A model generated the notes under the pieces. That model saw only the letters and a list, made by a program, of their open reading frames with translations. It was not told where the DNA came from and searched no databases. From the NCBI GenBank assembly GCA_022823725.1, contig JAJEHL010000035.1, positions 1-64,000 on the forward strand: a stretch of 64,000 bases of DNA. Direction: 5' to 3'. This document shows positions 1-64,000 of this stretch, piece by piece. The position numbers were made by a program, and so were the translations under genes. The stretch is from Candidatus Latescibacterota bacterium (lineage in GTDB: Bacteria > Latescibacterota > UBA2968). Numbering within the stretch: the stretch's first letter is position 1; every line of letters begins with the position of its first letter.

Positions 1-37
1 GTCTGATCGGCGCCTTGTGTATGGAGTGGTCTGAAGA

Positions 38-409
38 ATGGATCACCGGCAGACGCTATCTGGACATGAGGTATTTAAAACAGAATCTCTGACCCCTATT
101 TCACGGAGCTACAATTTTACAGAACTTTTTGGACTTGACCCTGGCGATCTGGTCATCGGTGACTCGCGGTTATTGCACAGCGCACACGCCAATAAAACAG
201 ATCAGTGGCGGACAGTCATCACACTTTGGTATCACCCGATATATAACGAACTACCCGAAAGCATGCGCGCCCGCCTGGCGAACCGACACCCAATACCAGA
301 GCACTGGTCTGAAGACGCCGCTCACAAAATCGCGCCCTTAATGCCCATTTACGAAGGCGAATGTGAAGAGCTCGAATGGAATCGCATTCCAGGTCCGGCG
401 TTGGCGTGA
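38..409 (+). CDS. Phytanoyl-CoA dioxygenase (PhyH) family protein, C-terminal part; N-terminus missing or frame-disrupted
   Basis: The 123 residues contain the C-terminal signature of Fe(II)/2-oxoglutarate PhyH enzymes: GDLVIGDSRLLHSAHAN, with the distal iron-binding His, followed by QWRTVITLWYHP, whose Arg would bind 2-oxoglutarate. The family is about 250-300 residues long, so the N-terminal half with the HxD iron motif is absent. This frame has a stop at 32-34, so the reading cannot simply continue from the left edge. Either a frameshift lies in the first ~60 bases or this is a broken gene. The stop codon shares bases with the next gene's ATG (TGATG), suggesting coupling. The family call is good; intactness is not established. 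Confidence 0.6.
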   Translation: MDHRQTLSGHEVFKTESLTPISRSYNFTELFGLDPGDLVIGDSRLLHSAHANKTDQWRTVITLWYHPIYNELPESMRARLANRHPIPEHWSEDAAHKIAPLMPIYEGECEELEWNRIPGPALA

Positions 410-669
410 TGATTATGACAAAACCAAAACTCTATGAAGAAGTGGCACTGACGCGCAACATGCCGGAAGAAAATTTAAAACAAGGTGATGTTGCTGTCGT
501 AGTCGAATATGTACCGCATCCTGTCGGTGACGAAGAAGGGGCTATTTTAGAAATTTTTAATGCCATAGGTGAATCCGTAGCTGTGGCCACTGTGCCCATT
601 TCCGCGATTAAATCGCTACGTGCTGATCAAGTGTTCATGGTGCGGGAGATGGCTCCTGCAGGATCGTAA
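409..669 (+). CDS. DUF4926 domain protein
   Basis: Small protein of 86 residues resembling DUF4926: KLYEEVALTRNMPEENLKQGDVAVVVEY, then a short beta-strand stretch (GAILEIFNAIGESVAVATVP) and SLRADQVFMVRE. This all-beta family has no assigned biochemical role and is often found next to unrelated small genes. I chose ATG 409 because it overlaps the upstream stop as TGATG; ATG 415 is an equally possible in-frame start. Longer in-frame starts would lie inside the PhyH reading frame. Confidence 0.6.
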   Translation: MIMTKPKLYEEVALTRNMPEENLKQGDVAVVVEYVPHPVGDEEGAILEIFNAIGESVAVATVPISAIKSLRADQVFMVREMAPAGS

Positions 670-690
670 AAACCACAAAGCGAAAACAAT

Positions 691-1743
691 ATGAAAATCG
701 CCGCTCTTATTTCCGGTGGTGTCGATAGTTCGGTGGCTTTGAACATATTGAAAAACGAAGGCCACGACCTGACGGCATTTTACTTAAAAGTATGGCTCGA
801 AGACGAACTCGCTTTCTTAGGGGAGTGTCCCTGGGAAACCGACCTGAAATTTGTCCGTGCCGTATGCGATCAACTCGACGTACCGCTACAAGTAATCTCC
901 CTGCAATCGGAATACCTCGAGCGCGTGGTATCTTATGCCCTCAACGAACTGCGCGCTGGACGCACACCCAGCCCAGATATATTTTGCAATCAGCGGATTA
1001 AATTCGGCGCATTCTTTGACCACATAGACAGCAGCTATGAAAAAGTGGCAACCGGACACTACGCACAAATCGCACAGTGCAACGGAACTTATCATCTAAA
1101 ACGCGCCCCTGATCCCATCAAAGATCAGACCTACTTCTTATCCGGCATGTATCAATCGCAGGTCGCACGGGCATTATTTCCCATTGGAAACATGATGAAA
1201 AGCGAAGTGCGCCAACTCGCCCGGGATTTTGACCTGCCAAACCAAGCGCGAAAAGACAGCCAGGGAATATGTTTCCTGGGCAAAATCAGATATCCAGACT
1301 TTATCGCATTTCACCTGGGCGAAAAAAAAGGCGATATTATCGACAGAGAAACCGGACAAATCCTGGGACCCCATCGGGGCTACTATTATTACACAATTGG
1401 ACAGCGGTATGGCCTGGGATTGAGCGGAGGACCCTGGTACGTCATAAAAAAAGATATCGAACGCAACATCATCTATGTATCCCACGCCACGAAGCACAAG
1501 AATACATCGCGGAACCACTTTATCGTGACAAATCCCAATTGGATAGCAGAACCACCTGACAAAAACGCCCTGCAATTGAAACTGCGTCACGGTCCAGAAT
1601 TGATCAACTGTGAAATCGAAGCAATGAATAACAACCGATTATCCGTAACCATAGCAGAAAAAGACTCCGGCATAGCACCCGGACAATTCGCCGTATTTTA
1701 CGACAGCGACCTCTGCCTTGGCAGCGCGGTAATTGACCACTGA
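691..1743 (+). CDS. mnmA: tRNA-specific 2-thiouridylase MnmA
   Basis: ATP-dependent sulfurtransferase that makes the 2-thio group of U34 in Lys, Glu and Gln tRNAs, working in the cytoplasm with a sulfur relay. At 350 residues it has normal length. It shows the N-terminal PP-loop SGGVDSSV (residues 8-15), the first catalytic cysteine in DIFCNQRIKF (C99), the KDQTYFLSGM motif (about 144-153) and the second cysteine in SQGICFLG (C194). The spacing of the N-terminal domain resembles the plant/cyanobacterial-like subtype. The next gene begins 12 bases downstream, so co-transcription is likely. Confidence 0.93.
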   Translation: MKIAALISGGVDSSVALNILKNEGHDLTAFYLKVWLEDELAFLGECPWETDLKFVRAVCDQLDVPLQVISLQSEYLERVVSYALNELRAGRTPSPDIFCNQRIKFGAFFDHIDSSYEKVATGHYAQIAQCNGTYHLKRAPDPIKDQTYFLSGMYQSQVARALFPIGNMMKSEVRQLARDFDLPNQARKDSQGICFLGKIRYPDFIAFHLGEKKGDIIDRETGQILGPHRGYYYYTIGQRYGLGLSGGPWYVIKKDIERNIIYVSHATKHKNTSRNHFIVTNPNWIAEPPDKNALQLKLRHGPELINCEIEAMNNNRLSVTIAEKDSGIAPGQFAVFYDSDLCLGSAVIDH

Positions 1744-1755
1744 AGGAAAACCCAC

Positions 1756-2700
1756 ATGAACAAAGTAGGATTAGTTCAGCATCCCGACTTTCAAAAACAC
1801 GACACTGGAGGCGCACATCCCGAGCGTCCCGAGCGACTGCAAACGCTGCATGCCCATCTGGATGCAACGGGCCTGACAAAAGACCTCACAGCACTCGAAC
1901 CCAGACATGTCGATACATCCTGGTTAGAAAAAGCGCACACACCCGAGCATATTGCAAACGTAAAAGCACGATGCACGCAGGGCATCACGTACATGGATGA
2001 CTTTGACACCAGGATCTGTCCGCTATCTTTCGACATAGCCCGACTCGCTGTCGGCGCGACATTTGAAGCCATTGACGCGGTTATGGACGCACGCGTACAC
2101 ACGGCTTTTTGCGCCGTGCGCCCCCCCGGGCACCATGCCGAACGCAATCACGCAATGGGATTTTGTCTATTTAGCAACGCCGTCATAGCCGCGCGATATA
2201 TACAAGAAACATATTCCCTAAAACGCGTAGCAATTGTAGATTGGGATGTACATCACGGCAATGGCACACAGCACATATTAGAAACCGACCCCTCGGTATT
2301 CTTCTTTAGCATCCACCAATATCCCCATTATCCAGGCACGGGACGGGATGACGAAACCGGTATTGGCGAAGGAGAAGGATTCACACTAAATGCACCCGTA
2401 CCCGCAGGCAGTGGTAATGAGGTGTATTTGCGTATATTCGACGACGTATTTTTACCCGCCATGCACGCATTTAAACCGCAATTTGTCATTATCTCCGCTG
2501 GATTTGACGCGCATCGGTCCGACCCTTTATCGGCCACCCAGGTTACGGAATCCGGTTTTGCCGAAATGACAAAGCGCGTAATGGCTGTCGCACGAGATCA
2601 CGCGGAAGGACGACTAATCTCTCTCCTGGAAGGTGGATATGATCTGGGCGGCCTCTCGCGCAGCGTCGAATCCCATATAAAGGAACTAATGAATGGGTAA
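1756..2700 (+). CDS. Histone deacetylase family protein (class II HDAC / acetylpolyamine amidohydrolase-like)
   Basis: Zinc-dependent amidohydrolase of the arginase/deacetylase fold, 314 residues. Motifs visible in order: GAHPERPERL near the N-terminus, RPPGHHAE with the tandem active-site histidines, DWDVHHGNGTQ supplying zinc ligands, HQYPHYPGTG, SAGFDAHRSDPL with the last zinc Asp, and LEGGYD near the C-terminus. The bacterial substrate could be an acetylated protein, polyamine or acetoin-type metabolite; sequence alone does not decide. Its last 8 bases overlap pheA, which suggests translational coupling although no functional link is obvious. Confidence 0.9.
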   Translation: MNKVGLVQHPDFQKHDTGGAHPERPERLQTLHAHLDATGLTKDLTALEPRHVDTSWLEKAHTPEHIANVKARCTQGITYMDDFDTRICPLSFDIARLAVGATFEAIDAVMDARVHTAFCAVRPPGHHAERNHAMGFCLFSNAVIAARYIQETYSLKRVAIVDWDVHHGNGTQHILETDPSVFFFSIHQYPHYPGTGRDDETGIGEGEGFTLNAPVPAGSGNEVYLRIFDDVFLPAMHAFKPQFVIISAGFDAHRSDPLSATQVTESGFAEMTKRVMAVARDHAEGRLISLLEGGYDLGGLSRSVESHIKELMNG

Positions 2701-3580
2701 TACGAAAAAACTTGTCGCATTTCAAGGTGAACACGGTGCATTTAGCGAAATGGCCGCGCGTTCGTACTTTGGCAAAGATGTCGAAGTCGTACCACAACGC
2801 AATTTCTCAGCCCTGTTTGCCGCAGTCGAACACGGAGAATGTACGCACGGCATGGTACCGATTGAAAATTCATTAATGGGCAGCATTCACGAAAATTACG
2901 ATCACCTGTCAGCCCACCATTTACAGATCATCGGCGAACTGAAACTGCGCATCGTACACAATCTAATTGTAAATCCCGGAGTAAAATTAGAAGACCTCCG
3001 CCATATCTATTCTCAGGCACCTGCACTGGCGCAGTGTACGCAATTCACGGCATCTCTATCACAGGCCGAAACAGTTATGACCTCCGATACCGCAGGAGCC
3101 GTAAAAGCTTTGAAAACATCGGGCGCACGCGATGCGGCTGCAATAGCAAGTGCCCAAGCAGCCTGGGATTACGATCTGGAAATTTTGCAGGCGGGCATTG
3201 AAGACGACCATCAAAATTACACGCGATTTTTGGTCGTCACATCCGAGGCTATAGCACCTGAAAATCCGGATATCCAAATACCCGCAAAAACATCAATCGT
3301 ATTCGCCATGCAAAATGTGCCCGGCGCATTGTTTAAAAGCCTGAGCGTATTTGCATTGCGCGACCTCAATCTGCTCAAAATTGAATCCCGCCCCCTCGCG
3401 GGCAAACCCTGGGAATACGCCTTCTCGCTCGACTTTGAAGGCCATATCCGTCAAGAACCCTGCGCCCGCGCCATTGAACACCTGCGCGAAATCGCGACCT
3501 TTGTAAAAATTCTCGGCTCTTATCGACAAGGGGACATGGTCGAAGGCAAAGTTTGGAAACGCGAAAAAAATAAAGTGTGA
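2693..3580 (+). CDS. pheA: Prephenate dehydratase with ACT domain
   Basis: Converts prephenate to phenylpyruvate in phenylalanine synthesis. The catalytic domain (about residues 5-185) contains FQGEHGAFSE, VPIENSLMGSIHENYD, TSDTAGAVK and the hallmark NYTRFLV with the catalytic Thr-Arg-Phe. A C-terminal ACT domain (about 200-280) has the ESRPLAGKPWEYAFSLDFEG phenylalanine-binding region, implying feedback inhibition. It is monofunctional, with no chorismate mutase domain, and of usual length (295 residues). The start overlaps the deacetylase gene by 8 bases. Confidence 0.93.
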   Translation: MGNTKKLVAFQGEHGAFSEMAARSYFGKDVEVVPQRNFSALFAAVEHGECTHGMVPIENSLMGSIHENYDHLSAHHLQIIGELKLRIVHNLIVNPGVKLEDLRHIYSQAPALAQCTQFTASLSQAETVMTSDTAGAVKALKTSGARDAAAIASAQAAWDYDLEILQAGIEDDHQNYTRFLVVTSEAIAPENPDIQIPAKTSIVFAMQNVPGALFKSLSVFALRDLNLLKIESRPLAGKPWEYAFSLDFEGHIRQEPCARAIEHLREIATFVKILGSYRQGDMVEGKVWKREKNKV

Positions 3581-3591
3581 AAGGATTTTAC

Positions 3592-5718
3592 ATGGCAAGC
3601 CAAAGATACAAAAACCTGTATGCACAAATAGAAACAGCATTGCGAGAAAAACCCAAACGCACGCAACTCTACAACGCAGTCAAACGGGCGCGAGATGCAC
3701 GGCGCACGGCAATTGACATTTTGCCACAAGGAGAGGCATTTCGCAAAGAAGTCCGCGACATCAAAGTGCGGTGCCTTCACAATCTGGACGACCTGGTCGA
3801 TCAATTTGCCGCAAAAGTCGAATCGCGCGGAGCAAAGGTCTTTCTCGCAAAAGACGGTGCTGCTGCGATTGACTACATCTTAAAACTATCAGCAGAAAAA
3901 AATGCCGAGACAGTGGCAAAATCAAAATCGCTAACAAGCGAAGAGATCGAAGTCAATCATCCGCTGGAAGACGCGGGCTTAGAAGTCATTGAGACTGACC
4001 TCGGCGAGCTTATTATTCAGAAAGTCCACGAAAAACCATTTCATCTGGTATTTCCCGCTGTCCATAAAACCGCAGTTGAAGTCGCCGAAATATTCAAAAA
4101 AGAAACAGGTGAAGACGTACCCAACGACGTGGATGCAATCATGAAAATCGTACGCAAATACCTGCGACCAATTTTTCTCAACGCCGATATCGGCATGACT
4201 GGCGCAAACGTGGGCGTCGCCGAATCGGGCACAATTCTAATCGAGACCAACGAAGGCAATGCCCGTCTGGTATCGAGCATACCCGATGTACACATCTGCA
4301 TTATGGGACGCGAAAAAGTAGTGGAAACAGTAGAAGATGCGTTGCAAATGATGTTGGCACATCCCGTCAGCGCAGTCGGCCAGCATACGACAACCTATGT
4401 GACGTGGATGAGCGGCAGATCGCCCCTGGGCGAAGGCGAGGGACGCGCACCGAGGGAATCGCATATCATTATCCTGGACAATGGTCGCACCAGAATGCAA
4501 GAAGACCCCCTATTCTCGGACGCGCTCAACTGCATCCGGTGCGGTGCCTGCATGAACATCTGCCCGACTTATGGCGTAGTCGGCGGCCATGCATTTGGAT
4601 ACATATACCCCGGACCAATTGGCATACCCTGGACAGCGGAGGTTCACGGCGTGGATAAAGCCGGCGACTTCGCCCCGCTGTGTATCTCCTGTGGATTGTG
4701 CAAAGAAATATGTCCCGCAGAAATCGACATCCCAATGATGATCGCCGGGGTAAAAGACCGCGACAGCGAAGTCAATCCGCATCCGCGCGTCAACAAAATG
4801 CTAATGGCCGCTGAAAAAGCCGCAAAAATGGGCAGTTTGACAGCGCCCATATCCAATTGGATAATGGACATTGGACTGGTGCGATGGGCAATGGAAAAAG
4901 CAATGGGCATTGATCGGCGGCGTCAGCTACCCAAATTCAGCCGAAAAACACTCGTCAAACGCTTCGCAAAACGCGGGCCGTCTCCCGTATCGAACCCCGT
5001 TCGCAAAGTGGCTTTTTTTACAGACCTCTTTGCCAATTACAACGACCCCGACCTGGGAATGGCGGCAATTGAACGCCTGGAAGCACTCGGTTGCGAAGTC
5101 ATCATCCCCCCGCAAAAAAGCAGCGGATACCCCTACATCGGCTACGGCGACCTGAAAAACGCGAAAAAAATTGCGCGCGAAAACGTGGATCTCCTCCTCC
5201 CCTATATACAGCAAGGCTATGACATAGTTGCAACAGAACCCACGGCGACGTATTGCCTGAAAGTTTCATATCCCAAATTGCTCGACAAAGCAGACGACGC
5301 CGTCTCGGTCGCCGAACACACGTATGAGTTTTTCGAGTTCCTATCCCTGCTCAAAAGCGATATTGAAGATGGTGAGCAAAATACCCTGCGCGGACGAGCA
5401 TTTGGATTCCACATCCCCTGTCACCAGCGTCCTCTGGGTGCAGGCGAACACGCAATGGCATTCTTGCGCCAGCGAGGTGCAGACGTCGCCCTCATCGAAA
5501 CAGGCACCTGCTGCGGTATGGCGGGAACATTTGGTCTGAAAGCCGGACCCCTCGGTTACGAACTCGCACAGGCTGTTGGAGAACCACTCTTCGAGGGCTT
5601 TCGCGAAGCCGATGTAGAAGCCATCGTAACAGAAAGCAGCGTATGCGCCATCCACCTCTCAGAAGGAACCGAACTCGAAGTCTGGCATCCCTTAAACCTG
5701 CTTCGTCTCCTAAAGTAG
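3592..5718 (+). CDS. LutB/LutA-like fusion: LUD domain, two 4Fe-4S clusters and CCG-type cysteine-rich domain
   Basis: Predicted iron-sulfur oxidoreductase of 708 residues. The N-terminal ~290 residues are an LUD domain as in LutB (GMTGANVGVAESGTILIETNEGNAR, HICIMGREKVVET). Two ferredoxin-type clusters follow, CIRCGACMNICP (~residue 313) and CISCGLCKEICP (~363). The C-terminal ~220 residues match the LutA/GlpC cysteine-rich domains: a degenerate first half and an intact second half with HIPCHQRPLG and GTCCGMAGTFG. LutA and LutB are normally separate subunits of L-lactate oxidation. I chose ATG 3592 because AAAGGA lies just upstream; an in-frame GTG at 3577 overlaps the pheA stop. The substrate is inferred. 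Confidence 0.82.
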   Translation: MASQRYKNLYAQIETALREKPKRTQLYNAVKRARDARRTAIDILPQGEAFRKEVRDIKVRCLHNLDDLVDQFAAKVESRGAKVFLAKDGAAAIDYILKLSAEKNAETVAKSKSLTSEEIEVNHPLEDAGLEVIETDLGELIIQKVHEKPFHLVFPAVHKTAVEVAEIFKKETGEDVPNDVDAIMKIVRKYLRPIFLNADIGMTGANVGVAESGTILIETNEGNARLVSSIPDVHICIMGREKVVETVEDALQMMLAHPVSAVGQHTTTYVTWMSGRSPLGEGEGRAPRESHIIILDNGRTRMQEDPLFSDALNCIRCGACMNICPTYGVVGGHAFGYIYPGPIGIPWTAEVHGVDKAGDFAPLCISCGLCKEICPAEIDIPMMIAGVKDRDSEVNPHPRVNKMLMAAEKAAKMGSLTAPISNWIMDIGLVRWAMEKAMGIDRRRQLPKFSRKTLVKRFAKRGPSPVSNPVRKVAFFTDLFANYNDPDLGMAAIERLEALGCEVIIPPQKSSGYPYIGYGDLKNAKKIARENVDLLLPYIQQGYDIVATEPTATYCLKVSYPKLLDKADDAVSVAEHTYEFFEFLSLLKSDIEDGEQNTLRGRAFGFHIPCHQRPLGAGEHAMAFLRQRGADVALIETGTCCGMAGTFGLKAGPLGYELAQAVGEPLFEGFREADVEAIVTESSVCAIHLSEGTELEVWHPLNLLRLLK

Positions 5719-5742
5719 GCACATCCTATCCTATAGGACCTA

Positions 5743-5785
5743 CCCCTGCCCCCCTTCCCGTCTCGGGGAGGGTACGGGGGAGGGG
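5743..5785. repeat. GC-rich imperfect inverted repeat, possible terminator or dispersed intergenic repeat
   Basis: A C-rich arm (5743-5759) pairs with a G-rich arm (5766-5785) around a short loop, and a T-rich stretch follows about 8 bases later. It sits 24 bases after the LutB/LutA-like stop and could terminate that operon. Its unusual composition also resembles a dispersed intergenic repeat. No second copy was seen in this window. Confidence 0.55.
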
Positions 5786-5818
5786 TCAGAATTATTTTTG
5801 AAACAATTCAAAAAAAAC

Positions 5819-5855
5819 TTGCATTTTAACACAAGTGTATTATATTAGTAATACA
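5819..5855 (+). promoter_or_regulatory. Promoter and overlapping GntR/YtrA-type operator
   Basis: A -35 TTGCAT (5819-5824) and a -10 TATATT (5841-5846) are separated by 16 bases. A perfect 7+7 inverted repeat covers the -10: TGTATTA (5836-5842), 6 bases, TAATACA (5849-5855). The next gene is a YtrA-subfamily GntR regulator, and that subfamily represses its own ABC-transporter operon by binding AT-rich palindromes of this layout. Autoregulation is therefore a strong inference. Confidence 0.8.
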
Positions 5856-5882
5856 GTAATTCACCAAAAAGAGAAATGTCCT

Positions 5883-6278
5883 ATGCTGATCTCGATTGAC
5901 CATCACAATGGCATACCCGTTTTTCGCCAAATTATCGACCAGGTGAAATTCCACGTAGCCAGCGGGCTGATCGCGCCGGGCGACGAATTGCCCTCCACCC
6001 GTGCATTATCGGGACAACTGGGACTCAATCCAATGACAGTGAGCAAAGCGTACAGCCTGTTGGAAGCAGAGGGATTGGTCGAGCGGCGACGCGGGCGACC
6101 TTTAACCGTAAAACCCTTACGAGATCAGACCGTACACGCTGAAAAACTGGCACAACTCAAACCACAACTCACACAATTGGCAACAATGGTTCGGCAGTTG
6201 GGGGTTGATCGGGCGGAAGTCGTAGATCTTTTTCTCTCCATCTTAGATACCCTGGAGGAAGACAATGATAGCACATGA
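5883..6278 (+). CDS. GntR family transcriptional regulator, YtrA subfamily
   Basis: Short repressor of 131 residues: an N-terminal winged helix-turn-helix (PVFRQIIDQVKFHVASGLI, ELPSTRALSGQLGLNPMTVSKAYSLLEAEGLV, RRRGRP) and only a short helical tail, as is typical for YtrA rather than for FadR- or HutC-type GntR proteins with large effector domains. ATG 5883 is used; in-frame codons further upstream fall inside the promoter/operator. The stop overlaps the ABC ATPase start by 14 bases, making one operon. YtrA-type regulators usually respond to cell-wall-active peptides, but the inducer here is unknown. Confidence 0.88.
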   Translation: MLISIDHHNGIPVFRQIIDQVKFHVASGLIAPGDELPSTRALSGQLGLNPMTVSKAYSLLEAEGLVERRRGRPLTVKPLRDQTVHAEKLAQLKPQLTQLATMVRQLGVDRAEVVDLFLSILDTLEEDNDST

Positions 6279-7158
6279 CCAGACATCTGTATTCGAAGCC
6301 ACGTCACTGACCAAAAAATTCGGTGACACCACAGCACTCAACTCCGTAACACTCTCTCTTGGGGCGCATCGCGTAATTGGATTGATCGGACGCAACGGCG
6401 GAGGCAAAACCACCTTGATCCAGCACATGATCGGCCTGTATTTGCCCACAGAGGGAACGTGTGAAACACTGGGACGCGCGTGCGATCAACTGGGAGCAAA
6501 CGAGCTATCGCGCATAGGCGTAGTACACCAGGAGAATCGTTTTTTTGAATGGATGACCGTCAAACAACATCTGCGCTACGTGTCCTCGTTTTACAAAATC
6601 TGGGACCGCGATCTGGAAGCGCATCTGCTGCGCGAACTCGAACTGGAAACATCTGCACGCGTGGGCAACCTGTCTTCGGGTAACATGCAAAAATTGGGAA
6701 TCATTCTGGCAGTATGTCATCATCCCGAGCTATTGATCTTAGATGAGCCAGTCAGTGGCCTGGACCCCATTGCCCGGGAGACACTGTTGAAATTTCTAAT
6801 GACACTTTTGGCTGAAGACGAAAACACAATCGTAATCTCCTCACACATTCTGCGAGACATCGAAAAAATCGTAGATTGGGTCGTATGCCTCGACGAAGGG
6901 ACAGTCAAAACCGACAAATCGCTGGACGACTTGCACCAGACCTACGCAAAATGGACAGTTACGGGAAACAACCTGCCCCAGCAATTTTCTGAACCCTATA
7001 TCCTGTCGCAAACTGTAAACGGAGTCCAGGCACAACTGATCGTCAATCAGACACTGGGCAATGCAGATCAATTCAAGCAGACTTATCAGGCTGATATCAC
7101 CAGTCAGTCCCTGAACCTCGACCAACTATTTCCCATCCTGATTCGGGAGGGTGCGTAA
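6265..7158 (+). CDS. ABC transporter ATP-binding protein (YtrB-like)
   Basis: ATPase subunit of 297 residues with Walker A GRNGGGKTT, Q-loop region VVHQENRFFEWM, a divergent signature LSSGNMQK, Walker B LLILDEP with D-loop SGLDP, and switch His in VISSHI. A C-terminal extension of about 80 residues is typical of drug/peptide exporters. The GGAGGAAG ribosome site lies inside the end of the GntR gene. Its stop overlaps the next gene's start (TAATG). The membrane partner is predicted to be the following gene. Confidence 0.92.
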   Translation: MIAHDQTSVFEATSLTKKFGDTTALNSVTLSLGAHRVIGLIGRNGGGKTTLIQHMIGLYLPTEGTCETLGRACDQLGANELSRIGVVHQENRFFEWMTVKQHLRYVSSFYKIWDRDLEAHLLRELELETSARVGNLSSGNMQKLGIILAVCHHPELLILDEPVSGLDPIARETLLKFLMTLLAEDENTIVISSHILRDIEKIVDWVVCLDEGTVKTDKSLDDLHQTYAKWTVTGNNLPQQFSEPYILSQTVNGVQAQLIVNQTLGNADQFKQTYQADITSQSLNLDQLFPILIREGA

Positions 7159-8627
7159 TGGGTATCTCTCCGTTTTTCACATTTTTGCGAAGCCCTGTTC
7201 ACATTATCATCGCACTTTGTGTAGTCTGGTTGCTCTTCCAAAACTCTGTGTCTTCACACGCACATCAGTTCTCCGTATTCTTTTTATTTTGCTTTTTTGA
7301 ACTTTACGGTGGAATTATCGGCAGTATTGTAGGAGAAAACCAGCATCGGATGCTCACATGGACCCTGCCACATTTTCGCAAGCGTCTGATGATCTGGTCG
7401 ATAATTATCGGACTATTTTCCGTTGTAGTGTGGACGATTGTACTGACGTTTGCACCCCTCAATGCGTCCTGGTCAACAATTTTACTGGTAAATTTAGGCT
7501 TTTATTGTATCGGATTTGCCTTTTCAGGAGGTTGGAGTTTAGATACTAATCGCCCCGGGTTGATTTACAAGTACCGGATCCTCATCATGTTACCGGTGCT
7601 GGCATTAACCTATTCGTGGCAAGAGGTACTCGCTTTTGGAGAACAACACAAATTGGGATTGGCTCTCATCGCATTCGCTATCGCAATTGGAACTCATTAT
7701 TTCGCCTTTAACCAGGCAACTTTTCGCAGTAAGCCATTTTCTTTTTTCTTTGGGTCACTCTACTCGGGTTTTGATCCTCAAACCCAGAAGATTTGGCAAA
7801 AGAAAAAGATGATGATGCGGAAGGCGAGTACCGGGGTATGGCATCTAAATCATATCGGTACAGGTATCTACAATTGGCTACGTGCCGGTCAGTATGAAAA
7901 TTCTGGTCTGGATGGGTGGAAATGGCCGCTTTCCGCATTTGGCGCAGCATTGGCAATGGTATTCATTTTTTTCAGCATGGAGACGAGTTTCTTCGGGTTG
8001 TTGGGGCAATCTCCTTACGACTTTGAGACCGTCTCGAAAATGATTTATCACATGATCTTTTATTTTGACCAGTTAGATCCTAAGATCGCCATTAATATAT
8101 CGTTTTCTGTGTGCTTCAGCATCTGGATATTTATTCTTTTTCCTTCTTTTTTCGTTAAAAGAGGGTATGTCTATCCGCTTTCTCGCATCCAGCGGATGCG
8201 GATTCAGTATTGCGGTTTGCTGGTGCAAAATATTTCTTTTATTGCCGCATCTATTATCGTGTTGGGCGTTCTGGGCATCCTATCTGGAGCAAAGGTCGGG
8301 TTTGTGTCTGAAGGAAATATTTCTCTGGGAATACTTCGCGTTTTTGGATGGGTAGTGGTTCTGATACCGATATTTCAGTGGTTGCAAGTCAAATACGACC
8401 TGTATGAATTTCAAAGAATGCGGGGATATCGGTGGATGTTCGCTCTTGTGTTACCGCTCATGATTTTGGGTATTGGAATCGGTGGTTTCACCAGTCTGAT
8501 GCGTGTCTGGTATCCCGATTTGATGCTAACCTATGAAGTGCCGATCCTTTTTGTCTGTTTTATTCTTTTGCAATGGTTCCTATTGGCTCGGCTTAAACGT
8601 TATTACGCGACACAGGACTTAATTTAG
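7158..8627 (+). CDS. Multi-spanning membrane protein, probable ABC permease partner
   Basis: Hydrophobic protein of 489 residues with roughly ten to twelve predicted membrane segments (for example SPVHIIIALCVVWLLF near the start and VPILFVCFILLQWFLLARL at the end), interrupted by a soluble loop of about 60 residues rich in Lys and Arg around residues 205-255. I do not recognise a specific family. Position directly after, and translationally coupled to, the ATPase makes it the likely transmembrane subunit. A non-transporter role cannot be excluded. Confidence 0.65.
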   Translation: MGISPFFTFLRSPVHIIIALCVVWLLFQNSVSSHAHQFSVFFLFCFFELYGGIIGSIVGENQHRMLTWTLPHFRKRLMIWSIIIGLFSVVVWTIVLTFAPLNASWSTILLVNLGFYCIGFAFSGGWSLDTNRPGLIYKYRILIMLPVLALTYSWQEVLAFGEQHKLGLALIAFAIAIGTHYFAFNQATFRSKPFSFFFGSLYSGFDPQTQKIWQKKKMMMRKASTGVWHLNHIGTGIYNWLRAGQYENSGLDGWKWPLSAFGAALAMVFIFFSMETSFFGLLGQSPYDFETVSKMIYHMIFYFDQLDPKIAINISFSVCFSIWIFILFPSFFVKRGYVYPLSRIQRMRIQYCGLLVQNISFIAASIIVLGVLGILSGAKVGFVSEGNISLGILRVFGWVVVLIPIFQWLQVKYDLYEFQRMRGYRWMFALVLPLMILGIGIGGFTSLMRVWYPDLMLTYEVPILFVCFILLQWFLLARLKRYYATQDLI

Positions 8628-8655
8628 ATTTAACCTTATCAACAAGGAAGAAGAG

Positions 8656-9495
8656 ATGGCATATCCAAATCTAAAGCAGTCTATTTGGCTGCTAATATTG
8701 TTGTTCCTGATTAGCACTGGTTTGGGGATACCTGTTGCGATCCTGGGAATGATTATTGACCAGCCGTTACACAAAAGTCCTTATGGGATCTGGCCCTTGA
8801 CCCTGGCGAGTTTTGTTCTGGTCGTACACTATGTTTTGCGTCGAACCAATCGAACATGGTCTTCGTGGTCTGAGATTATCCCTGTAAAAGCCATTTCGTG
8901 GCAATTGCTACTGCCACTTGTAGTATCTATCCTCGGATTGTTGATAATCTCTCTGGAATTGGGAAAAGGGATAATGTCTTTGGTCCCAACGCCCGAGGTG
9001 GTGAAGGATACACTCCGCGGGTTGGTCGGCAAAAAAACCTCTTATTGGTTGGCCTTTTACGGCGCAGTAATTCAAGCACCTATCATAGAAGAAGCACTTT
9101 TTAGAGGTATTATTGTGGGTGGTTTGTTGGCACATCGGTCAAAGTATCAGGCTGCTATTTGGTCGGCAATTTTGTTTGGCATATATCACCTGAACCCAGC
9201 GCAATTTCCCGTGGCCTTCATATTGGGACTTGTTTTCGCCTGGTGGATTATTCAGACAGGATCTTTGTTGCCCTGTCTTTTGGGACACGCATTGAACAAT
9301 TTTTTGGCCATCACATTGGCACGGTCGGGAATACCGGGCTTTAAAAATCCAAAAGCTCTGATCTTTTTGCCGTGGTGGGTGGCTGTATGCGCCGTATTGG
9401 TAGCCGCGATTGGGTTGTGGTGGTTTTATCAAGTGTCAAAGCGCGAAGAAACAGATCAGCTTGACGCGGGCGTTGAACCTGAGAGACATTGTTGA
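8656..9495 (+). CDS. CPBP (Abi/CAAX) family intramembrane metalloprotease
   Basis: Membrane protein of 279 residues with about eight hydrophobic segments. All glutamic-type CPBP motifs are present: EEALFRG (EExxxR, ~residues 142-148), FGIYHLNPAQF (FxxxH) and LGHALNNFLA (HxxxN/B). In eukaryotes the family processes prenylated proteins; in bacteria members are linked to bacteriocin self-immunity, peptide processing and regulation. AAGGAAG lies 6 bases before the ATG. It closes the YtrA-type operon and lies just upstream of the peptide-maturation region, so a role in peptide handling is possible but unproven. Confidence 0.88.
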   Translation: MAYPNLKQSIWLLILLFLISTGLGIPVAILGMIIDQPLHKSPYGIWPLTLASFVLVVHYVLRRTNRTWSSWSEIIPVKAISWQLLLPLVVSILGLLIISLELGKGIMSLVPTPEVVKDTLRGLVGKKTSYWLAFYGAVIQAPIIEEALFRGIIVGGLLAHRSKYQAAIWSAILFGIYHLNPAQFPVAFILGLVFAWWIIQTGSLLPCLLGHALNNFLAITLARSGIPGFKNPKALIFLPWWVAVCAVLVAAIGLWWFYQVSKREETDQLDAGVEPERHC

Positions 9496-9728
9496 AATTT
9501 TTGTGCGATGCGTTCCACTCAAATCTCGCAGGACAAAAAACATAATTTTTGCATGATTATGCATATATGCATTTGTTTTCTCATAGGTTTTTTAATTTTT
9601 TGTACACGTTAATAGCGTTTAATAAATTGCAGCGTGTCGCCAGGATTACGACAATAAGAGACACGAAGTATTGGCGTATCCATTCTTTCGCACACGTATG
9701 TATTCCTATATCTGCAAAAATAACGTGT
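9496..9728. other. AT-rich intergenic region with TGCAT repeats
   Basis: This 233-base gap separates the protease from the large kinase gene. It holds three TGCAT/ATGCA elements close together (9550-9571). They share half-sites with the downstream activator palindromes but not their spacing. The reading frame of the kinase gene stays open back to an ATG at 9549, but that stretch encodes no recognisable domain and I treat it as leader. No clear -35/-10 or -24/-12 pair was identified. Confidence 0.4.
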
Positions 9729-12700
9729 ATGTTTGAAAACGGAACGATTCTCGACAACAAATACCAAATCCAGACACACCTCGGAACCGGAGGCATGGGC
9801 GAAGTCTATCGGGTTTTGGACCTGGAGCAAAGCCAGGAGTGCGCGCTCAAAATTTTGAATACCCTGGTGGACCAGAAGGTTGTGCATCGCCGTTTTCACA
9901 GAGAATTTCAGGTGTTGAACCGCTTCCATCACCCGCGCCTGGTCCGCACATACACCTGGGGCTTTGCCGAAGATCGCCCCTATTTTACAATGGACTATTT
10001 ACCCGGAAAGACATTGGAAAAAATAATCGCCGATCATGCATGTTTGGGACAATTCCGGGCGTCTCACTTCTTCGATTTAATACAACAACTTGCCGAAGGA
10101 TTGGCTTATGTCCATGCGCAGGGTGCGGTGCATCGCGATCTCAAGCCATCCAATATTATGGTTTTGGAAACAGAGGAGGGAATCGAAACCACGATCCTGG
10201 ATATGGGTCTGGCGAAACTCCGGCACCTGCATAGCGTTTCCATTACGCAGACAGGCGCGACGATTGGCACGGCAGAATATATGTCGCCAGAGCAGGGTAA
10301 GGGGTTGTGGGTGGATCATCGATCAGATTTGTACTCATTGGGCGTGATTTTATACGAGATGCTCACGGGCACACCACCCTTTTCCGGACAAAACCCAATA
10401 TCTGTTATCATGAAGCATATTCGAGAGATACCGCCCTCAATGGGCGAAATCAATATCGCTGTTCCTGATGAGATACAACAAATAGTGTTGAAGTTGCTGG
10501 CAAAAGAGCCTGTTGATCGTTATCAGTCCGCAGAGGAGGTGTTACGCGCCTTACCATCAAGATTTGTGCTACCCGATAATAAGCAGCGCGATGTGCCCAG
10601 AAAAGTTATGCGGCCACAATTTGTCGGGCGCGAATCCGAAATGAAGACATTGCGCGCGATGTTGAAGGATGTACAGGCTGGCAAACAGCGCGTGGTTCTG
10701 ATCTCCGGTGAGTCCGGTGTGGGAAAATCGAGACTAATTGAGGAACTATTGGGCGATGCGCTAATCCATGACTTTCTGTGTTTGAAAGGCACAGGTCAGG
10801 AAGAAGGTGGACAAATATACGGTGCGTTGACCGATGCTTTTCAAGGGACGATAGATTCGGCGACGGGGTTGCCCGATCCTGTAGAATCGGACAAGTTTTC
10901 TGTTATGGAGCGCTGGTTGCAGTTACTAAAAACTCTGCGACAGAAACAGCCCATTGTATTGTGTTTGGAAAATATTCAATGGCTTGATGAATTGACATTG
11001 GAATTTTTACAATATGTTTTGCGCGATCCAGACCCGTGTCCATTTTTGTTATGCTTGACCTGTCAATGGTCCAATATGGAACCGCTTTCAGAGGAAGTTG
11101 AAAATTTTATACACAGCAATGAACTTGCTAAGGCGACCCGGATTCAGTTGAAAAATCTACCGCGTAAAAAGGTAGAATATTTAGCGGCGTCGATGTTGGG
11201 GGAGCGGTCCATACCGCGAGATGCATTACAAACCCTGTTTAGAGAAACGGGTGGGCAACCCCTATTTGTCGTAGAAGCGGTGCGGACACTGGTGAATGCC
11301 GATGTGGTTCGGCAGAGTGTGTCCGGAGATTGGCAATGGGGAGAATTTCCCCAAACATTATTATCCGATGATATTTCAGAGATTTTGCACAGACGCATAG
11401 CTACTCTTCCTTCGGTGCAACAGAGAGTGCTGGAATATGCGTGTGTTTTTCTGAGTGATTTTTCTTTTGAATTATTGGCTGAGGTTTGGCGCGGCGATGA
11501 GTTGGAACTGTTAGATGTACTGGACGATCTGATTGCAGAAGGGCTTTTGACAGCTTGTGGAGAGGAGGAAGATCGATATCGATTTTCACAGGAATTGTGT
11601 CGGCGTGTAATTTACGATCGCCTGCAAAATGTGCGGCGGCGTCTGTTGCATCGAGAAATTGGCAATGCTCTGGAAAAGACGGAAGATGCAGAAGAACTGA
11701 CAGAAGAATTGGCGGATCATTTTGCAGCGGCAGGAGAACAAGATAAGGCTGTGAAATATACTCGCCTATCAGGCAAAAAAGCATTGGAAGTACAAGCCTA
11801 TCGCCAGGCAAGAATGCGGTTTGAGGCTGTGCGAGACTGGACAACGAATGACGCTTTTGAATCACCCGCAGATGCAATCGATTTTTTATGCGACTATACA
11901 AACGTTTTACGCTGTTGTAGTCAGCACAACAGCGCACTGGAACTTTTAGATGAGGCAAAAGCGTTATTGCCTAATGATCGGAACGATTTAAAGGCGCGTA
12001 TTTTGTGGAATGAAGGCATTATTCACAGCGTACTACAACATGGGGGAATAGCAGAAAGATATATGCTGGAGGCATTGCGACTTTATCGAGAATTGGATAA
12101 TCTCGACGGCGAAGTTCAGGTATTGAGTAGTTTAGCTCATTTGTGTGATGTGTCTGGACGGCACAAAGAAGCGATTGCATATATGCGACGAGAAATAGAA
12201 AAACATCGTGCGTTGGAAGAAGCCCAGAACAAGGCTATTGTACAAGTGCGAGAAGGTGTGGTTGCATTGGTGGAATTTCGATTTGAGACAGCCAAAGAAC
12301 ATTTAAAAGCGGCTGTCTGGACATCTCAGAAATTGGGACTTGAACACTATCGTATTAGGGCACTCAATTTACTTCAAAGAGTTTATTTTTATCTAAATAA
12401 TTTCAATCGTGCAGAAGCCGTTTGTCATGAAGTCATTAGTGAGTGGCAGAAGCGAGGCGTTGTGTACTGGGAAGCAGCAAATTTTCTCTGTCTGGGAGAA
12501 TTAGCACTGGAACGCGGTGATTTTTTAGAGGCATTGGAATATGCCGAGATCTCAGCAGAGCGATTTTTGGAAACATCGCGAAGAGATTATATTTATCGCG
12601 CTTATGCGACTGCGGCAACTGCTGCTGCGAAAATGGGAGATACAGAAACAGCTCTTGAATGGGCAAAAAGAGCCAGTGAGGGTACGCAACAAACATCGGG

Positions 12701-14537
12701 TATGTACACGGGCATATTGCCTCTGGTGTATGGTGGTATAGGTGTTGCTTTCGCTCAAGCAGGGCAAATTGTTGAAGCTGAAGAGACTTTTGAGCAGGCA
12801 ATTGAATGTCGGAAAGAATCAAAAGGCGACCACTGGGCGCGTGCATTGCTGATGGCAGGGGAGTTTTATCTCGAGCGCGGTGATGTACCAAAAGCGCAAG
12901 CACATCTCGAAGCGGCAAAACAGGCGTTTACAGAAATGGAAATGTCCTATTTTCTGGGGAAAACACAGATGTTATTAAATCAATTTGACGGGTCTTCTCG
13001 CAGTAGGGATGATGCCCCAACCCGTAGCTCTGAAATTTCAGTCGATACATTGTCCGTTGATCGCTTGCGCTTGCTTTACGATGTGAGCAGCGAATTGACC
13101 ACAGAGCGCGATGTCAAGGTACTATTAGATCGAATTTTGGGCAATTTGCTGGATGTTTATCCAGCAGAGCGCGTACTTGTTGCGCTAAAAAATGAGACCC
13201 CAAAAGACTTTGTGGTCAATGCGGTGCGCCACCACAATATAGAGGTAGATGATGCAGAAGAATTGAGCCGGGGTATTATTCGCCGCGTTATTGAAACAAA
13301 TGAACCCGTTTTGAGCTTTGATGCACAAACAGACGATAGGCTAAATCGGTATCAGAGCGTGATAGACTACGACATTCGGTCTGTATTGTGCGTACCTCTA
13401 TTTCATGTTAGCGAAGGTGTGATGGGTGCGCTATATGTGGATCATCGCGGCATGGGCAACACATTTTCTGAAGCAGACCAGACGTTTTTGCAGGCATTTG
13501 CGAATCTGGTGGGGGTAGCACTGGTCAATGCGAGGATGTACGAACAATTGAAAGAGAAAGCACAATATTTGCAGAAGGAGGTCGAAAAGCAGTACCAGCT
13601 TGACGATCTGGTCGGGCAAAGCGATGCTATGCAGACGATCTACTATCTTATCGAACGCGCTTCACAAAGTGATATACCCGTTCTTGTGCAAGGAGAGACA
13701 GGTACAGGCAAAGAATTGGCAGCGCGTGCCATACACTACAATAGCAGGCGCAAAGACCAGCCATTTTTCTCGCAAAATTGCGCCACACTATCAACAGAGT
13801 TGTTGCAAAGTGAGTTGTTTGGGTACAAAAAAGGCGCGTTTACTGGTGCGACTGAAGATCATAAGGGGATTTTTGAAGCGGCTGATGGGGGTACGGTTTT
13901 TTTGGATGAAATCGCCGATGCCCCACCACAGTTGCAAAGGAGTTTGTTGCGGGTGTTGCAAGAAGGAGAGATTCGGCGTGTGGGAGAAACAGAGGATCGC
14001 ACAGTGGATATACGCATTATTGCAGCGACCAATCGAGACTTAAAACAGGAAGTTGAAAACGGTTCTTTCCGCGAAGATTTATATTATCGGTTGCACGGGA
14101 TACAGATCGATATGCCACCTTTGCGACAACGCATTGAAGATGTGCCGTTATTAGCCGAACATCTGCTCACCCGAGCAAAAGAAGAGGCAAACAAGTCGGT
14201 TGGAGGACTGACAGTAGGTGCAATCAGGGCACTTACAAGTTACAACTGGCCCGGCAATGTGCGCGAATTGGAAAACAAGGTTCGGCTTGCGGTTGCATTG
14301 TCAGAAGAAGGTGATGAAATCACGTCCGATTTGTTTTCAGAAGCTGTCGGGCACGCGGTGTCGGGTGTCTCTGTCGAATATCAAAGGCATTTACAAGATC
14401 GTGTTCAGGAATATGAGAAATGGTTGATTATGGATGCGCTCGAAAAATACGAGGGCAATATTACGCATACGGCTAAAGAACTGGGGATAACGCGTGCTGG
14501 CCTACAGAAAAAGATCAATCGTTTGGGATTGAGATAG
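9729..14537 (+). CDS. Ser/Thr protein kinase fused to ATPase-TPR-GAF and sigma-54 activator
   Basis: Giant regulator of 1602 residues from ATG 9729 (an in-frame ATG at 9549 adds 60 residues without a domain). Order: Hanks-type kinase (glycine loop GTGGMGEVYRV ~19, HRDLKPSN ~134, DMG in place of DFG, YMSPEQ); AAA-type ATPase (GRESE, GESGVGKS ~326, LCLENIQWLDE); a long TPR-like helical region (~600-1080); GAF domain (~1104-1270); sigma-54 AAA+ module (GETGTGKE ~1321, intact GAFTGA ~1368, VFLDEIAD, RPL-type region) and Fis-type helix-turn-helix at the end (NITHTAKELGITRAGLQKKI). It should sense signals through kinase/TPR/GAF and drive sigma-54 RNA polymerase, most likely at the -24/-12 promoter just downstream. 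Confidence 0.9.
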   Translation: MFENGTILDNKYQIQTHLGTGGMGEVYRVLDLEQSQECALKILNTLVDQKVVHRRFHREFQVLNRFHHPRLVRTYTWGFAEDRPYFTMDYLPGKTLEKIIADHACLGQFRASHFFDLIQQLAEGLAYVHAQGAVHRDLKPSNIMVLETEEGIETTILDMGLAKLRHLHSVSITQTGATIGTAEYMSPEQGKGLWVDHRSDLYSLGVILYEMLTGTPPFSGQNPISVIMKHIREIPPSMGEINIAVPDEIQQIVLKLLAKEPVDRYQSAEEVLRALPSRFVLPDNKQRDVPRKVMRPQFVGRESEMKTLRAMLKDVQAGKQRVVLISGESGVGKSRLIEELLGDALIHDFLCLKGTGQEEGGQIYGALTDAFQGTIDSATGLPDPVESDKFSVMERWLQLLKTLRQKQPIVLCLENIQWLDELTLEFLQYVLRDPDPCPFLLCLTCQWSNMEPLSEEVENFIHSNELAKATRIQLKNLPRKKVEYLAASMLGERSIPRDALQTLFRETGGQPLFVVEAVRTLVNADVVRQSVSGDWQWGEFPQTLLSDDISEILHRRIATLPSVQQRVLEYACVFLSDFSFELLAEVWRGDELELLDVLDDLIAEGLLTACGEEEDRYRFSQELCRRVIYDRLQNVRRRLLHREIGNALEKTEDAEELTEELADHFAAAGEQDKAVKYTRLSGKKALEVQAYRQARMRFEAVRDWTTNDAFESPADAIDFLCDYTNVLRCCSQHNSALELLDEAKALLPNDRNDLKARILWNEGIIHSVLQHGGIAERYMLEALRLYRELDNLDGEVQVLSSLAHLCDVSGRHKEAIAYMRREIEKHRALEEAQNKAIVQVREGVVALVEFRFETAKEHLKAAVWTSQKLGLEHYRIRALNLLQRVYFYLNNFNRAEAVCHEVISEWQKRGVVYWEAANFLCLGELALERGDFLEALEYAEISAERFLETSRRDYIYRAYATAATAAAKMGDTETALEWAKRASEGTQQTSGMYTGILPLVYGGIGVAFAQAGQIVEAEETFEQAIECRKESKGDHWARALLMAGEFYLERGDVPKAQAHLEAAKQAFTEMEMSYFLGKTQMLLNQFDGSSRSRDDAPTRSSEISVDTLSVDRLRLLYDVSSELTTERDVKVLLDRILGNLLDVYPAERVLVALKNETPKDFVVNAVRHHNIEVDDAEELSRGIIRRVIETNEPVLSFDAQTDDRLNRYQSVIDYDIRSVLCVPLFHVSEGVMGALYVDHRGMGNTFSEADQTFLQAFANLVGVALVNARMYEQLKEKAQYLQKEVEKQYQLDDLVGQSDAMQTIYYLIERASQSDIPVLVQGETGTGKELAARAIHYNSRRKDQPFFSQNCATLSTELLQSELFGYKKGAFTGATEDHKGIFEAADGGTVFLDEIADAPPQLQRSLLRVLQEGEIRRVGETEDRTVDIRIIAATNRDLKQEVENGSFREDLYYRLHGIQIDMPPLRQRIEDVPLLAEHLLTRAKEEANKSVGGLTVGAIRALTSYNWPGNVRELENKVRLAVALSEEGDEITSDLFSEAVGHAVSGVSVEYQRHLQDRVQEYEKWLIMDALEKYEGNITHTAKELGITRAGLQKKINRLGLR

Positions 14538-14549
14538 ACGTTGGACAGG

Positions 14550-14567
14550 TGCATCCAACTGTATGCA
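14550..14567. promoter_or_regulatory. Palindrome 1, candidate upstream activator site
   Basis: TGCATCC, 4 bases, GTATGCA: an imperfect dyad centred near 14558, about 250 bases before the predicted sigma-54 transcription start. It is 22 bases (about two helical turns) from palindrome 2. The shape suits a dimeric Fis-type helix-turn-helix. Confidence 0.7.
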
Positions 14568-14571
14568 GTAG

Positions 14572-14589
14572 TGCATCCTACCGTATGCA
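14572..14589. promoter_or_regulatory. Palindrome 2, candidate upstream activator site
   Basis: TGCATCC, 4 bases, GTATGCA: the same arms as palindrome 1 with a different 4-base centre, centred near 14580 (about -228). Conserved arms with a variable core are what a protein-binding site would look like. Confidence 0.7.
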
Positions 14590-14653
14590 CCTGTATATCC
14601 TTATATAATTCAGACAATTACGTTGATTTTCTTATAAATAGACGATTTATAGA

Positions 14654-14671
14654 TGCATCCTGGCGGATGCA
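14654..14671. promoter_or_regulatory. Palindrome 3, candidate upstream activator site
   Basis: TGCATCC, 4 bases, GGATGCA: the most perfect of the three dyads (7+7), centred near 14662, about -146 relative to the predicted start. It lies 82 bases (close to eight helical turns) from palindrome 2, keeping all three sites on one face of the helix. Confidence 0.7.
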
Positions 14672-14733
14672 CTTGCGCCAGAGTCTCGCAGATTTAGCAC
14701 GAATAATTCTCAAATTTTATCTCTTTGTTTTTC

Positions 14734-14770
14734 AAGTACTTGAGCTGCCTCAAGTGCTTTTTTTTATTTT
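14734..14770 (+). terminator. Rho-independent terminator after the kinase-activator gene
   Basis: AAGTACTTGAG (14734-14744), loop CTGC, CTCAAGTGCTT (14749-14759), then a run of T. The stem is 11 base pairs with one G-T pair. It stops read-through from the regulator gene and insulates the sigma-54 promoter that starts 13 bases further on. Confidence 0.85.
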
Positions 14771-14782
14771 GAGATGGTTTTG

Positions 14783-14796
14783 GGCACGGATCTTGC
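14783..14796 (+). promoter_or_regulatory. Sigma-54 (-24/-12) promoter
   Basis: The element TGGCACG-N4-TTGCA is matched almost exactly: GG at 14783-14784, ten bases, GC at 14795-14796, with CACG and TTGCA in the conserved flanks. Transcription should start near 14808 and lead into the small peptide gene at 14854. Sigma-54 promoters require an AAA+ activator; one is encoded immediately upstream and another two genes downstream. Confidence 0.88.
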
Positions 14797-14853
14797 ACTA
14801 TAAAAAGGGCAAACCGTTATGACACAGGATTTTTCCATTACAAGGAGGATAAC

Positions 14854-15036
14854 ATGGCAACACGACGCAAATTGACTTTGGTCAACGGAGCAATAGATCA
14901 AGAAGGTAACATTCTTATGTATCGGGCTGAGAACGGTTTTGAAATTGGCGGCTGCGCCCCTTATTCTTTTACCGTTCCCCTCGTGCCTTTCCCTGATGAT
15001 GATGACGATAGGGACTATTTTGATCAGCCTGAGTGA
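14854..15036 (+). CDS. Candidate RiPP precursor peptide (60 residues)
   Basis: Preceded by a near-perfect ribosome site AAGGAGG (14842-14848), 5 bases before the ATG. The N-terminal ~30 residues are a plausible leader (basic MATRRKLTLV, then charged/neutral). The C-terminal half holds GGCAPYSF with the only cysteine (C34), a proline-rich stretch (VPLVPFP), a run of five Asp (48-52) and DYFDQPE. The sequence matches no family I know. The radical SAM maturase begins 28 bases downstream in the same sigma-54 unit. One Cys with nearby Asp/Glu acceptors fits a single thioether (ranthipeptide-like); FPD and YFD would also fit three-residue cyclophane motifs. The product class is inference. Confidence 0.72.
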   Translation: MATRRKLTLVNGAIDQEGNILMYRAENGFEIGGCAPYSFTVPLVPFPDDDDDRDYFDQPE

Positions 15037-15064
15037 ACCATCTCTATTCTGAGGAGTGCTTACT

Positions 15065-16495
15065 ATGCTGTGCATTCAAAAATGCGACATGCATCTTTTT
15101 CAAACTGAAGAGCAAAAACAGCCGATTGTCTATCAGGTGGAGGCAGGTCTGTTTTTTAAATTGGATCCCCTTTTCCAGTCGGTTTTAGAGTGTTGCGAGG
15201 GCCTGTCGGCTTCGCAGGTTGTTCAGGTGCTAGCTGGCCAATACGAGGCAGAAGAAATTGTCGAGGCGATTGAGGAACTGGCTCAGGTGGGGTTGATTTC
15301 GGATGGTGCTCTACCTGTGGTATCCAATGTGCCGATAACAGAAGGGGTGGCAGCCTGTGGCGTATCGCAGACAGATCGTTTGCAGGTGTCGTTGCACGTT
15401 TCACATACGTGCAATATCCAATGCGCGTATTGCTTTGCCCACGGCGGGGATTACGGCGGCAAGGCCATGCTGATGCAACCCGATGTTGCCGAGCAAGCCA
15501 TTCGCTGGATTGTCACCGAGGCTCAGGCATTAGGACGGTGCCAGATTGATTTTTTTGGCGGGGAGCCGCTTTTGAACTTTCCGCTTCTACTCAAGCTCGT
15601 ACCATTCGCCAAGTCCCTGGGAACGCGATTGGGTGTGCAGGTAGGTTTTGGTATTGTGACCAATGGCACGCTGTTGACCGACGAGATGAAACAATTTTTG
15701 ATTGATGAAAAGTTTCAAATTAAGGTCAGCCTGGATGGCGGACGTAAGACACAGGACCGCATTCGCAAGTTTCACAATGGTTCTGGGACTTATGATGTTG
15801 TGGCAGAGAATGTTAAGAAACTGACTGCTGAGGCACCTGAGCGCATTCATTTGCAAGCCATTATGACCGCGTATGATATGGATGAGGATCAGATTGCCGA
15901 TGAATTGCGTTCTTTGGGTACTGAAAACGCGCTCATCGACCCGGCTGTTGTTTCACCGGATGCACCTTATGCAGTCCGGGAAGAACACCTGCCCGTTTTG
16001 AAGCAGCAAATCCACAAGCGCAGCCGGCGTGCGCTCAAAGCCATTCTGACTGGTGAAGAGAGTAAAGAGTTTGATTCGCGGATTCAAAAATTGCTGACGC
16101 GCGCAAAATCCTGTCACGGGTGTCTCGGTGGCAAACAGTATCTGGCGGTTGCAGCAGATGGGTCGATTTATTTTTGCTCGAGTTTGGCCGATGCGCCCGA
16201 GTTTAAGATGGGTGATGTGTTTGCGGGTATTGACCGCGAAAAGCAGCAGCATTTTGACGCGCAGTTCAATGTGAATAATCGTCCTGAGTGCAAAACGTGC
16301 TGGGCGCGCAACTTGTGTGGTGGCGGGTGTCTTTGGGATGCGCGGACGACGACGGGTGACCCGATGCATCCCAACCCGGTTGCTTGTGAACAGACGCGCT
16401 ATCGCTATGAATTGGCGATGGAAATGTGTATGGAAATTGGAGAAATGGATGCGTCTTTGTTGCAGCGACGTTATGATCTGGAAGTGGTATCATAA
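15065..16495 (+). CDS. Radical SAM-SPASM peptide maturase, SCIFF/ranthipeptide-like
   Basis: 476 residues from ATG 15065 (GAGGAG 8 bases upstream; an in-frame GTG at 15056 overlaps that site). The N-terminal ~100 residues look like a PqqD/RRE-type leader-binding domain. The radical SAM core has CNIQCAYCFA (the CxxxCxxC cluster), GDYGG.AMLM and DFFGGEPLLNF, a combination typical of SCIFF and QhpD-type thioether-forming enzymes. The C-terminal SPASM domain carries CHGCLGGKQYLAVAADGSIYFC and CKTCWARNLCGGGCLW plus a later Cys for two auxiliary clusters. The substrate is almost certainly the 60-residue peptide encoded just upstream. The exact bond formed is unknown. Confidence 0.88.
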   Translation: MLCIQKCDMHLFQTEEQKQPIVYQVEAGLFFKLDPLFQSVLECCEGLSASQVVQVLAGQYEAEEIVEAIEELAQVGLISDGALPVVSNVPITEGVAACGVSQTDRLQVSLHVSHTCNIQCAYCFAHGGDYGGKAMLMQPDVAEQAIRWIVTEAQALGRCQIDFFGGEPLLNFPLLLKLVPFAKSLGTRLGVQVGFGIVTNGTLLTDEMKQFLIDEKFQIKVSLDGGRKTQDRIRKFHNGSGTYDVVAENVKKLTAEAPERIHLQAIMTAYDMDEDQIADELRSLGTENALIDPAVVSPDAPYAVREEHLPVLKQQIHKRSRRALKAILTGEESKEFDSRIQKLLTRAKSCHGCLGGKQYLAVAADGSIYFCSSLADAPEFKMGDVFAGIDREKQQHFDAQFNVNNRPECKTCWARNLCGGGCLWDARTTTGDPMHPNPVACEQTRYRYELAMEMCMEIGEMDASLLQRRYDLEVVS

Positions 16496-16509
16496 ACAAA
16501 GATGTTCTG

Positions 16510-16644
16510 ATGAAAAACTGGTATCCAATACGGCATCCAAATGGGGATGATAACGCCCTGTTAGATGCCGTTTATTTTGCTTTTGGGTGGGCGACAGATT
16601 GTTGGTGGATGGGAGGAACATATCAATCAAAAATTCGGCCTTGA
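16510..16644 (+). CDS. Small aromatic-rich ORF of 44 residues
   Basis: This frame runs from ATG 16510 to a TGA at 16642-16644. It encodes a short peptide with four Trp and three Tyr (MKNWYPIRHP at the start, FGWATDCWWMGG near the end) and one Cys. It overlaps the start of the second activator gene in another frame and lacks a strong ribosome site. It could be a second peptide, a regulatory leader or the displaced N-terminus of the activator after a frameshift, or chance. I report it because of its position inside the peptide operon. Confidence 0.3.
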   Translation: MKNWYPIRHPNGDDNALLDAVYFAFGWATDCWWMGGTYQSKIRP

Positions 16645-17599
16645 TAAATGGCCACTCATTGGACAGTATCCCTCACTCTTAGACGTACAAAAACGTGCGC
16701 ACCGCGTGGCAAATAGCGAATTGCCCGTCAACATCCGTGGAGAAACCGGCACGGGCAAGGAACTGCTCGCCCGTTATGTTCACGGCATTAGCCACCGCAA
16801 CAGGGGACCATTTGTAACCGTTGACTGCGGCATACTCTCTTCTGAAATGTCGCGCAGCGAGTTATTTGGACACGTTCGAGGTGCTTTTACCGGCGCCAGT
16901 GAAACGCGCACCGGACTGGTTGAATCTGCCCGGGGCGGTACGCTATTCCTCGATGAAGTGGGCGAATTGCCAGCCAACCTTCAGTTGCAATTGCTACGCC
17001 TGGTACAGGAACAGGAATTTCGCCGCGTAGGCGAAGCATCCATGCGCCGGTCCGACGTGCGCCTGATCACTGCGACACACTGTAACTTGCGAAAAATGGT
17101 GCGAAAAGGGACTTTCCGAGAAGATCTCTATTACCGCCTAAATGTCGTACCCCTGCATTTGCCACCCTTGCGGAAGCGACTGAGCGATCTGCCGCTTTTG
17201 GTCACGCATTTTTCTCAGAGCATGAAAGGATACATGCGTGCATTTTCCCCCGAAGTGATTCAAAGGATGTCGCGTTATGCATGGCCGGGCAATGTTCGGG
17301 AACTACAACACGAAGTTGCCCGATTGATGGTCATGAGCGAAGGTAAAATTATCCGAGTATCCGACCTGCGCCCCTGCATTCGAGGGGCAAACGCCCAAGT
17401 TGATGCCTTTGACCTCCCGTTTAAGGAAGCCAGACAACTGGCGAACAGCCGGTTTATGCGAGAGTATCTTCACAGAGCTTTGCAGAGAACACAGGGCAAT
17501 GTAACCCTGGCAGCACAACAATGCGGGATTGGCCGACAGTATTTCCAGTTGCGTATGTCCGAGTACGATCTAAAATCGGCATCTTACAAACAAAAATAA
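16565..17599 (+). CDS. Sigma-54-dependent activator without sensor domain
   Basis: Protein of 344 residues consisting of an AAA+ module (GETGTGKE, ELFGHVRGAFTGASE with intact GAFTGA, TLFLDEVGELP, FREDLYYRLNVVPLHLPPLRKR, YAWPGNVRELQHE) and a C-terminal Fis-type helix-turn-helix (TQGNVTLAAQQCGIGRQYFQLRM). Only about 30 residues precede the AAA+ core, so it is constitutively active or controlled by a partner. It is third in the peptide unit and is followed by a terminator, so it could amplify its own operon. The start is uncertain: ATG 16565 has no good ribosome site, while GGGAGG occurs at 16610 without a standard in-frame start nearby. Confidence 0.88.
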   Translation: MPFILLLGGRQIVGGWEEHINQKFGLDKWPLIGQYPSLLDVQKRAHRVANSELPVNIRGETGTGKELLARYVHGISHRNRGPFVTVDCGILSSEMSRSELFGHVRGAFTGASETRTGLVESARGGTLFLDEVGELPANLQLQLLRLVQEQEFRRVGEASMRRSDVRLITATHCNLRKMVRKGTFREDLYYRLNVVPLHLPPLRKRLSDLPLLVTHFSQSMKGYMRAFSPEVIQRMSRYAWPGNVRELQHEVARLMVMSEGKIIRVSDLRPCIRGANAQVDAFDLPFKEARQLANSRFMREYLHRALQRTQGNVTLAAQQCGIGRQYFQLRMSEYDLKSASYKQK

Positions 17600-17615
17600 T
17601 ACCTCGCGGTGTACC

Positions 17616-17655
17616 AAAAAACGTCAATGGAAAAACCCATTGACGTTTTTTCTTG
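17616..17655 (+). terminator. Rho-independent terminator closing the peptide operon
   Basis: A perfect 15-base stem (17616-17630 with 17637-17651) around a 6-base A-rich loop, ending in a T run. It lies 16 bases after the activator stop. Confidence 0.93.
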
Positions 17656-17700
17656 CAAGACTTTTCTTGAACTGATCTCAACTCTTCACAAGGACCTGTC

Positions 17701-20700
17701 ATGCAATACATCGCCGACGTACACCTGCACTCGCGTTTTGCCCGCGCAACCAGCAAAACCTTGAACCCCGAAAACCTGTATCGATGGAGCCTCATCAAAG
17801 GTCTAACCGTGGTAGGCACCGGAGATTTCACCCATCCCGTATGGTATGAAGAACTGCGCGATCAACTCGAACCAGCCGAAGAAGGGCTATATCAATTGCG
17901 ACCAGACCTCAGGCGAGGTATCGACGCCGAGTTGCCCCAAGCCTGCCGCGGACAAATGCGATTTGTGCTCTCCGTCGAAATCAGTCTCATATACAAAAAA
18001 AACGACAAAACCAGAAAAATTCATCACGTCGTCCTGATGCCAAATTTTGACGCTGTGGCGCGCTTGAATGCCCGACTCGGCGCAATAGGCAATCTAAAAT
18101 CCGACGGACGACCCATCCTCGGCCTGGACAGCCGGGACCTGGTAGAAATATGTCTGGAAGCCTGTGACGACGTCCTATTTATACCCGCCCACATCTGGAC
18201 CCCTCATTTTGCGGTCCTGGGCGCGAGTTCTGGATTCGACACCCTCGAAGAATGTTTTGAAGACATGCTCCCCTACATCTTCGCCGTAGAAACCGGCCTG
18301 TCTTCCGACCCGCCGATGAACTGGCGCCTATCCATGCTGGACAACTACGCAATCATCTCCAACTCCGATGCACATTCCCCGCAAAAACTCGCCCGCGAAG
18401 CCACCTGCTTTAACACCGAATTATCCTTCCGCGGAATGTATAACGCATTAAAAGACCGCGATCCAACGCGGTTTACTGGCACACTGGAATTTTATCCCGA
18501 AGAAGGCAAATATCACTTTGACGGACACAGAAAATGCGATATATGCTGGAAACCCGGACAAACCCTCGAAACAGACGGGATCTGCCCGGTATGTAATCGC
18601 AAATTGACCGTTGGCGTACTTCACCGCGTTGAAAAACTCGCAGACCGCGCAGAAGGCGACCGCCCCGACGTGGCGATGCCCTTTGAAAACCTGATCCCAC
18701 TGCCGGAAATCATCGGCTCAGTCCTCCAGGTAGGCCCCACCAGCAAACGCGTACAAACCGTGTACGAACAAATGCTCGCAACACACGGAGCAGAATTAAA
18801 AATCCTGCGCGAACTGCCCATCGAGGAAATCGCAAAAACCGGAGACCCTCTCATCGCCGAAGGCATCCGACGCACGCGCGAAGGAGAAGTTCACATAGAC
18901 CCGGGATACGACGGCGTTTACGGAAAAATTCAAGTCTTCTCCGACGAAGACCGCGCACTCCTGAGCGGACAGGAAACGCTGTTTTCAAGTAGTCATTTGT
19001 CAGTAGCCAGTAAACCCACACCACCCAACCAGCCCCCAGACACCACTCCCCAGTCTTCAGCCCCTCTTTCTCATCTGCGTTCATCCCTGCTTACACCCGC
19101 AGGGACATGCCTGCATTCATCTGCGGATACGCCTTCACACTTCCCCCTCCTTGACCCCCACCAGCAAGCAGCCGTAACCCTGGACAAAGGTCCCGTCATC
19201 GTAACAGCGGGACCCGGCACAGGAAAAACGCGAGTACTCACCCATCGCGTCATCGACCTGATCCAGAACCGCGGCGTATCGCCTGCTTCTGTAATGGCTG
19301 TAACATTCACCAACCGCGCCGCAACTGAAATGTGGGAACGGATCGTATCACTATCCTCCGGAGGAGAAGAACTCGTCCCCATGCGCGTGGGCACATTCCA
19401 CCGCCTATCACTGGACCTCCTGCGAGAATACGCCCCCGAACAGTTGGGCACAATAGCCGACCGGGGAGAAGCCCGCACCGTCTTACAGGAAGCAATCGCC
19501 GACATCGACACCGAAATATCGGTCAATGACGCCCTCTCTCAGATCTCGCTATGCAAAGCTACAGGACATGAAATACCCGACATCACCGACACCGAACTCC
19601 AGACCATTTACACAAATTATCAACACCGCCTGACCACTTATGGCCTGATGGACTTTGACGACATCTTGCTCATCCTCCACGACGTACTCTGCGGCGATAT
19701 TCTGCGGACAGTGCAAGCGCGTTTTTCCCACGTACTCGTCGATGAATTTCAAGACGTCAACGCCGTGCAGTACGCACTAATTCAAAAATTAGCCGGAGAT
19801 GGTTCAGGGCTATTTGTCATCGGCGACCCCGATCAAGCCATCTACGGTTTTCGGGGCGCGAGCGCGGGATATTTTGCACAATTAAAAGCGGATTATCCCG
19901 AGGCAAACGAAGTAATCCTACAACAATCATATCGCTCCACCCCACAGATCATTTCCGCAGCATCCAGCCTGCTTCGCGGGCGACCGTACGTCCCCGTAAG
20001 AGAAAACGGTCCAAACCTGAGAGCCTTATCCACACCGGGCGAAACTGGCGAAGGCATCGCCATCGTAGAAGAAATCTCCCGAATGGTCGGCGGCGCAGAC
20101 CTATTACAAGCCAACGAAGAAGGCAAACGCAGCCTGGACGACTTCGCAGTCTTATTCCGCACCGGACGTCAGGCAGACGCCCTGGAAGCGTGCTTCTTAC
20201 AGGCGGGTATCCCCTACCGCGTCATCGGACAAAAAAATTATTTGGACGCAGCTTCAGTACAGCACGCCCTATCGTTTTTTAAGTGCGCCCTGAGAGATGA
20301 CATTTCCAGCGCCCTAACCACCAGGGATATAATCGACCTGCTCTCCATCCCCGCATTTGACCCAGGCCGAGAAGCCCGCGCATCAATACGCCAGCAAATT
20401 CAAGACCACACACTATCAGACACTGTACAGGAAAAATTGGACGCCGCGATAGAAGCGATCAATCGCTTCCGCAATGAAACATCCCACCTATCACCTTCTG
20501 AACTCATAGCAAAGTGGGCAGAAGAATTTGCGACATCAGACGACATCGACCTCGAGCGATTGGGCCTATTGGCTCAAGGCGTGGATTCCATCGCAGAATT
20601 ATTGGAAATCATCACCCTGGGACAGGATGGTGATTTTGTACGTCGTGGAAAAATTGCGCGCCCCGAAGCCGTCACACTCATGACCGTGCATGCGTCTAAG

Positions 20701-20976
20701 GGCCTGGAATTTCCCGTAGTATTTATCAGCGGAGTTGAAGAAGGATTGATACCGCATGCCGAAGCGGATATCGAAGAAGAGAAACGGCTATTTTTTGTCG
20801 GCATAACCCGCGGACAAGACGAAGTAATTTTAACCCGTGCTCGAAGTCGCAGGCGATTTGGCGAACGCATTGCGCCCGAAATATCGCGCTTTGTCGCCGA
20901 CGTACCCGAAGACATCATCGACTTTGTCGATCTGCGAACCAGACGCAAACCCGCCGAACAATTATCCCTGTTTTAA
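17701..20976 (+). CDS. EndoQ-like PHP endonuclease fused to UvrD/Rep helicase
   Basis: Fusion of 1091 residues. Residues 1-~425 resemble archaeal/bacterial Endonuclease Q: PHP motifs DVHLHSRF and GTGDFTHP, HHVVLMP, ISNSDAHSP, and a four-cysteine zinc finger (CDICWKP...CPVCNRK). EndoQ nicks DNA 5' of deaminated bases. Residues ~482-1091 are an SF1A helicase: TAGPGTGKT, VTFTNRAATEM, LVDEFQDVN, GDPDQAIYGFRG, QQSYRS, TVHASKGLEFPVVF, FFVGITRGQDE. The ~55-residue linker (428-482) is rich in Ser, Thr and Pro and looks like translated intergenic repeat. Repair of deaminated DNA is the likely role. The start ATG has AAGGA 9 bases upstream. Confidence 0.87.
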   Translation: MQYIADVHLHSRFARATSKTLNPENLYRWSLIKGLTVVGTGDFTHPVWYEELRDQLEPAEEGLYQLRPDLRRGIDAELPQACRGQMRFVLSVEISLIYKKNDKTRKIHHVVLMPNFDAVARLNARLGAIGNLKSDGRPILGLDSRDLVEICLEACDDVLFIPAHIWTPHFAVLGASSGFDTLEECFEDMLPYIFAVETGLSSDPPMNWRLSMLDNYAIISNSDAHSPQKLAREATCFNTELSFRGMYNALKDRDPTRFTGTLEFYPEEGKYHFDGHRKCDICWKPGQTLETDGICPVCNRKLTVGVLHRVEKLADRAEGDRPDVAMPFENLIPLPEIIGSVLQVGPTSKRVQTVYEQMLATHGAELKILRELPIEEIAKTGDPLIAEGIRRTREGEVHIDPGYDGVYGKIQVFSDEDRALLSGQETLFSSSHLSVASKPTPPNQPPDTTPQSSAPLSHLRSSLLTPAGTCLHSSADTPSHFPLLDPHQQAAVTLDKGPVIVTAGPGTGKTRVLTHRVIDLIQNRGVSPASVMAVTFTNRAATEMWERIVSLSSGGEELVPMRVGTFHRLSLDLLREYAPEQLGTIADRGEARTVLQEAIADIDTEISVNDALSQISLCKATGHEIPDITDTELQTIYTNYQHRLTTYGLMDFDDILLILHDVLCGDILRTVQARFSHVLVDEFQDVNAVQYALIQKLAGDGSGLFVIGDPDQAIYGFRGASAGYFAQLKADYPEANEVILQQSYRSTPQIISAASSLLRGRPYVPVRENGPNLRALSTPGETGEGIAIVEEISRMVGGADLLQANEEGKRSLDDFAVLFRTGRQADALEACFLQAGIPYRVIGQKNYLDAASVQHALSFFKCALRDDISSALTTRDIIDLLSIPAFDPGREARASIRQQIQDHTLSDTVQEKLDAAIEAINRFRNETSHLSPSELIAKWAEEFATSDDIDLERLGLLAQGVDSIAELLEIITLGQDGDFVRRGKIARPEAVTLMTVHASKGLEFPVVFISGVEEGLIPHAEADIEEEKRLFFVGITRGQDEVILTRARSRRRFGERIAPEISRFVADVPEDIIDFVDLRTRRKPAEQLSLF

Positions 20977-21035
20977 AACATCGAGCATCTCGTGCACCGC
21001 GTTGTGATGCGGTCTTCTGTATCTGCGACAATTCG

Positions 21036-22169
21036 TCATGCAAATCGCATAATTTGATAAGCATCAATCTCCGTCGCGAGATCATTCCCCAGAACCAGAT
21101 CGGCAATGAGCTTACCGCTATAGGGACCGAGTTGCAGACCCGTGGGACCGTGCCCGGTCGCGAGATAAATATTTTGAATGTTGGGAACAGATCCCAACAC
21201 CGGCAAATGATCCTCCGTGTAAGGACGCAACCCAACCCGAATCTCGCGCACCTCTGCCTGCGCCAGACCGGGCGCAACCCGCAGGGCTTCAGCCAGAACC
21301 TCAAGCACCCCTGCAGCAGTCGTGCGAGCCTCAAAACCGGATCCAGTTTCCCGCGTAGCTCCCACAACCACGCGGCCATCCGGCCAGGGAACCATATAGT
21401 GACCGCGTACAGCACTGATAATGGGCCAGGACGACGTATCCGTATCAGCCAGACCCAGATGAATAATCTGACCGCGCTGAGGCTCAACCGGGATATGCAC
21501 GCCAAGCTGATCCCCAAACGCCTGCGACCACGCCCCGCCTGCAATAACAACTTTATCAGCGGAAATAGTCTCGCCATCTGTAATAACACCCGTGACCGAA
21601 TCATCCCGGATCAATAACTGTTCAACCCCAGCGTGTTTAACAGTCAGCCCCTTCGCCTCCGCAGCCCGGTGCAGGGCAGCCGACAGAAGCCGACCATCCA
21701 CACGCGCGGCATCGCGGTAGAAAATCGCACCGCGCACATCTCCCAGAGCGGGAAAGCGCCCGCGCGCCTCATCCGAAGAAATCTCGTACAAATCTTCCTC
21801 AGCCGGTTCACCGCGTTGATCCCGGCGATTAAAAATATGTTGCCGCGCAATAGCAAAGGACTCTACCTCATCGTAAGAAACAGCGACGAGCATCATACCA
21901 CACGTAGCAAAACCCGTCTCCCCATCCTGCTCCGCCTGCAAATTATCCACCAATTGTGGATAATATTCGGAAGCAAACGCAGCCAGACGCAACCAGGGAT
22001 CCGGATCACGGGTATTCGTAGCGGGCGAAAGAATACCCGCCCCAGCATCGGTCGCACGACCAGCATCCCTCCGGTCAACGAGCAGGGTCTTTGCACCTTC
22101 ACACACCAGATGATAGGCAGTAGATGTCCCGACAACTCCACCGCCGATAACAATGGCGTCATAACTCAT
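21036..22169 (-). CDS. FAD-dependent oxidoreductase of the DAO family (glycine oxidase / D-amino-acid dehydrogenase-like)
   Basis: Protein of 377 residues with an N-terminal dinucleotide fold (IVIGGGVVGTSTAYHL), GAGILSPATN, a second conserved block VVIAGGAWS, PQRGQIIHL, GATRETGSGFE, VGLRPYTEDHLPVLG and TGHGPTGLQLGP, which together are typical of the DAO/ThiO group acting on amine-bearing substrates. The substrate cannot be read from sequence. It is the second gene after the amidohydrolase (31-base gap), so both likely serve one catabolic route. Confidence 0.87.
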   Translation of the reverse strand: MSYDAIVIGGGVVGTSTAYHLVCEGAKTLLVDRRDAGRATDAGAGILSPATNTRDPDPWLRLAAFASEYYPQLVDNLQAEQDGETGFATCGMMLVAVSYDEVESFAIARQHIFNRRDQRGEPAEEDLYEISSDEARGRFPALGDVRGAIFYRDAARVDGRLLSAALHRAAEAKGLTVKHAGVEQLLIRDDSVTGVITDGETISADKVVIAGGAWSQAFGDQLGVHIPVEPQRGQIIHLGLADTDTSSWPIISAVRGHYMVPWPDGRVVVGATRETGSGFEARTTAAGVLEVLAEALRVAPGLAQAEVREIRVGLRPYTEDHLPVLGSVPNIQNIYLATGHGPTGLQLGPYSGKLIADLVLGNDLATEIDAYQIMRFA

Positions 22170-22200
22170 TTTACACCAACTCTCTCAAGGTTATTCACAA

Positions 22201-23043
22201 TCATCTCGACAGCCCCCATATCTCAGCCGCGGTCCCACCCAGAATGCGCTCTACATCCCCATCCGTCAGAAAGGGCAGCCCCTCGCGAATAAAGCGGAGT
22301 TCATCGGCAAGCGTGGGCCACTTGTGTTTAACGCGATGATGCCCGGGATAACCAGTCCCCCAAACCGTGCGCTGAGCCGTAAAAACCGCCAGCGCCGCCT
22401 CAATATAGGGATGAACATCTTCGTACGGATAAACTTTTTGCGAACGCCCAGCAACATCCGAGAGTTTAAAAAACACATTGTCAAAACGCGCCAGATCCAG
22501 CACAGGCTGATATTTAGCAAGCGGGCGATCTATTTCCGGGTATCCCATGTGGTCTAAAATGAGAACCGTATCCGGACACCGCTGGGCAATAGCCGCGACC
22601 TGGTCAGCATCATCGGGCCGCAGATGAAATTGAATAACAGCATCAAGCGCGGCGACCTCTTCCCACATCGGACCGTTCTGTTCCGTAAGCAGAATCTTTT
22701 CATCGGGATAATACATCGGATGCAAACGGAACCCGACCAGACCGCGCTCCCGAACCCAGTAGCGCACCTGCTCGGCATTGTCGGGATCCTGGGGATTGAT
22801 AAGACCGTGCCCGACAAATCGATCCGGGTATCGAACCACCGAATCCGCGATATAACCGTTATCCCAGGTGGACCAACTCGTTTGCACGAGCACTGTCCAA
22901 TCCACCCCTTCGGCATCCATATCGGCCAAAAGGTCCTCGGCAGTACCCGGCTCATCCGGATAGCTATTCCACGTCGGCGCAGTGGGACCAATCGGATACT
23001 TATCCGAAATTTCCCAAATGTGAACATGCGTATCGACAATCAT
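22201..23043 (-). CDS. Amidohydrolase family protein (PF04909, lactonase/decarboxylase-like)
   Basis: Protein of 280 residues forming a metal-dependent TIM barrel: N-terminal DTHVHIWE (HxH), GFRLHPMYY, IQFHLRP, LILDHMGYPE and WGTGYPG (in place of the common WGTDYPH) near the C-terminus. Relatives include 2-pyrone-4,6-dicarboxylate lactonase, fuconolactonase and ACMS decarboxylase, so either a hydrolase or a decarboxylase is possible. The change from Asp to Gly in the WGTD motif would remove a metal-linked residue in many relatives. GAGAGGG provides the ribosome site. A terminator lies only 24 bases upstream. Confidence 0.8.
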   Translation of the reverse strand: MIVDTHVHIWEISDKYPIGPTAPTWNSYPDEPGTAEDLLADMDAEGVDWTVLVQTSWSTWDNGYIADSVVRYPDRFVGHGLINPQDPDNAEQVRYWVRERGLVGFRLHPMYYPDEKILLTEQNGPMWEEVAALDAVIQFHLRPDDADQVAAIAQRCPDTVLILDHMGYPEIDRPLAKYQPVLDLARFDNVFFKLSDVAGRSQKVYPYEDVHPYIEAALAVFTAQRTVWGTGYPGHHRVKHKWPTLADELRFIREGLPFLTDGDVERILGGTAAEIWGLSR

Positions 23044-23066
23044 AAAGAATCCCTCTCAAGAAGCAA

Positions 23067-23097
23067 AAGCCCGATGGATAACCGGTCCATCGGGCTT
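23067..23097 (-). terminator. Terminator of the truncated Rpn copy
   Basis: AAGCCCGATGG (23067-23077) pairs perfectly with CCATCGGGCTT (23087-23097). Read on the minus strand it ends in a T-rich tract. The same hairpin follows the full Rpn copy at 24294-24324, so it was duplicated with the gene. Confidence 0.82.
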
Positions 23098-23128
23098 ATT
23101 CATATCGTTCATAATCCATATAACCGCG

Positions 23129-23492
23129 TCACGCATCCAGCACTTGCTCAAATGCTTCAAGGCTGGACACCTGAACCGCCGAGCGAAGCAACTGCTTGAG
23201 ACGTTGCAAATCGTCAATCGCGGCAATGCGAGAAGATAGCGGGTGCGCTTCACTCAGGTCAAATCGAATCTCCAACACTTCGAGAATATCTTCAATGGCG
23301 CACTGCCTGCCCCCCTGCTCAATGCCCTGTTGCTTAATGTATTGTGCAAATGATGACTCGCGCATAATAGCGTCCATAAGACCCTCCTGTAATAGAATAC
23401 GATTGATCAGGGTCGGATCATACTCTAACCCACTCAATATCATCAACCTGCCCAAAAAGTCAACCTTTATTGATTCATCTAAGCGGAAATCT
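23129..23492 (-). pseudogene. Truncated Rpn-family (PD-(D/E)XK) gene, C-terminal part only
   Basis: The last ~120 codons match the C-terminus of the full gene at 24367-25248 almost residue for residue (LMILSGLEYD, INRILLQEGLMDAIMRESSFAQYIKQ, IAAIDDLQRLKQL, LEAFEQVLDA). Homology stops abruptly around 23490, so the nuclease domain is gone. The duplication includes the downstream hairpin. The remaining frame is still open, indicating a fairly recent truncation, but without the catalytic domain it is unlikely to be functional. Confidence 0.82.
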
Positions 23493-23541
23493 ACCGCGCC
23501 ACCTCCTCAACCACAGGCAGTATATTCGACTTTTTCACGAG

Positions 23542-23874
23542 CTAAGTGGAATGACTCATTTGCAGTTTGTTTTCCCGTGTTTCTATCGAAAATTTAAATC
23601 CTAATCCATGTAGAATTTTGCCCATCGTGTTGAGTTGCGGATTTCCATTCTCAGAAAGGGCTTTATAAAGTCCCTCACGGGTCAGGCTAACGCGCTCGGC
23701 TAACTTAGACATGCCACCTTGTGCCTCTGTGACATCTCTCACCGCCAGTAAAAACGCCTCTATATCTCCATTTTGCTCATAATCCTCAAGAGCAACGGCA
23801 AGATATATCTTCGCGTCCTCTGGATCGCGTAGCTGCTCAATGTGATAGTCTTTGAAGTCTCTATATTTACTCAT
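23542..23874 (-). CDS. HigA-type antitoxin (addiction module antidote protein, XRE)
   Basis: Protein of 110 residues matching the small 'putative addiction module antidote' family: N-terminal YHIEQLRDPEDAKIYLAVALEDYEQNGDIEAFLLAVRDV followed by a helix-turn-helix (GGMSKLAERVSLTREGLYKALSENGNPQLNTMGKILHGLG). It would neutralise the toxin encoded just upstream and repress their promoter. Its start overlaps the toxin by 8 bases, and toxin-first order is typical of higBA-like modules. Confidence 0.9.
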   Translation of the reverse strand: MSKYRDFKDYHIEQLRDPEDAKIYLAVALEDYEQNGDIEAFLLAVRDVTEAQGGMSKLAERVSLTREGLYKALSENGNPQLNTMGKILHGLGFKFSIETRENKLQMSHST

Positions 23875-24199
23875 TTTCTGACTCCCTTGAATTATGTTCT
23901 TTCCAGTCTGCTTTTGCCTTTTCTATATCTCGACTTTGCGAACCTTTATCACCGCCTCGCAATAGCAAAATGGTATCATCTGTTATTCGTCCAAAGTAAA
24001 TCCGGTACCCTGCACCAAACTGCAACCGAAATTCAAATACACCGTCTCCCACTAAGCGATAATCGCCTAAATTCCCAGTTTCTTGAACTCGCCTCAGGCG
24101 ACTTCGGATTCTGGCAACCGTCACTTTATCCCTGATATGAGAAAGCCACTCCGTAAAAGGTTCTGTTCCATTTGGGTTATGATATATTTTTACGTCCAT
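23867..24199 (-). CDS. HigB/RelE-type toxin (phage-derived Gp49-like)
   Basis: Toxin of 110 residues with the family pattern: YHNPNGTEPFTEWLSHIRDKVTVARIRSRLRRVQETGNLGDYRLVGDGVFEFRLQFGAGYRIYFG, then ILLLRGGDKGSQSRDIEKAKADW. Family members cleave translated mRNA at the ribosome, and the RxxRRVQ and FRLQFGAGYRIYF segments form the RNase core. It looks intact. The predicted transcription start falls at or within a base or two of the ATG, so its mRNA may be leaderless. Confidence 0.9.
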   Translation of the reverse strand: MDVKIYHNPNGTEPFTEWLSHIRDKVTVARIRSRLRRVQETGNLGDYRLVGDGVFEFRLQFGAGYRIYFGRITDDTILLLRGGDKGSQSRDIEKAKADWKEHNSRESENE

Positions 24200-24205
24200 A
24201 ATATA

Positions 24206-24234
24206 ATTGTAAACTATAGTTCACAAATTGTCAA
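24206..24234 (-). promoter_or_regulatory. Toxin-antitoxin promoter with overlapping operator
   Basis: On the minus strand TTGACA (24229-24234) is followed after exactly 17 bases by TACAAT (24206-24211). The spacer and -10 contain a near-perfect dyad, TGTAAAC and GTTCACA around TATA (24208-24225 on the plus strand), a likely site for the HigA-type antitoxin. The toxin ATG ends at 24199, only 6 bases beyond the -10. Confidence 0.85.
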
Positions 24235-24293
24235 AGAAAAGTCTCTCGATACAGTTTTCATAAGTCAGGTAACGCACTTCTACCAAAAACCAA

Positions 24294-24324
24294 AAGCCCG
24301 ATGGATCAATGTACCATCGGGCTT
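24294..24324 (-). terminator. Terminator of full-length Rpn copy A
   Basis: AAGCCCGATGG (24294-24304) pairs with CCATCGGGCTT (24314-24324); on the minus strand it reads into a T-rich stretch. It lies 42 bases after the gene end and is also duplicated at 23067-23097. Confidence 0.8.
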
Positions 24325-24366
24325 ATTCATATAGTTTGAGGGATGTGCATAATCCATATAATCGCG

Positions 24367-25248
24367 TCACGCATCCAGCACTTGCTCAAACGCTTCAAGA
24401 TTAGACACCTGGATTGCCACACGATGCAACTGCTTCAGGCGTTGCAAATCGTCAATCGCGGCAATGCGAGCAGATAGGGGGTGGGGCTCGTGCATATCAA
24501 ATCGAATTTCCAACACTTCGAGAATATCTTCAATGGCGCGTTGCCTGCCACCTTGCTCAATACCCAATTGTTTAATGTATTGTGCAAATGATGACTCGCG
24601 CATAATAGCGTCCATAAGACCCTCCTGTAATAGAATACGATTGATCAGGCTCTGATCATACTCTAACCCACTCAATATCATTAACCTGCCCAAAATGTCA
24701 ACCTTTATTGATTCATCCACCCGCAGAGCATTCGTCGCGTCAACACAGTGATGCAACCACGCCTCCGAATCTATTCCAACAGGACGTTTCATCAATGGGA
24801 CAAATGGAAACAAGCCCGAAGGTCCGCCATCAATAATCTCCTGTCCCTCTATCTCACCCAGCCGAATCACTGTGTAGTCCATCACAACGGGACGGCCGGA
24901 TATCTCCTGAATAAAGTACCCCGGATCGCGCCGACCTGCATTGCGCCGCAAATAGATCACACTGGAATAAATCGGCAAGTTGTGACGCTCTATCGCACGT
25001 ATAATATAGCCCGCCATGCGGATCGGCATAGATGGATCGTCAGTGGTTTGAAACTCGTGATGCACCAATGCCTCCTTGCCCGCAATATGGACGCGGATGA
25101 GGCTATCGGTATGTCGTGTTTCAACGGTGTTTTGCTCTGTGTCGAGTATGTCGAGGACTTCTACATCGTCCTGTTCAAGTGTGAGTCGGATGAAGTCTTT
25201 GGGGTAGGTCTGGATGAGGTCTTTGGAGACAGAGTCATATTCGGCCAT
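24367..25248 (-). CDS. Rpn-family PD-(D/E)XK nuclease-like protein, copy A
   Basis: Protein of 293 residues. The N-terminal ~190 residues carry a PD-(D/E)XK-like core (VEVLDILDTEQNTVETRHTDSLIRVHIAGKEALVHHEFQTTDD) resembling the Rpn / 'putative transposase' nucleases that promote recombination. The C-terminal part holds a helical region (INRILLQEGLMDAIMRES, EQGGRQRAIEDILEVLEIRF). It is paralogous to copy B at 26869-27756 in opposite orientation, and its C-terminus is duplicated at 23129-23492. The nuclease role is inferred from family; a role in defence or mobility is possible. Confidence 0.8.
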   Translation of the reverse strand: MAEYDSVSKDLIQTYPKDFIRLTLEQDDVEVLDILDTEQNTVETRHTDSLIRVHIAGKEALVHHEFQTTDDPSMPIRMAGYIIRAIERHNLPIYSSVIYLRRNAGRRDPGYFIQEISGRPVVMDYTVIRLGEIEGQEIIDGGPSGLFPFVPLMKRPVGIDSEAWLHHCVDATNALRVDESIKVDILGRLMILSGLEYDQSLINRILLQEGLMDAIMRESSFAQYIKQLGIEQGGRQRAIEDILEVLEIRFDMHEPHPLSARIAAIDDLQRLKQLHRVAIQVSNLEAFEQVLDA

Positions 25249-25284
25249 GTGGAATGCCCTATGTCTGATGGATGAATTTTATCA

Positions 25285-25392
25285 GACACAAAGCAAATAT
25301 CGCGCCAACGTCACAGAATGGCGCGATAAATTATATGGACAGAAACCAAGTACCTCTCATCATGCTTTTAATATGCTGTTTGCGCCCTTAAC
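25285..25392 (+). repeat. Leader repeat, copy 1 (inverted relative to copy 2)
   Basis: About 107 bases that align, at roughly three quarters identity by eye, with the reverse complement of 26713-26820. Both copies lie at the 5' side of an Rpn gene. Shared blocks include AAGCAAATATC, GTCACAG and AATATGCTGT.TTGCGCCCTT. They suggest that the Rpn unit moves or duplicates with its leader. Confidence 0.6.
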
Positions 25393-25500
25393 TTGAATGT
25401 ACGGATCGCCTTTGGAGGCACATACAAACGGAACGCACCGGAATACAAAAGTGTACGTTTTGATCCATGAATGATGGGTATCGTGAAAGATTTTTACATT

Positions 25501-25539
25501 AAAAAAATAGCGGTCTGCCGAGAATCGGCCTCCCGCGCT
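25501..25539 (-). terminator. Terminator of the HNH restriction gene
   Basis: On the minus strand a stem with GGCCGA/TCGGC core, extended by AGCG/CGCT pairs with a bulge, is followed by a run of seven T. It lies 50 bases after the HNH stop. Confidence 0.65.
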
Positions 25540-25588
25540 GTGCTTAATGGTTTTTTTTAGGATTGGCTGAAGGACACCACCTAACTGG

Positions 25589-26503
25589 CTACTTTGCACG
25601 ATAATTCCCTTTAAACACCTCTCTAACATGCCAGCCTATGAAACTCGCATTCGGATAGAAGGACTGCCTTTGAGGAAAGTTGATTTTTTTACCGTGAAAT
25701 CTCATAAGCCATTCTTCAAAACCCACTGAACCATGCGCATTATCCGATACCAGTATTTCTAATCGCCTGGACAAAGTGAAAGCTCCACGGTCGAATAGCT
25801 TGTGGTGTAACACGCATAGAGCCAGACCATTCATTGTTTCATCAGGTCCACCATAAGCGTGCCATTTGATATGGGCGGCTTCTAATCCAATGGGTTTGTG
25901 GCCTAATTTCACATCAAAACCACAGATAGTACATTTATACTCGTAGGCTTTTAGGACATTTGCAGGAAAGAGAGGTGAACGCGTTTGCGTCTTGGAAATC
26001 TGGGGAGCAAACACAATTTTCGGGATCTGTAAAATATCTTCAATTCCAGCAGCCTGTAAAATGTCTTCATGAATCGAAGCAGGAAAATGAGCATATAGTA
26101 GGCCGTGAATTATTTCAGACGCCAGTTTAGAATCCTGTTGAAGTCGCTGAGTAATAGCTTCGGAAAAACCTCCAGAAACATTGTAACGAACAAGATCTCC
26201 TTTTAGGGCATCGCCACTGTCTGTTAGTCCAATTTTATCGGCATCAGATACTTTCCAAATGCCGTCATTTTGAAGCCGCCAAAACGGATACTGTGTTCCA
26301 GTATTAGTTTGCCTGGGTCCAAACTCCTTCAGTAAGTTTCCAAGTTTCTCGTCTATTTCGGAGTATGGAATGAGTCGGCTTCCACTTTGTAACAATTTTC
26401 CAATTGCATATATAACTAACAATGGCTTGTGAGGTGCTCTTTTCTCACCACTTTTCCATAGATTCAAATCTTGAAATTTCTGAATGATTGATTCTCTATC
26501 CAT
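25589..26503 (-). CDS. HNH endonuclease with sulfur-binding-type domain (type IV, phosphorothioate-dependent restriction, ScoMcrA-like)
   Basis: Protein of 304 residues. The N-terminal ~150 residues match the sulfur-binding domain layout of phosphorothioate-dependent enzymes: ERAPHKPLLVIYAIGKL, LLKEFGPRQ, QYPFWRLQNDGIWKV. The C-terminal nuclease has a CTICGFDVKLG zinc knuckle, an HNH core EAAHIKWHAYGGPDETMNGLALCVLHHKLFDRGAF and a WHVREVF tail. Relatives cut DNA containing phosphorothioate. No dnd modification genes occur here, so it would act as a stand-alone type IV barrier. It lies between two inverted Rpn copies. Confidence 0.82.
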   Translation of the reverse strand: MDRESIIQKFQDLNLWKSGEKRAPHKPLLVIYAIGKLLQSGSRLIPYSEIDEKLGNLLKEFGPRQTNTGTQYPFWRLQNDGIWKVSDADKIGLTDSGDALKGDLVRYNVSGGFSEAITQRLQQDSKLASEIIHGLLYAHFPASIHEDILQAAGIEDILQIPKIVFAPQISKTQTRSPLFPANVLKAYEYKCTICGFDVKLGHKPIGLEAAHIKWHAYGGPDETMNGLALCVLHHKLFDRGAFTLSRRLEILVSDNAHGSVGFEEWLMRFHGKKINFPQRQSFYPNASFIGWHVREVFKGNYRAK

Positions 26504-26868
26504 TTTGTACGCTCTTTTGTTTAAGAGAATCTGAATGTGGTAATTGCTGAATCATAAAGGTTCAAGCCGATTGGTAAATTGGTGCCGTCTCAGCAGGCGA
26601 ACAAATGGACAAGTGGTACATATCTTTCACATGCCAGCTCATTCATCGCTCAAAATATACAGAAATTGTTCTGCGCCAAACAGGTAATCCTTAAATTCAA
26701 GTTGAAAAAAAGGGCGCAATACAGCATATTTGAAAACATAATAAGGGTATTTGACGCTGTTCATACCATTTGTCGCGCGATGCTGTGACATTGGCCTGAT
26801 ATTTGCTTGGGTTCTGACTGTTGCGTTTGTCCAAAATATGACCAACCCTCAGACCCAGAGCATCTATT
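26504..26868. other. Intergenic region upstream of the HNH gene and Rpn copy B
   Basis: 365 bases with no supported gene. The right half contains leader repeat copy 2 (26713-26820). The left part should hold the HNH promoter on the minus strand, but I could not pick a convincing -35/-10 pair. Confidence 0.5.
26713..26820 (-). repeat. Leader repeat, copy 2 (inverted relative to copy 1)
   Basis: Reverse-complement homologue of 25285-25392, placed about 50 bases before the Rpn copy B start. Together the two copies bracket the HNH gene in inverted orientation. Confidence 0.6.
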
Positions 26869-27756
26869 ATGGCAGACATCGACACCATCTCCAAATACCT
26901 GATTCAACACTATCCCGACCACTTCGCCCATTTTGTCCTCGCACGGGAGGACGTCGAGGTCATTGATGTCATTGAAACGGAGCAAACCACGGTCGAATCC
27001 CGCCGAGCAGATAGCTTCATCCGCGTGCGAATCGGCGAAGACGAAGCGTTAGTACACAACGAGTTTCAAACTACGGATAGCAGTCCGTCCATGCCACGCC
27101 GCATGGCAGGGTATATTGGGCGCGCCATTGAGCATCACGGTCTGCCGATATATTCCAACGTGATCTACCTGCGTCCGGATGCTGGACAGCGCGACCCTGG
27201 GTTCTACGAGCAAGCCCTACCCGGCTACCGTGTGGTGATTCAGTACAATGTGATCAGGCTGATTGAAGTCGAAGGCCAACATATCCTTGATGCGGGACAT
27301 TCGGGTCTAATCCCTTTCACGCCATTGATGAAGCCACCTGAGGGGATGACCTCGGATGCGTGGTTGCAACAGTGTATTCACACCGCTCGGACGCGCCCCA
27401 TAGATCGGTCACCCAAGGCCGATTATCTGGCTGGCATGGTGGCCTTGAGCGAGTTGGTATATACGTCTGAAACGATTTCTGATATTATTTTTAAGGAGGG
27501 CATCATGGATATCATTCGCGAATCATCGCTTATTCAGCAATTTACCCAACAAAGCAGAGAGGAAGGTATTGGGCAAGGTATCCAGGAAAGTATCCAGGAA
27601 GTTCTGGAGATTCGCTTTGGTCTCCGCGAGACAGATCCCCTATTTGCTCGCATCGCGGCTATTGAAGATTTACAACGCCTCAAGCAGTTGCACCGCGCAG
27701 CGATACAGGTGTCCAATCTTGATGAATTTGGACGCATGTTAGATTCAACGGTGTGA
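26869..27756 (+). CDS. Rpn-family PD-(D/E)XK nuclease-like protein, copy B
   Basis: Protein of 295 residues paralogous to copy A: ISKYLIQHYPDHFAHFVL, VEVIDVIETEQTTVESRRADSFIRVRIGEDEALVHNEFQTTD (nuclease-like core with D, E and Q positions), MAGYIGRAIEHHGLPIYSNVIYLRPDAGQRDPG, and a C-terminal IAAIEDLQRLKQLHRAAIQVSNLDEF. It diverges in the C-terminal linker. Opposite orientation to copy A. No strong ribosome site is seen. Whether it is catalytic is unknown. Confidence 0.8.
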   Translation: MADIDTISKYLIQHYPDHFAHFVLAREDVEVIDVIETEQTTVESRRADSFIRVRIGEDEALVHNEFQTTDSSPSMPRRMAGYIGRAIEHHGLPIYSNVIYLRPDAGQRDPGFYEQALPGYRVVIQYNVIRLIEVEGQHILDAGHSGLIPFTPLMKPPEGMTSDAWLQQCIHTARTRPIDRSPKADYLAGMVALSELVYTSETISDIIFKEGIMDIIRESSLIQQFTQQSREEGIGQGIQESIQEVLEIRFGLRETDPLFARIAAIEDLQRLKQLHRAAIQVSNLDEFGRMLDSTV

Positions 27757-27819
27757 CCTGAGACAAATCCTTATTGGTCTGTAAAAAAAACCTGCTAATA
27801 TATTTTTCTTATAGACTGG

Positions 27820-27896
27820 ATTACTTCGTCATGCTTCGCGTGGCGGCTTTAAGCATGCCGCAATGACGCTGGCATAACGTCAGTAATGACGCTGGA
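27820..27896. repeat. Short palindromic and direct repeats
   Basis: CGTCATGC and GCATGCCGCAATGACG form an imperfect dyad, and the phrase AATGACGCTGG occurs twice (near 27862 and 27885). This looks like a small intergenic repeat element between two convergent genes. It could also contribute to termination. Confidence 0.45.
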
Positions 27897-29693
27897 TTAT
27901 GACGATTGCCAAATCACCAACCTTTTCATCTCGTGCTTCTTAGCGAAATACACATTATTTTTCATCACAGGACCGGGAATCTGGAAAGCGTCTTCTTCCT
28001 CGTACAGGGGCGTAATAGCGCGGCGGGCTGGATCGAACGCATAAAAAGACCCCGTAGTAAAACCGTATAGCTTCCCATCTGGTCCATTCTGAAGCCCCAG
28101 GTCCAGGGGACGGCCACCTAAAGGAATCGCATAGAGAAAAGCCCGCGCAACAGGATCAAAAGCAAACAGAACAGAACCCCCATCGCCCAAAGCCGTACCG
28201 TACAACACCCCATCCTCGCCGACAACAAGCGCATTAATCGCCGAAATCTGCCTATCGAGCGTCCCCTCCCACGCCTTCTCCTCCCGCTCATAATCCCACA
28301 AAAACAGCACCGCCTGTGAAACCCGCGGACGGGTACCAGACCCGCCGTTAATCGTCGTCCCCACCGCGAGCAAATCCTGGCGAGACAGCCAGGCCAGCGA
28401 CCAGCAACTCGCCTCACCGGCAATATCGCGGTAAGACCCAAATTGCTCCGTAACAGGATCGAACCACGACAACGGACCGCCCCACAAACCATAATCCGGA
28501 ACAGACGCAACCCACACCCGACCCATCGGACCCGTCACCATCGTGCGAGGACGATAAGACACCTCATCCACACGCCCCAAATCACGCGGATTGCTATCAG
28601 CCTCTAACCCAAAATGATACGGACGCGAAGGATCATACACCGACAGCCTGGCACCGGGATAAGAACAAATATAGAGCTTCCCGTCCAAATTCCCCATCGA
28701 ATACGCCTCCCCAGTCGCCGTGGAACAAACGCCCAGATCCGTCATCTCGCCCGAAGAAGGCACATACCGAAACAAATGCAACGGCAAAATACTCGACCCG
28801 TAAATATTGTCATCCGGACCGCGATGCAGCAAAAACAACTCGCTCCCCGCCGACTTGTATGAAATGGACAACCGCCTCGTCGCGCCCGTCTCAGGATGTG
28901 TGATACCAACCACGCGATACATCTGCGTATCCCGATCCGCAAAATCAACAAACGCACCATCGGACATCGTCGGCAGCGGTTCAGGCTCGGGAAGCGTATC
29001 CACCCGAACCGCCTCAAACCCCGTCAGGCGAAAATTGCCCTCAGACGACTGAATATAAAGCGACCCATCAGACGCCCGCATCAACGACGACGCCCCGCCA
29101 TCCTCCTTTGCCACAACCGGTCCCACCACCTTCCGAACACCCGTCTTCGGATCCAATACCACCACATGGGGGCGCGTCATCTTAATATCGCATGCAATCG
29201 TCCCATCAGGCGTACACATCGGATAACAATACATATCCGTCTCATCCATCCGCCCATATCGCACAAACTCACCCGTCTTCGGATCGTAACTCGTCAGCCC
29301 CGCCGAACCGTAACACCCGATCCACAGCACGCCCTGGGCATCCTCATCAATACGGCACGGAAACGTATCGTGCGGCAAATTAATCGCCCCCAAATTATCC
29401 AATCGCCCCGCCTTTGGATCATAAGAAAACAAATAACCCACGTACGCCGCCCCGATATAAATCACACCACTTCGGCTCAGCAACGTAGCCGTCGGATAAT
29501 GCGCCGAAGACATCGCCGCCGTCACCTGATCCGTCTCCCCCGTAACCGGATCAATCTTCACCACCATAAAACCATCCGCCTGCTGGCCCATCACAGCCAC
29601 CAGACAATCGCGATCCTCTGCATCCAGCGCCGGAAAAATACGCACCCAATTAACACTGCGGACCGGCACGCCAAGAGATTGGACAGAAGACAT
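27897..29693 (-). CDS. Predicted beta-propeller protein
   Basis: Protein of 598 residues built from repeated blades of the form '...YDPKTGEF...', 'GVLWIGCYG', 'GSLYIQSSEG', 'GKLYICSYPGARLSVYDP', 'GRVWVASVPDYG', 'GVLYGTALGDGGSVLFAFDP', 'GKLYGFTTGSFYAFDP', resembling SMP-30/Vgb/NHL-type propellers. No signal peptide is evident. I cannot assign a substrate; such proteins may be lactonases, binding scaffolds or sensors. It follows the PBP1A gene after a terminator, so it is probably expressed separately. Confidence 0.68.
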   Translation of the reverse strand: MSSVQSLGVPVRSVNWVRIFPALDAEDRDCLVAVMGQQADGFMVVKIDPVTGETDQVTAAMSSAHYPTATLLSRSGVIYIGAAYVGYLFSYDPKAGRLDNLGAINLPHDTFPCRIDEDAQGVLWIGCYGSAGLTSYDPKTGEFVRYGRMDETDMYCYPMCTPDGTIACDIKMTRPHVVVLDPKTGVRKVVGPVVAKEDGGASSLMRASDGSLYIQSSEGNFRLTGFEAVRVDTLPEPEPLPTMSDGAFVDFADRDTQMYRVVGITHPETGATRRLSISYKSAGSELFLLHRGPDDNIYGSSILPLHLFRYVPSSGEMTDLGVCSTATGEAYSMGNLDGKLYICSYPGARLSVYDPSRPYHFGLEADSNPRDLGRVDEVSYRPRTMVTGPMGRVWVASVPDYGLWGGPLSWFDPVTEQFGSYRDIAGEASCWSLAWLSRQDLLAVGTTINGGSGTRPRVSQAVLFLWDYEREEKAWEGTLDRQISAINALVVGEDGVLYGTALGDGGSVLFAFDPVARAFLYAIPLGGRPLDLGLQNGPDGKLYGFTTGSFYAFDPARRAITPLYEEEDAFQIPGPVMKNNVYFAKKHEMKRLVIWQSS

Positions 29694-29703
29694 ATCTACA
29701 CCC

Positions 29704-29738
29704 CAAAAAAACGGGATGACCCGTTATTGGATCATCCC
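29704..29738 (-). terminator. Terminator after PBP1A gene
   Basis: GGGATGA (29713-29719) pairs with TCATCCC (29732-29738), extended by an inner CC/GG pair; on the minus strand a run of seven T follows. It separates the envelope operon from the propeller gene. Confidence 0.85.
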
Positions 29739-29745
29739 ACAGCAA

Positions 29746-31941
29746 TCAAAACTGATATTCCCGTTTGGTCCTGGGCTTTTTCGGTTCACTGGGAGTCGGC
29801 AAAGACTGCGTATTCGAGGTATGTATATGACACGGGCGTTTGGGTTCAGTGCCCGGCTTAAACACCTCGGTATAGCGCTTGGAACAATAAATAGACGCCA
29901 CCTCATAAGTCTCCCCACAAACCTCCACCTTTGGGATATCTTCCGGCAACACAAAATTTTCAACCGGCAGCCTCAGCATGGCATGGGCACGCTGCATAAA
30001 CTCCGCCCAAATCGGCAACGCCACAGCCGCACCCGACATTCGGCTACCCATCGACACCTTGGAATCAAACCCCACCCAAACCCCACACACAATCTGAGGC
30101 GTAAACCCGATAAACCACGCATCGGCATACTCCTGCGTCGTACCCGTCTTCCCCGCGGCGGGACGACGAAATCCATAAGCCGTACGCGCACTCCGCCCAG
30201 TACCCGTCAAAACCGCGTAATTTTCACCCGCCCGCATATCCAGAATCGACTGCATCAGATTCACAGTCACAGCCGCAGTCTCCTCACTCAACACAACCCG
30301 TTCGCGCCCCTGCACATTCTCCTCGAGCACATTCCCATTCTTATCCTCAACCTTCAAAATCGACATCGGCGTCACCCGAATACCCTTATTCGCCAGCGTC
30401 CCATAAGCCGACACCAATTCCAACAACTTGACCTCACTCGTCCCCATCCCCAAAGACAAAACCGGTTGAATCTGCGAATCAATACCCATCTTCATCGCGT
30501 AATCCACCGCCGTCTTCGGACTCACCGCTTGCAGCACCTGAGTCGTCACCACATTGCGAGAACCCGCAAGCCCCTCGCGCATCGTCATCCACCCCAAAAA
30601 TTTTCGGTCGTAATTCTCCGGCTGCCAATACGTCCCATCGTACATCTTAATCGACACAGCCGTATCGGGCAACCGCCAGGTGACCGTATGGCCCTTATCA
30701 ACCGCAGCCGTATAAATAAAAGGCTTAAAAGCAGACCCAGGCTGACGCATAGCCTGCGTTGCGCGGTTGAACTTACTCTCTTCAAAATCGCGCCCACCCA
30801 CCAGTGCCAAAACATGTCCCGTATGCGGATCCAGCGCCACCAGTGCCCCCTGCAACACCAGATTGGCCAGCGTATCCTGATGCGTCTTAATCTTCGCAAA
30901 AAATGCCGCCCCCGGGGGATCGCGCTTCCATTTGGCAGCCACGCGATCTTTTAGCTCCATCAATTTTTGCGACACCACATCCTCTGCAATCTCCTGCAAC
31001 CGACTATCCAGCGTCGTAGTAACAGTCGCGCCGTCGTAAAGCACACTCAGACCATAAGTATGCTCCAAATACTTGCGGATATCCTCTGTAAAATAAGGCG
31101 CTTCTCCCGTCTCCTCGCGATTCTCCTTCAAAACAATTGGACGCTGCGCAGTCGAATCGTATTCTGCCGCTGTAATCTTGCCCGACCCCCGCAAATTGTA
31201 CAACACCACATTATTGCGCCTATCCAGCGACCGCTCGGGATGGTAAATCGGCGAATAGGGCATCGGGCCCTTCAAAAGCCCGACCAACAACGCCCCCTCA
31301 TCCAGCGTCAAACGTTCGACATTCTTCCCAAAAAAACGACGCGCAGCAGTCTGAATACCATAAGCACTATTGCCGAAATACATCTGATTAAAATACATGG
31401 TAATAATCTCGCGCTTGGTATAGGTGCGCTCCAAAAGCACGGCAGTCAACTGCTCCTGAATTTTGCGTGTCCACGTTGGATCCAGCGTGAGAAAAATATT
31501 GCGCGCCAGTTGTTGCGTCAGCGTACTCGCACCGTGTCCCTTTAAGGTACCCGACGTATAAACATTGCGGAACACCACGCGAATAATATCGGGAACACTC
31601 ACACCCCAGTGCCCCCAAAAACGCTGATCTTCTGTGACAATCAAGGCATCTATCACCGCATCTGGCAATTGCTCAAACGCGATGGGATCACGCCTCTGCA
31701 CCCAGAACTTCTTCAACTCCACGCCATCTCGGGAAAAAATATTAGTCGTCTGTGCGGGATCCACATCCTCTAACTTATCAAAAGACGGCAAGCCATCTTT
31801 GTACCCATAAATCACCGCAACAGCAATGGTCAAATACCCCACCGCACAAATCGCACAATAGATCGCCATACGGGAAAGATGGGGCCTTATCCCATAGATA
31901 TAAGGTTTTACGCGATCAATATAAGGTTTTATCCTATCCAT
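29746..31941 (-). CDS. mrcA: Penicillin-binding protein 1A (bifunctional glycosyltransferase/transpeptidase)
   Basis: Class A PBP of 731 residues that polymerises and crosslinks peptidoglycan. It has a single N-terminal membrane anchor (~residues 25-45), a GT51 domain (TEDQRFWGHWGV, GASTLTQQLARN, KGPMPYSP) and a transpeptidase domain with PGSAFKPF (SxxK ~402), SRN and KTGTT (~598). The first 22 residues contain a near-tandem repeat (RIKPYIDRVKPYIYGIRPHL) mirrored at DNA level by repeated ATATAAGGTTTTA. The C-terminal tail is Pro/Lys-rich. It starts 6 bases after the TPP enzyme stop and ends the operon. Confidence 0.92.
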   Translation of the reverse strand: MDRIKPYIDRVKPYIYGIRPHLSRMAIYCAICAVGYLTIAVAVIYGYKDGLPSFDKLEDVDPAQTTNIFSRDGVELKKFWVQRRDPIAFEQLPDAVIDALIVTEDQRFWGHWGVSVPDIIRVVFRNVYTSGTLKGHGASTLTQQLARNIFLTLDPTWTRKIQEQLTAVLLERTYTKREIITMYFNQMYFGNSAYGIQTAARRFFGKNVERLTLDEGALLVGLLKGPMPYSPIYHPERSLDRRNNVVLYNLRGSGKITAAEYDSTAQRPIVLKENREETGEAPYFTEDIRKYLEHTYGLSVLYDGATVTTTLDSRLQEIAEDVVSQKLMELKDRVAAKWKRDPPGAAFFAKIKTHQDTLANLVLQGALVALDPHTGHVLALVGGRDFEESKFNRATQAMRQPGSAFKPFIYTAAVDKGHTVTWRLPDTAVSIKMYDGTYWQPENYDRKFLGWMTMREGLAGSRNVVTTQVLQAVSPKTAVDYAMKMGIDSQIQPVLSLGMGTSEVKLLELVSAYGTLANKGIRVTPMSILKVEDKNGNVLEENVQGRERVVLSEETAAVTVNLMQSILDMRAGENYAVLTGTGRSARTAYGFRRPAAGKTGTTQEYADAWFIGFTPQIVCGVWVGFDSKVSMGSRMSGAAVALPIWAEFMQRAHAMLRLPVENFVLPEDIPKVEVCGETYEVASIYCSKRYTEVFKPGTEPKRPCHIHTSNTQSLPTPSEPKKPRTKREYQF

Positions 31942-31947
31942 CCTGAT

Positions 31948-33555
31948 CTAATCCGGGTAAAGCCACGGCACGCGGCTGATGAGATAATCGCGCTGTTCCT
32001 GCATCATCACCTCAATCACAGTAGGACCTTCCAAACCCAGCGTATCCGCAAAAACCGCTTCAAAACGGTCTGGATCATCCACGCGAATACCCCTTGCACC
32101 CAGAGACCGCGCGAGATCTGCAAGACGAGGCGTCTTCATATCCGTATCGATTACCCGACCATTAAAAGCCCTGGCCTGAGCGCCGCGAATCGCCGAAAGA
32201 CTGCCATCATTGGAAACAACCGAAACCGTCCCAACACCGTGTTCGGCAGCCGTAGCGAGTTCGCTCGCCGTCATCTGAAACCCGCCATCGCCACAAAACG
32301 CGACAACCTGCTGATCTGGACACGCGAGCTTCGCGCCAATAGCAGCGGGAACCGCAAAACCCAGCGTAACCGAATGACTGGGATAGAGAAACGTACGCGG
32401 AATAGCAATCGGATACTCGTCAAACGCGCGATACCCAATAGACGTAACATCCACCACAATAATCGCATCCTCTGGAAGCGACTTGCGCGTAACGCCCATA
32501 ATCGGCACCGGCGCGCGATTGGACGCGGCCTCGGCCCGCGTGCGATCAATAAAATCGCCCCAATCAGCCGCATAACCACCTGCTACCTCGGCGAGTTGGG
32601 AAATCGACAGCGCCAGATCGCCCGCGGCACCCGCCTCAATCGGATACTCGCGCCCAAGCTCTCGCGGATCGGGATCGAGTTGAACCTTGAGATCCGGCAG
32701 AGGAAGCGACCAACTCCGCGTATCGATCTGCGTAAAGCGACAGCCAATACCGAGCAGCAAATCCGCACGACCGAGAACAGTCTTACCTGCCTGGGCAGAA
32801 CAATGCCCCACAGTCAGAGGATGACCATCTGGCATAACCCCCTTTCCCAAACGGGAATAAACAACCGGAATATTGAGACCCTCTGCAAGAGAACGGAGCG
32901 CATCGGTAGCATTGGCGTGAATAACCGCACTACCCGCCAGAATAGCCGGACGCTTCGCCGTGCGAAGCACCCGAGCCACGCGGTCAATATCCGCGCCATC
33001 GGGACACAGGCGATCCCCTTCAACCACAGGTGGAATATCCGCCATACCCTCCTCTGCGGCCACATCAGTCGGCAATTCAATAACCGCAGGACCGGGACGC
33101 GGCGCACGCAATGCTTTGAACGCACCAACGACCGCATCGGGAATTTCATCAATAGATTTGGGACGTGCAAAAAAGTGCGTAATTGACCTAAAAAAAGTCT
33201 CCTGATCCAAACCGTGAAAACACTTGGCGCGATCCCGTCCGTCAAAAGCCACCTCTGTCCCCCCGGTAATCAACAGCACGGGAATGCAATCCGTATGGGC
33301 ATCCACCAGACCCGTAGAAGCATTTGTCGAACCGGGACCCGGAACAGTAAGCGCGACACCAACGCGCCCAGACGCACGCGCATACCCATTCGCAATCAGA
33401 GTCGCACCCTGTTCGTGACGGATGAGCAAATGGCGAATCCCACCAGCGCGCAGCACCGCATCGTACAGATGAATATTCTGATTCCCAGGCATACCCGTAA
33501 GCGTATCAACACCCTGCGCTTTCAAACTTTGAATAAGAACATCAGCACCGGTCAT
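31948..33555 (-). CDS. Thiamine-diphosphate-dependent enzyme, acetolactate synthase large-subunit-like
   Basis: Protein of 535 residues with the three ThDP-fold domains: N-terminal PYR domain with catalytic Glu in IRHEQGATL (E48) and GVALTVPGPGSTNASTG, a central domain, and a PP domain with GDGGFQM near residue 424 and the metal/ThDP motif ending SNDG. It resembles IlvB/AHAS but no small regulatory subunit gene is adjacent, and it sits with sugar-nucleotide and cell-wall genes, so a different 2-keto-acid reaction (for example sulfopyruvate- or phosphonopyruvate-like decarboxylase) is possible. It is 12 bases downstream of the GT4 gene. Confidence 0.83.
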   Translation of the reverse strand: MTGADVLIQSLKAQGVDTLTGMPGNQNIHLYDAVLRAGGIRHLLIRHEQGATLIANGYARASGRVGVALTVPGPGSTNASTGLVDAHTDCIPVLLITGGTEVAFDGRDRAKCFHGLDQETFFRSITHFFARPKSIDEIPDAVVGAFKALRAPRPGPAVIELPTDVAAEEGMADIPPVVEGDRLCPDGADIDRVARVLRTAKRPAILAGSAVIHANATDALRSLAEGLNIPVVYSRLGKGVMPDGHPLTVGHCSAQAGKTVLGRADLLLGIGCRFTQIDTRSWSLPLPDLKVQLDPDPRELGREYPIEAGAAGDLALSISQLAEVAGGYAADWGDFIDRTRAEAASNRAPVPIMGVTRKSLPEDAIIVVDVTSIGYRAFDEYPIAIPRTFLYPSHSVTLGFAVPAAIGAKLACPDQQVVAFCGDGGFQMTASELATAAEHGVGTVSVVSNDGSLSAIRGAQARAFNGRVIDTDMKTPRLADLARSLGARGIRVDDPDRFEAVFADTLGLEGPTVIEVMMQEQRDYLISRVPWLYPD

Positions 33556-33567
33556 AAAAAATTCCTT

Positions 33568-34653
33568 TCACCTCACAAAAAGATCGAAATATTCTGCAGC
33601 AGTCTTATCCCAGGTAAATTCAGAACGCACATAATCGCGGGCTTCGCGTTCTATTTCCTCGCGCTCTGTTGTAGATAATTGAAAAAATGCGTGAATCTGA
33701 TCGACAAACGCCTGGTAATCATTCGGCGGAATCAAATACCCCCCCTTGCTAACACTCTCTGTGAGTGCATCCACAGCAAAAGCGACAACAGGCGTAGCAT
33801 CGTGCATACATTCGAGATGGGTAATGCCAAACCCCTCCACATCGTTGGGATAGGGCACATTGGGCATAATAAAAAGATCGGCTTCTCCTCTGATAAATCC
33901 CAATTCTTCATCGCTGAGATAAAGCAACAACACCCGGTCTTGAAGACCATTTTCTTTCCAAATCTCGCGAATGCGCTCGGCATCTGGACCCGAACCGCTC
34001 ACGATCAGTTTGATATCTCGATCGAGCAAAGGCACGCCGCATTCCAAAAATTTGGCCACGCCTTTCCGGGGCACCTGCCTGCCGAAATTCAGAACAATTT
34101 TATCCCGCCCAAATTGAACGCCGTGTTCGGCTTCGAATCGCGTTTTGAGAGCCTCGCGCTGCGCCCTATGAATACTGGGCGGATCGATACCGAGATAAAT
34201 AATATCAATTTTTTCAACGGGCACACCCGCCTGAATACTAACTGCCCTGGTAATTTGACTGATAACAGCCACCCTGTCGCAAAACGAAACACCAAAGCGC
34301 ATCATGCGGCTAAATATTGGATTGGAAAACGTCATCTCCAAACCGTAAATCGTCACCACAAAACGCATGCGCGTGAACAACCTCAGAAATGGCGCAATAG
34401 AACAAATCACGCCATCGCTAAAATAAATCGCATCAACCCGCCTGAAAAGAATACAAAAAAAAGAAACAAAAAATACATAAGGCACGAACCAGATCAGATG
34501 CAAAAGCGAATCTCTACCCAGCGCCACCAGCTTGACCGAACACATCTCAATCAAACGATGATAGAGATTATAACAATGCGTCTGAATACCGCCCACGCTG
34601 GGCGGATAGCGACGCGCGAGAAAAAGGATGCGGAAATTGTTTTTAGAAGACAT
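33568..34653 (-). CDS. Glycosyltransferase family 4
   Basis: Protein of 361 residues with a GT-B fold: N-terminal LARRYPPSVGGIQTHCYNLY, a hydrophobic stretch (LIWFVPYVFFVSFFCILF) suggesting membrane association, AVISQITR, IYLGIDP, FGRQVPRKGV, VSGSGPDAERI and the donor-binding GFGITHLECMHDATPVVAF (E-x7-E). It probably transfers a sugar from a nucleotide donor to a lipid or polysaccharide. It follows the GHMP kinase by 2 bases and thus belongs to the galU operon. Confidence 0.9.
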   Translation of the reverse strand: MSSKNNFRILFLARRYPPSVGGIQTHCYNLYHRLIEMCSVKLVALGRDSLLHLIWFVPYVFFVSFFCILFRRVDAIYFSDGVICSIAPFLRLFTRMRFVVTIYGLEMTFSNPIFSRMMRFGVSFCDRVAVISQITRAVSIQAGVPVEKIDIIYLGIDPPSIHRAQREALKTRFEAEHGVQFGRDKIVLNFGRQVPRKGVAKFLECGVPLLDRDIKLIVSGSGPDAERIREIWKENGLQDRVLLLYLSDEELGFIRGEADLFIMPNVPYPNDVEGFGITHLECMHDATPVVAFAVDALTESVSKGGYLIPPNDYQAFVDQIHAFFQLSTTEREEIEREARDYVRSEFTWDKTAAEYFDLFVR

Positions 34654-34655
34654 AA

Positions 34656-35711
34656 CTATGCAATATCTGCCTGCTCACTGCGCTGGACGAGTTCCTGCTC
34701 TGCCCGCTCGCGGTCCGCGGCATTTTCAAGCGGAACAACCGCCGCGCCGGGACAGGGTTTGGGATACAAAATACGACTGGCACCGGCCTGTTCCATAGCC
34801 TTAACAACCGGCTTTGTATCGCATGCAAGCGCGATAATCGTACCGCCCCCCCCCGCGCCCGCGAGCTTCGCGCCCAGCGCGCCGCCCTCCAATGCAGCCT
34901 GAATCAGCCGCTCATTTTTCGGACCCGACCCGCCCAGATCGCGCTGAATCTCGTGGTTCTCTATCATCAGCGCACCCAGATGCGCCCAATCTTTGGCGAG
35001 AATCGCGCGTTTGCCCATACGCGCCAGATGGGCAATCCGCAAATAGCAACGCCTGACCTCTCTATCGCCCTCTAACCAGCGTTCTCGAATCGGCAGATGA
35101 ACTGTACCAGACGAACGCTGGACACCCGTGTGCCCCAGCACAAAGGGATAATCCCCGACGTATTCGTGGAGCGGCTCAACAGTCGCATAAGGTTCATCGC
35201 CAAAAGCGCGATAAAATTGCTTGCCATTAAAATCCATATAATTCAAACCGCCAAACATGCACATATACGCATCTTGATACCCGCATAATGCCATATAGTT
35301 CAATTCAATATGCCGCGCCATCTCAGCGCAAAAAAAAGGGTGCTCATCGCGTCCCAGAAATGCAAAAATCGCGTTGAGAATAGATACACTCATAGCCGAC
35401 GAACTGGAAAGCCCGGCAGAAAAAGGCACATTACACGCCCAGCGCAGAGAAAATTTCGCACGACCGAGATCCAGAAAATGAACAATAGCCCTGGCCACAT
35501 CAAAATAGTCGCCATTCGGATACAGATCTTCGGGGCGATGCACTTCAAAACGCTGCCCGGCAACTTCAAAACTGAGCACATCGGACGGCTCAATCAAAAC
35601 CGCGGCGCGTTCCTGCGTTGAACACGAAATAACGCTACCGCCGTACATATCGGTGGGATTGCCAATAATGCCACAGCGCCCTGGGGCAGTGGAAAAAAAC
35701 GCATGGGTCAT
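34656..35711 (-). CDS. GHMP-family sugar kinase (glucuronokinase-like)
   Basis: Protein of 351 residues with GHMP motifs: APGRCGIIGNPTDMYGG (motif 1), PFSAGLSSSSAMSVS (ATP-binding motif 2) and GAKLAGAGGGGTIIAL (motif 3). The motif-1 pattern GNPTDMYGG resembles plant glucuronokinases and heptose/arabinose kinases more than galactokinase. Paired with a nucleotidyltransferase immediately upstream (TAATG overlap), it probably makes a sugar-1-phosphate that is converted to a nucleotide sugar. Substrate unproven. Confidence 0.82.
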   Translation of the reverse strand: MTHAFFSTAPGRCGIIGNPTDMYGGSVISCSTQERAAVLIEPSDVLSFEVAGQRFEVHRPEDLYPNGDYFDVARAIVHFLDLGRAKFSLRWACNVPFSAGLSSSSAMSVSILNAIFAFLGRDEHPFFCAEMARHIELNYMALCGYQDAYMCMFGGLNYMDFNGKQFYRAFGDEPYATVEPLHEYVGDYPFVLGHTGVQRSSGTVHLPIRERWLEGDREVRRCYLRIAHLARMGKRAILAKDWAHLGALMIENHEIQRDLGGSGPKNERLIQAALEGGALGAKLAGAGGGGTIIALACDTKPVVKAMEQAGASRILYPKPCPGAAVVPLENAADRERAEQELVQRSEQADIA

Positions 35712-36613
35712 TAGAATTGTCTCAAGCGCTTTTGCAGGTATTGGCGAAGAAGGTATCCATAGCGCTGATCAAAGAGGGTAAAATCGATGAAAGATTTAAA
35801 ATACGATTCAAAATCGCCGATATCATAGCGCAATTCTTCGGGATACAACTTGATACAGCGGACAGGGTGCCCCATTTTAATAAGCGTCGAAATCGCATCT
35901 GTAAGCTCGAGTTTGCCTCTGTAACTGGGAGAGGTGCGTTTGAGAGCGGTAAAAATTTCGGGATTAAAAACATAACGCGCGGCCACGCCGAGATTGCTCG
36001 GAGCATTTTCCGGTGCGGGCTTCTCCACAATATGTGCGATTGCAAAATCGTCTTCAGGCTCGCCATTCACAGGCTCGACAATACCGTACTGGTTTTCTTC
36101 GCCCTGGGGCACTTCGATAACCGCAATAGTACAACTGGACCTATTTTCTCGATGCGATTTGATCATCCGCCGCACGAGACCCGCATGATTGCCCGACTTT
36201 ATAATCGTATCGCCAAACGCAACCACAAAAGGCTCGCCTGCAACAAAATCCTCAGCCCTGCTAATGGCATCCCCTATACCCCCGGGCGTAATATGCCCGG
36301 TGGGAATAATTTGTCGCGTATAAAAAAATTTAACCCCCTCTCTTTCATAATCGAGTTCATCGAGTGTGTGATCGCTCTCCGAGAGATAATTCTGCAATTC
36401 CGGATCCCGATCAAAGTGATCTTCTATCGTGCGCTTGTCTTTTCCCGTCACAAAGAGTATCTTCTTTAACCCTTGCTCAACCACCTCTTCAACCACATAC
36501 TGAACCACGGGTTTTCGCCCCACGGGCAACATCTCTTTGGGCTGAGACTTGGTCGCTGGTAACAAACTCGTGCCCAATCCAGCAACCGGAATAACGACTT
36601 TTTCAATCTCCAT
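35711..36613 (-). CDS. galU: UTP-glucose-1-phosphate uridylyltransferase-like nucleotidyltransferase
   Basis: Protein of 300 residues with the GalU pattern VIPVAGLGTS...KEMLPVGRKPVVQYVVEE, FVTGKDKRTIEDHFD, FVVAFGDTII and IVEKPAPENAPSNLGVAARYVF. The signature Arg of GxGTR is Ser here (AGT codon), which would weaken nucleotide phosphate binding unless compensated. ATG 36613 is preceded by a strong GGAGGAG; in-frame codons upstream add 10 residues before it. First gene of a five-gene minus-strand operon ending with PBP1A. Function is likely but activity is worth checking. Confidence 0.82.
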   Translation of the reverse strand: MEIEKVVIPVAGLGTSLLPATKSQPKEMLPVGRKPVVQYVVEEVVEQGLKKILFVTGKDKRTIEDHFDRDPELQNYLSESDHTLDELDYEREGVKFFYTRQIIPTGHITPGGIGDAISRAEDFVAGEPFVVAFGDTIIKSGNHAGLVRRMIKSHRENRSSCTIAVIEVPQGEENQYGIVEPVNGEPEDDFAIAHIVEKPAPENAPSNLGVAARYVFNPEIFTALKRTSPSYRGKLELTDAISTLIKMGHPVRCIKLYPEELRYDIGDFESYFKSFIDFTLFDQRYGYLLRQYLQKRLRQF

Positions 36614-36643
36614 AGCGCGATGCTCCTCCAAATTGCCAAACAC

Positions 36644-36672
36644 TTGACAGGGTGCAATTTGTCCCTTAGAAT
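36644..36672 (+). promoter_or_regulatory. Sigma-70-type promoter of the TauD-like gene
   Basis: TTGACA (36644-36649), 17 bases, TAGAAT (36667-36672). A start near 36679 would leave a ~50-base leader before ATG 36731. Divergent from the galU operon. Confidence 0.72.
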
Positions 36673-36730
36673 ATCAATCAAAATAACGGTAGAGCCTTGT
36701 AGAACGCAAGGTAAAAGCTGAGAACTTATC

Positions 36731-37669
36731 ATGTTAAACAAACAAATAACAGACGCCCGTGCGTGGACTGCTGATACAATTGATGCGCCTTCTGAATGGT
36801 ATTACACCTTATCCGAACGCTATTTATCTGCATTGGACAGCGAAGTGCGGAAAGCGGACGCAATATCTGATCTACGCGTTTCCAACGCCATCGCCTGTGC
36901 GCCGTGTCTCCGGACCGTTCTGGACGCATTGCAAACCGGACGCGGATTTGCCATCATCGAGCGCTTGCCTGTAGAACATTACACACGAGACCAGGCGCGA
37001 GCCGCATATTGGATGATCGGACAGTGTTTGGGCGTACCCTTTGAACAAAATATTGAAGGCACGCTACTATACGACGTACGAGACACCGGGCGAGATGTAA
37101 AATCGGGCGCGCGTTTTTCTGTAACCAATGCAGAAAGCTCGTTTCACACAGATGGCGCATTCGGAACGCAAGTACCCGAAATAGTCGGCCTGTTATGCAT
37201 CAACACCGCGCGGTCAGGCGGACGCAGTCAACTGATCAGTGCCTGTGCAGTACACAATATATTACACCGTCAAGCGCCCAACGTTCTAAACGCCCTCTAC
37301 TCATCTTTCTATTTTGATCGACGGGGACAATTTCTTCCGGGCGAAGCACCTGTAAAAAAGACCCCTGTGTTTTCCTGGGATAAACAAACACTGATCATGC
37401 GCTACCTGCATTATTATATTCAGGTGGGACATCGAGAGGCAGATGTACCACTCACATCAGAACAAAAACGCGCTCTACAAGCCGTTGAAGACATATTAAA
37501 TCATCCCAAAATGTGTGTAGAATTCGATCTCGCACCCGGACAAATGCTATTTACCAACAACAATTGGATCCTGCACAATCGAACGGCATTTGAAGACCAT
37601 CCAACTCCAAGCCAAAGACGGCATTACGTACGACTGTGGTTGATGCAAAAGGACAACGTTGATGGCTGA
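36731..37669 (+). CDS. TauD/TfdA family Fe(II)/2-oxoglutarate dioxygenase
   Basis: Protein of 312 residues. The iron-binding HxD is FHTDG (~138-140), the distal His is in NWILHNRTAF (~281) and the 2-oxoglutarate Arg is in RRHYVRLWL (~297). GFAIIERLP and GCLGVPFEQNIEG match the fold. The substrate is unknown (clavaminate-synthase-like and TauD-like enzymes share this arrangement). Its stop overlaps the acetyltransferase start by 8 bases. Confidence 0.85.
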   Translation: MLNKQITDARAWTADTIDAPSEWYYTLSERYLSALDSEVRKADAISDLRVSNAIACAPCLRTVLDALQTGRGFAIIERLPVEHYTRDQARAAYWMIGQCLGVPFEQNIEGTLLYDVRDTGRDVKSGARFSVTNAESSFHTDGAFGTQVPEIVGLLCINTARSGGRSQLISACAVHNILHRQAPNVLNALYSSFYFDRRGQFLPGEAPVKKTPVFSWDKQTLIMRYLHYYIQVGHREADVPLTSEQKRALQAVEDILNHPKMCVEFDLAPGQMLFTNNNWILHNRTAFEDHPTPSQRRHYVRLWLMQKDNVDG

Positions 37670-38786
37670 ATTGAGAACCGCGATTGAAGACCGCAAAAGC
37701 CGGTGGCAGATCAGCCTGTTGTTGGGCGAACAGGCTGTCAGTGGTCTCGGTGTGGTAAAAAAACACATGCAAATCGATTCTGCTGTTGTGAAAATGGGTG
37801 GCATTGCCGGTGTATGGACGGATTCCAATCACCGCCGGAAAGGATATGCCAGTCAGGCCATGTGGGAATCGATTGCACTGATGGAGCGCCAGAACTGCGA
37901 CATGAGCATTTTGTTTGGCATTGACGATTTTTACCATCGATATGGGTATGCCGTGGTATTTGCCAATCAGTCTATGTGGGTGAAAACATCGCAATTATCG
38001 TCGCTGAACGGCCCTTTGAAAGCGCGGAAAGGGCGCAGGGCTGATCACGAGGCAATGCGCCGATTGTACAGAAATTACAATGCCGCGCGCTCGGGCATGG
38101 ACGCACGGCAGAAGAACTGGGAGCCAAGATGGTATATGCCAAATCTGGGCAAAGATACGGTTCGCCGTGCGGGAAAATTTCTGGTGGTGTATGACGCTCG
38201 GGACCGGGTGCGTGGATATGCGGTTTACGACATACAGGTGGGGCGCACTGTGGTAACAGAAGTGTGCGGAAAGGACCGCGAAGCACTTGCCTCTATTGGG
38301 AAGACCATCGCAAGACGAGCAAAACGTGCAGGCACTGAAGAAGTACTCTTTCATCTGCCTTGCGATGATCCATTCATCTCGCTGTGCATACCCCTGGGAT
38401 GTTCGTGTTTGATCGCGTATCCGTTTAATCAAAGCGCAATGGGACGCATTATCCATCTGAATCGTCTGATGAAAAAATTGCTGCCCGTATTCCAAAAACG
38501 ATGGGCGCACTCAGAATTGAATTGGACAGGTGAATTTGCCATTGATACAGACATTGGGCGCGTGGGCTTCGAGATTTCCGGGTCGGATATTGTCATGGCC
38601 GATGTTGGCAGCCGTGCCCGGGTGTCAATGTCCCAAATGGCGTTGACCCAACTGGTAATGGGGTATCGACAGGTGGTAGAAATTGCTTATCATGACGGAA
38701 TAAAAATATCCAGACAACTGCTACCTGTGCTGGATATCCTGTTTCCCAAAGGCAATCCGTATATGTGGTGGACAGATCGATTTTAG
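37662..38786 (+). CDS. GNAT acetyltransferase, Eis-like with C-terminal sterol-carrier-type domain
   Basis: Protein of 374 residues. The GNAT core has GGIAGVWTDSNHRRKGYASQAM (acetyl-CoA motif) and GIDDFYHRYGYAVV, typical of the Eis/PF13527 group. A second GNAT-like domain and a C-terminal SCP2-like segment follow (WTGEFAIDTDIGRVGFEISGSDIVMADV, MSQMALTQLVMGYR). Relatives acetylate aminoglycosides or protein lysines. ATG 37662 overlaps the upstream stop. Substrate unknown. Confidence 0.8.
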   Translation: MAELRTAIEDRKSRWQISLLLGEQAVSGLGVVKKHMQIDSAVVKMGGIAGVWTDSNHRRKGYASQAMWESIALMERQNCDMSILFGIDDFYHRYGYAVVFANQSMWVKTSQLSSLNGPLKARKGRRADHEAMRRLYRNYNAARSGMDARQKNWEPRWYMPNLGKDTVRRAGKFLVVYDARDRVRGYAVYDIQVGRTVVTEVCGKDREALASIGKTIARRAKRAGTEEVLFHLPCDDPFISLCIPLGCSCLIAYPFNQSAMGRIIHLNRLMKKLLPVFQKRWAHSELNWTGEFAIDTDIGRVGFEISGSDIVMADVGSRARVSMSQMALTQLVMGYRQVVEIAYHDGIKISRQLLPVLDILFPKGNPYMWWTDRF

Positions 38787-38803
38787 AAAGAAAGGAGATA
38801 ATA

Positions 38804-39688
38804 ATGTCATCCTTCACAGTTGGCCTACTCAGCCCCGGAGACATGGGACATGTCGTTGGACAAGTGGCAATCGCCTCTGGCGCCCGGGTAATAACCTGCC
38901 TGAATGGCCGCAGTGAGCGCACGCGCAAACTCGCAGAAATAGCGGGAATCGAAGACGTACCCACATATTCCGACCTCGTGCGCGAAGCCTCACTCGTAAT
39001 ATGTATTCTCGTACCCGCAGCAGCAGAATCGGTAGCCGCTCGCGTGGCTGACGCTCTGAAAGAAACAGATGAACAAATTGTATATACCGACTGCAACGCA
39101 ATAGCCCCGGCAACAACCGTGCGCATTGGTAAAACAATTGAAAACGCGGGCAGTGTATTTGTCGATGCCGGTATTATCGGCGGACCGCCGCGCCAGCCTG
39201 GAGGCACGCGGTTTTACTGTTCGGGGCCAGACACATCGGGCTTTGAAAAATTGAACAATTACGGGCTGGACGTGCGAAAAGTCGGCGATGAAATCGGGCA
39301 GGCGTCGGGCTTGAAAATGTGCTATGCCGCACAGACCAAAGGCACGACCGCACTGCAAACGGAATTGCTCATCGCCGCGCGGCGCATGGGCCTGTACGAA
39401 GGATTGATCGCAGAGTGGAAAATGAGTCAGAAAGACCGGTTGGAAGGCATGGAACGGGGCTTGCCGGGAATGCCGACCAAAGCAAAACGGTGGATAGGTG
39501 AAATGGAAGAAATCGCCAAAACCTTCGGCGATTTGGGACTCACGCCCAAAATATACGAAGGCGCCGCAGACATGTACCGCCTCGTCAGCGATACACCACT
39601 GGCAGACGAGGCACCCGAAACGCGAGACAGGACCCGAACACTCGCGCAGGTCATCGATATATTTGCCGAGCAATCAAAAAGTAAATAG
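38804..39688 (+). CDS. NAD(P)-dependent 6-phosphogluconate-dehydrogenase-like oxidoreductase with DUF1932
   Basis: Protein of 294 residues. N-terminal Rossmann fold (VGLLSPGDMGHVVGQ, the beta-hydroxyacid dehydrogenase GxGxxG variant), YTDCNAIAP, VDAGIIGGPPRQPGGTRFYCSG and ASGLKMCYAAQTKGTTALQ with the catalytic Lys region, then the DUF1932 helical C-terminus. It probably oxidises a small 3-hydroxy acid. ATG 38804 follows AAAGGAGATAAT. A terminator lies about 30 bases downstream. Confidence 0.84.
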   Translation: MSSFTVGLLSPGDMGHVVGQVAIASGARVITCLNGRSERTRKLAEIAGIEDVPTYSDLVREASLVICILVPAAAESVAARVADALKETDEQIVYTDCNAIAPATTVRIGKTIENAGSVFVDAGIIGGPPRQPGGTRFYCSGPDTSGFEKLNNYGLDVRKVGDEIGQASGLKMCYAAQTKGTTALQTELLIAARRMGLYEGLIAEWKMSQKDRLEGMERGLPGMPTKAKRWIGEMEEIAKTFGDLGLTPKIYEGAADMYRLVSDTPLADEAPETRDRTRTLAQVIDIFAEQSKSK

Positions 39689-39718
39689 ATCTAAAGTTCA
39701 TCATCGCGACGCAAAATA

Positions 39719-39755
39719 CTCCCTTTTCTATACTTAATGGGAAAGGGGTTTATTT
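39719..39755 (+). terminator. Terminator after the DUF1932 oxidoreductase
   Basis: CCCTTTTC (39721-39728) pairs with GGAAAGGG (39740-39747) including one G-T pair, followed by a T-rich tract. The remainder of the gap to 39855 holds no gene. Confidence 0.65.
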
Positions 39756-39855
39756 TTATAAACATATGCCCAATGGTAAATTGACTTTTCAATGCCTACA
39801 AGCTATATTACGCACGCTAAAAAATAGTGGGACAATTTAAATTGAGGAAATGTAA

Positions 39856-40899
39856 GTGAAAGCAGCGCAAATCGTCGCACCCAGACGCATCGTGGTCGTC
39901 GAAACAGACGAACCACAACTCCTGGGTGCCGGGCAAGTAAAAATTCAACTCGAACGCGCATGTCTTTGTGGTTCAGACGTGCCATTGTGGGATTACGACC
40001 ACAACGAACTGGCAGAAAGGGCGCGACTCAACCCGCGCAAAGCAAAACGCGCACCATTTGTCGATTATGTCAACGGAGACCCGTATCCCTTGCGCGTCGG
40101 CCTCTCGATTCACGAATGCCTGGGCACAGTCGTCGAATCGACATCTGACCAATTTCAAACCGGCGATTTTGTCCTTGCATTGCCCGATGCACAAAAGGGA
40201 TTGTGCGAATATATTTGCGCCCCCGACAGCCGAACCATTCCACTGCCAAAAGGGGTTGTACCCGACGAGCAAATTCTGATGACACAACCCCTGGGCACAG
40301 TCGTATGGGCGTGTCAAAAACTCGGCAACATCGTCGATAGTGATGTGGCAATTGTCGGACAAGGTCCTATGGGATTAATGTTCACGCGCATGCTGGCCAA
40401 TTTGGGCGCGCGAACCGTAATTGGACTCGACAAATTGGATTACCGCTTACACACTGCAAAAAAAATGCACGCAACCCATACCGTCAACGTCGATAAAGAC
40501 GATCCCGTGGAAGCCATTCGCGAGATCACGAACGGCAAAATGGCAGACCTGGTGGTCGAAGCAGTCGGCCATCAGACAAAAACGCTCAATTCGTGTATGA
40601 AACTCGTGCGCCACCTGGGCACACTGCTGTGTTTTGGCGTACCAGACGATGCGTATTATCCATTTGCATATCCCGAATTTTTCAGATTAAATCTCAACCT
40701 GATCTCCACAGTCGGTCCCAATGTGGTGCCTAATTTTTCTCTTGCCCGAGACCTGATCGCACAAGGACGTGTTGACGTGGCACCTCTGGTAACGCATGTA
40801 TTGCCCTTTGAAGAGATTCAGCACGGGTATGAGTTATTTACCGATCACCTCGACGGGGCCATTAAAGTGGTTATCAATTACAATTCGCTGCGAACCTGA
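39856..40899 (+). CDS. Zinc-binding alcohol dehydrogenase family protein (MDR superfamily)
   Basis: Protein of 347 residues starting at GTG with GAGGAA upstream. Catalytic-zinc residues are visible: CGSD (C38) and HECLG (H86/E87). The Rossmann domain shows VAIVGQGPMGLMFTRMLANLGARTVIGLD. The usual four-cysteine structural zinc lobe is missing; a 25-residue insertion (RARLNPRKAKRAPFVDYVNGDPYPL) replaces part of the loop. Substrate not identifiable; an L-threonine- or sorbitol-dehydrogenase-like role is possible. First of four plus-strand metabolic genes. Confidence 0.83.
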   Translation: MKAAQIVAPRRIVVVETDEPQLLGAGQVKIQLERACLCGSDVPLWDYDHNELAERARLNPRKAKRAPFVDYVNGDPYPLRVGLSIHECLGTVVESTSDQFQTGDFVLALPDAQKGLCEYICAPDSRTIPLPKGVVPDEQILMTQPLGTVVWACQKLGNIVDSDVAIVGQGPMGLMFTRMLANLGARTVIGLDKLDYRLHTAKKMHATHTVNVDKDDPVEAIREITNGKMADLVVEAVGHQTKTLNSCMKLVRHLGTLLCFGVPDDAYYPFAYPEFFRLNLNLISTVGPNVVPNFSLARDLIAQGRVDVAPLVTHVLPFEEIQHGYELFTDHLDGAIKVVINYNSLRT

Positions 40900-40941
40900 C
40901 AGCGAGACAACTTTGACAAACACAAAAGGGAGTTTTTGCCT

Positions 40942-42528
40942 GTGGCAGCAATGTTTGAATACGGCGCAGTAGTTGGACAACCCGAATCCGATTCTGCGGC
41001 TGTAAGCGTATTGAGAAAGGGTGGTAATGCCGTCGATGCCGCTGTAACAGCGGCATTTCTCGCCTGTGTTTTGGCACCTAAATCGTGCGGAATTGGCGGT
41101 TATGGCGGCGCAATGACCGCCTATATTGGCGGTGAAGTCGTCTGCATCGACTTTAATACAGTCGCGCCCAAAGAGGCTCATGACAGAATGTTTCGCGTAA
41201 CGCGCTCCGATGGGCGATTTGGTTCTGCTGTCAGCGGTTATGCGAATTCAATCGGTTATAAGGCCATATCCGTTCCCGGCGTACTGGCAGGTCTGGCTCT
41301 GGCCCTGGAAAAATTTGGCAAAATGCCACTGTCCGAAGTACTCGCACCCGCTATTCGCGCATGTGAACGCGGATTTCGGGTATCTGCAAACTACGCTACG
41401 GGCGTTGCCCGAAGCGAAACGCGCATTCGCGAGTTTCCAGAAACAACCCGCTTATTGATGATCAGTGGCGAAGTGCCCAAAAGTGGAGATCGTGCGCAAA
41501 ATCCCTATTTGGGCAGAATGCTCAGTCAGGTTGCAGACAAAGGGGTGCGTGAATTTTATGAGGGACGCATCGCAGAGCGCATTGTCAAACACATTCAGGA
41601 TAACGGTGGGATTTTATCACGAGATGATCTGGCAAATTACGAAGCTCAGATCGTTGACCCCGTAAAAACGGCTTGTATGGAATACGATGTGTACAGCTCG
41701 CCCCTTTGCAGTGCTGGATTGAGCCTGGCGCAAATGTGTGCCATAGCCGACGAAGCCGAATTAGACCTCTACGCGCGCGACTCCGCCCGGTTGGCCCATG
41801 GCATGGTCGAAATTATTCGCGCAGCCTGGATGGACCGATACCGGCATTTTGGCGATCCAAAGCAAATGCCGGTAGATATAGACATGCTGATATCGGATAT
41901 CAATATCGGTGCAAATGCCAAAGAAATTGCCACCTATATTGCCGAAGGAAAACGCGGACAATCGCTATTGCGACCGTTTCATACGGGTGGCACGACGCAT
42001 ATTTGCACGATAGACTCGCAAAGCAATATGGTCGCTCTAACCCTCACGCATGGACCGGGCTATGGCTCTTTTGTAACAATTCCTCGCATGGGCTTGTTGA
42101 TGAATGCGGGCATGTCGCGGTTTGACCCCGGTTCGGGCTTAAAAAACTCAATTGCCCCCGGCAAAGCCCCCATTATGAACATGGCCCCAACCATTGTGTT
42201 GCAAGATGGCGAACCCGTCCTGACTGTGGGTGCGTCCGGCGGAACACGCATCCCATCGTCTGTCTTTCAGGTTTTGGCGCGAAGATTAGTGCTCGACGAA
42301 GATCCCGAATGGTCAATCGCAGCCCCTCGGGTACACTCAGAGGGCAATGAATGGGTAAGCATAGAAGAAGAGTTCGGCGAGGCCGCGCCAGATTATCTGA
42401 GTTCAGTCGGATACAAAATTAACAAAAAGGGCGCGGCTGCCGCCAGTATTCGGATGATTGAGATCGTTGAAGACGGATTGCTGGCCATGTACGATCCGCG
42501 CATGAAAGCGCGGGAAAAAGGGTATTAA
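40942..42528 (+). CDS. Gamma-glutamyltranspeptidase family protein
   Basis: Ntn-hydrolase of about 528 residues. GQPESDSAAVSVLRKGGNAVDAAVTAAFLACVLAP and GIGGYGGAM are typical for the large subunit; autoproteolysis should occur before the nucleophile Thr in GGTTHICTIDSQSNMVALT (~residue 349); the small subunit shows GSGLKNSIAPGKAPIMNMAPTIV and GASGGTRIPSSVFQV. No signal peptide is visible, so it may be cytoplasmic. I chose GTG 40942 because GGGAG lies 9 bases upstream; TTG 40936 and ATG 40951 are alternatives. Confidence 0.88.
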   Translation: MAAMFEYGAVVGQPESDSAAVSVLRKGGNAVDAAVTAAFLACVLAPKSCGIGGYGGAMTAYIGGEVVCIDFNTVAPKEAHDRMFRVTRSDGRFGSAVSGYANSIGYKAISVPGVLAGLALALEKFGKMPLSEVLAPAIRACERGFRVSANYATGVARSETRIREFPETTRLLMISGEVPKSGDRAQNPYLGRMLSQVADKGVREFYEGRIAERIVKHIQDNGGILSRDDLANYEAQIVDPVKTACMEYDVYSSPLCSAGLSLAQMCAIADEAELDLYARDSARLAHGMVEIIRAAWMDRYRHFGDPKQMPVDIDMLISDINIGANAKEIATYIAEGKRGQSLLRPFHTGGTTHICTIDSQSNMVALTLTHGPGYGSFVTIPRMGLLMNAGMSRFDPGSGLKNSIAPGKAPIMNMAPTIVLQDGEPVLTVGASGGTRIPSSVFQVLARRLVLDEDPEWSIAAPRVHSEGNEWVSIEEEFGEAAPDYLSSVGYKINKKGAAAASIRMIEIVEDGLLAMYDPRMKAREKGY

Positions 42529-42558
42529 AGAGGACAGCTAACTCAGGAGAATAATCAC

Positions 42559-43677
42559 ATGGAAAATTATCCCTTTGGCAGCGGGCGTCCCGATCCGGCA
42601 TCGTTTCCCAACCGAGAATTGGCCGAAGCCGCCATGCGTATTTTGCCCGAAATGGGCAATGAACTGGCACTTTATCCCGGCACATTGGGATATCAACCAC
42701 TTCGGCAAGTCATGGCCGACCGTTTGCGACAACGCGAAGGCATCGCCCCTCCCGTAGAAGAAATCGCATTGACCAATGGCTCGATGCAGCCCGTGACCCT
42801 GATGGCGCAGATGTTTATCGATCAACCCGGTGACGGGGTGGTGATGGAGGAATTTTGCTATTCCGGCACAATTGGCGCGTATAACAAAGAAGGCGCGGAA
42901 TTGGTGAGCATTCCCGTGGATGAACACGGCATGCGCATGGACGCACTGTCCGACGAATTAAAAAAACGAGCCGCTAACGGAAAACTGCCCAAATTCATCT
43001 ATGTACTCGCGACATTTCAAAATCCCACGGGTGCGATTATGCCCCTCGAACGGCGAAAAGAATTGTTGCAAATAGCCGCACAGTACGAGATCCCTGTCGT
43101 CGAAGATCACTGTTATGCCGACACGGTGTACGAAGACGATTATTACGTACCTTCGCTCTATACCCTACCATCAGAAGTGCCTGTGATACATATAGAATCC
43201 CTCTCCAAAATTTTGGGGCCAGGTGTGCGCCTGGGATGCTTTTTTACCAAACAACCCCTCCTGGGCAAAATTTTGCAAATTCGTCGAGATGGCGGCACGA
43301 GTACGCTCGCCGCAGCCGTTGTGTACGAATACTTCCGCGAGCACCTGTGGACCCATGTCAACAACATCAATGCAATCGTAAAAGAAAAGCGCGATTTGAT
43401 GTTTGAAATGCTGGGACAATCCCCCGACGCCTTTGAATGGTTCAGCCGTCCCAAAGGCGGGTTATTCATCTGGGTCAAATTGCCCGATGCCACCGATGTG
43501 ATCAAATGCGAACAAATAGCCGAATCCCGCGGAATCGACTACGCCACCGGCAAAGCATTTCACGTACACCATGACGACGTGCCCTATCTGCGCCTCGCAT
43601 TTGGCTACGCAACACTCGCACAAATCCGAGAAGGCATACCCAAACTGGCAGAATGCGTCATGGCAACGCAAAAATAA
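42559..43677 (+). CDS. PLP-dependent aminotransferase, class I/II (LysN/MocR-like)
   Basis: Fold-type I enzyme of 372 residues: YPGTLGYQPLRQVMADRL, NGSMQPVTLMAQMFI, TFQNPTGAIM, EDHCYADTVY and the cofactor Lys in ESLSKILGPGVRLG (~218), then RPKGGLFIWVKLP and YLRLAFGYA. It resembles 2-aminoadipate aminotransferases without the GntR domain of MocR proteins. AGGAG lies upstream of the ATG. Probably works with the GGT-like neighbour in amino-acid metabolism, which is inference. Confidence 0.88.
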   Translation: MENYPFGSGRPDPASFPNRELAEAAMRILPEMGNELALYPGTLGYQPLRQVMADRLRQREGIAPPVEEIALTNGSMQPVTLMAQMFIDQPGDGVVMEEFCYSGTIGAYNKEGAELVSIPVDEHGMRMDALSDELKKRAANGKLPKFIYVLATFQNPTGAIMPLERRKELLQIAAQYEIPVVEDHCYADTVYEDDYYVPSLYTLPSEVPVIHIESLSKILGPGVRLGCFFTKQPLLGKILQIRRDGGTSTLAAAVVYEYFREHLWTHVNNINAIVKEKRDLMFEMLGQSPDAFEWFSRPKGGLFIWVKLPDATDVIKCEQIAESRGIDYATGKAFHVHHDDVPYLRLAFGYATLAQIREGIPKLAECVMATQK

Positions 43678-43692
43678 AACCAGGAGTACCAT

Positions 43693-44484
43693 GTGAGCGC
43701 ACCACCCATCCCAGAACGTCCACCCATCTCGGGCGTCAGACACATCGTCGCTATCGCCAGTGGCAAAGGTGGCGTGGGCAAAACCACGACCGCGTCGAAT
43801 CTGGCTGTGGCAATGGCACAGTCGGGACACGCGGTGGGATTGATGGACGCGGATATTTACGGTCCCAATGTCCCGATCATGATGGGCAGCAAAGCGCAAC
43901 CTCAGATGACACCGGAACAAAAAATTGAACCCCTTGAGCTGTACGGTGTAAAAATGGTATCACTGGGATTAATCGCGGGCGATGGTGTACCCATCATCTG
44001 GCGTGGACCCATGTTGGCCAAAATGGTCACACAATTTGTACGCGATGTGGCCTGGGCGCCGCTCGATTGCCTGGTCATCGACTTGCCCCCGGGCACCGGC
44101 GATGTGCAACTGACCCTGACCCAATCAACCCCTTTGGATGGCGCTGTCATTGTCACCACACCCCCTCTGGTCGCCCTGGAGGATGTGCGGCGTGGGGTCG
44201 AAATGTTTCACACCGTTGAAGTACCCGTACTCGGTGTCATTGAAAACATGAGCACTTATATATGTAGCAAGTGTGGCACAGAAACGCCGATCTTTGGTCA
44301 GGGAGGTGGCGAGCGCACGGCAAAAGCCTATAATGTACCTTTCCTGGGCGCGATTCCCCTGCATCTACAGGTACAAATGGGAAGTGACACGGGAGAACCG
44401 ATTGTAGCCTCTGATCCCGACTCGCCTCTGGCAAAAATATATCGCGACATTGCCGATAACATCTGGCAATCGCTGGAGATGTGA
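43693..44484 (+). CDS. mrp: Mrp/NBP35 family Fe-S cluster carrier ATPase
   Basis: Deviant Walker A P-loop NTPase of 263 residues: SGKGGVGKTT (residues ~23-32), MDADIYGPNVPIMMG, IDLPPGTGDVQLTLTQ, and CSKCG (~192-195) that coordinates the bridging iron-sulfur cluster. Transfers clusters to apoproteins. The N-terminal DUF59 domain found in many Mrp proteins is absent. Starts at GTG with AGGAG upstream; an ATG two bases earlier runs straight into a stop. A terminator follows. Confidence 0.92.
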   Translation: MSAPPIPERPPISGVRHIVAIASGKGGVGKTTTASNLAVAMAQSGHAVGLMDADIYGPNVPIMMGSKAQPQMTPEQKIEPLELYGVKMVSLGLIAGDGVPIIWRGPMLAKMVTQFVRDVAWAPLDCLVIDLPPGTGDVQLTLTQSTPLDGAVIVTTPPLVALEDVRRGVEMFHTVEVPVLGVIENMSTYICSKCGTETPIFGQGGGERTAKAYNVPFLGAIPLHLQVQMGSDTGEPIVASDPDSPLAKIYRDIADNIWQSLEM

Positions 44485-44512
44485 AACCTTCTATAGCACA
44501 AGCGCGTATCAC

Positions 44513-44542
44513 AAGGCGGTCGTTATGCGAGCGCCTTTTTTA
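44513..44542 (+). terminator. Terminator after mrp
   Basis: AAGGCGGTCG (44513-44522), loop TTATG, CGAGCGCCTT (44528-44537), then T run. Ten-base-pair stem with one mismatch/wobble. Confidence 0.88.
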
Positions 44543-44550
44543 TTTCTCCC

Positions 44551-44579
44551 TTGAAAACTATACACCCGTTCAGTATATT
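44551..44579 (+). promoter_or_regulatory. Sigma-70-type promoter of the efflux adaptor gene
   Basis: TTGAAA (44551-44556), exactly 17 bases, TATATT (44574-44579). Transcription would start near 44586, about 80 bases before the ATG. Confidence 0.75.
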
Positions 44580-44666
44580 TAATAATGTTTTCCGAAACCA
44601 GCCTTGCCACTGGTGCGTCAAAGGTCTTGTAGAATTCAGGCATATTCCAACCTGTGAGGAAAAATA

Positions 44667-45914
44667 ATGTTGCAGCGTATATCGGTCATAATCGGAATAC
44701 TAATTCTTCTCTGGACGTTTTCGGGGTGTAGTGAGGAAGCCACCGCTGACAAGGCATCTTCTGATAGCACGGCAAAGACCACTTCGACCAAGGCTGATTC
44801 TGCTAAAGCTGATTCTGCCAAAGTAGCCGCAAAGCAGAAGCGAACCAAACAGCAGAATCCAAAGGCCAAAAAACAACCAAATCCCAAGCGCAACAATCAA
44901 AAACCGAGAGTCGCCGAAGGCGTCCCCGTAAAAGTATCTGTCGTGGGAACGGGTGAAATCTCCCAGCACGTGCTCTACAGCGCCACAGTAGAAGCCGAAG
45001 AAACCATTGATATTTACGCGCGAGGGTCCGGGCTGGTGCGGCGCGTACTGATCGAAGAAGGGGAAAATGTGCGCGAGGGCCAGGTGCTGATCGAACTGGT
45101 TGACGACGAATTAAAGCTCAACGAAGCCGAGGCAAAATTGGCGTATCAAAAACTGGAAGGTCAGCTCAAGCGAAAAGAAGAATTATTTAATCGGCAACTT
45201 TTGGCAAAAGAAGAATACGAAGACCTCAAGATCAATGTTGAACAGAGCAAAATTCGGTGGGAACGCGCCCGGTTATCTCTCGATTATGCGCGCGTGCGCG
45301 CGCCAGTAAGCGGCGTCATTTCAAAGCGCTCGGTCAAGCTGGGTGACCGCATTGGAGCCAGCACAAAGCTCTACGAAATGGTCAACTTGAGCCGCCTGAT
45401 CGCATATGTACACGTGCCGGGACAGGGCATGCACAACTTGGCTGTTGGACAGCCCGCACTCGTGACAACAGATTTCTTACCCGGTACAAAATTTGATGGA
45501 AAGATATTGCGCATCAGCCCGGTTGTCGATCCCGGATCGGGCACCTTTAAAGTAACCCTGGAACTGAAATCAAAGAATCGGCTGCTGCGGCCCGGCATGT
45601 TTGTCAATGCACACATCGTCACAGCAACCCATCCTCGGGCTGTACTCGTACCCAAGCGAGCTGTGGTGTACGACGATGGACTACCGCACGTATTCGTCGT
45701 ATCGGACAGCACAGTCAATAAAGTGCGCTTTGAAATGGGTTTTGACGACACCGAATTTGTCGAAGTAATCGAGGGCGTAAAAAAAGGCGATCAGATAGTC
45801 GTGGTGGGACAAAATGGTTTGAAAGACAAAGCCAAAGTGCGAATCATCGAAGGTGAAGGATTGCGCATTCCAGCGAAGCCAGACTCGACTGGAGAACAAG
45901 CAGAAAAGACGTGA
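44667..45914 (+). CDS. RND efflux periplasmic adaptor lipoprotein (HlyD/AcrA family)
   Basis: Membrane-fusion protein of 415 residues. A lipoprotein signal ends in FSGC (C21). A ~60-residue Ala/Lys/Ser-rich linker follows. Then lipoyl halves (IYARGSGLVRRVLIEEGENVREGQVLIEL and YARVRAPVSGVISKRSVKLGDRI) flank an alpha-helical hairpin (LKRKEELFNRQLLAKEEYEDLKINVEQSK), and beta-barrel and membrane-proximal domains complete the adaptor. It links the pump at 46054 to the TolC-like channel at 50276. A terminator lies between it and the pump gene. Confidence 0.92.
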   Translation: MLQRISVIIGILILLWTFSGCSEEATADKASSDSTAKTTSTKADSAKADSAKVAAKQKRTKQQNPKAKKQPNPKRNNQKPRVAEGVPVKVSVVGTGEISQHVLYSATVEAEETIDIYARGSGLVRRVLIEEGENVREGQVLIELVDDELKLNEAEAKLAYQKLEGQLKRKEELFNRQLLAKEEYEDLKINVEQSKIRWERARLSLDYARVRAPVSGVISKRSVKLGDRIGASTKLYEMVNLSRLIAYVHVPGQGMHNLAVGQPALVTTDFLPGTKFDGKILRISPVVDPGSGTFKVTLELKSKNRLLRPGMFVNAHIVTATHPRAVLVPKRAVVYDDGLPHVFVVSDSTVNKVRFEMGFDDTEFVEVIEGVKKGDQIVVVGQNGLKDKAKVRIIEGEGLRIPAKPDSTGEQAEKT

Positions 45915-45950
45915 TGAGGTATCTTTTATTTGCCTGTCATTGCAAAAAAT

Positions 45951-45993
45951 AGCGAATCGCAGACCTTAATATGTGGCGGTTCGCTGATTTTTT
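45951..45993 (+). terminator. Terminator or attenuator between adaptor and pump genes
   Basis: AGCGAATCGC (45951-45960) pairs with GCGGTTCGCT (45976-45985; one G-T pair) and is followed by seven T. It would reduce transcription of the pump relative to the adaptor or require a separate promoter for the pump. Confidence 0.82.
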
Positions 45994-46053
45994 ATCAGAT
46001 AGCCCGTAAAACCCATCGACTTTAGCGTTGGGAGTAATCACGCGGAGCGATAC

Positions 46054-49000
46054 ATGGAGAACAATATGGGATCGGAAGTTCGGGACAATGTAAAACGGGA
46101 TTTTTCTCGCACATTTGAGATTACGACCCGGCGGCCCGTAGCGATTTTTATGGTCGTCCTGGCCATTGCCGTATTTGGCTATGTGTCTTATCAGCAACTA
46201 CCGCTAAATATGATGCCCGACATTTCATATCCAACGCTAACAGTGCGTACCGAATATCCCGATACCGCGCCCGAGGAAATTGAAAATTTGATCTCAAGGC
46301 CAATTGAACAGCGCCTGGGGGTGGTGAGCAACCTCGTGAGTATCACATCGATCTCCAGACCTGGCATGTCCGATGTGATTTTGGAATTTGGCTGGGACAC
46401 CAATATGAATGACGCCGTGCAAACGGTGCGCGAAAACCTCGACCGCCTCAATTTGCCGCGCGGAGTCAATCGCCCATTGATATTGCGCTACGACCCCACG
46501 CAAGACCCGATAATGCGCGTGGGGATTTACGGCAACGAGAATATGTACGTATTGCGCCATCTCGCCGAAGAAGAAATCAAGCAAGAATTGGAAGCACTCA
46601 AAGGCGTAGCTGCTGCGCGTGTGAAAGGCGGACTCGAAGAAGAAATTCGGGTTGAGATCAGCGAGAGGCAATTGGCACTGATGGGACTCAATATCAACAC
46701 CATCAATCGGCGATTGCAAGAGGAAAATGTCAACCTGGCTGGCGGCAGCTTGTTAGACGGACAGACACAGTACCTCGTGCGTACGCTGAATGAATTTCGC
46801 ACCATTGACGAAATTGCCAATCTGGTAGTAGGCGACCGCAACAATATTGAAATTCGGGTAAAGGATGTGGGCCAGGTTTATCGCACGCACAAAGAGCGGG
46901 AGATCATCACGCGGGTCAATGGTGTAGAAAGTGTAGAAATCGAAATTTTTAAGGAAGCCGACGCCAATATCGTGGCGACAGCACAGCGCGTGCGCGACCG
47001 CCTGTTTGGCACGCCCGAACAATTGGCTTATGTAGAAAAACTCAAAGCGGGCGAAATCGAAGCAGCCAAAGCCAACGACCGGCGGGAACAGGTGCGGCAA
47101 TTTGTGCAGATGAAAGAAATGACGAGTTTTATCGCTTTTACATTGCCCGAAGATGTGGCTATGGAACTGCTGTCGGATCAATCGACATTTATTGAATCAT
47201 CGATCAATGAGGTCAAACAAACCGCGGTGGTAGGTGGGTTGTTGGCGATACTGGTCCTGTACATCTTTCTTCGCAATCCGTCTCACACCGCTATTGTGGG
47301 ACTCGCCATCCCGATCTCAATAGTGGCGACATTTGCCCCTATGAACATCTTTGGCGTATCCTTGAATATCATGTCTCTGGGCGGGTTGGCACTCGGTATT
47401 GGAATGCTGGTTGACAATGCCATTGTCGTATTGGAAAGCATTTTTAGATGCCGCGAAGAAGGCGACGATATGATTGCGGCCACCATCCGGGGAACAGGGG
47501 AAGTCGGTGGGGCGGTTTTTGCATCCACGCTGACAACTGTGGCGGTATTTTTTCCCATTGTATTTGTCGAGGGTGTGGCCGGGCAGATTTTTGGCGACAT
47601 GGCACTCACCGTTGTCTTTTCACTCCTGGCATCTCTGGGCGTCGCGCTATTCTTTATCCCCATGCTGGCTTCGCGGCAAGTGCATCTGGCACGCGGCGAT
47701 AGCGAAGGACAGGGCGGGCGTCTGATGCAGTCTGAAGTATTGCAATTGCGTTCAGTCGCGTGGTTACTCGAAGGCATGGGTCTGAAAAACAGGGACGAAA
47801 AGGCACTTCAATATCACGCCATAAATTTTAGCACGCTGTTGATACGCTTGCCAATTGGCTTTATCTATTTGTTGTGCGAATACGTCATCCGCACATTGTG
47901 GCTTGCAAGTGTAATCGCGACCGTGACACTCAAAGCCGTATTCACCGTATTGGCGATTCTTCTATACCCTATCATCTATCCCGGATGGGGATTTTACTGT
48001 TGGCTCGGTTCCGGACCATTATGGCGTCGTGAAATAAATCGCCTGTGGGGACCTCTATGCGCCTGGGCTGAGGAGCGCGACCTGTTTGGCAAAGCATGGG
48101 TGCGGATAATATGGGACGATTTGCTGGCATTTGTGACGCCCCTAAATTTGGGACGCGACCTGAGTGTACAAACGAAATGGACAGGCAGGACATTGAAGCG
48201 TCTGTACCTCTGGGTTTGGAAACGCGCGGTCTGGAAGCGCGTATTGGAAACCGCACCAGTGCTCCTCGGTGCAGTGGGCGTTTTGCTGCTCTTTGTCCTC
48301 GGCGCAGTTTATTTTCTTATGCGATTCCTGATTTTTACAACACTCATCTTGATCGGCAAAATACTAATTTTGACGCTTATGTTTGTATTTTTAACTGGAT
48401 TGGTTGTATTGCTATTGGTCGCCCTTGTCCTGTTGCCCCTCCTCGCGCCAGTGCTATTTTTGTTTGAGCGCGGTTTTGCAGCCATTCGGCTTGCTTATAC
48501 GCCTTTTATCCGCTGGGCTTTGCACAACAGACTGAGCATTATAGCGGGTGCTGTGGTGCCCTTTGCAATATGCTGGATGGTCTTGTTGCCCCGATTGGGC
48601 AATGAATTGATCCCACAGGTACATCAGGGCGAATTTAATGTGGATGTTGGTTTGCCCGTGGGCACGCCGCTCGAAATGACCGACGAAACCATGAAGCTCA
48701 TCGAATCGCGGGTGATGGATACTTATGACGTGGGGGCGATTTCTTCGACCGTTGGCGTGGATAAAACCGATATCTCATCGTCTGATCAAGGCGAACACAC
48801 AGGGGTTGTGTCTGTCGTACTGGAGGATATCGAAACAGAAGAAAGAGAAAATGTACTGGCGAGTTGGGGACAAGATCTCCTGACATTGCCCGTGCGTATT
48901 TGGGGCGGCATCAGAGGGGAAAGTGTTTTGGCACAGCGCGAAGATGCATTGATGGCTGATTTGCGAAACAGACTCTCGGATTTGCCGCAGATAAAAGCCG

Positions 49001-50094
49001 ATTTTTCACGCCCCGCACTATTTAGTTTTAAGACGCCTATAGAAGTGGAAATTCGCGGTTATGATCTGCCAACATTGACCCAATTGGGACGCGAGGCCGA
49101 GCGGGTAATGAGCAAAATTCCCGGACTTTACGATGTAAAATCGAGCCTTCAGCGCGGCAACCCGGAAGTGCAAATCGTCTATAAGCGCGACTTGTTGGCA
49201 AAATACAACTTAAATGTGCGTCAGGTCGCCTCGCTGGTGCGCGAAAAAGTACAGGGCAATGTGGTAACGCGATTTCGAGAGGCCGACCGGCGCATTGATG
49301 TGCTGGTGCGCGTGGATGAAGCCGACCGCGCCGGAGTAACTGAGTTGCGTCGGCTGGTGGTGAATCCGGGGCGACAGCAAGTGCCCATTCGCCTATCTGC
49401 AGTGGCCGATATTGAAGTACACGAAGGACCCAGTGAAATTCGGCGCATAGATCAACAGCGCGCAGTGCTAATTTCGGCCAATGTGAGCGGTGTAGATTTG
49501 GGAACGATGACCGCTATGATTCAGCGGTCATTGGAAACAATGGAAGTACCCCAGGATGTGTCCATGGTCATTGGTGGGCAAAACAAGGAAATGGAGACCT
49601 CGTTGAACAGTTTGACCTTTGCATTGGGCCTCGCAATTTTTCTCGTGTACATCGTAATGGCCTCGCAATTTGAATCCTTTCTCCACCCATTCGTCATCAT
49701 GTTTAGCATTCCACTGGCACTAATTGGCGTAATCGTCATTCTATTTCTCACTGGCATATCCCTTTCGGTCGTGGTCTTTTTGGGCGTTATCATGCTGGCG
49801 GGCATTGTCGTGAACAATGCCATCGTACTCGTAGATTATATCAATCACCTGCGGCGCAGTGGTCTGTCCAAAATAGAAGCAATTGTGCAGGCGGGCGAAG
49901 TGAGATTGCGCCCCATCTTGATGACCACATCGACTACCGTTCTGGGATTATTGCCCATGGCTCTCGGCCTGGGCGATGGCGCAGAAATCCGCACCCCAAT
50001 GGCGATCACCGTCGTCGCCGGACTAATCAGTTCCACCATTTTAACACTGGTAATTATTCCAACGGTATATTCCCTGATGGATCGGGGGGAGTGA
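46054..50094 (+). CDS. RND efflux transporter with ~260-residue central membrane insertion
   Basis: Pump of 1346 residues; the family norm is ~1030. The N-half is normal (TTRRPVAIFMVVLAIAVFGYVSYQQLPLNMMPDIS, ISRPIEQRLG, GGLALGIGMLVDNAIVVLE, the RND proton-relay segment), as is the C-half (LGNELIPQVHQGEFNVDVGLPVG, VIMLAGIVVNNAIVLVDYI, RLRPILMTTSTTVLGLLPMALG). Between them, about residues 545-804, lies extra sequence with roughly five additional hydrophobic segments. Starts ATG 46054 (GGAG upstream); ATG 46066 also has GGAG. Likely exports lipophilic compounds with the adjacent adaptor and channel. Confidence 0.9.
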   Translation: MENNMGSEVRDNVKRDFSRTFEITTRRPVAIFMVVLAIAVFGYVSYQQLPLNMMPDISYPTLTVRTEYPDTAPEEIENLISRPIEQRLGVVSNLVSITSISRPGMSDVILEFGWDTNMNDAVQTVRENLDRLNLPRGVNRPLILRYDPTQDPIMRVGIYGNENMYVLRHLAEEEIKQELEALKGVAAARVKGGLEEEIRVEISERQLALMGLNINTINRRLQEENVNLAGGSLLDGQTQYLVRTLNEFRTIDEIANLVVGDRNNIEIRVKDVGQVYRTHKEREIITRVNGVESVEIEIFKEADANIVATAQRVRDRLFGTPEQLAYVEKLKAGEIEAAKANDRREQVRQFVQMKEMTSFIAFTLPEDVAMELLSDQSTFIESSINEVKQTAVVGGLLAILVLYIFLRNPSHTAIVGLAIPISIVATFAPMNIFGVSLNIMSLGGLALGIGMLVDNAIVVLESIFRCREEGDDMIAATIRGTGEVGGAVFASTLTTVAVFFPIVFVEGVAGQIFGDMALTVVFSLLASLGVALFFIPMLASRQVHLARGDSEGQGGRLMQSEVLQLRSVAWLLEGMGLKNRDEKALQYHAINFSTLLIRLPIGFIYLLCEYVIRTLWLASVIATVTLKAVFTVLAILLYPIIYPGWGFYCWLGSGPLWRREINRLWGPLCAWAEERDLFGKAWVRIIWDDLLAFVTPLNLGRDLSVQTKWTGRTLKRLYLWVWKRAVWKRVLETAPVLLGAVGVLLLFVLGAVYFLMRFLIFTTLILIGKILILTLMFVFLTGLVVLLLVALVLLPLLAPVLFLFERGFAAIRLAYTPFIRWALHNRLSIIAGAVVPFAICWMVLLPRLGNELIPQVHQGEFNVDVGLPVGTPLEMTDETMKLIESRVMDTYDVGAISSTVGVDKTDISSSDQGEHTGVVSVVLEDIETEERENVLASWGQDLLTLPVRIWGGIRGESVLAQREDALMADLRNRLSDLPQIKADFSRPALFSFKTPIEVEIRGYDLPTLTQLGREAERVMSKIPGLYDVKSSLQRGNPEVQIVYKRDLLAKYNLNVRQVASLVREKVQGNVVTRFREADRRIDVLVRVDEADRAGVTELRRLVVNPGRQQVPIRLSAVADIEVHEGPSEIRRIDQQRAVLISANVSGVDLGTMTAMIQRSLETMEVPQDVSMVIGGQNKEMETSLNSLTFALGLAIFLVYIVMASQFESFLHPFVIMFSIPLALIGVIVILFLTGISLSVVVFLGVIMLAGIVVNNAIVLVDYINHLRRSGLSKIEAIVQAGEVRLRPILMTTSTTVLGLLPMALGLGDGAEIRTPMAITVVAGLISSTILTLVIIPTVYSLMDRGE

Positions 50095-50275
50095 GCAGCC
50101 CCCAGTCTCCAGCCCCTATTTTTTTCCAATTGACTTTTGGCAACTTTCCATTTTCTTAAACACTTGCAGTTTTTATAACGAGTAAGCAAATATCCGGTAA
50201 CTTTTTTGGCGTTTCTTCGTCTAACCCTTGTAACAACGATAGTCACCCTATTTGCCGAACATGGAGAATTGAACG
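50095..50275. other. Intergenic gap between pump and TolC-like gene
   Basis: 181 bases with no gene. Just after the pump stop is a phrase CCCCAGTCTCCAGCCCCT that recurs in the linker of the EndoQ-UvrD gene (near 19050), suggesting a dispersed repeat. A promoter for the channel gene is probably here but not clearly identifiable. Confidence 0.4.
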
Positions 50276-51649
50276 ATGCATTGTGTTAAATATATCGCTA
50301 TATTGGCAATTATCTTTGCAAGTGTGAATACAAGTGCCCAGGAAGAACGCAGGGAAATGCGCCTCACGCTCAATGAGTGTGTGGAGATCTCGCTGACAAG
50401 CAGTGCCCAAATTGAGCAATTTAAGTACACAGTTGCGATTGCCGAAACCCAGGTAGATAATGCGAGGAATAGTTTCTTCCCGACCTCTTCTAATATGTCC
50501 TGGAGCATCAGCAGAGGTGTTCAGGGACCTCGTGAGGGACAGGTTCTGGATCAGACGACCGGCACTCTGGTGCAGTTATTGGGGGAAGACCGCATTACCG
50601 GTGGACAGAATTTCAGAATTGGTGGCCTGACCATGCCGATTTATGACGGTCAAATCATCTCCCAGCTATCGAGCGCGAAAAACAGTCTGATGCAGACGCA
50701 AATGCAGCAAACTGGCACTCGCCAAACGATCATTTTTCAGACCAAACAGCGCTATTTTCAACTGTTACAGGCCATCAAACTATTAGAAGTCCAGCAAGAG
50801 CGCGTGCGCGTATCCGAAGAAAGCTTGCGCAGGGCAGAGACATTGTATGAGATTGGATCCGCGGCAATTTTACAGGTGACGAATGCAAGATCAAATCTGG
50901 CGGGTTTGCGCGCAACCCTGATTCAGCGAGAAAATGATGTACGCATCGCCCAGTCGAATCTGGCATTTACAATGGGTCTGGGCACGGATGTAGATATTAT
51001 TCCATCAGAAGAAGAGTTTGAAATTCTGTCTCCGAAATATTCTTTTACCGATGCACTGTCCATAGCGCTTAAAGAACACCCCGACATCCTGGACAGCAAG
51101 TACGGTATGCTGGCATCCCGAGACACTTATAATGCGACGAGAAAAGGTTTGTACCATCCCAGAATAACGATGAACATGAATGCCTATAGCTGGAGTATCG
51201 GTAAGGATGAGGATTTTGGTGGTATAGAAGACCTATTCCTCAAGAACTATGGTTATGGTATTGGTCTCAGCGTGAGCATGCCCATTTTTAACTTCAACAC
51301 GAGCAACAACTTGAAACGCCAAAAGCTGCAATACTTGCTCAGCCAGGAGCGGTTAGATCAGGCCAAGCGACAAAAAGCATTGGTCCTTCAGCAACGCTAT
51401 CTCAACCTGGAGCGTTTTCGGCGTTTGATCGAAGCAAATGAAGTGGCTGTGGAAGCCGCTGAAGAAAATTTCAAGCTGGAAGAAGAGCGGTATAATTTTG
51501 GCGGGGGAACATTTCTCGAGCGATTGACTGCTCAGCGCGATTTGTTTAATGCACGCAATAATCTGGTGCAGTCAAAATACAACTATCTAATCGAAATGGC
51601 GAATTTGGAAAACGAAGTCGGCACACCTGTTGTCGGAAATCCTGAATAA
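50276..51649 (+). CDS. TolC family outer membrane efflux channel
   Basis: Protein of 457 residues with an N-terminal signal peptide (about 21 residues, cut after NTSA). Two OEP repeats of long helices and beta strands are evident (LTLNECVEISLTSSAQIEQFKYTVAIAETQVDNARNSFFP and YSFTDALSIALKEHPDILDSKY ... GLYHPRITMNMNAYSW). It forms the outer-membrane duct for the adaptor-pump pair upstream. Confidence 0.9.
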   Translation: MHCVKYIAILAIIFASVNTSAQEERREMRLTLNECVEISLTSSAQIEQFKYTVAIAETQVDNARNSFFPTSSNMSWSISRGVQGPREGQVLDQTTGTLVQLLGEDRITGGQNFRIGGLTMPIYDGQIISQLSSAKNSLMQTQMQQTGTRQTIIFQTKQRYFQLLQAIKLLEVQQERVRVSEESLRRAETLYEIGSAAILQVTNARSNLAGLRATLIQRENDVRIAQSNLAFTMGLGTDVDIIPSEEEFEILSPKYSFTDALSIALKEHPDILDSKYGMLASRDTYNATRKGLYHPRITMNMNAYSWSIGKDEDFGGIEDLFLKNYGYGIGLSVSMPIFNFNTSNNLKRQKLQYLLSQERLDQAKRQKALVLQQRYLNLERFRRLIEANEVAVEAAEENFKLEEERYNFGGGTFLERLTAQRDLFNARNNLVQSKYNYLIEMANLENEVGTPVVGNPE

Positions 51650-51664
51650 TACGGAGGCGAGTTT

Positions 51665-52123
51665 ATGGGTATGTTTTATCGAACTGGTATGGGATTGGTT
51701 GTGGTTGCCATGCTCTTGAGCATGGCTGTACCTGCCCAGGCTGTGGGCAAGGACTTTTTGATGCGATCAAAATTTCACAGCGCGCTGATGCTGGGCCTGG
51801 GTGGCATTCTGGTTAAGCAAGCAGTCGATGCAAAAAAAGAGGCCAATGATGCTTATGATCTTTACAAGCAAGCCGGCACCTCTGCATTAGCACGAGAATT
51901 TTACGATAATTCCAAGCGCCATGACACACGCGCCGCAGTATTGGGTGTGGCTGGCGGTGCAACCATTCTTTTTGCTGTGCATCTATTTATGAAAGAAGAT
52001 GAGAGTAGTTTACCTCCCCCGAAGATGAATCGGGGCATTGTGAACATCAAGGGTGTGGCAGTAGATATAAAAGGCGATGTATTTCAGAGAAAGATGCAGG
52101 TACAGTTAAAAAAAGGATTTTGA
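51665..52123 (+). CDS. Small exported protein of unknown function
   Basis: Protein of 152 residues with a signal peptide (cleavage likely after AQA, ~residue 26), a hydrophobic segment near residues 38-50 (SALMLGLGGILV), a central coiled-coil-like stretch (DAKKEANDAYDLYKQ), a second membrane segment (AAVLGVAGGATILFAVHLFM) and a basic C-terminal tail. No family recognised. It starts 15 bases after the channel gene and may be an accessory of the efflux system. Confidence 0.6.
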   Translation: MGMFYRTGMGLVVVAMLLSMAVPAQAVGKDFLMRSKFHSALMLGLGGILVKQAVDAKKEANDAYDLYKQAGTSALAREFYDNSKRHDTRAAVLGVAGGATILFAVHLFMKEDESSLPPPKMNRGIVNIKGVAVDIKGDVFQRKMQVQLKKGF

Positions 52124-52134
52124 AGAGAAAAAAT

Positions 52135-52175
52135 AAAAAAAGGGTCAATGCTCGCGTGAGTGTTGACCCTTTTTT
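52135..52175 (+). terminator. Terminator after the small exported protein
   Basis: AAAAAAAGGGTCAA pairs with TTGACCCTTTTTT around an inner CTC/GAG stem (52135-52175). Ends the efflux gene group. Confidence 0.88.
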
Positions 52176-52202
52176 GCATGGTATTTGTGGAGGGCGTTAG
52201 AC

Positions 52203-52697
52203 ATGCCGTCGGGTAAGACACATACGCGGATTGATCTTTTTTTATTGGTGATCATCATCGGCATAGGAGCCTGTTTTTGGGGATCCCTCGTCGAATATTT
52301 CGGACGCGATGAAATGGTCGAATACGGAACTGTTTTTGTAATTGCCTATTTATTTGGCACGTTTTTACTATCGCCTGACCTGGACTTAAAAGCCAGTGAC
52401 CCGTTGAAGAACTGGGGGATTTTGCGTTTGCTGTGGCGACCTTATTCCCATATTTTTAAACACAGAGGGCTTTCCCATACGCCGATTGTGGGCACCTTGA
52501 CCCGCGTACTTTATATTTTTTTGATGGTGTACGCGCTCGCAGCTATGGCGAACGCATTCTTTAATCTGGGTTGGAAAATGTCGTTTGACGACTTAACGGA
52601 CCTGGATTTCAAAATCGTGATATGGGCACTTGCGGGGCTGTGTTTGCCCGATCTCTTTCACATTTTGGCCGATCACACACTCAAAAACGCCCGTTGA
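52203..52697 (+). CDS. DUF2227 family putative metal-binding membrane protein
   Basis: Protein of 164 residues. Conserved features of DUF2227 are present: N-terminal MPSGKTHTRIDL, FLLSPDLDLKASDPLKNWGILRLLWRPYSHIFKHRGLSHTPIVGTLTRVLY, and C-terminal LPDLFHILADH; His and Asp residues would bind metal. Three to four membrane segments. Family function unknown. ATG 52203 has GGAGG 10 bases upstream. Confidence 0.83.
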   Translation: MPSGKTHTRIDLFLLVIIIGIGACFWGSLVEYFGRDEMVEYGTVFVIAYLFGTFLLSPDLDLKASDPLKNWGILRLLWRPYSHIFKHRGLSHTPIVGTLTRVLYIFLMVYALAAMANAFFNLGWKMSFDDLTDLDFKIVIWALAGLCLPDLFHILADHTLKNAR

Positions 52698-52733
52698 CTT
52701 CTGGTTTAGTGCTCCTTATATTGCACACCCGCT

Positions 52734-53588
52734 GTGCTAAAAACACTGAGAGACATATTGAACTGGCAACGCAAAAATTTTTCTGTGCTGGTCATTCCAG
52801 ACGATGGCTCGAGAACCCTGAAATTTAAGCTCAGTTATCACATGCTATTGGGGATAGGTCTGGGATCGGCCGTTGCGCTGTGTATGGTACTTCTCGGTCT
52901 GTTTTTTCTCTGGAGAGCCACGTATTGGAAACACACTGCACAAATGCTTGAACAGGACAATGAGCGCCTGTACGCCGATGTTACCCGCGTGGATGAATTG
53001 GCGCAAGTGGTAACGCGCCTGAAGGTCGAAGAACAAACACTGCGTTCTATATTGGCCAGTCACACCGGCTTGTCGCCAACACCTGTTGAAACACAGTACC
53101 TTGAGGGTGACTATCCAGTTGCAACCCTATTGGTGCAAAACAAGCCACGTGGTGGTCTGGATATGCACTGGGTTCCCGCAATCTGGCCTGTATCCCCTTC
53201 TGTTGGATGGGTAGCACGCGCGTTTGAAGCGGGTGATACCTCCATCAGCGTGCTATCTCCGACGGGCATATTCAAAAAACGCCATTCTGGGATTGATATC
53301 GCCGCCAGTGAAGGGACGCCTGTGCAGGCCACAGCCGATGGACAGGTGACATTTGCAGATTTCGATCCCGAGTTGGGGTATATGGTGGTTATTGACCACG
53401 GTGGAATTTATACGACGCGGTATGGTCACAATCGCACACTGCTGGTCAAAGAAGGAGAGTATGTTAGGCAAGGGCAATACATTGCACTGGTGGGTACCTC
53501 AACGCAAAGCCGTGAGCCTCATTTACACTATGAAATTATCGAAGGGGGGCGGGCATGCAATCCGCTCGATTTCTTACCTCGAAAATAG
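52734..53588 (+). CDS. M23 family membrane-anchored metallopeptidase
   Basis: Protein of 284 residues: short cytoplasmic N-terminus, one membrane segment (MLLGIGLGSAVALCMVLLGLFFLW), a short coiled-coil (AQMLEQDNERLYADVTRVDELAQ), and a LytM domain with HSGIDIA (HxxxD ~183) and HLHYE (HxH ~263). Cleaves peptidoglycan crosslinks in the periplasm. Its last 34 bases overlap the bactofilin gene in another frame. M23-bactofilin pairs control cell shape in other bacteria (for example Csd1-CcmA in Helicobacter), so a shape role is likely. Confidence 0.88.
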   Translation: MLKTLRDILNWQRKNFSVLVIPDDGSRTLKFKLSYHMLLGIGLGSAVALCMVLLGLFFLWRATYWKHTAQMLEQDNERLYADVTRVDELAQVVTRLKVEEQTLRSILASHTGLSPTPVETQYLEGDYPVATLLVQNKPRGGLDMHWVPAIWPVSPSVGWVARAFEAGDTSISVLSPTGIFKKRHSGIDIAASEGTPVQATADGQVTFADFDPELGYMVVIDHGGIYTTRYGHNRTLLVKEGEYVRQGQYIALVGTSTQSREPHLHYEIIEGGRACNPLDFLPRK

Positions 53589-54058
53589 CGAAGTTTAACA
53601 AACAGAACCACGTAGAATCCATCAATACGATTGTAGGCGAGGGATCGGTTGTGGAAGGACATTTTGAGATCGCCGATAGCATTCGCGTAGATGGAACTTT
53701 TCGTGGAAAAATCACTTCTTCTGGTTCACTGATCGTCAGTACACAGGGAGAGGTAGATGCCGATTTGATTCAGGTAAAAGATGCGGTTATTGACGGATGT
53801 GTCAAAGGGCCTCTGGATGCCTCGCACTCAGTGAGGCTTGGTCCCAGTGCTGAGGTTGATGGCAACATTACAACTCAGGTGCTGATAGTCCAAAAAGGGG
53901 CTGTATTGCGCGGGACCTGTACTGTAGCACCCAATTCTGTAGATATAGAAAAGCAGGAAGAGGAAAAAGAGAAGCAGGAAGAGGCCGACATAGAAAAGCA
54001 AGAAGACGAAGACAGCGCTATAGAAAAGCAAGAGGAGGTCGAGCAGGTAGCAGATTGA
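53555..54058 (+). CDS. Bactofilin with acidic repetitive tail
   Basis: Polymer-forming cytoskeletal protein of 167 residues. Right-handed beta-helix core (INTIVGEGSVVEGHFEIADSIRVDGTFRGKITSSGSLIVSTQGEVDADLIQVKDAVIDGCVKGPLDASHSVRLGPSAEVDGNI). The C-terminal ~35 residues repeat the phrase IEKQEE three times with variants and are highly acidic. Overlap with the M23 gene implies coupled synthesis; the filament probably positions the peptidase. Confidence 0.9.
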   Translation: MQSARFLTSKIAKFNKQNHVESINTIVGEGSVVEGHFEIADSIRVDGTFRGKITSSGSLIVSTQGEVDADLIQVKDAVIDGCVKGPLDASHSVRLGPSAEVDGNITTQVLIVQKGAVLRGTCTVAPNSVDIEKQEEEKEKQEEADIEKQEDEDSAIEKQEEVEQVAD

Positions 54059-54075
54059 TCGACACTGCGATAGAC

Positions 54076-54108
54076 AAAAAAACGCGCGTTTATGACGCGC
54101 GTTTTTTT
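54076..54108. terminator. Bidirectional terminator between bactofilin and hflX
   Basis: A perfect 13-base stem (54076-54088 with 54096-54108), A run at the 5' side and T run at the 3' side, so it can serve both converging genes. Confidence 0.93.
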
Positions 54109-54144
54109 GTCGGATACTGAATTCAGACTCTCACCGTACAGTAT

Positions 54145-55449
54145 TCAGCACAGGCTTTGATAACGACCATTGGGCAAAAGACGCTGTGCATTGTGTTGGC
54201 TGAGTTTAACCTCCATTAAAACATCGTTGCCCTTGTAGTCCGTGTGCAAAATTTCGCCAATTCGGTAGAGTTCTGACAGGAGCTTGCCCTCGCGTTGCGG
54301 AATCTGAACCACGAGCGTCAGACGGTCACCCTCAAGATGGTTGTAGATCGCCCACCGCAGACCTTTGAGTCCCTCGCCCGTTTCAGCGGAAAGCCAGACC
54401 GCATCGGGATATGTCGCTATTAGATATTCGCGTCGGGTCTGATCGTCTAACAGATCGTTTTTGTTAAACACCATCATCGTCGGCCTGTCGGCTACGTCGA
54501 GTTCCCCAAGCACCTCAATCACCGTCGCGATATGTTCTTCACAAGCCGGATGGCTGACATCGACAACGTGGAGCAAAAGATCGGCTTCAATTGCTTCTTC
54601 GAGAGTACTGTGAAAAGAAGCGATCAGATGGTGGGGCAACTTTTTGATAAAACCAACGGTATCGGACAACAAAATATCGCGGTTATAACCAAGAGAGACG
54701 CGCCGCGTGGTGGAATCAAGCGTGGCAAAGAGCCGATCCTCAATCAGTACATCGGCGCCAGAAAGGGCACGCATAAGCGTAGATTTCCCCGCATTGGTAT
54801 AACCGACAAGTGCCGTGCGAAAAATATCGATGCGTTGTTTGCGGGCAACTGCACGCTGTCTGGCAATGCGGTCAAGTGCATGTTTGAGGATGGTAATGCG
54901 ACGATTGGTCGCGCGGCGATCCACCTCGAGCTGCGTTTCACCCGGTCCGCGCGTACCCACCCCGCCAGTACCACCAGTACCGCCAGCCTGCCGCGAAAGA
55001 TGGGTCCATTGACGGGTCAACCGGGGCAACATATAGATAAGTTGTGCCAACTCGACCTGTGTTTGCGCCTCCCGAGTTCTGGCGCGGCTGGCAAAAATAT
55101 CCAGAATAAGTCGGCTGCGATCAATAATTTTAACTTCAAGCAGGGTTTCGAGATTGCGGGTTTGTGCTGGCGAGAGGTCTTCGTCAAAAATAACGACTTG
55201 TGCATTGTATTCTGCGACCTGTTCGACGAGTTCTTCTGCCTTGCCGCGGCCAATCAGGTACGCAGAGTCCCTCTGCCGGCGTTCCTGAATCACCTGCACA
55301 GCAACATCGACACCCGCTGTATCCGCCAAAAGCCCGAGTTCGTCAAGCGTATCTTGCGCTTCGTCGAGAGAGACACCGGGCAACGCAAGCCCGACGAGTA
55401 TGCCCCGCTCAATCGCGTGTTCTTTTGTGAGATCATGCATATTTGCCAT
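54145..55449 (-). CDS. hflX: GTPase HflX
   Basis: Ribosome-associated GTPase of 434 residues. N-terminal HflX domain (YLIGRGKAEEL, VIFDEDLSPAQTRNLE), the glycine-rich GTRGPGETQLEVDRR, then the GTPase with GYTNAGKST, switch region DTVGFIKKLPHHL and NKND. It recycles stalled ribosomes after stress. HIT gene ends 12 bases upstream, so they may be co-transcribed. Confidence 0.94.
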   Translation of the reverse strand: MANMHDLTKEHAIERGILVGLALPGVSLDEAQDTLDELGLLADTAGVDVAVQVIQERRQRDSAYLIGRGKAEELVEQVAEYNAQVVIFDEDLSPAQTRNLETLLEVKIIDRSRLILDIFASRARTREAQTQVELAQLIYMLPRLTRQWTHLSRQAGGTGGTGGVGTRGPGETQLEVDRRATNRRITILKHALDRIARQRAVARKQRIDIFRTALVGYTNAGKSTLMRALSGADVLIEDRLFATLDSTTRRVSLGYNRDILLSDTVGFIKKLPHHLIASFHSTLEEAIEADLLLHVVDVSHPACEEHIATVIEVLGELDVADRPTMMVFNKNDLLDDQTRREYLIATYPDAVWLSAETGEGLKGLRWAIYNHLEGDRLTLVVQIPQREGKLLSELYRIGEILHTDYKGNDVLMEVKLSQHNAQRLLPNGRYQSLC

Positions 55450-55461
55450 ACACTGTCCTAT

Positions 55462-55962
55462 CTAAATTGTCTTAAAATTCGGCTTTATAATAGATGCAAT
55501 CTCTGCCGCCCGTTCCCATGACACGGTCACCTTCTGCTGCAAACCTCCATCTTTTGGCTGTAAGGCAGCGATATGCGGAGGGCCACTCCCCCAATTGCTC
55601 GACTTTCGGCGAGGAACAACGTGAATGTGAAAATGCGGCACTTCCTGCAAGCTGGCCACGCCGTTATTCTGATAAACCGTAATCCCATCTGGATTAAACG
55701 TTTTAACAAGCGCTTCGGCCGCTATTCGGACCGTCTTCATAATTTCATCAGCCTCATCATCCGTCAGATCCAATATCGTCGGCGCATGGCGGCGAGGAAC
55801 AACGAGAAGCTGTCCAATTTCAAACTGCCTGGGATTGAGCACCGCAAGCGTCTTCTCCGTTGAATTGATAACACGCCTCATTTCACCGCGTCCAGCAACT
55901 ATTTCACAAAATGGACAGGGATCCCATGTCGGCATCTCAAACTGAGCAACAGTATCACTCAT
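55462..55962 (-). CDS. HIT family hydrolase
   Basis: Protein of 166 residues: CPFCEIVAGR zinc-like N-terminus, FEIGQLLVVPRRHAPTILDL, and the histidine triad HFHIHVVPR. Likely hydrolyses nucleotide-phosphate substrates (AMP-lysine or Ap4A type). AGGAAAA precedes the ATG. Upstream neighbour of hflX. Confidence 0.92.
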   Translation of the reverse strand: MSDTVAQFEMPTWDPCPFCEIVAGRGEMRRVINSTEKTLAVLNPRQFEIGQLLVVPRRHAPTILDLTDDEADEIMKTVRIAAEALVKTFNPDGITVYQNNGVASLQEVPHFHIHVVPRRKSSNWGSGPPHIAALQPKDGGLQQKVTVSWERAAEIASIIKPNFKTI

Positions 55963-55994
55963 TGATTTTTCCTGTGTGATTTTTCAAAATAAGT

Positions 55995-56540
55995 TCACCT
56001 ATTTTTTCGCGCCTCCCATTCATCACGCAATAACCCGCACCACACCATGTTTCTAAACTCTCCTCTCAGATATTGATCCTGGCGCAAGACACCTTCACGG
56101 ACCATTCCGAGCTTCTCCATGACCCGGAGAGAACCGACATTTCTCTCATCGGCACCAGCGCGAATGCGATTCAAATCTGGATAGGCTGAAAACGATTCGT
56201 CGATAACAGCACCCGCAGCTTCCGTAGTCAGTCCTTTTCCCCAAAAGCGTCGGGCAATGCTATAGCCCATTTCGCCAACGCGATGATCAAAATTAAACCC
56301 AATATCAATTCCACCAATAACCGATCCAGCGTATTCAATCGCCCAGGATGCGCGTGTTTTGCGATCCTTCAACACCTGACCTGCTACAAATTTTTCGGCA
56401 TCTGCTCTCGTGTAGGGCTGGGGAACCGGAAGAAAGCGCGCCCATTCCGGATCGGATGCGTATGACAGGACATCTTCAACATCCACAAGGCTAAACACTC
56501 TGAGTATCAACCGATCTGTTTTAATCAATTCTGACAGCAT
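55995..56540 (-). CDS. GNAT acetyltransferase, RimJ/RimL-like
   Basis: Protein of 181 residues from the internal ATG (56540), as in RimJ-type proteins that begin 'KTDRLILRxF'. Motifs: ETDRLILR-like start, EMGYSIARRFWGKGLTTEAAGAVIDE (acetyl-CoA site) and NVGSLRVMEKLGMVREGVLRQ. Substrate unknown. An upstream ATG adds eight residues and overlaps the racemase gene further. Confidence 0.85.
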   Translation of the reverse strand: MLSELIKTDRLILRVFSLVDVEDVLSYASDPEWARFLPVPQPYTRADAEKFVAGQVLKDRKTRASWAIEYAGSVIGGIDIGFNFDHRVGEMGYSIARRFWGKGLTTEAAGAVIDESFSAYPDLNRIRAGADERNVGSLRVMEKLGMVREGVLRQDQYLRGEFRNMVWCGLLRDEWEARKNR

Positions 56541-57192
56541 TTTGTTTCCAAACATTAACTGCATGCATTGAGCCTATTTCAGGGCTGCTGAGGATTGGCA
56601 CTGAAATTTCCGGGCACAAATTTGCGGCTCCCGCCATAGAGGCTTGCGCCAATACAATAACATCTCCTTCAGATGCTCTGTCCTTTATATTTCGGGCTAT
56701 TTCACTAAAATATCCTTCGTAGTCTCCCGCCTCAAATCTGCTCCAGGCATTATCACAAAAAACCTCAATCAGCTCAACGGACTTTTGACGTGCTTTTGCG
56801 GTTTCAAGAATAAGGTCACGAGTTGGAGCGATTGTACTCTCAAGTGCGGCAGCAACAATAATCCGAGAACCTATTTCGACTGCTTTCTCAGCCATAGGTC
56901 TATCAATTCGAACAATGACACCATCTGTCAGATTATTTACTTTTTCCGCACTTGCTCCAATTGTAGAACATGTGCAGAGTATCACGGTTGCGCCTTTTTT
57001 TCTCGCAGAGAGGATACAATCCCGAATACGTTCATCCAAATTTTGAGTAATTCCTTTGTCACGGGCCTCTGTCAGAAATTGCTCCTCTATAATATGCCTA
57101 ATGGGTAATTCCAAAGAAGCTCCCTCTATAAGCCGATTAAAAGTATCGACATGCACTGGTGAAGTGTGAAGAAAAGCCAAATGGGATTGCAT
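56521..57192 (-). CDS. Aspartate/glutamate racemase family protein
   Basis: Protein of 223 residues from ATG 57192; a GTG at 57231 adds 13 residues. Motifs: HLAFLHTSPVHVDTF, VILCTCSTIG with the first catalytic Cys, IDRPMAEKAVEIG, and ASMAGAANLC with the Cys replaced by Ala in the second site (VLAQASMAGA), which leaves doubt about racemase activity. It may be a related hydantoin racemase or decarboxylase-like enzyme. Confidence 0.78.
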   Translation of the reverse strand: MQSHLAFLHTSPVHVDTFNRLIEGASLELPIRHIIEEQFLTEARDKGITQNLDERIRDCILSARKKGATVILCTCSTIGASAEKVNNLTDGVIVRIDRPMAEKAVEIGSRIIVAAALESTIAPTRDLILETAKARQKSVELIEVFCDNAWSRFEAGDYEGYFSEIARNIKDRASEGDVIVLAQASMAGAANLCPEISVPILSSPEIGSMHAVNVWKQNAVRID

Positions 57193-57309
57193 GAAATGAC
57201 GCCCTTTCTCCGATAGATAGCGTTTTACCACGAAAATTTTACTACTCTTGTGACAATTTTAGCGGCAAAATGGTTTCCATATTGCAGAAGTGGAGGCAAG
57301 CCGATTTAC

Positions 57310-58404
57310 TCAGCCCACGCCATGCAGGCTCTCGATATCGGAAACTGCCTCACCCAGAAATTCAGGTGTCTTGGGATGTAGAAGGCGACCACAGTCCCAG
57401 AAAAACCTTATCCCCCGAAGATTCGCGACAATTGACAGTACCTTCTCCTCTACAGGTGATAACTCCATAAGGGGCTTTTCAATGACGGCATTATAGGAAG
57501 ATCGAAAAGCATCAACATACCCGGGTTCGAAATGCTCTGAACCCGGCCTGGCCACGTATTCTCCTTCAGCTTGTCGCAGGTCATGAGCAGCGATACCCCA
57601 GCCAGCCGATTGGAAGTCATGGACATTTGAAATGCGCAGTGAGTTACTGTTCTCCACAAGTACGTTGTGGAGTCCTGCTTCGCCCCACAGGAATACATTG
57701 TCGCCCTGCACCCTGACTTCGGGCGCCGGGTCCGTAGCGGCCAATAGCCTGCTCCAGAGTTCCGGCAAGGTCGCCGCCATGGAAGAAGTCAACACCTCAT
57801 CTCCAAACATTGCTTCCCGGATCGTCCCTTCCCACGACGCAAAATCTCTCGTCTTCTGTGATTGAAGTTCATCTGGACACTGTTGGCTGTGAATATGTGC
57901 CACTGTTTGTCCCAATAGTGCGCCCAACTGCAACCGCTGTGATCGGGATGTGGTCAGATAGTAACTGAGGCCCGACTCCCCCGGCTCACATGGGATCAAA
58001 AGGCATTCAAAGACAAGAGGTTCTCCATCGCTGTCGTACACCAGAGATTCAGACACCGGAACACCGGCAACGCCGCGCAATGCCCTTGTGGCTATGAACT
58101 CGGTTTTCAAACTGAAGCCGAGGGATTGGCGAAACTGTGTCTTCAAGATTACCCGGCCATGGGCGCGCGTCTCCACCCAAAAAATCTGGTTCGTGAAATT
58201 GGCTTCCTGGCGTCTGATCGACCGGGACGAACTGAAACCATGTTTCTCGAAAAGCGCATCGATCTGTATGCGGGTTACATCCGGCTTATCGCGGAACAAA
58301 GCGCGGATATCCTTCATACTGGCGAGTCTTGTTACCATGCAGTGCTCTTCTGCGAAGCGTTGAGAGGCTTTATTATCCTGGAAAGTGCTATAAATGTGAG
58401 TCAC
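57310..58404 (-). CDS. Aminoglycoside phosphotransferase (APH)-like kinase
   Basis: Protein of 364 residues with an APH/choline-kinase fold: ANFTNQIFWVET (nucleotide loop), ILKTQFR (Lys), AHIHSQQCPDEL, and WGEAGLHNVLVENSNSLRISNVHDFQSAGWG, where the usual HGDxxxxN catalytic loop reads WGEAGLHN (Asp replaced by Glu) while a D is kept in HDF. Activity may be altered. The start is uncertain: ATG 58338 (MVTRLASMKD) is a likely alternative to 58404, which overlaps the DoxX gene. Confidence 0.75.
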   Translation of the reverse strand: MTHIYSTFQDNKASQRFAEEHCMVTRLASMKDIRALFRDKPDVTRIQIDALFEKHGFSSSRSIRRQEANFTNQIFWVETRAHGRVILKTQFRQSLGFSLKTEFIATRALRGVAGVPVSESLVYDSDGEPLVFECLLIPCEPGESGLSYYLTTSRSQRLQLGALLGQTVAHIHSQQCPDELQSQKTRDFASWEGTIREAMFGDEVLTSSMAATLPELWSRLLAATDPAPEVRVQGDNVFLWGEAGLHNVLVENSNSLRISNVHDFQSAGWGIAAHDLRQAEGEYVARPGSEHFEPGYVDAFRSSYNAVIEKPLMELSPVEEKVLSIVANLRGIRFFWDCGRLLHPKTPEFLGEAVSDIESLHGVG

Positions 58405-58822
58405 GCGATCGTATCAGATTATCTACCCCGTATTTCCCTGATCCGACAACCACAAACATCCCTGTAATAACCAGGTACAGAAATGCCATCTCCTTCGTAC
58501 TGAATGGATCCGCTGCATGTTGAAAGAACGCGGCAATCAACATGGTAAACCATATAAAAAACGCCCCTGGCCGCGTGAGTAAACCCAGTGCCAGCAGTAG
58601 CCCACCGCCAAACTCCGAAAAGGCTGCCATCCAGGCAAAAAACTCGGGAACAGGAAACCCCAGATCTCCCGTAATGGTCACAAACCGCTCAGAAGGTGGG
58701 ATCTTCCCCAATCCATGCCCCAATGCCATACTCAACCCTGCAAACACCCTGAGAATCGCCAACCCGACATTTGCCGGGATCGACTCAATAACCGCTCCGC
58801 CAAATAGAAATCGCTTAATCAT
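58388..58822 (-). CDS. DoxX family membrane protein
   Basis: Protein of 144 residues with four hydrophobic segments (VGLAILRVFAGLSMALGHGLGK, PEFFAWMAAFSEFGGGLLLALGLLTR, AFFIWFTMLIAAFFQHA, AFLYLVITGMFVVVGSGKYGVD). DoxX proteins are quinone- or thiol-oxidation-associated; the exact role here is unknown. Confidence 0.88.
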   Translation of the reverse strand: MIKRFLFGGAVIESIPANVGLAILRVFAGLSMALGHGLGKIPPSERFVTITGDLGFPVPEFFAWMAAFSEFGGGLLLALGLLTRPGAFFIWFTMLIAAFFQHAADPFSTKEMAFLYLVITGMFVVVGSGKYGVDNLIRSRDSHL

Positions 58823-58859
58823 AATCTGCCTCCTTATTACGGTTTACAGACATCGTCAT

Positions 58860-59603
58860 TTACTCAGAGGGTTCAATAGCATCTCTGAATATCGCTACCG
58901 CAGTTGATATGACCTCATCCCAAAGCCTGCGTCCCAACTCGGCACTCGCCTTGGTCGCGTCACCGATAACACCAGTATCTGAGTATTTTGCGAAATCGAG
59001 ATGCGGATCATTCCAATCCACTTCTCTTGAGCGGGACGAAGGAATACTTTCAAGTCTAACCGTAGCCGGGCGTCGATACATCGCAATCGAAGTCGTAAAA
59101 CTATCGGCGTGACCGCCTGGAACGCTGGGATCAGCTACACGGCACCAAATGTCGTGATATGGCAGGGGCGGAAGGCAAGCTTTGCATCCTGGATGAAATT
59201 TCGCGTTGAACCTGTCCACCGCCTCCTGAAGTCGATGCTCGCCGCAGCCGCGCCAGACTACGATGGTCTCGAAACCCTGTTCTGCCAGCGATTCAAGGAC
59301 GAAATAGACATACGCTTCGTGAACAACGTGCGGGATGTTGACATATCCCGAGCCAAAGCCTCGATGTTCGGGCGTGGGTCCAAACGGCATGGCTGGCAAA
59401 ACCAGAGCACGCACATCGTGACAGCGTGCCGCATGCCGCGCGGCCTCCAACGCAACAGTTTCCGCAAACCATGTGTCGAAATCTACTGGCAAATGTGGAC
59501 CCTGTTGCTCGGTGCATCCCGTGGGTACAATCGCCAAACACCCGACTTCAATAAGATCCTTGATCTCTAAATATGTATAATCAGTAAATTTATGAGATTT
59601 CAT
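58860..59603 (-). CDS. Creatininase family protein
   Basis: Metal-dependent amidohydrolase of 247 residues: VPTGCTEQQGPHLPVDFDTWFA provides Glu, His and Asp ligands, LPAMPFGPTPEHRGFGSGYVNI and GGHADSFTTS supply the rest of the metal site. Family members hydrolyse creatinine, formylated or lactam rings, including mycofactocin-type precursors. Substrate unknown. Confidence 0.87.
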   Translation of the reverse strand: MKSHKFTDYTYLEIKDLIEVGCLAIVPTGCTEQQGPHLPVDFDTWFAETVALEAARHAARCHDVRALVLPAMPFGPTPEHRGFGSGYVNIPHVVHEAYVYFVLESLAEQGFETIVVWRGCGEHRLQEAVDRFNAKFHPGCKACLPPLPYHDIWCRVADPSVPGGHADSFTTSIAMYRRPATVRLESIPSSRSREVDWNDPHLDFAKYSDTGVIGDATKASAELGRRLWDEVISTAVAIFRDAIEPSE

Positions 59604-59666
59604 TTTGAAATGACAATACGATCTAATTCTTTTCTATTTTATAACCGCGGCGCGTTTCGCTTTCAA

Positions 59667-59942
59667 TTATCCCACCGAAAAATGCAATTTCTTTCCGACT
59701 GCTTTTGCATACTTCCCCAAGGTTGACAGCCTGATGTCTTTTGCATGGTTTTCTATTCTTGAAATCGCAGATTTCTTGGTATTCAGTTTCTGTGCCACCT
59801 CTTCCTGAGTTAGACCCGCATCCTCTCGAGCTTGTCGAAGGAGAACACCGATTTTAAATTCCAAATAACCAGCTTCGTAATTCTCGGCAAATTCGGGGTC
59901 TCTTGCCTTGCGTTTCTCAACATACTTTTTTAAATCGCTCAT
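59667..59942 (-). CDS. XRE family antitoxin (HigA-like), orphaned
   Basis: Protein of 91 residues: helix-turn-helix [41 protein letters not shown] and an N-terminal charged segment. It resembles the antitoxin of Gp49-type toxin pairs. The ATG overlaps the TGA of a 25-codon remnant of a toxin, so the original partner is gone; only the antitoxin/regulator survives intact. Confidence 0.85.
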
Positions 59943-60016
59943 CGATTTTTCCTCCTAAAATAATCTCGTTTTCTCTGCTCTGCCAGACGGATATCTGACC
60001 TTGGAATCTTCTTCAT
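59939..60016 (-). pseudogene. Remnant of a HigB/Gp49-type toxin, C-terminal 25 residues
   Basis: MKKIPRSDIRLAEQRKRDYF, then RRKNR and a stop that overlaps the antitoxin start (ATGA). This matches the usual C-terminal 'KTP..EI..A..R...Y' tail of Gp49-type toxins. The N-terminal portion is replaced by the methyltransferase coding sequence, whose stop lies right at the join. Confidence 0.7.
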
Positions 60017-60807
60017 GAAATCAATGCAGCGACCGTTAGCCAGACCGGCAATCCCGCACGAGGATTCGCCCTCCAATCCAGCAACGATTCATCGGTTTCG
60101 GACGCATCATTGCTTCCCCGCCAAAAATCGGAATCCCGAGCCGGACTTTCGAGAATTTTCTTGACTATCAATCCAGCTTGTGCCAGCGGATTGAGCAAGT
60201 CCGCCAGGGTCCAGTTAAACACATACGATCCGTCTGCTGACTCTTGAAATGGCCCGGTTTCCCAATAAGGCTTCTCCATTTCAATAGGCATGACCTGATC
60301 TTTCCATGGGCGCATGAAAGGATGAATGTCGTAAAATATGTATGCTCCTCCTGACTTCAGGATTCTCGAAACCTCACAAAATACCCCGGAGAGATCAGCG
60401 ATCCACACAAAAAAACCATTTGTCGAACATACGAGATCAAAACTCGAATCGGCCAGCGATTCCAAACAAGCAGCATCGGAACGCACAAAATCAATCGACA
60501 CATCAAGTACTTTTGCGCGATCAGCCGCCAGTTTCAATCGCTCCTCAGAGATGTCCGTTGAGGTAACCCTGGCACCCAGGCCCGCAAGTGCATAGGCTGC
60601 CATATTATCTCCGCTACCAATTACACACACCTGCTTATTGCGAAGCGTACCTACCATCTCTCGAATTGTGTCAAGTGTCCCACCTTCAAATGCCAATTCA
60701 GGTTCTTTATGACATCTGTGCCAAAGGCCATCGCGATTCAGGCGTTTCTCCCAATCCGCGGCCATATTGTTCCAGAGCTGGCGGTTGGCTTCGTGAATTT
60801 TGATCAT
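60013..60807 (-). CDS. Class I SAM-dependent methyltransferase
   Basis: Protein of 264 residues: NRQLWNNMAADWEKR N-terminus, VCVIGSGDNMAAYALAGLGARVTSTDIS (SAM-binding motif I with acidic end), FVRSDAACLESLADSSFDLVCSTNGF (motifs II/III) and LKSGGAYIFYDIHPF. Substrate unknown. Its 3' end abuts the toxin remnant. Confidence 0.87.
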   Translation of the reverse strand: MIKIHEANRQLWNNMAADWEKRLNRDGLWHRCHKEPELAFEGGTLDTIREMVGTLRNKQVCVIGSGDNMAAYALAGLGARVTSTDISEERLKLAADRAKVLDVSIDFVRSDAACLESLADSSFDLVCSTNGFFVWIADLSGVFCEVSRILKSGGAYIFYDIHPFMRPWKDQVMPIEMEKPYWETGPFQESADGSYVFNWTLADLLNPLAQAGLIVKKILESPARDSDFWRGSNDASETDESLLDWRANPRAGLPVWLTVAALIS

Positions 60808-60830
60808 AAATTTCGACCTCTCAAGTATAA

Positions 60831-60867
60831 AAAATGACGCTTAGCGTTTCTCCAGTTGCAAAACGCT
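60831..60867 (-). terminator. Terminator between NUDIX and methyltransferase genes
   Basis: AGCGTTT (60843-60849) pairs with AAACGCT (60861-60867). Read on the minus strand it ends in ATTTTTTAT. It separates the NUDIX pair from the methyltransferase. Confidence 0.72.
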
Positions 60868-60888
60868 CACAGGCAATGTGCATATTTC

Positions 60889-61332
60889 TCAAATCTTTCC
60901 TTCATTGATCAAATTGATAGCAGAAGGACCGGTTTGCACCTTGTAATATGTCTTTGTCCTGTCTGCGAAGTAATCCTTGATGCGCTCGACCTGCTTTGGG
61001 GTGGTATTGCTCGGAATACGATCTAAATGAAAATATTCGACCTGGTCCGCCTCATCGGTGAGTTGGATCGCGCCTCCTGTAACCTGGCAGAAGAATGACA
61101 ATACGATCTCATTCTTATCCGGTTTACTATATACCCCGCTGAGATGGACGGGTACGGCGTTCAAACCCGTTTCCTCTTCTATCTCCCGCACCAGAGCAGC
61201 CCACGGACTCTCGCCTGCCTCAACGCCTCCACCGGGCAAATTCCACAAATCAAAGTCGCGTCGGTGGCACAACAAAACGCGATCTTTGTCATCGGTAATG
61301 ATACCAAAAACTCCGATTGTGAACACGCTCAA
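60889..61332 (-). CDS. NUDIX hydrolase (1)
   Basis: Protein of 147 residues with an intact Nudix box: GGGVEAGESPWAALVREIEEETGL (GX5EX7REUXEEXGU). Hydrolyses a nucleoside diphosphate linked to another moiety. It starts 4 bases inside NUDIX (2) (ATGA overlap). Confidence 0.9.
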   Translation of the reverse strand: MSVFTIGVFGIITDDKDRVLLCHRRDFDLWNLPGGGVEAGESPWAALVREIEEETGLNAVPVHLSGVYSKPDKNEIVLSFFCQVTGGAIQLTDEADQVEYFHLDRIPSNTTPKQVERIKDYFADRTKTYYKVQTGPSAINLINEGKI

Positions 61333-61874
61333 ATCCCCTTTTTGCTAAATCGAACATATCCTAACTCAGCCTCGGAGATACCCAACCCATCCAGTTCAGA
61401 TATTGGGACAAATGTCGCTTCTTCTTCATAGTCATCGTCACACATTAAATCTGGCACATATTTGGAAGCGTGGGCAATGTAAATGATCTGAAAAAAGTGA
61501 GGATAGAGGAACTGGTATCCAAGCGGCTTCGGCTTGAGATGTTCCAGATGGATGAACCCCAGGCGTGAAACAGATTCAACCGTCCAGCCTGTCTCCTCTG
61601 CAACTTCGCGGCGAAGTGTTTGTTCGAAAGTCTCGCTCTCTTCGCGACGACCACCCGGCAAAATGTGGTTGCCTTTGCGATTCCTGAGTACCAGAACAGA
61701 ATCATTCTGGAGAACCAGACATCGAACAGAAGTTACAAACTGCTCTGGCGGCTGTTCATCGGCAAGAAAATAGCGAACTCGCAGAGGCATTGTCCCATCT
61801 GCCCACAGAGCTTCTGTCTCATGAAAAGGAGTTTTATCTGACAAAAACGTCTGTATATCTTCGTTATGATTCAA
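61329..61874 (-). CDS. NUDIX hydrolase (2)
   Basis: Protein of 181 residues with a Nudix box (GGRREESETFEQTLRREVAEETGW). N-terminal ~50 residues are unrelated to NUDIX (1). Its start overlaps the stop of the upstream membrane gene by 11 bases. Substrate unknown. Confidence 0.88.
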   Translation of the reverse strand: MNHNEDIQTFLSDKTPFHETEALWADGTMPLRVRYFLADEQPPEQFVTSVRCLVLQNDSVLVLRNRKGNHILPGGRREESETFEQTLRREVAEETGWTVESVSRLGFIHLEHLKPKPLGYQFLYPHFFQIIYIAHASKYVPDLMCDDDYEEEATFVPISELDGLGISEAELGYVRFSKKGI

Positions 61875-62310
61875 TTCTATCCATTCCCTTTTTTGCTAAG
61901 TCCGTTTCTTTTTTGGGGTAGAAAAGCTTGTCTTTAAGGTAAGCATCGAGATCATCATCTTCGAGATTATTAATGTCGGACCAAAAACTTAGAAAAAGAC
62001 CCGTGAGTATGATCGACAAGAAAAAGGTATTATAAAAAGTCACCACTGCTGCAACATCTTCTATTATATAGCGTAAAATTATCCCAAAACATCCAATAAA
62101 AACTACCCACATAGCGATAATTTTTAGAGGCTTTCTCTTCCTAAACTTCCAAAGGAAAGATGTAAAAGGAGCAAGCGCCCAAATCCACGTAAACCACGGC
62201 ACGAACTTCAATAGGCCATTTGGTTCTGCGTAAGTCAACCATACCATTGCGAGAAGCATTAAGAATCCAAAGCTAACTCGCACAGCAGAATATATTTTTG
62301 GTGTACTCAT
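61864..62310 (-). CDS. Small membrane protein of unknown function
   Basis: Protein of 148 residues from the internal ATG 62310 (the upstream ATG adds ten residues). Four hydrophobic segments (VSFGFLMLLAMVWLTYA, FVPWFTWIWALAPFTSFLW, IIAMWVVFIGCFGIILRYII, FYNTFFLSIILTGLFLSFW) and an acidic/basic cytoplasmic tail. I do not recognise a family. Confidence 0.65.
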   Translation of the reverse strand: MSTPKIYSAVRVSFGFLMLLAMVWLTYAEPNGLLKFVPWFTWIWALAPFTSFLWKFRKRKPLKIIAMWVVFIGCFGIILRYIIEDVAAVVTFYNTFFLSIILTGLFLSFWSDINNLEDDDLDAYLKDKLFYPKKETDLAKKGMDRIES

Positions 62311-62400
62311 TATAATTCCAAAAATATGTTGATTCCACAAATATGAATAAAATCTCCAGGTACCGATAGATCAATCTATAAGGAGCGTAACGACCTGGCG

Positions 62401-62919
62401 TCAAATAAAATCGAGATATAAACGACTGGGTTGAATACCCGTATTATTTTGATATTTCCCACTTTCATAAGTCTCGAAATCGCCAGCCAAGGTATGATAG
62501 TAAATTTGGCAGATTTCCACATTTGGATAGATCCGAATGGGCCGAATACAGAACATCTCCAAAGTCCAGTAGCCAGCGAAGCCCACATCACCAAAACCTG
62601 CGGTTATGTGTACAAACAACCCCAATCTACCCACAGATGACCGCCCCTCAAGCATGGGAACATAATTATTCGTCTCAGTAAATTCCGCTGTTCTGCCAAG
62701 ATAGAGCGTTTGGGGTTGCAACTCGTACCCATCATCCGGAATCTGAATAGATCGCGTGCGATTGTTCTTTTTCATATCGAGAACGCCATCTTCGTATATC
62801 ATGAGTTCATTGGCAAGTGAAAGATTATAACTATTCGGATTGAGCCTGGCAGGATCAAACGGCTCAATAATAATGTCTTTTCCCATTTGCTCGTGGATCA
62901 TCTTCCCCGATAAAATCAT
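62401..62919 (-). CDS. dcd: dCTP deaminase-like protein
   Basis: Protein of 172 residues of the dCTP deaminase/dUTPase fold: LNPNSYNLSLANELMIY, LEGRSSVGRLGLFVHITAGFGDVGFAGYWTLEM, and IYPNVEICQIYYHTL. The catalytic Glu is in TLEM. GGGGAG precedes the ATG. It supplies dUMP for thymidylate or protects against dUTP. Confidence 0.88.
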   Translation of the reverse strand: MILSGKMIHEQMGKDIIIEPFDPARLNPNSYNLSLANELMIYEDGVLDMKKNNRTRSIQIPDDGYELQPQTLYLGRTAEFTETNNYVPMLEGRSSVGRLGLFVHITAGFGDVGFAGYWTLEMFCIRPIRIYPNVEICQIYYHTLAGDFETYESGKYQNNTGIQPSRLYLDFI

Positions 62920-62933
62920 TACGCACTCCCCGA

Positions 62934-63410
62934 CTATTCTACTTCTGGAAGATCTCTATACATAATATGCATATAATCGACAAATCCATGCTTTCTCCAA
63001 AATGAATATCCGACGGTATTCATAGAAGCCACACGAAGTTCAACCCTGTCTATTCCCTGAGATCGAAACCAATCCAACATCTCTTTTAGCATCAGTTCTC
63101 CAATACCTTTTCTCCTGTGTCCAGAAGAAACAGCCAAATCTGCAATGGAACCACAGATTTGTTTGACGAATACAGGAGGATATTTGTCAATCTTTGCTAT
63201 TCCGAAGCCCAATACCTTTGTATTCTCGCCCCCTACAATCACAAGGGCATCCTCTGCCACGATCAGTCTTGCCAGATTCTCACCCATACTTTCTTCTGCA
63301 CCCTCAGACAGGGTATATCTTGAATCAAACGGGACGTGAAAATCCATAAGTTCTTTCCAAATCTTCAGTATAGCGGGTATATCGGATTTTAAAGCCCTAA
63401 CAACTTCCAT
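62934..63410 (-). CDS. GNAT acetyltransferase
   Basis: Protein of 158 residues from ATG 63410, chosen because GGAGAGG lies 6 bases upstream. Motifs: DLAVSSGHRRKGIGELMLKEML (acetyl-CoA) and VASMNTVGYSFWRKHGF. Substrate unknown. Confidence 0.85.
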   Translation of the reverse strand: MEVVRALKSDIPAILKIWKELMDFHVPFDSRYTLSEGAEESMGENLARLIVAEDALVIVGGENTKVLGFGIAKIDKYPPVFVKQICGSIADLAVSSGHRRKGIGELMLKEMLDWFRSQGIDRVELRVASMNTVGYSFWRKHGFVDYMHIMYRDLPEVE

Positions 63411-63429
63411 TTTCATCCTCTCCAATATA

Positions 63430-64000
63430 CTATGCGTCATTGATCACCTGACTATATACTGCTGTTTTTGAAACCTCTGAAATTACAAAATCGAGAAAAT
63501 CTATAGCCTCTTGTCTCGCATCTAATTCAATACCGTATTGCCATGCCAGAGCATTCTGTACCAAATCCCGCCATCTCTCTCCATAGTTCTCCTGCACCCA
63601 TGACGCAGCCATCTTCTTCGAGCCAACAACGGAGCAAATCACAGTATGTAGTATCCGACACAGATTCAGAACAAAATACGCTTCATGATGGCTATCCCTA
63701 AAATACTCCGGATTGGATTTTTTCGGCACCCATTCCTGAAACAAATCGCGAACGCATGCTTTTCGCACATCCTCAATATCAACCGGGGGCAACAGCTTCT
63801 TGAAGCTCGGACCAAATAGTGCGATGGAATGACGATGAAGGAAATAATTGTTGATTATCCATTCATTCCCATAAGGTGCCTCCTCATAAAGGACACAGTC
63901 CCCACCCCAGTACCACGGTCGAGGCTCCTTTGGAGGCATAACGTTTGAAAGCATATCGACAGGCGTATAAGAACACTCTAACCGCCGCGCCCATTTCTCA
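63430..64000 (-). CDS. Aminoglycoside nucleotidyltransferase-like protein (ANT/AadA C-terminal type), partial
   Basis: The gene runs off the right edge; the frame is open to the last base. The visible part is all-helical: CRILHTVICSVVGSKKMAASW and LVQNALAWQYG, the C-terminal domain pattern of AadA/ANT(3'')-type enzymes (DUF4111). The nucleotidyltransferase core with GSxxxGxxxxxSDxD would lie beyond the window, so function cannot be confirmed. Confidence 0.65.
   Translation of the reverse strand, partial: EKWARRLECSYTPVDMLSNVMPPKEPRPWYWGGDCVLYEEAPYGNEWIINNYFLHRHSIALFGPSFKKLLPPVDIEDVRKACVRDLFQEWVPKKSNPEYFRDSHHEAYFVLNLCRILHTVICSVVGSKKMAASWVQENYGERWRDLVQNALAWQYGIELDARQEAIDFLDFVISEVSKTAVYSQVINDA

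Follow-up and report, generated by a model that had tools for sequence, protein, structure and literature searches.

Three palindromic dyads as candidate sigma-54 enhancer sites before a RiPP-like operon in Candidatus Latescibacterota

In the genome of a Candidatus Latescibacterota bacterium, a stretch of 64,000 nucleotides (the window) contains three 18-bp dyads between the gene for a large sigma-54 activator, P0001, and a -24/-12 promoter. The dyads are most probably enhancer sites of this promoter, at 14782-14797, where they would be bound by P0001 and would activate a downstream operon for a putative precursor peptide and a radical SAM enzyme; the probability of this reading is put at roughly 0.88. 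It is supported by the position and layout of the sites, by their conservation together with the promoter before orthologous sister operons, by an upstream activator with AAA+, GAFTGA and helix-turn-helix (HTH) elements, by a genomic RpoN and by covariation between the dyads and the P0001 recognition helix. The features are as follows.

9729-14537, + strand: P0001, sigma-54 activator with kinase, AAA_16, TPR, GAF and AAA+ (GAFTGA) domains and a C-terminal Fis-type HTH
14550-14567, no strand: dyad 1, TGCATCC AACT GTATGCA, centre -249.5; exact pattern match, conserved in sister loci
14572-14589, no strand: dyad 2, TGCATCC TACC GTATGCA, centre -227.5; exact pattern match, conserved in sister loci
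14608-14620, no strand: degenerate IHF-like element ATTCAGACAATTA with 2 mismatches, between dyads 2 and 3
14654-14671, no strand: dyad 3, TGCATCC TGGC GGATGCA, centre -145.5; exact pattern match, fully symmetric
14734-14767, + strand: inverted repeat AAGTACTTGAG-N4-CTCAAGTGCTT followed by a T run, read from the sequence, between the dyads and the promoter; likely intrinsic terminator of the P0001 transcript
14782-14797, + strand: -24/-12 promoter GGGCACGGATCTTGCA, with GG at 14783-14784 and GC at 14795-14796; predicted +1 at about 14808
14854-15036, + strand: P0004, 60-aa peptide with a conserved start, variable middle and acidic tail; no NCBIfam match
15065-16495, + strand: P0002, radical SAM/SPASM peptide maturase-like enzyme (PF04055, PF13186)
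16565-17599, + strand: P0003, second sigma-54 activator, within the driven operon; complete AAA+/HTH_8, without a recognisable sensor domain

The dyads, the promoter and the driven operon

A first-pass annotation had described palindromes of the form TGCATCC-N4-GKATGCA at 14550, 14572 and 14654, with conservation limited to their arms, and exact matches are indeed found at all three positions, far above chance. When at most one mismatch is allowed, the 64 kb contain 6 strand-hits where 0.05 would be expected, a count that none of 100 dinucleotide shuffles reaches, and three 18-bp dyads with one common arm arise in 0 of 1000 dinucleotide shuffles of the intergenic stretch. The centres computed from the predicted +1 agree with the earlier estimates of about -250, -228 and -146, and they fall within the range typical for sigma-54 enhancers, roughly 80-250 bp upstream of the promoter. 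Across 11 loci of the Gln class, defined below by the activator helix, the arm columns have a mean majority identity of 0.955 (34 of 42 invariant) against 0.636 (0 of 12 invariant) for the N4 columns. The earlier spacings of 22 and 82 bp are likewise correct, but the description of the sites as evenly phased near whole helical turns did not survive. At 10.5 bp per turn these spacings correspond to 2.1 and 7.8 turns, and even phasing was discarded as a conserved property because relatives have a first spacing of either 18-19 or 22 bp, with differences of 3 bp between orthologues.

The promoter core is invariant at 14 of 14 columns across the Gln-class loci. Genome-wide motif work consisted of pattern searches with the reversed pattern as control, and the sigma-54 promoter pattern TGGCACGNNNNTTGCW has 20 matches in the host genome compared with 0 for its control. 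Each of the 11 genus genomes, that of the host included, encodes RpoN (PF04552) once. The putative terminator is kept in the complete cassettes of relatives. The block homologous to the IHF-like element matches WATCAANNNNTTR perfectly in 10 of 24 aligned rows and carries its 2 mismatches in the window; the host genome has four HU/IHF-family genes, and the element may have a role at this promoter.

Since the repeats sit between the P0001 stop codon and the terminator, with 7-nt arms and a 4-nt loop, they could in principle fold as hairpins in the P0001 transcript, within its 3' untranslated region, and act in processing or attenuation. This is very improbable and was set aside: a C-T mismatch interrupts the stem in two of the three window dyads, sister dyads of the His class are symmetric at merely 2-6 of 7 positions even though their half-sites are kept, and the same dyads stand upstream of promoters that have no P0001 gene in front. 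Moreover, changes in the dyads track the DNA-reading helix of a protein.

The ensemble downstream of the promoter looks like a RiPP cluster, in that a radical SAM enzyme with a SPASM domain (P0002; PF13186 at 23.0 bits against a cut-off of 21.5) adjoins the small gene of P0004, a probable RiPP precursor. P0002 passes no NCBIfam cut-off among the best 25 matches listed. Precursor-like peptides of sister loci have a common start, KLTLINGxID, an acidic tail and a highly variable middle. On the 5' side of P0001 lie genes for an ABC transporter, a membrane protein and a CAAX-type protease.

P0001 and the covariation of helix and dyads

P0001 has an inferred start at 9729, the open reading frame itself opening at TTG 9549; its domain scores include 248 bits for PF00158 and 41 bits for HTH_8, and the GAFTGA motif is read in the translation. 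The C-terminal DNA-binding domain spans about residues 1545-1602, and its recognition helix is R-A-G-L-Q-K-K. A gapless alignment with Fis places its Arg at Arg85 and its Gln at Arg89, with Asn and Thr at Asn73 and Thr75. Crystal structures of Fis on DNA show Arg85 in contact with the G at +/-7 and touching the T at +/-8; Arg89 meets the backbone or approaches, and can reach, the -6 base (PMC4784862). The half-site order T-G-(C/T) fits these contacts, the constant Arg pairing with the constant T-G and the variable Fis-89 position with the variable third base.

The activator 3' ends and intergenic DNA of genus genomes and one further record were compared. Sister activators carry the helices R-V-G-L-H-K-K, R-V-G-L-Y-K-K and R-[AI]-S-L-Y-R-K. 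The dyad arm is TGCATCC in the Gln class, TGTAAAC in the Tyr class and TGTATCA in the Ser-Leu-Tyr class; in the His class it is mostly TGTATCC, with TGTAAAC or TGTATAT as the other arm. The third base of the half-site is C in 66 of 66 cases where the Fis-89 equivalent is Gln and T in 67 of 70 where it is His or Tyr, and all six half-sites of a locus change jointly with the recognition helix of its activator. Over 20 loci, HTH distance correlates with dyad distance at r 0.77, compared with r 0.07 for the AAA+ domain. It is because of this covariation that P0001 is regarded as the putative binder, and it is likely to be the reader of the dyads.

The HTH-coding end of P0001 and dyad 1 are only about 12 bp apart and the copies recombine, so linkage may account for part of the correlation. 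In its extreme form this would mean that gene conversion moves the HTH end with its adjoining DNA and that the dyads bind something else, a hitch-hiking account that fits with a correlation between other intergenic DNA and the dyads (r 0.49) and with AAA+ and radical-SAM trees in which loci are not cleanly grouped by class. Such scrambled trees also indicate that copies were shuffled while helix and dyads stayed matched. The account is improbable, although slightly less so than RNA hairpins: the six half-sites change symmetrically and in concert over 120 bp, which is harder to explain by linkage, whereas the intervening DNA shows no such change; HTH and dyads keep a partial correlation of 0.68 after removal of AAA+ and flanking intergenic distance (permutation p 0.0005, n = 20); and in the Fis-DNA structure the residue that varies lies next to the base that varies. 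Only three helix/dyad pairs are independent on the tree, of which one lies on well-supported branches and is concordant. Between sister loci the radical SAM genes share about 90% identity, but their tree is scrambled, which points to frequent recombination.

The other candidate reader is P0003, which might bind the dyads alone or together with P0001. It is a complete AAA+/HTH_8 activator found beside Gln-class (TGC) loci, and its helix, R-Q-Y-F-Q-L-R, has Arg and Gln at Fis positions 85 and 89 and is invariant among genus copies with a readable C-terminus. P0003 is, however, present once per genome, whereas several dyad classes exist, also before operons that lack it (those of the His class, those of the Tyr class and, in genome G006, the second Gln locus), and a constant helix cannot account for class changes that track P0001. 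As sole reader P0003 is thus disfavoured, and participation of any kind is unlikely; P0001 is the favoured reader. With its Gln at position 89 and its place beside Gln-class loci, P0003 may nevertheless share the dyads, and since it lacks a sensor domain and lies inside the driven operon, its binding would form a positive feedback loop. Apparent decay of P0003 in two relatives was discounted, as the in-frame stop codons lie 5' of the likely true start.

The residue-to-base rule has limits. Within the genus, a more distant activator in genome G008 has Gln at the key position but mixed TGC/TGT half-sites, and in an order-level relative (G017) the activator has Gln and no recognisable dyads were found. 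A residue code valid beyond the genus is therefore not supported, and the rule holds among close sister copies only. In another genus of the family (G014, locus L020), three 18-bp dyads with the arm TGATAAG lie upstream of a radical SAM gene, and the helix is R-V-A-L-G-Q-K. These TGATAA dyads are suggestive only as comparable sites, with 0 of 1000 shuffles matching them at a strict setting and 45 of 500 at a relaxed one.

Sister cassettes and operons without an adjacent activator

The first-pass annotation had taken the absence of dyads before orthologous operons as evidence against its reading, and had proposed a genome scan for the motif. Three dyads of the same layout precede every sister operon that has a readable, complete intergenic region. 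Readable complete cassettes consist of two close dyads, a third dyad 78-82 bp on (98 in one case), the terminator and the promoter, with 144-147 bp from dyad 3 to +1 in all sister loci compared. Exact matches to TGCATMC-N4-GKATGCA occur in 9 of 11 genus genomes, solely in clusters of two or three sites with this layout, and the reversed control gives 0. Within the host genome the only other pair without mismatch is C49:43899-43935, which has its own terminator and promoter. A lone one-mismatch dyad at C31:51485 has no recognisable promoter downstream and was set aside.

That pair belongs to a locus (L004, G000:C49:42399-45416) in which the 3' end of a decayed activator is followed by dyads at 1501 and 1520, terminator and sigma-54 promoter, all retained without an intact activator or radical SAM gene. 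A His-class sister locus of the host (L076, G000:C35:189000-202000) has an activator split into overlapping matches 1-442 and 426-1602, apparently by a frameshift, and an intact radical SAM gene. At another host locus (L071, G000:C32:42500-52794) an activator of the Ser-Leu-Tyr class and TGTATCA dyads accompany a different driven operon, with no radical SAM gene found within 4 kb. The same terminator and promoter also occur with TGTATAA-type repeats (L155, L156 and L158, on G000:C45, G005:C199 and G010:C430), and some of these cassettes follow activators with the helix R-D-G-L-I-K-K.

Five clusters in relatives precede operons that have no adjacent activator and whose products are secreted or lipoprotein-like, from which action in trans is inferred. 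Four of these loci (L120, L121, L122 and L123, on G001:C8, G001:C55, G003:C6 and G003:C149) combine an enhancer-terminator-promoter cassette with fibronectin-type/Ig-like and lipoprotein-like products, and they form an apparent satellite regulon. In L124 (G007:C1:1004000-1017000, near 1010656-1010900), formylglycine-enzyme-like lipoprotein genes are preceded by two dyads of Gln type and, in third place, one of His type, TGTATCC TGCC GTATACA; no activator is adjacent, and this is a possible dual-input promoter.

Proposed mechanism and relation to known systems

The analysis established the sites and their layout, their conservation and covariation, the presence of RpoN and the domains of the proteins; binding, looping, the signal and the assignment of activator to target are predictions. 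P0001 would bind the three dyads as dimers of its Fis-type DNA-binding domain. In every half-site the conserved Arg that opens the recognition helix would read T-G, and the Gln four positions further along would contribute to the choice of C as third base. A trigger to the kinase/GAF sensory part would cause the AAA+ ring to assemble on the dyads, the DNA would loop, perhaps aided by a bend separating dyad 2 from dyad 3, and RpoN-polymerase would then open the promoter that serves the precursor and radical-SAM genes. The terminator, placed between the dyads and this promoter, would stop the P0001 transcript from running into the operon. Where relatives carry the cassette before other operons, it would respond in trans to the same protein.

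Sigma-54 enhancers with Fis-type activators are already well known; the motif and its probable cognate, in a largely uncultured phylum, are new. The NtrC box is the 17-bp TGCACCAnnnTGGTGCA (PMC8743547), and NtrC-type systems share with the present one symmetric half-sites starting with TGCA, a Fis-type HTH and the placing of more than one site ahead of a -24/-12 promoter (PMC8743547). The dyads do not match that 17-bp sequence and were not classed as NtrC boxes: they are 18 bp long, TGCATMC-N4-GKATGCA, with position 5 occupied by T rather than C, and P0001 has kinase, GAF and TPR sensors but no receiver domain. Activators of Desulfovibrio vulgaris have predicted enhancer motifs with TGT and ACA half-sites 9, 11 or 12 bp apart (PMC4641369), and the TGT-N12-ACA form agrees exactly with the 18-bp geometry seen in dyads of the His and Tyr classes (PMC4641369); those motifs belong to different activators, however, and their similarity does not always track that of the DNA-binding domains (PMC4641369). 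Fis sites, with a 15-bp core and G at +/-7, resemble the dyads in the HTH fold, the equivalent Arg, Asn and Thr and a G near the same offset. Unlike the dyads, whose arms are strongly conserved, they are read mainly through DNA shape and need an AT-rich centre, and the dyads are one base pair wider than either Fis sites or the NtrC box. Nla28 is a sigma-54 activator that drives natural-product genes in Myxococcus (PMC7910581). The pairing of such an activator with natural-product genes is shared (PMC7910581), the operon here being putatively RiPP-like, but Nla28 uses 8-bp tandem repeats before PKS/NRPS genes in contrast to palindromes before a radical-SAM peptide operon.

Searches of an open-access literature library found no report of paired divergence among sister modules. 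A broader proposal, tentative and at somewhat below even odds, is that sigma-54 modules which are copied and recombine in this genus stay separate through matched changes, on the protein side of Gln, His or Tyr at the Fis-89 equivalent and on the DNA side of all half-sites of a movable enhancer-terminator-promoter cassette. This would give several insulated circuits per cell, satellite operons regulated in trans and at least one promoter of mixed sites, that of G007. Such paired changes of site and helix in sister copies illustrate a way in which bacterial switches may remain separate after duplication. The sister modules also offer a natural test series for DNA choice by Fis-type activators, with the paired residue and base named and adjacent in the Fis-DNA structure. 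Moreover, the motif and its probable cognate provide a handle on when the RiPP-like peptide operons of a largely uncultured candidate phylum switch on.

Follow-up and report, generated by a model that had tools for sequence, protein, structure and literature searches.

A Candidate Ranthipeptide-like Precursor and Its Radical SAM/SPASM Maturase in a Three-Gene Cassette from Candidatus Latescibacterota

The Three-Gene Cassette

The window, that is, the whole 64,000-nucleotide stretch of Candidatus Latescibacterota DNA analysed here (contig JAJEHL010000035.1, positions 1 to 64,000), contains a cassette of three genes (9729-16495): a kinase-activator gene, a small precursor gene and a radical SAM/SPASM maturase gene. 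These three form the constant unit among the copies found. The precursor lies directly between the other two in every copy with enough contig, and the activator is always upstream of it wherever the contig extends that far; other neighbours vary between chromosomal sites. The following features were located in the window:

9729-14537, + strand: kinase-activator gene, encoding Ser/Thr kinase, AAA_16, TPR, GAF, sigma-54 AAA+ and Fis-type HTH domains in that order (probable start ATG at 9729; reading frame open from 9549)
14550-14567, no strand assigned: enhancer-type palindrome 1, TGCATCCAACTGTATGCA
14572-14589, no strand assigned: enhancer-type palindrome 2, TGCATCCTACCGTATGCA
14654-14671, no strand assigned: enhancer-type palindrome 3, TGCATCCTGGCGGATGCA
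14733-14766, + strand: conserved terminator-like hairpin and T-run, between the activator gene and the sigma-54 promoter
14783-14796, + strand: sigma-54 -24/-12 promoter, GGCACG-N4-TTGC (here GGCACG-GATC-TTGC), with GGCAC and TTGC invariant in 20 aligned upstream regions
14842-14848, + strand: ribosome-binding site AAGGAGG, with the precursor start 6 bases 3' of it
14854-15036, + strand: precursor gene of 60 codons (60 aa), with leader (residues 1-33) and core (34-60) delimited by conservation
14953-14955, + strand: Cys34 codon, TGC in this copy (family: TGT in 16 of 22, TGC in 6 of 22)
14989-15009, + strand: F46-P47, which is invariant, and the D48-D52 run, which comprises three to five acidic or Asn residues in the family
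15065-16495, + strand: maturase gene (476 aa; ATG at 15065, 28 bases 3' of the precursor), with an RRE-like N-terminal domain, CX3CX2C at residues 116-123 and all seven SPASM cysteines

The precursor translation, MATRRKLTLVNGAIDQEGNILMYRAENGFEIGGCAPYSFTVPLVPFPDDDDDRDYFDQPE, has C34 as its sole Cys, an Asp run at residues 48-52, FPD at 46-48 and YFD at 55-57; the coordinates, length and residues that an earlier sequence-only reading had given for this ORF are all correct. No family in Pfam or NCBIfam was matched by the peptide, and assignment to a known family was dropped on that account. The ORF is nonetheless a genuine gene, beyond chance, because it combines a ribosome-binding site, an invariant sigma-54 element and a radical SAM gene behind it with membership of a 22-gene family under purifying selection. 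That its product would be a RiPP precursor, as had been claimed from the window alone, is strongly supported by the adjacent, co-conserved maturase with its RRE-like domain, by the conserved leader (dN/dS 0.25) encoded beside the modifying enzyme across the genus, and by a fast-evolving segment around an invariant Cys. We are nearly certain that the two genes form a precursor-maturase pair.

Distribution and Conservation of the Precursor Family

A profile search with the precursor found 22 places in nine of the 11 genomes of the genus and nothing above threshold in 53 other Latescibacterota genomes. One place (G031:C56) has no start codon and was left out of the family set, which consists of 22 intact precursors: 21 from genomes of the genus and one (L073) from a genome labelled Poribacteria. 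The latter is presumably of the same lineage, since its maturase is 88% identical. The absence of the cassette from G036 probably reflects a contig that breaks off within the activator gene; in G038, a single-contig genome, the cassette is absent and the flanks are rearranged. Within the genome from which the window derives, a DNA search revealed a second complete cassette, which lies on a different contig and is 76% identical, and two further places that match in the promoter region only.

Thirteen residues (M1, K6, L7, L9, N11, G12, E17, C34, V41, P42, F46, P47 and F56) and one acidic column are invariant in 22 of 22 copies, and the leader carries the conserved motif KLTLING..D.EG. Counted from Cys as 0, V at +7, P at +8, F at +12 and P at +13 never change, and the stretch from Cys34 to Pro47 contains no indel in any of the 22 copies; indels are present on both sides of it, immediately ahead of Cys and within the run of Asp. 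The positions that follow are +14 (residue 48; D in 14 copies, N in eight), +15 (residue 49; D in 20, N in two) and +16 (residue 50; D in 21, E in one), the last being the only one of the three that is always acidic.

Precursor codons are under purifying selection overall (pooled dN/dS 0.36 across the 22 copies), with marked differences between segments: the value is 0.25 for the leader, 0.64 immediately ahead of Cys, 0.73 between Cys and +6, 0.11 between +7 and +13 (residues 41-47) and 0.25 for the tail. The segment at 0.73 includes the invariant Cys, the codon of which varies silently between TGT and TGC. Two core types can be distinguished, C.PY..[TA]VPL and the rest (VPP/VPS); Tyr at +3 and Leu at +9 occur together in six of six copies, the other 16 having neither residue (Fisher 1.3e-5); as the copies are related, this p-value does not count as independent support for contact.

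In the alignment, the conserved feature is thus a 14-residue C...FP block with acidic residues directly after it, rather than the five-Asp run. The latter, which had been singled out in the window peptide, is indeed present in that copy; as a defining feature it was ruled out, being three to five residues long in the family and absent from distant relatives. Likewise, the single Cys holds for 15 of the 22 copies, the window copy included, whereas in the other seven the leader contributes a second Cys. YFD fared worse: it occurs in two of 22 copies (the window copy and one other), Y55 is D or N in the remaining 20, and two precursors (L046 and L073) stop directly after F56. The Y55-F56-D57 cyclophane suggested for the window peptide was rejected as a family feature on these grounds. 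Residue 53 is W in the family but Arg in four of 22 copies, the window copy among them.

Some cassette copies look degraded (L025/L046, L026/L097 and L044), examples being the start-less precursor at G031:C56 and, at G030:C214, a maturase gene interrupted by an in-frame stop, which suggests turnover of cassette copies.

The Maturase

The radical SAM cluster ligands C116, C120 and C123 are intact. Against NCBIfam, the maturase scores highest with SCIFF (264.7 bits), followed by QhpD (249.7), nif11 (248.3), 'not_ScfB' and PapB (229.5), missing the cut-off of every NCBIfam family; models for cyclophane-forming enzymes score far lower (YhhB 85.5, FxsB 72.7 bits), and the sactionine synthases RumMC and SkfB match at 105 bits and 7.6e-05 (phmmer), respectively. 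The best solved relative by phmmer is CteB (2e-61 over residues 20-452; 30% identity). An AlphaFold model (mean pLDDT 85, pTM 0.83) also retrieved CteB first in Foldseek (5WGG; 1.6e-30, TM 0.70), with anSME next at 4.5e-18. HMM ranking, phmmer and Foldseek thus all group the maturase with QhpD, SCIFF and PapB, not with the sactionine synthases. For residues 4-80 the prediction gives strands and then three helices, the order that an RRE would show, and we infer from alignment to CteB that this N-terminal domain is one.

In a 30-row tree, the enzymes of the genus and those of two genomes from other genera (G023 and G025) form their own nine-row clade (100/99) apart from SCIFF (100/100), the deeper joins (QhpD, nif11 and outgroup rows) being partly unresolved and some branches long. 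Judged by these comparisons, the maturase is nearest to the SCIFF/QhpD/PapB group of thioether-forming enzymes, in a clade of its own.

These two genomes hold the more distant relatives. In G023 (maturase 51% identical), a 73-aa ORF with a ribosome-binding site occupies the precursor slot (MKRESSCFYLHAINGNSDTNGTVHSYLSSKNPSQGLVCVWPDFPLLPPPSTLD...) and is the best match of its locus to the family profile (E 0.0013, on a small set). In G025 (maturase 43% identical), the slot likewise holds a small ORF with a ribosome-binding site (MHLKPINRQGKKRRKLKNIPSLSCSYNGHNFHIEEDVVLPQSPEAK...), the homology of which to the precursor is only positional. The core Cys is kept and the Asp run absent in both ORFs. 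Both loci also encode a second SPASM protein without CX3CX2C but with the SPASM cysteines kept (L094:8211-9602; L095:196-1572, minus strand), apparently a candidate partner or pseudoenzyme, which was not seen in the genus.

Candidate Cross-Link Chemistry

QhpD, PapB and CteB link Cys to side-chain carbons, the acceptors being Asp/Glu (QhpD), Asp in Cys-X3-Asp (PapB) and Thr (CteB) (PMC7876137, PMC8326336, PMC9413430, PMC11002830). We infer that the maturase acts on the window peptide in a similar manner: it would hold the leader motif through its RRE-like domain, abstract a hydrogen from a carbon in the side chain of the acceptor and join that carbon to the Cys34 sulfur. The likeliest acceptor would be one of the acidic residues at 48-50, directly after F46-P47, giving one large proline-rich ring of about Cys-X13-15-Asp. 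This arrangement is favoured because the invariant Cys lies at a fixed distance from the F-P-acidic residues. The ranthipeptide-type thioether between Cys and Asp/Glu, one of the options raised from the sequence alone, gains support from the kinship of the maturase (230-265 bits for SCIFF, QhpD, nif11 and PapB versus 73-86 for FxsB and YhhB; CteB as best structural match). We consider it likely that Cys34 becomes a thioether, whereas placing the acceptor at 48-50 is close to an even call. As an account of the whole locus, our best explanation, a three-gene RiPP cassette with a ranthipeptide-like single Cys34 thioether to an Asp at 48-50, stands about as good a chance of being right as wrong.

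The implied ring exceeds the Cys-X3-Asp of freyrasin, the Cys-X0-6-Asp tested with PapB and the Cys41-Asp49 of QhpC; it would be unusually large for the enzyme group, which counts against the preferred reading. In addition, the D/N exchange at position 48 fits Asp-only chemistry there poorly. Because the distant precursors have no Asp run, another position may serve as acceptor, for instance one within the C...FP block or in the leader.

Such a link could join Cys34 to a non-acidic residue at a fixed distance (F46 or V41) or to a leader residue, through a sactipeptide-like alpha-carbon or an unusual beta-carbon bond. V41 and F46 are invariant and keep a constant distance from Cys, the distant relatives do without the Asp run, and sactipeptides with large Cys-Phe rings exist, for example subtilosin A. 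The position of the maturase with QhpD, SCIFF and PapB, together with its RumMC and SkfB scores, speaks against this chemistry, which we regard as unlikely. The F-P-[D/N] motif, present in 22 of 22 copies, could alternatively mark a three-residue cyclophane at F46-P47-[D/N]48, possibly with W53-D-D/N in other copies and with Cys34 in another role; known enzymes of this kind join Phe/Trp to the Cβ of Asn/Asp at i+2, a pattern that the motif matches (PMC11002830). This FPD cyclophane, also raised from the window peptide, thus keeps its conserved motif but would leave the invariant Cys without explanation. Moreover, the YhhB and FxsB scores lie far under those of the thioether-forming models, W53 is replaced by Arg in four copies, YFD is confined to two, and the presumed core of the G025 candidate, which does have a Cys, lacks aromatic-X-Asp/Asn; these points together make a cyclophane improbable.

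The chemical diversity of radical SAM/SPASM enzymes would also accommodate a real pair in which the peptide is not cross-linked, the enzyme carrying out another change (epimerisation, oxidation or decarboxylation) or serving another substrate. Since the nearest characterised relatives all form Cys thioethers and Cys34 is retained amid a fast-changing background, we likewise hold this to be improbable. A spurious ORF, or an ordinary acidic small protein with no tie to the enzyme, might be suspected from the short length and the lack of Pfam and NCBIfam matches; contradicted by 22 homologues that accompany the enzyme, by purifying selection and by the conserved ribosome-binding site and sigma-54 promoter, it is hardly credible.

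If the Cys34 thioether with an acceptor at 48-50 is correct, QhpD/SCIFF/PapB enzymes can form a ring much larger than those made by known members, and can do so where the substrate offers only one Cys for cross-linking; the pair would then offer a clean system for studying acceptor choice by such enzymes and a possible macrocyclisation tool.

Comparison with Characterised Systems

The SCIFF systems (CteA/CteB thermocellin, Tte1186; TIGR03974) resemble the cassette in their two-gene core, which pairs a short precursor with a radical SAM/SPASM maturase carrying a fused RRE and has no exporter of its own, in their wide distribution within the host lineage and in CteB, the nearest relative of solved structure, with 30% identity along the full length. 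The window precursor differs in its unrelated sequence, its acidic tail and its one core Cys (at most two Cys in all) versus six Cys in about 45 residues, and the maturase, at 264.7 bits versus a TIGR03974 cut-off of 425, falls in a separate clade. With freyrasin (PapA/PapB; NF047865), the cassette shares maturase kinship and Cys and Asp as expected partners; unlike the six Cys-X3-Asp motifs of that precursor, there is one Cys, with the first Asp 14 residues on. No genus copy contains Cys-X3-Asp, and the maturase scores 229.5 bits against an NF047865 cut-off of 340. QhpD (TIGR03906), again related to the maturase, installs leader-dependent Cys-Asp/Glu side-chain thioethers over larger spacings (Cys41-Asp49) in QhpC of quinohemoprotein amine dehydrogenase. 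QhpC, however, serves as a protein subunit, carries three links and has haem partners; the maturase scores 249.7 bits against a cut-off of 453, and the neighbourhood contains no qhp genes.

The triceptides (XyeB, FxsB, GrrM and YhhB type) share with the precursor an aromatic-X-[Asn/Asp/basic/Ser] motif in the core, to which F-P-[D/N] conforms in 22 of 22 copies and YFD in 2 of 22 only. The maturase lies outside those families (YhhB 85.5 of 445, FxsB 72.7 of 370 bits), and the invariant Cys has no triceptide role. The activator, in turn, partially matches the TOMM kinase/cyclase fusion (TIGR03903; 289 bits), another RiPP-linked Ser/Thr kinase-AAA protein, but remains under its cut-off of 705.75 and has the kinase fused to sigma-54 AAA+ and HTH domains.

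We read the family as a new branch, confined to the genus, within an established class of modified peptides. The suggestion that the product could be a new class is not borne out in its plain form, and the maturase belongs with enzymes that are already known. A bolder formulation, in which a new ranthipeptide-like class combines one very large proline-rich Cys-X13-15-Asp ring with diversifying copies, two to three to a genome, that each have their own kinase/sigma-54 activator and matched enhancer sites as an insulated circuit, and with the peptide possibly feeding back on the kinase, seems to us a long shot.

Activators and Their Sites

The adjacent activator would bind the three palindromes and switch on precursor and maturase from the sigma-54 promoter. 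Each promoter of the family has up to three palindromes upstream, the sequence of which differs between paralogous cassettes and tends to agree within one promoter. The palindromes track the recognition helix of the adjacent activator (window 14550-14671; upstream regions L027-L045 and L073): TRAGLQKK accompanies TGCATCC..GGATGCA/GTATGCA sites in 10 of 10 cases and TRVGLHKK accompanies TGTAT-type (TGTATCC) sites, imperfect in several, in five of five, counts that partly reflect shared ancestry and do not amount to a statistical test. TRVGLYKK occurs with TGTAAACCTGCGTTTACA (TGTAAAC type) and TRVGLQKK with TGCATACAACTGTATGCA (TGCATAC type). This correspondence suggests that each activator reads its own promoter, forming insulated one-to-one circuits. 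The duplicated sigma-54 circuits would thus constitute a natural set in which activator and site appear to change together.

At two more places in the genome of the window, the same terminator-like hairpin and sigma-54 promoter were observed: behind another activator paralogue driving a different gene, a 258-aa ORF (L004; G000:C32:47185-50279), and in an apparent relic near a transposase-like ORF (L003; G000:C49).

Possible Role and Genomic Context

SCIFF ranthipeptides are reported to act in quorum sensing (Chen 2020, as cited in PMC8326336). For the present family, we tentatively consider signalling or self-recognition the most likely role, ahead of that of a classical bacteriocin. The peptide occurs almost throughout the genus, is present in several copies, changes quickly beside Cys and has matched activators, all of which would suit such a role; a bacteriocin or an intracellular function is possible. 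A defence-system reading was set aside, the PADLOC matches of kinase, activator and enzyme (viperin, PD-T4-6, RtcR) being generic domain matches. The literature searched contains no report of ranthipeptides from Latescibacterota, and a sponge paper (PMC9426513) mentions none; the cassette would thus place a RiPP family in a sponge-associated phylum for which that literature has no such peptides.

No exporter or protease is constant across cassette copies, which also counts against our best explanation of the locus. Upstream of the activator, the window (5835-9495) encodes a GntR-type regulator, an ABC ATPase, a large membrane protein and a CPBP (Rce1-like) protease, which are kept at the chromosomal site of the window in several genomes and absent at the other cassette site; restricted in this way, the ABC, GntR and CPBP genes were rejected as a constant exporter or protease. 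Just 3' of the maturase (16565-17599) lies a short sigma-54 activator without a sensor domain, found only at the chromosomal site of the window. One genome has two ABC transporter genes immediately 3' of the maturase (L040:2534-6300), which may provide an exporter for that copy.
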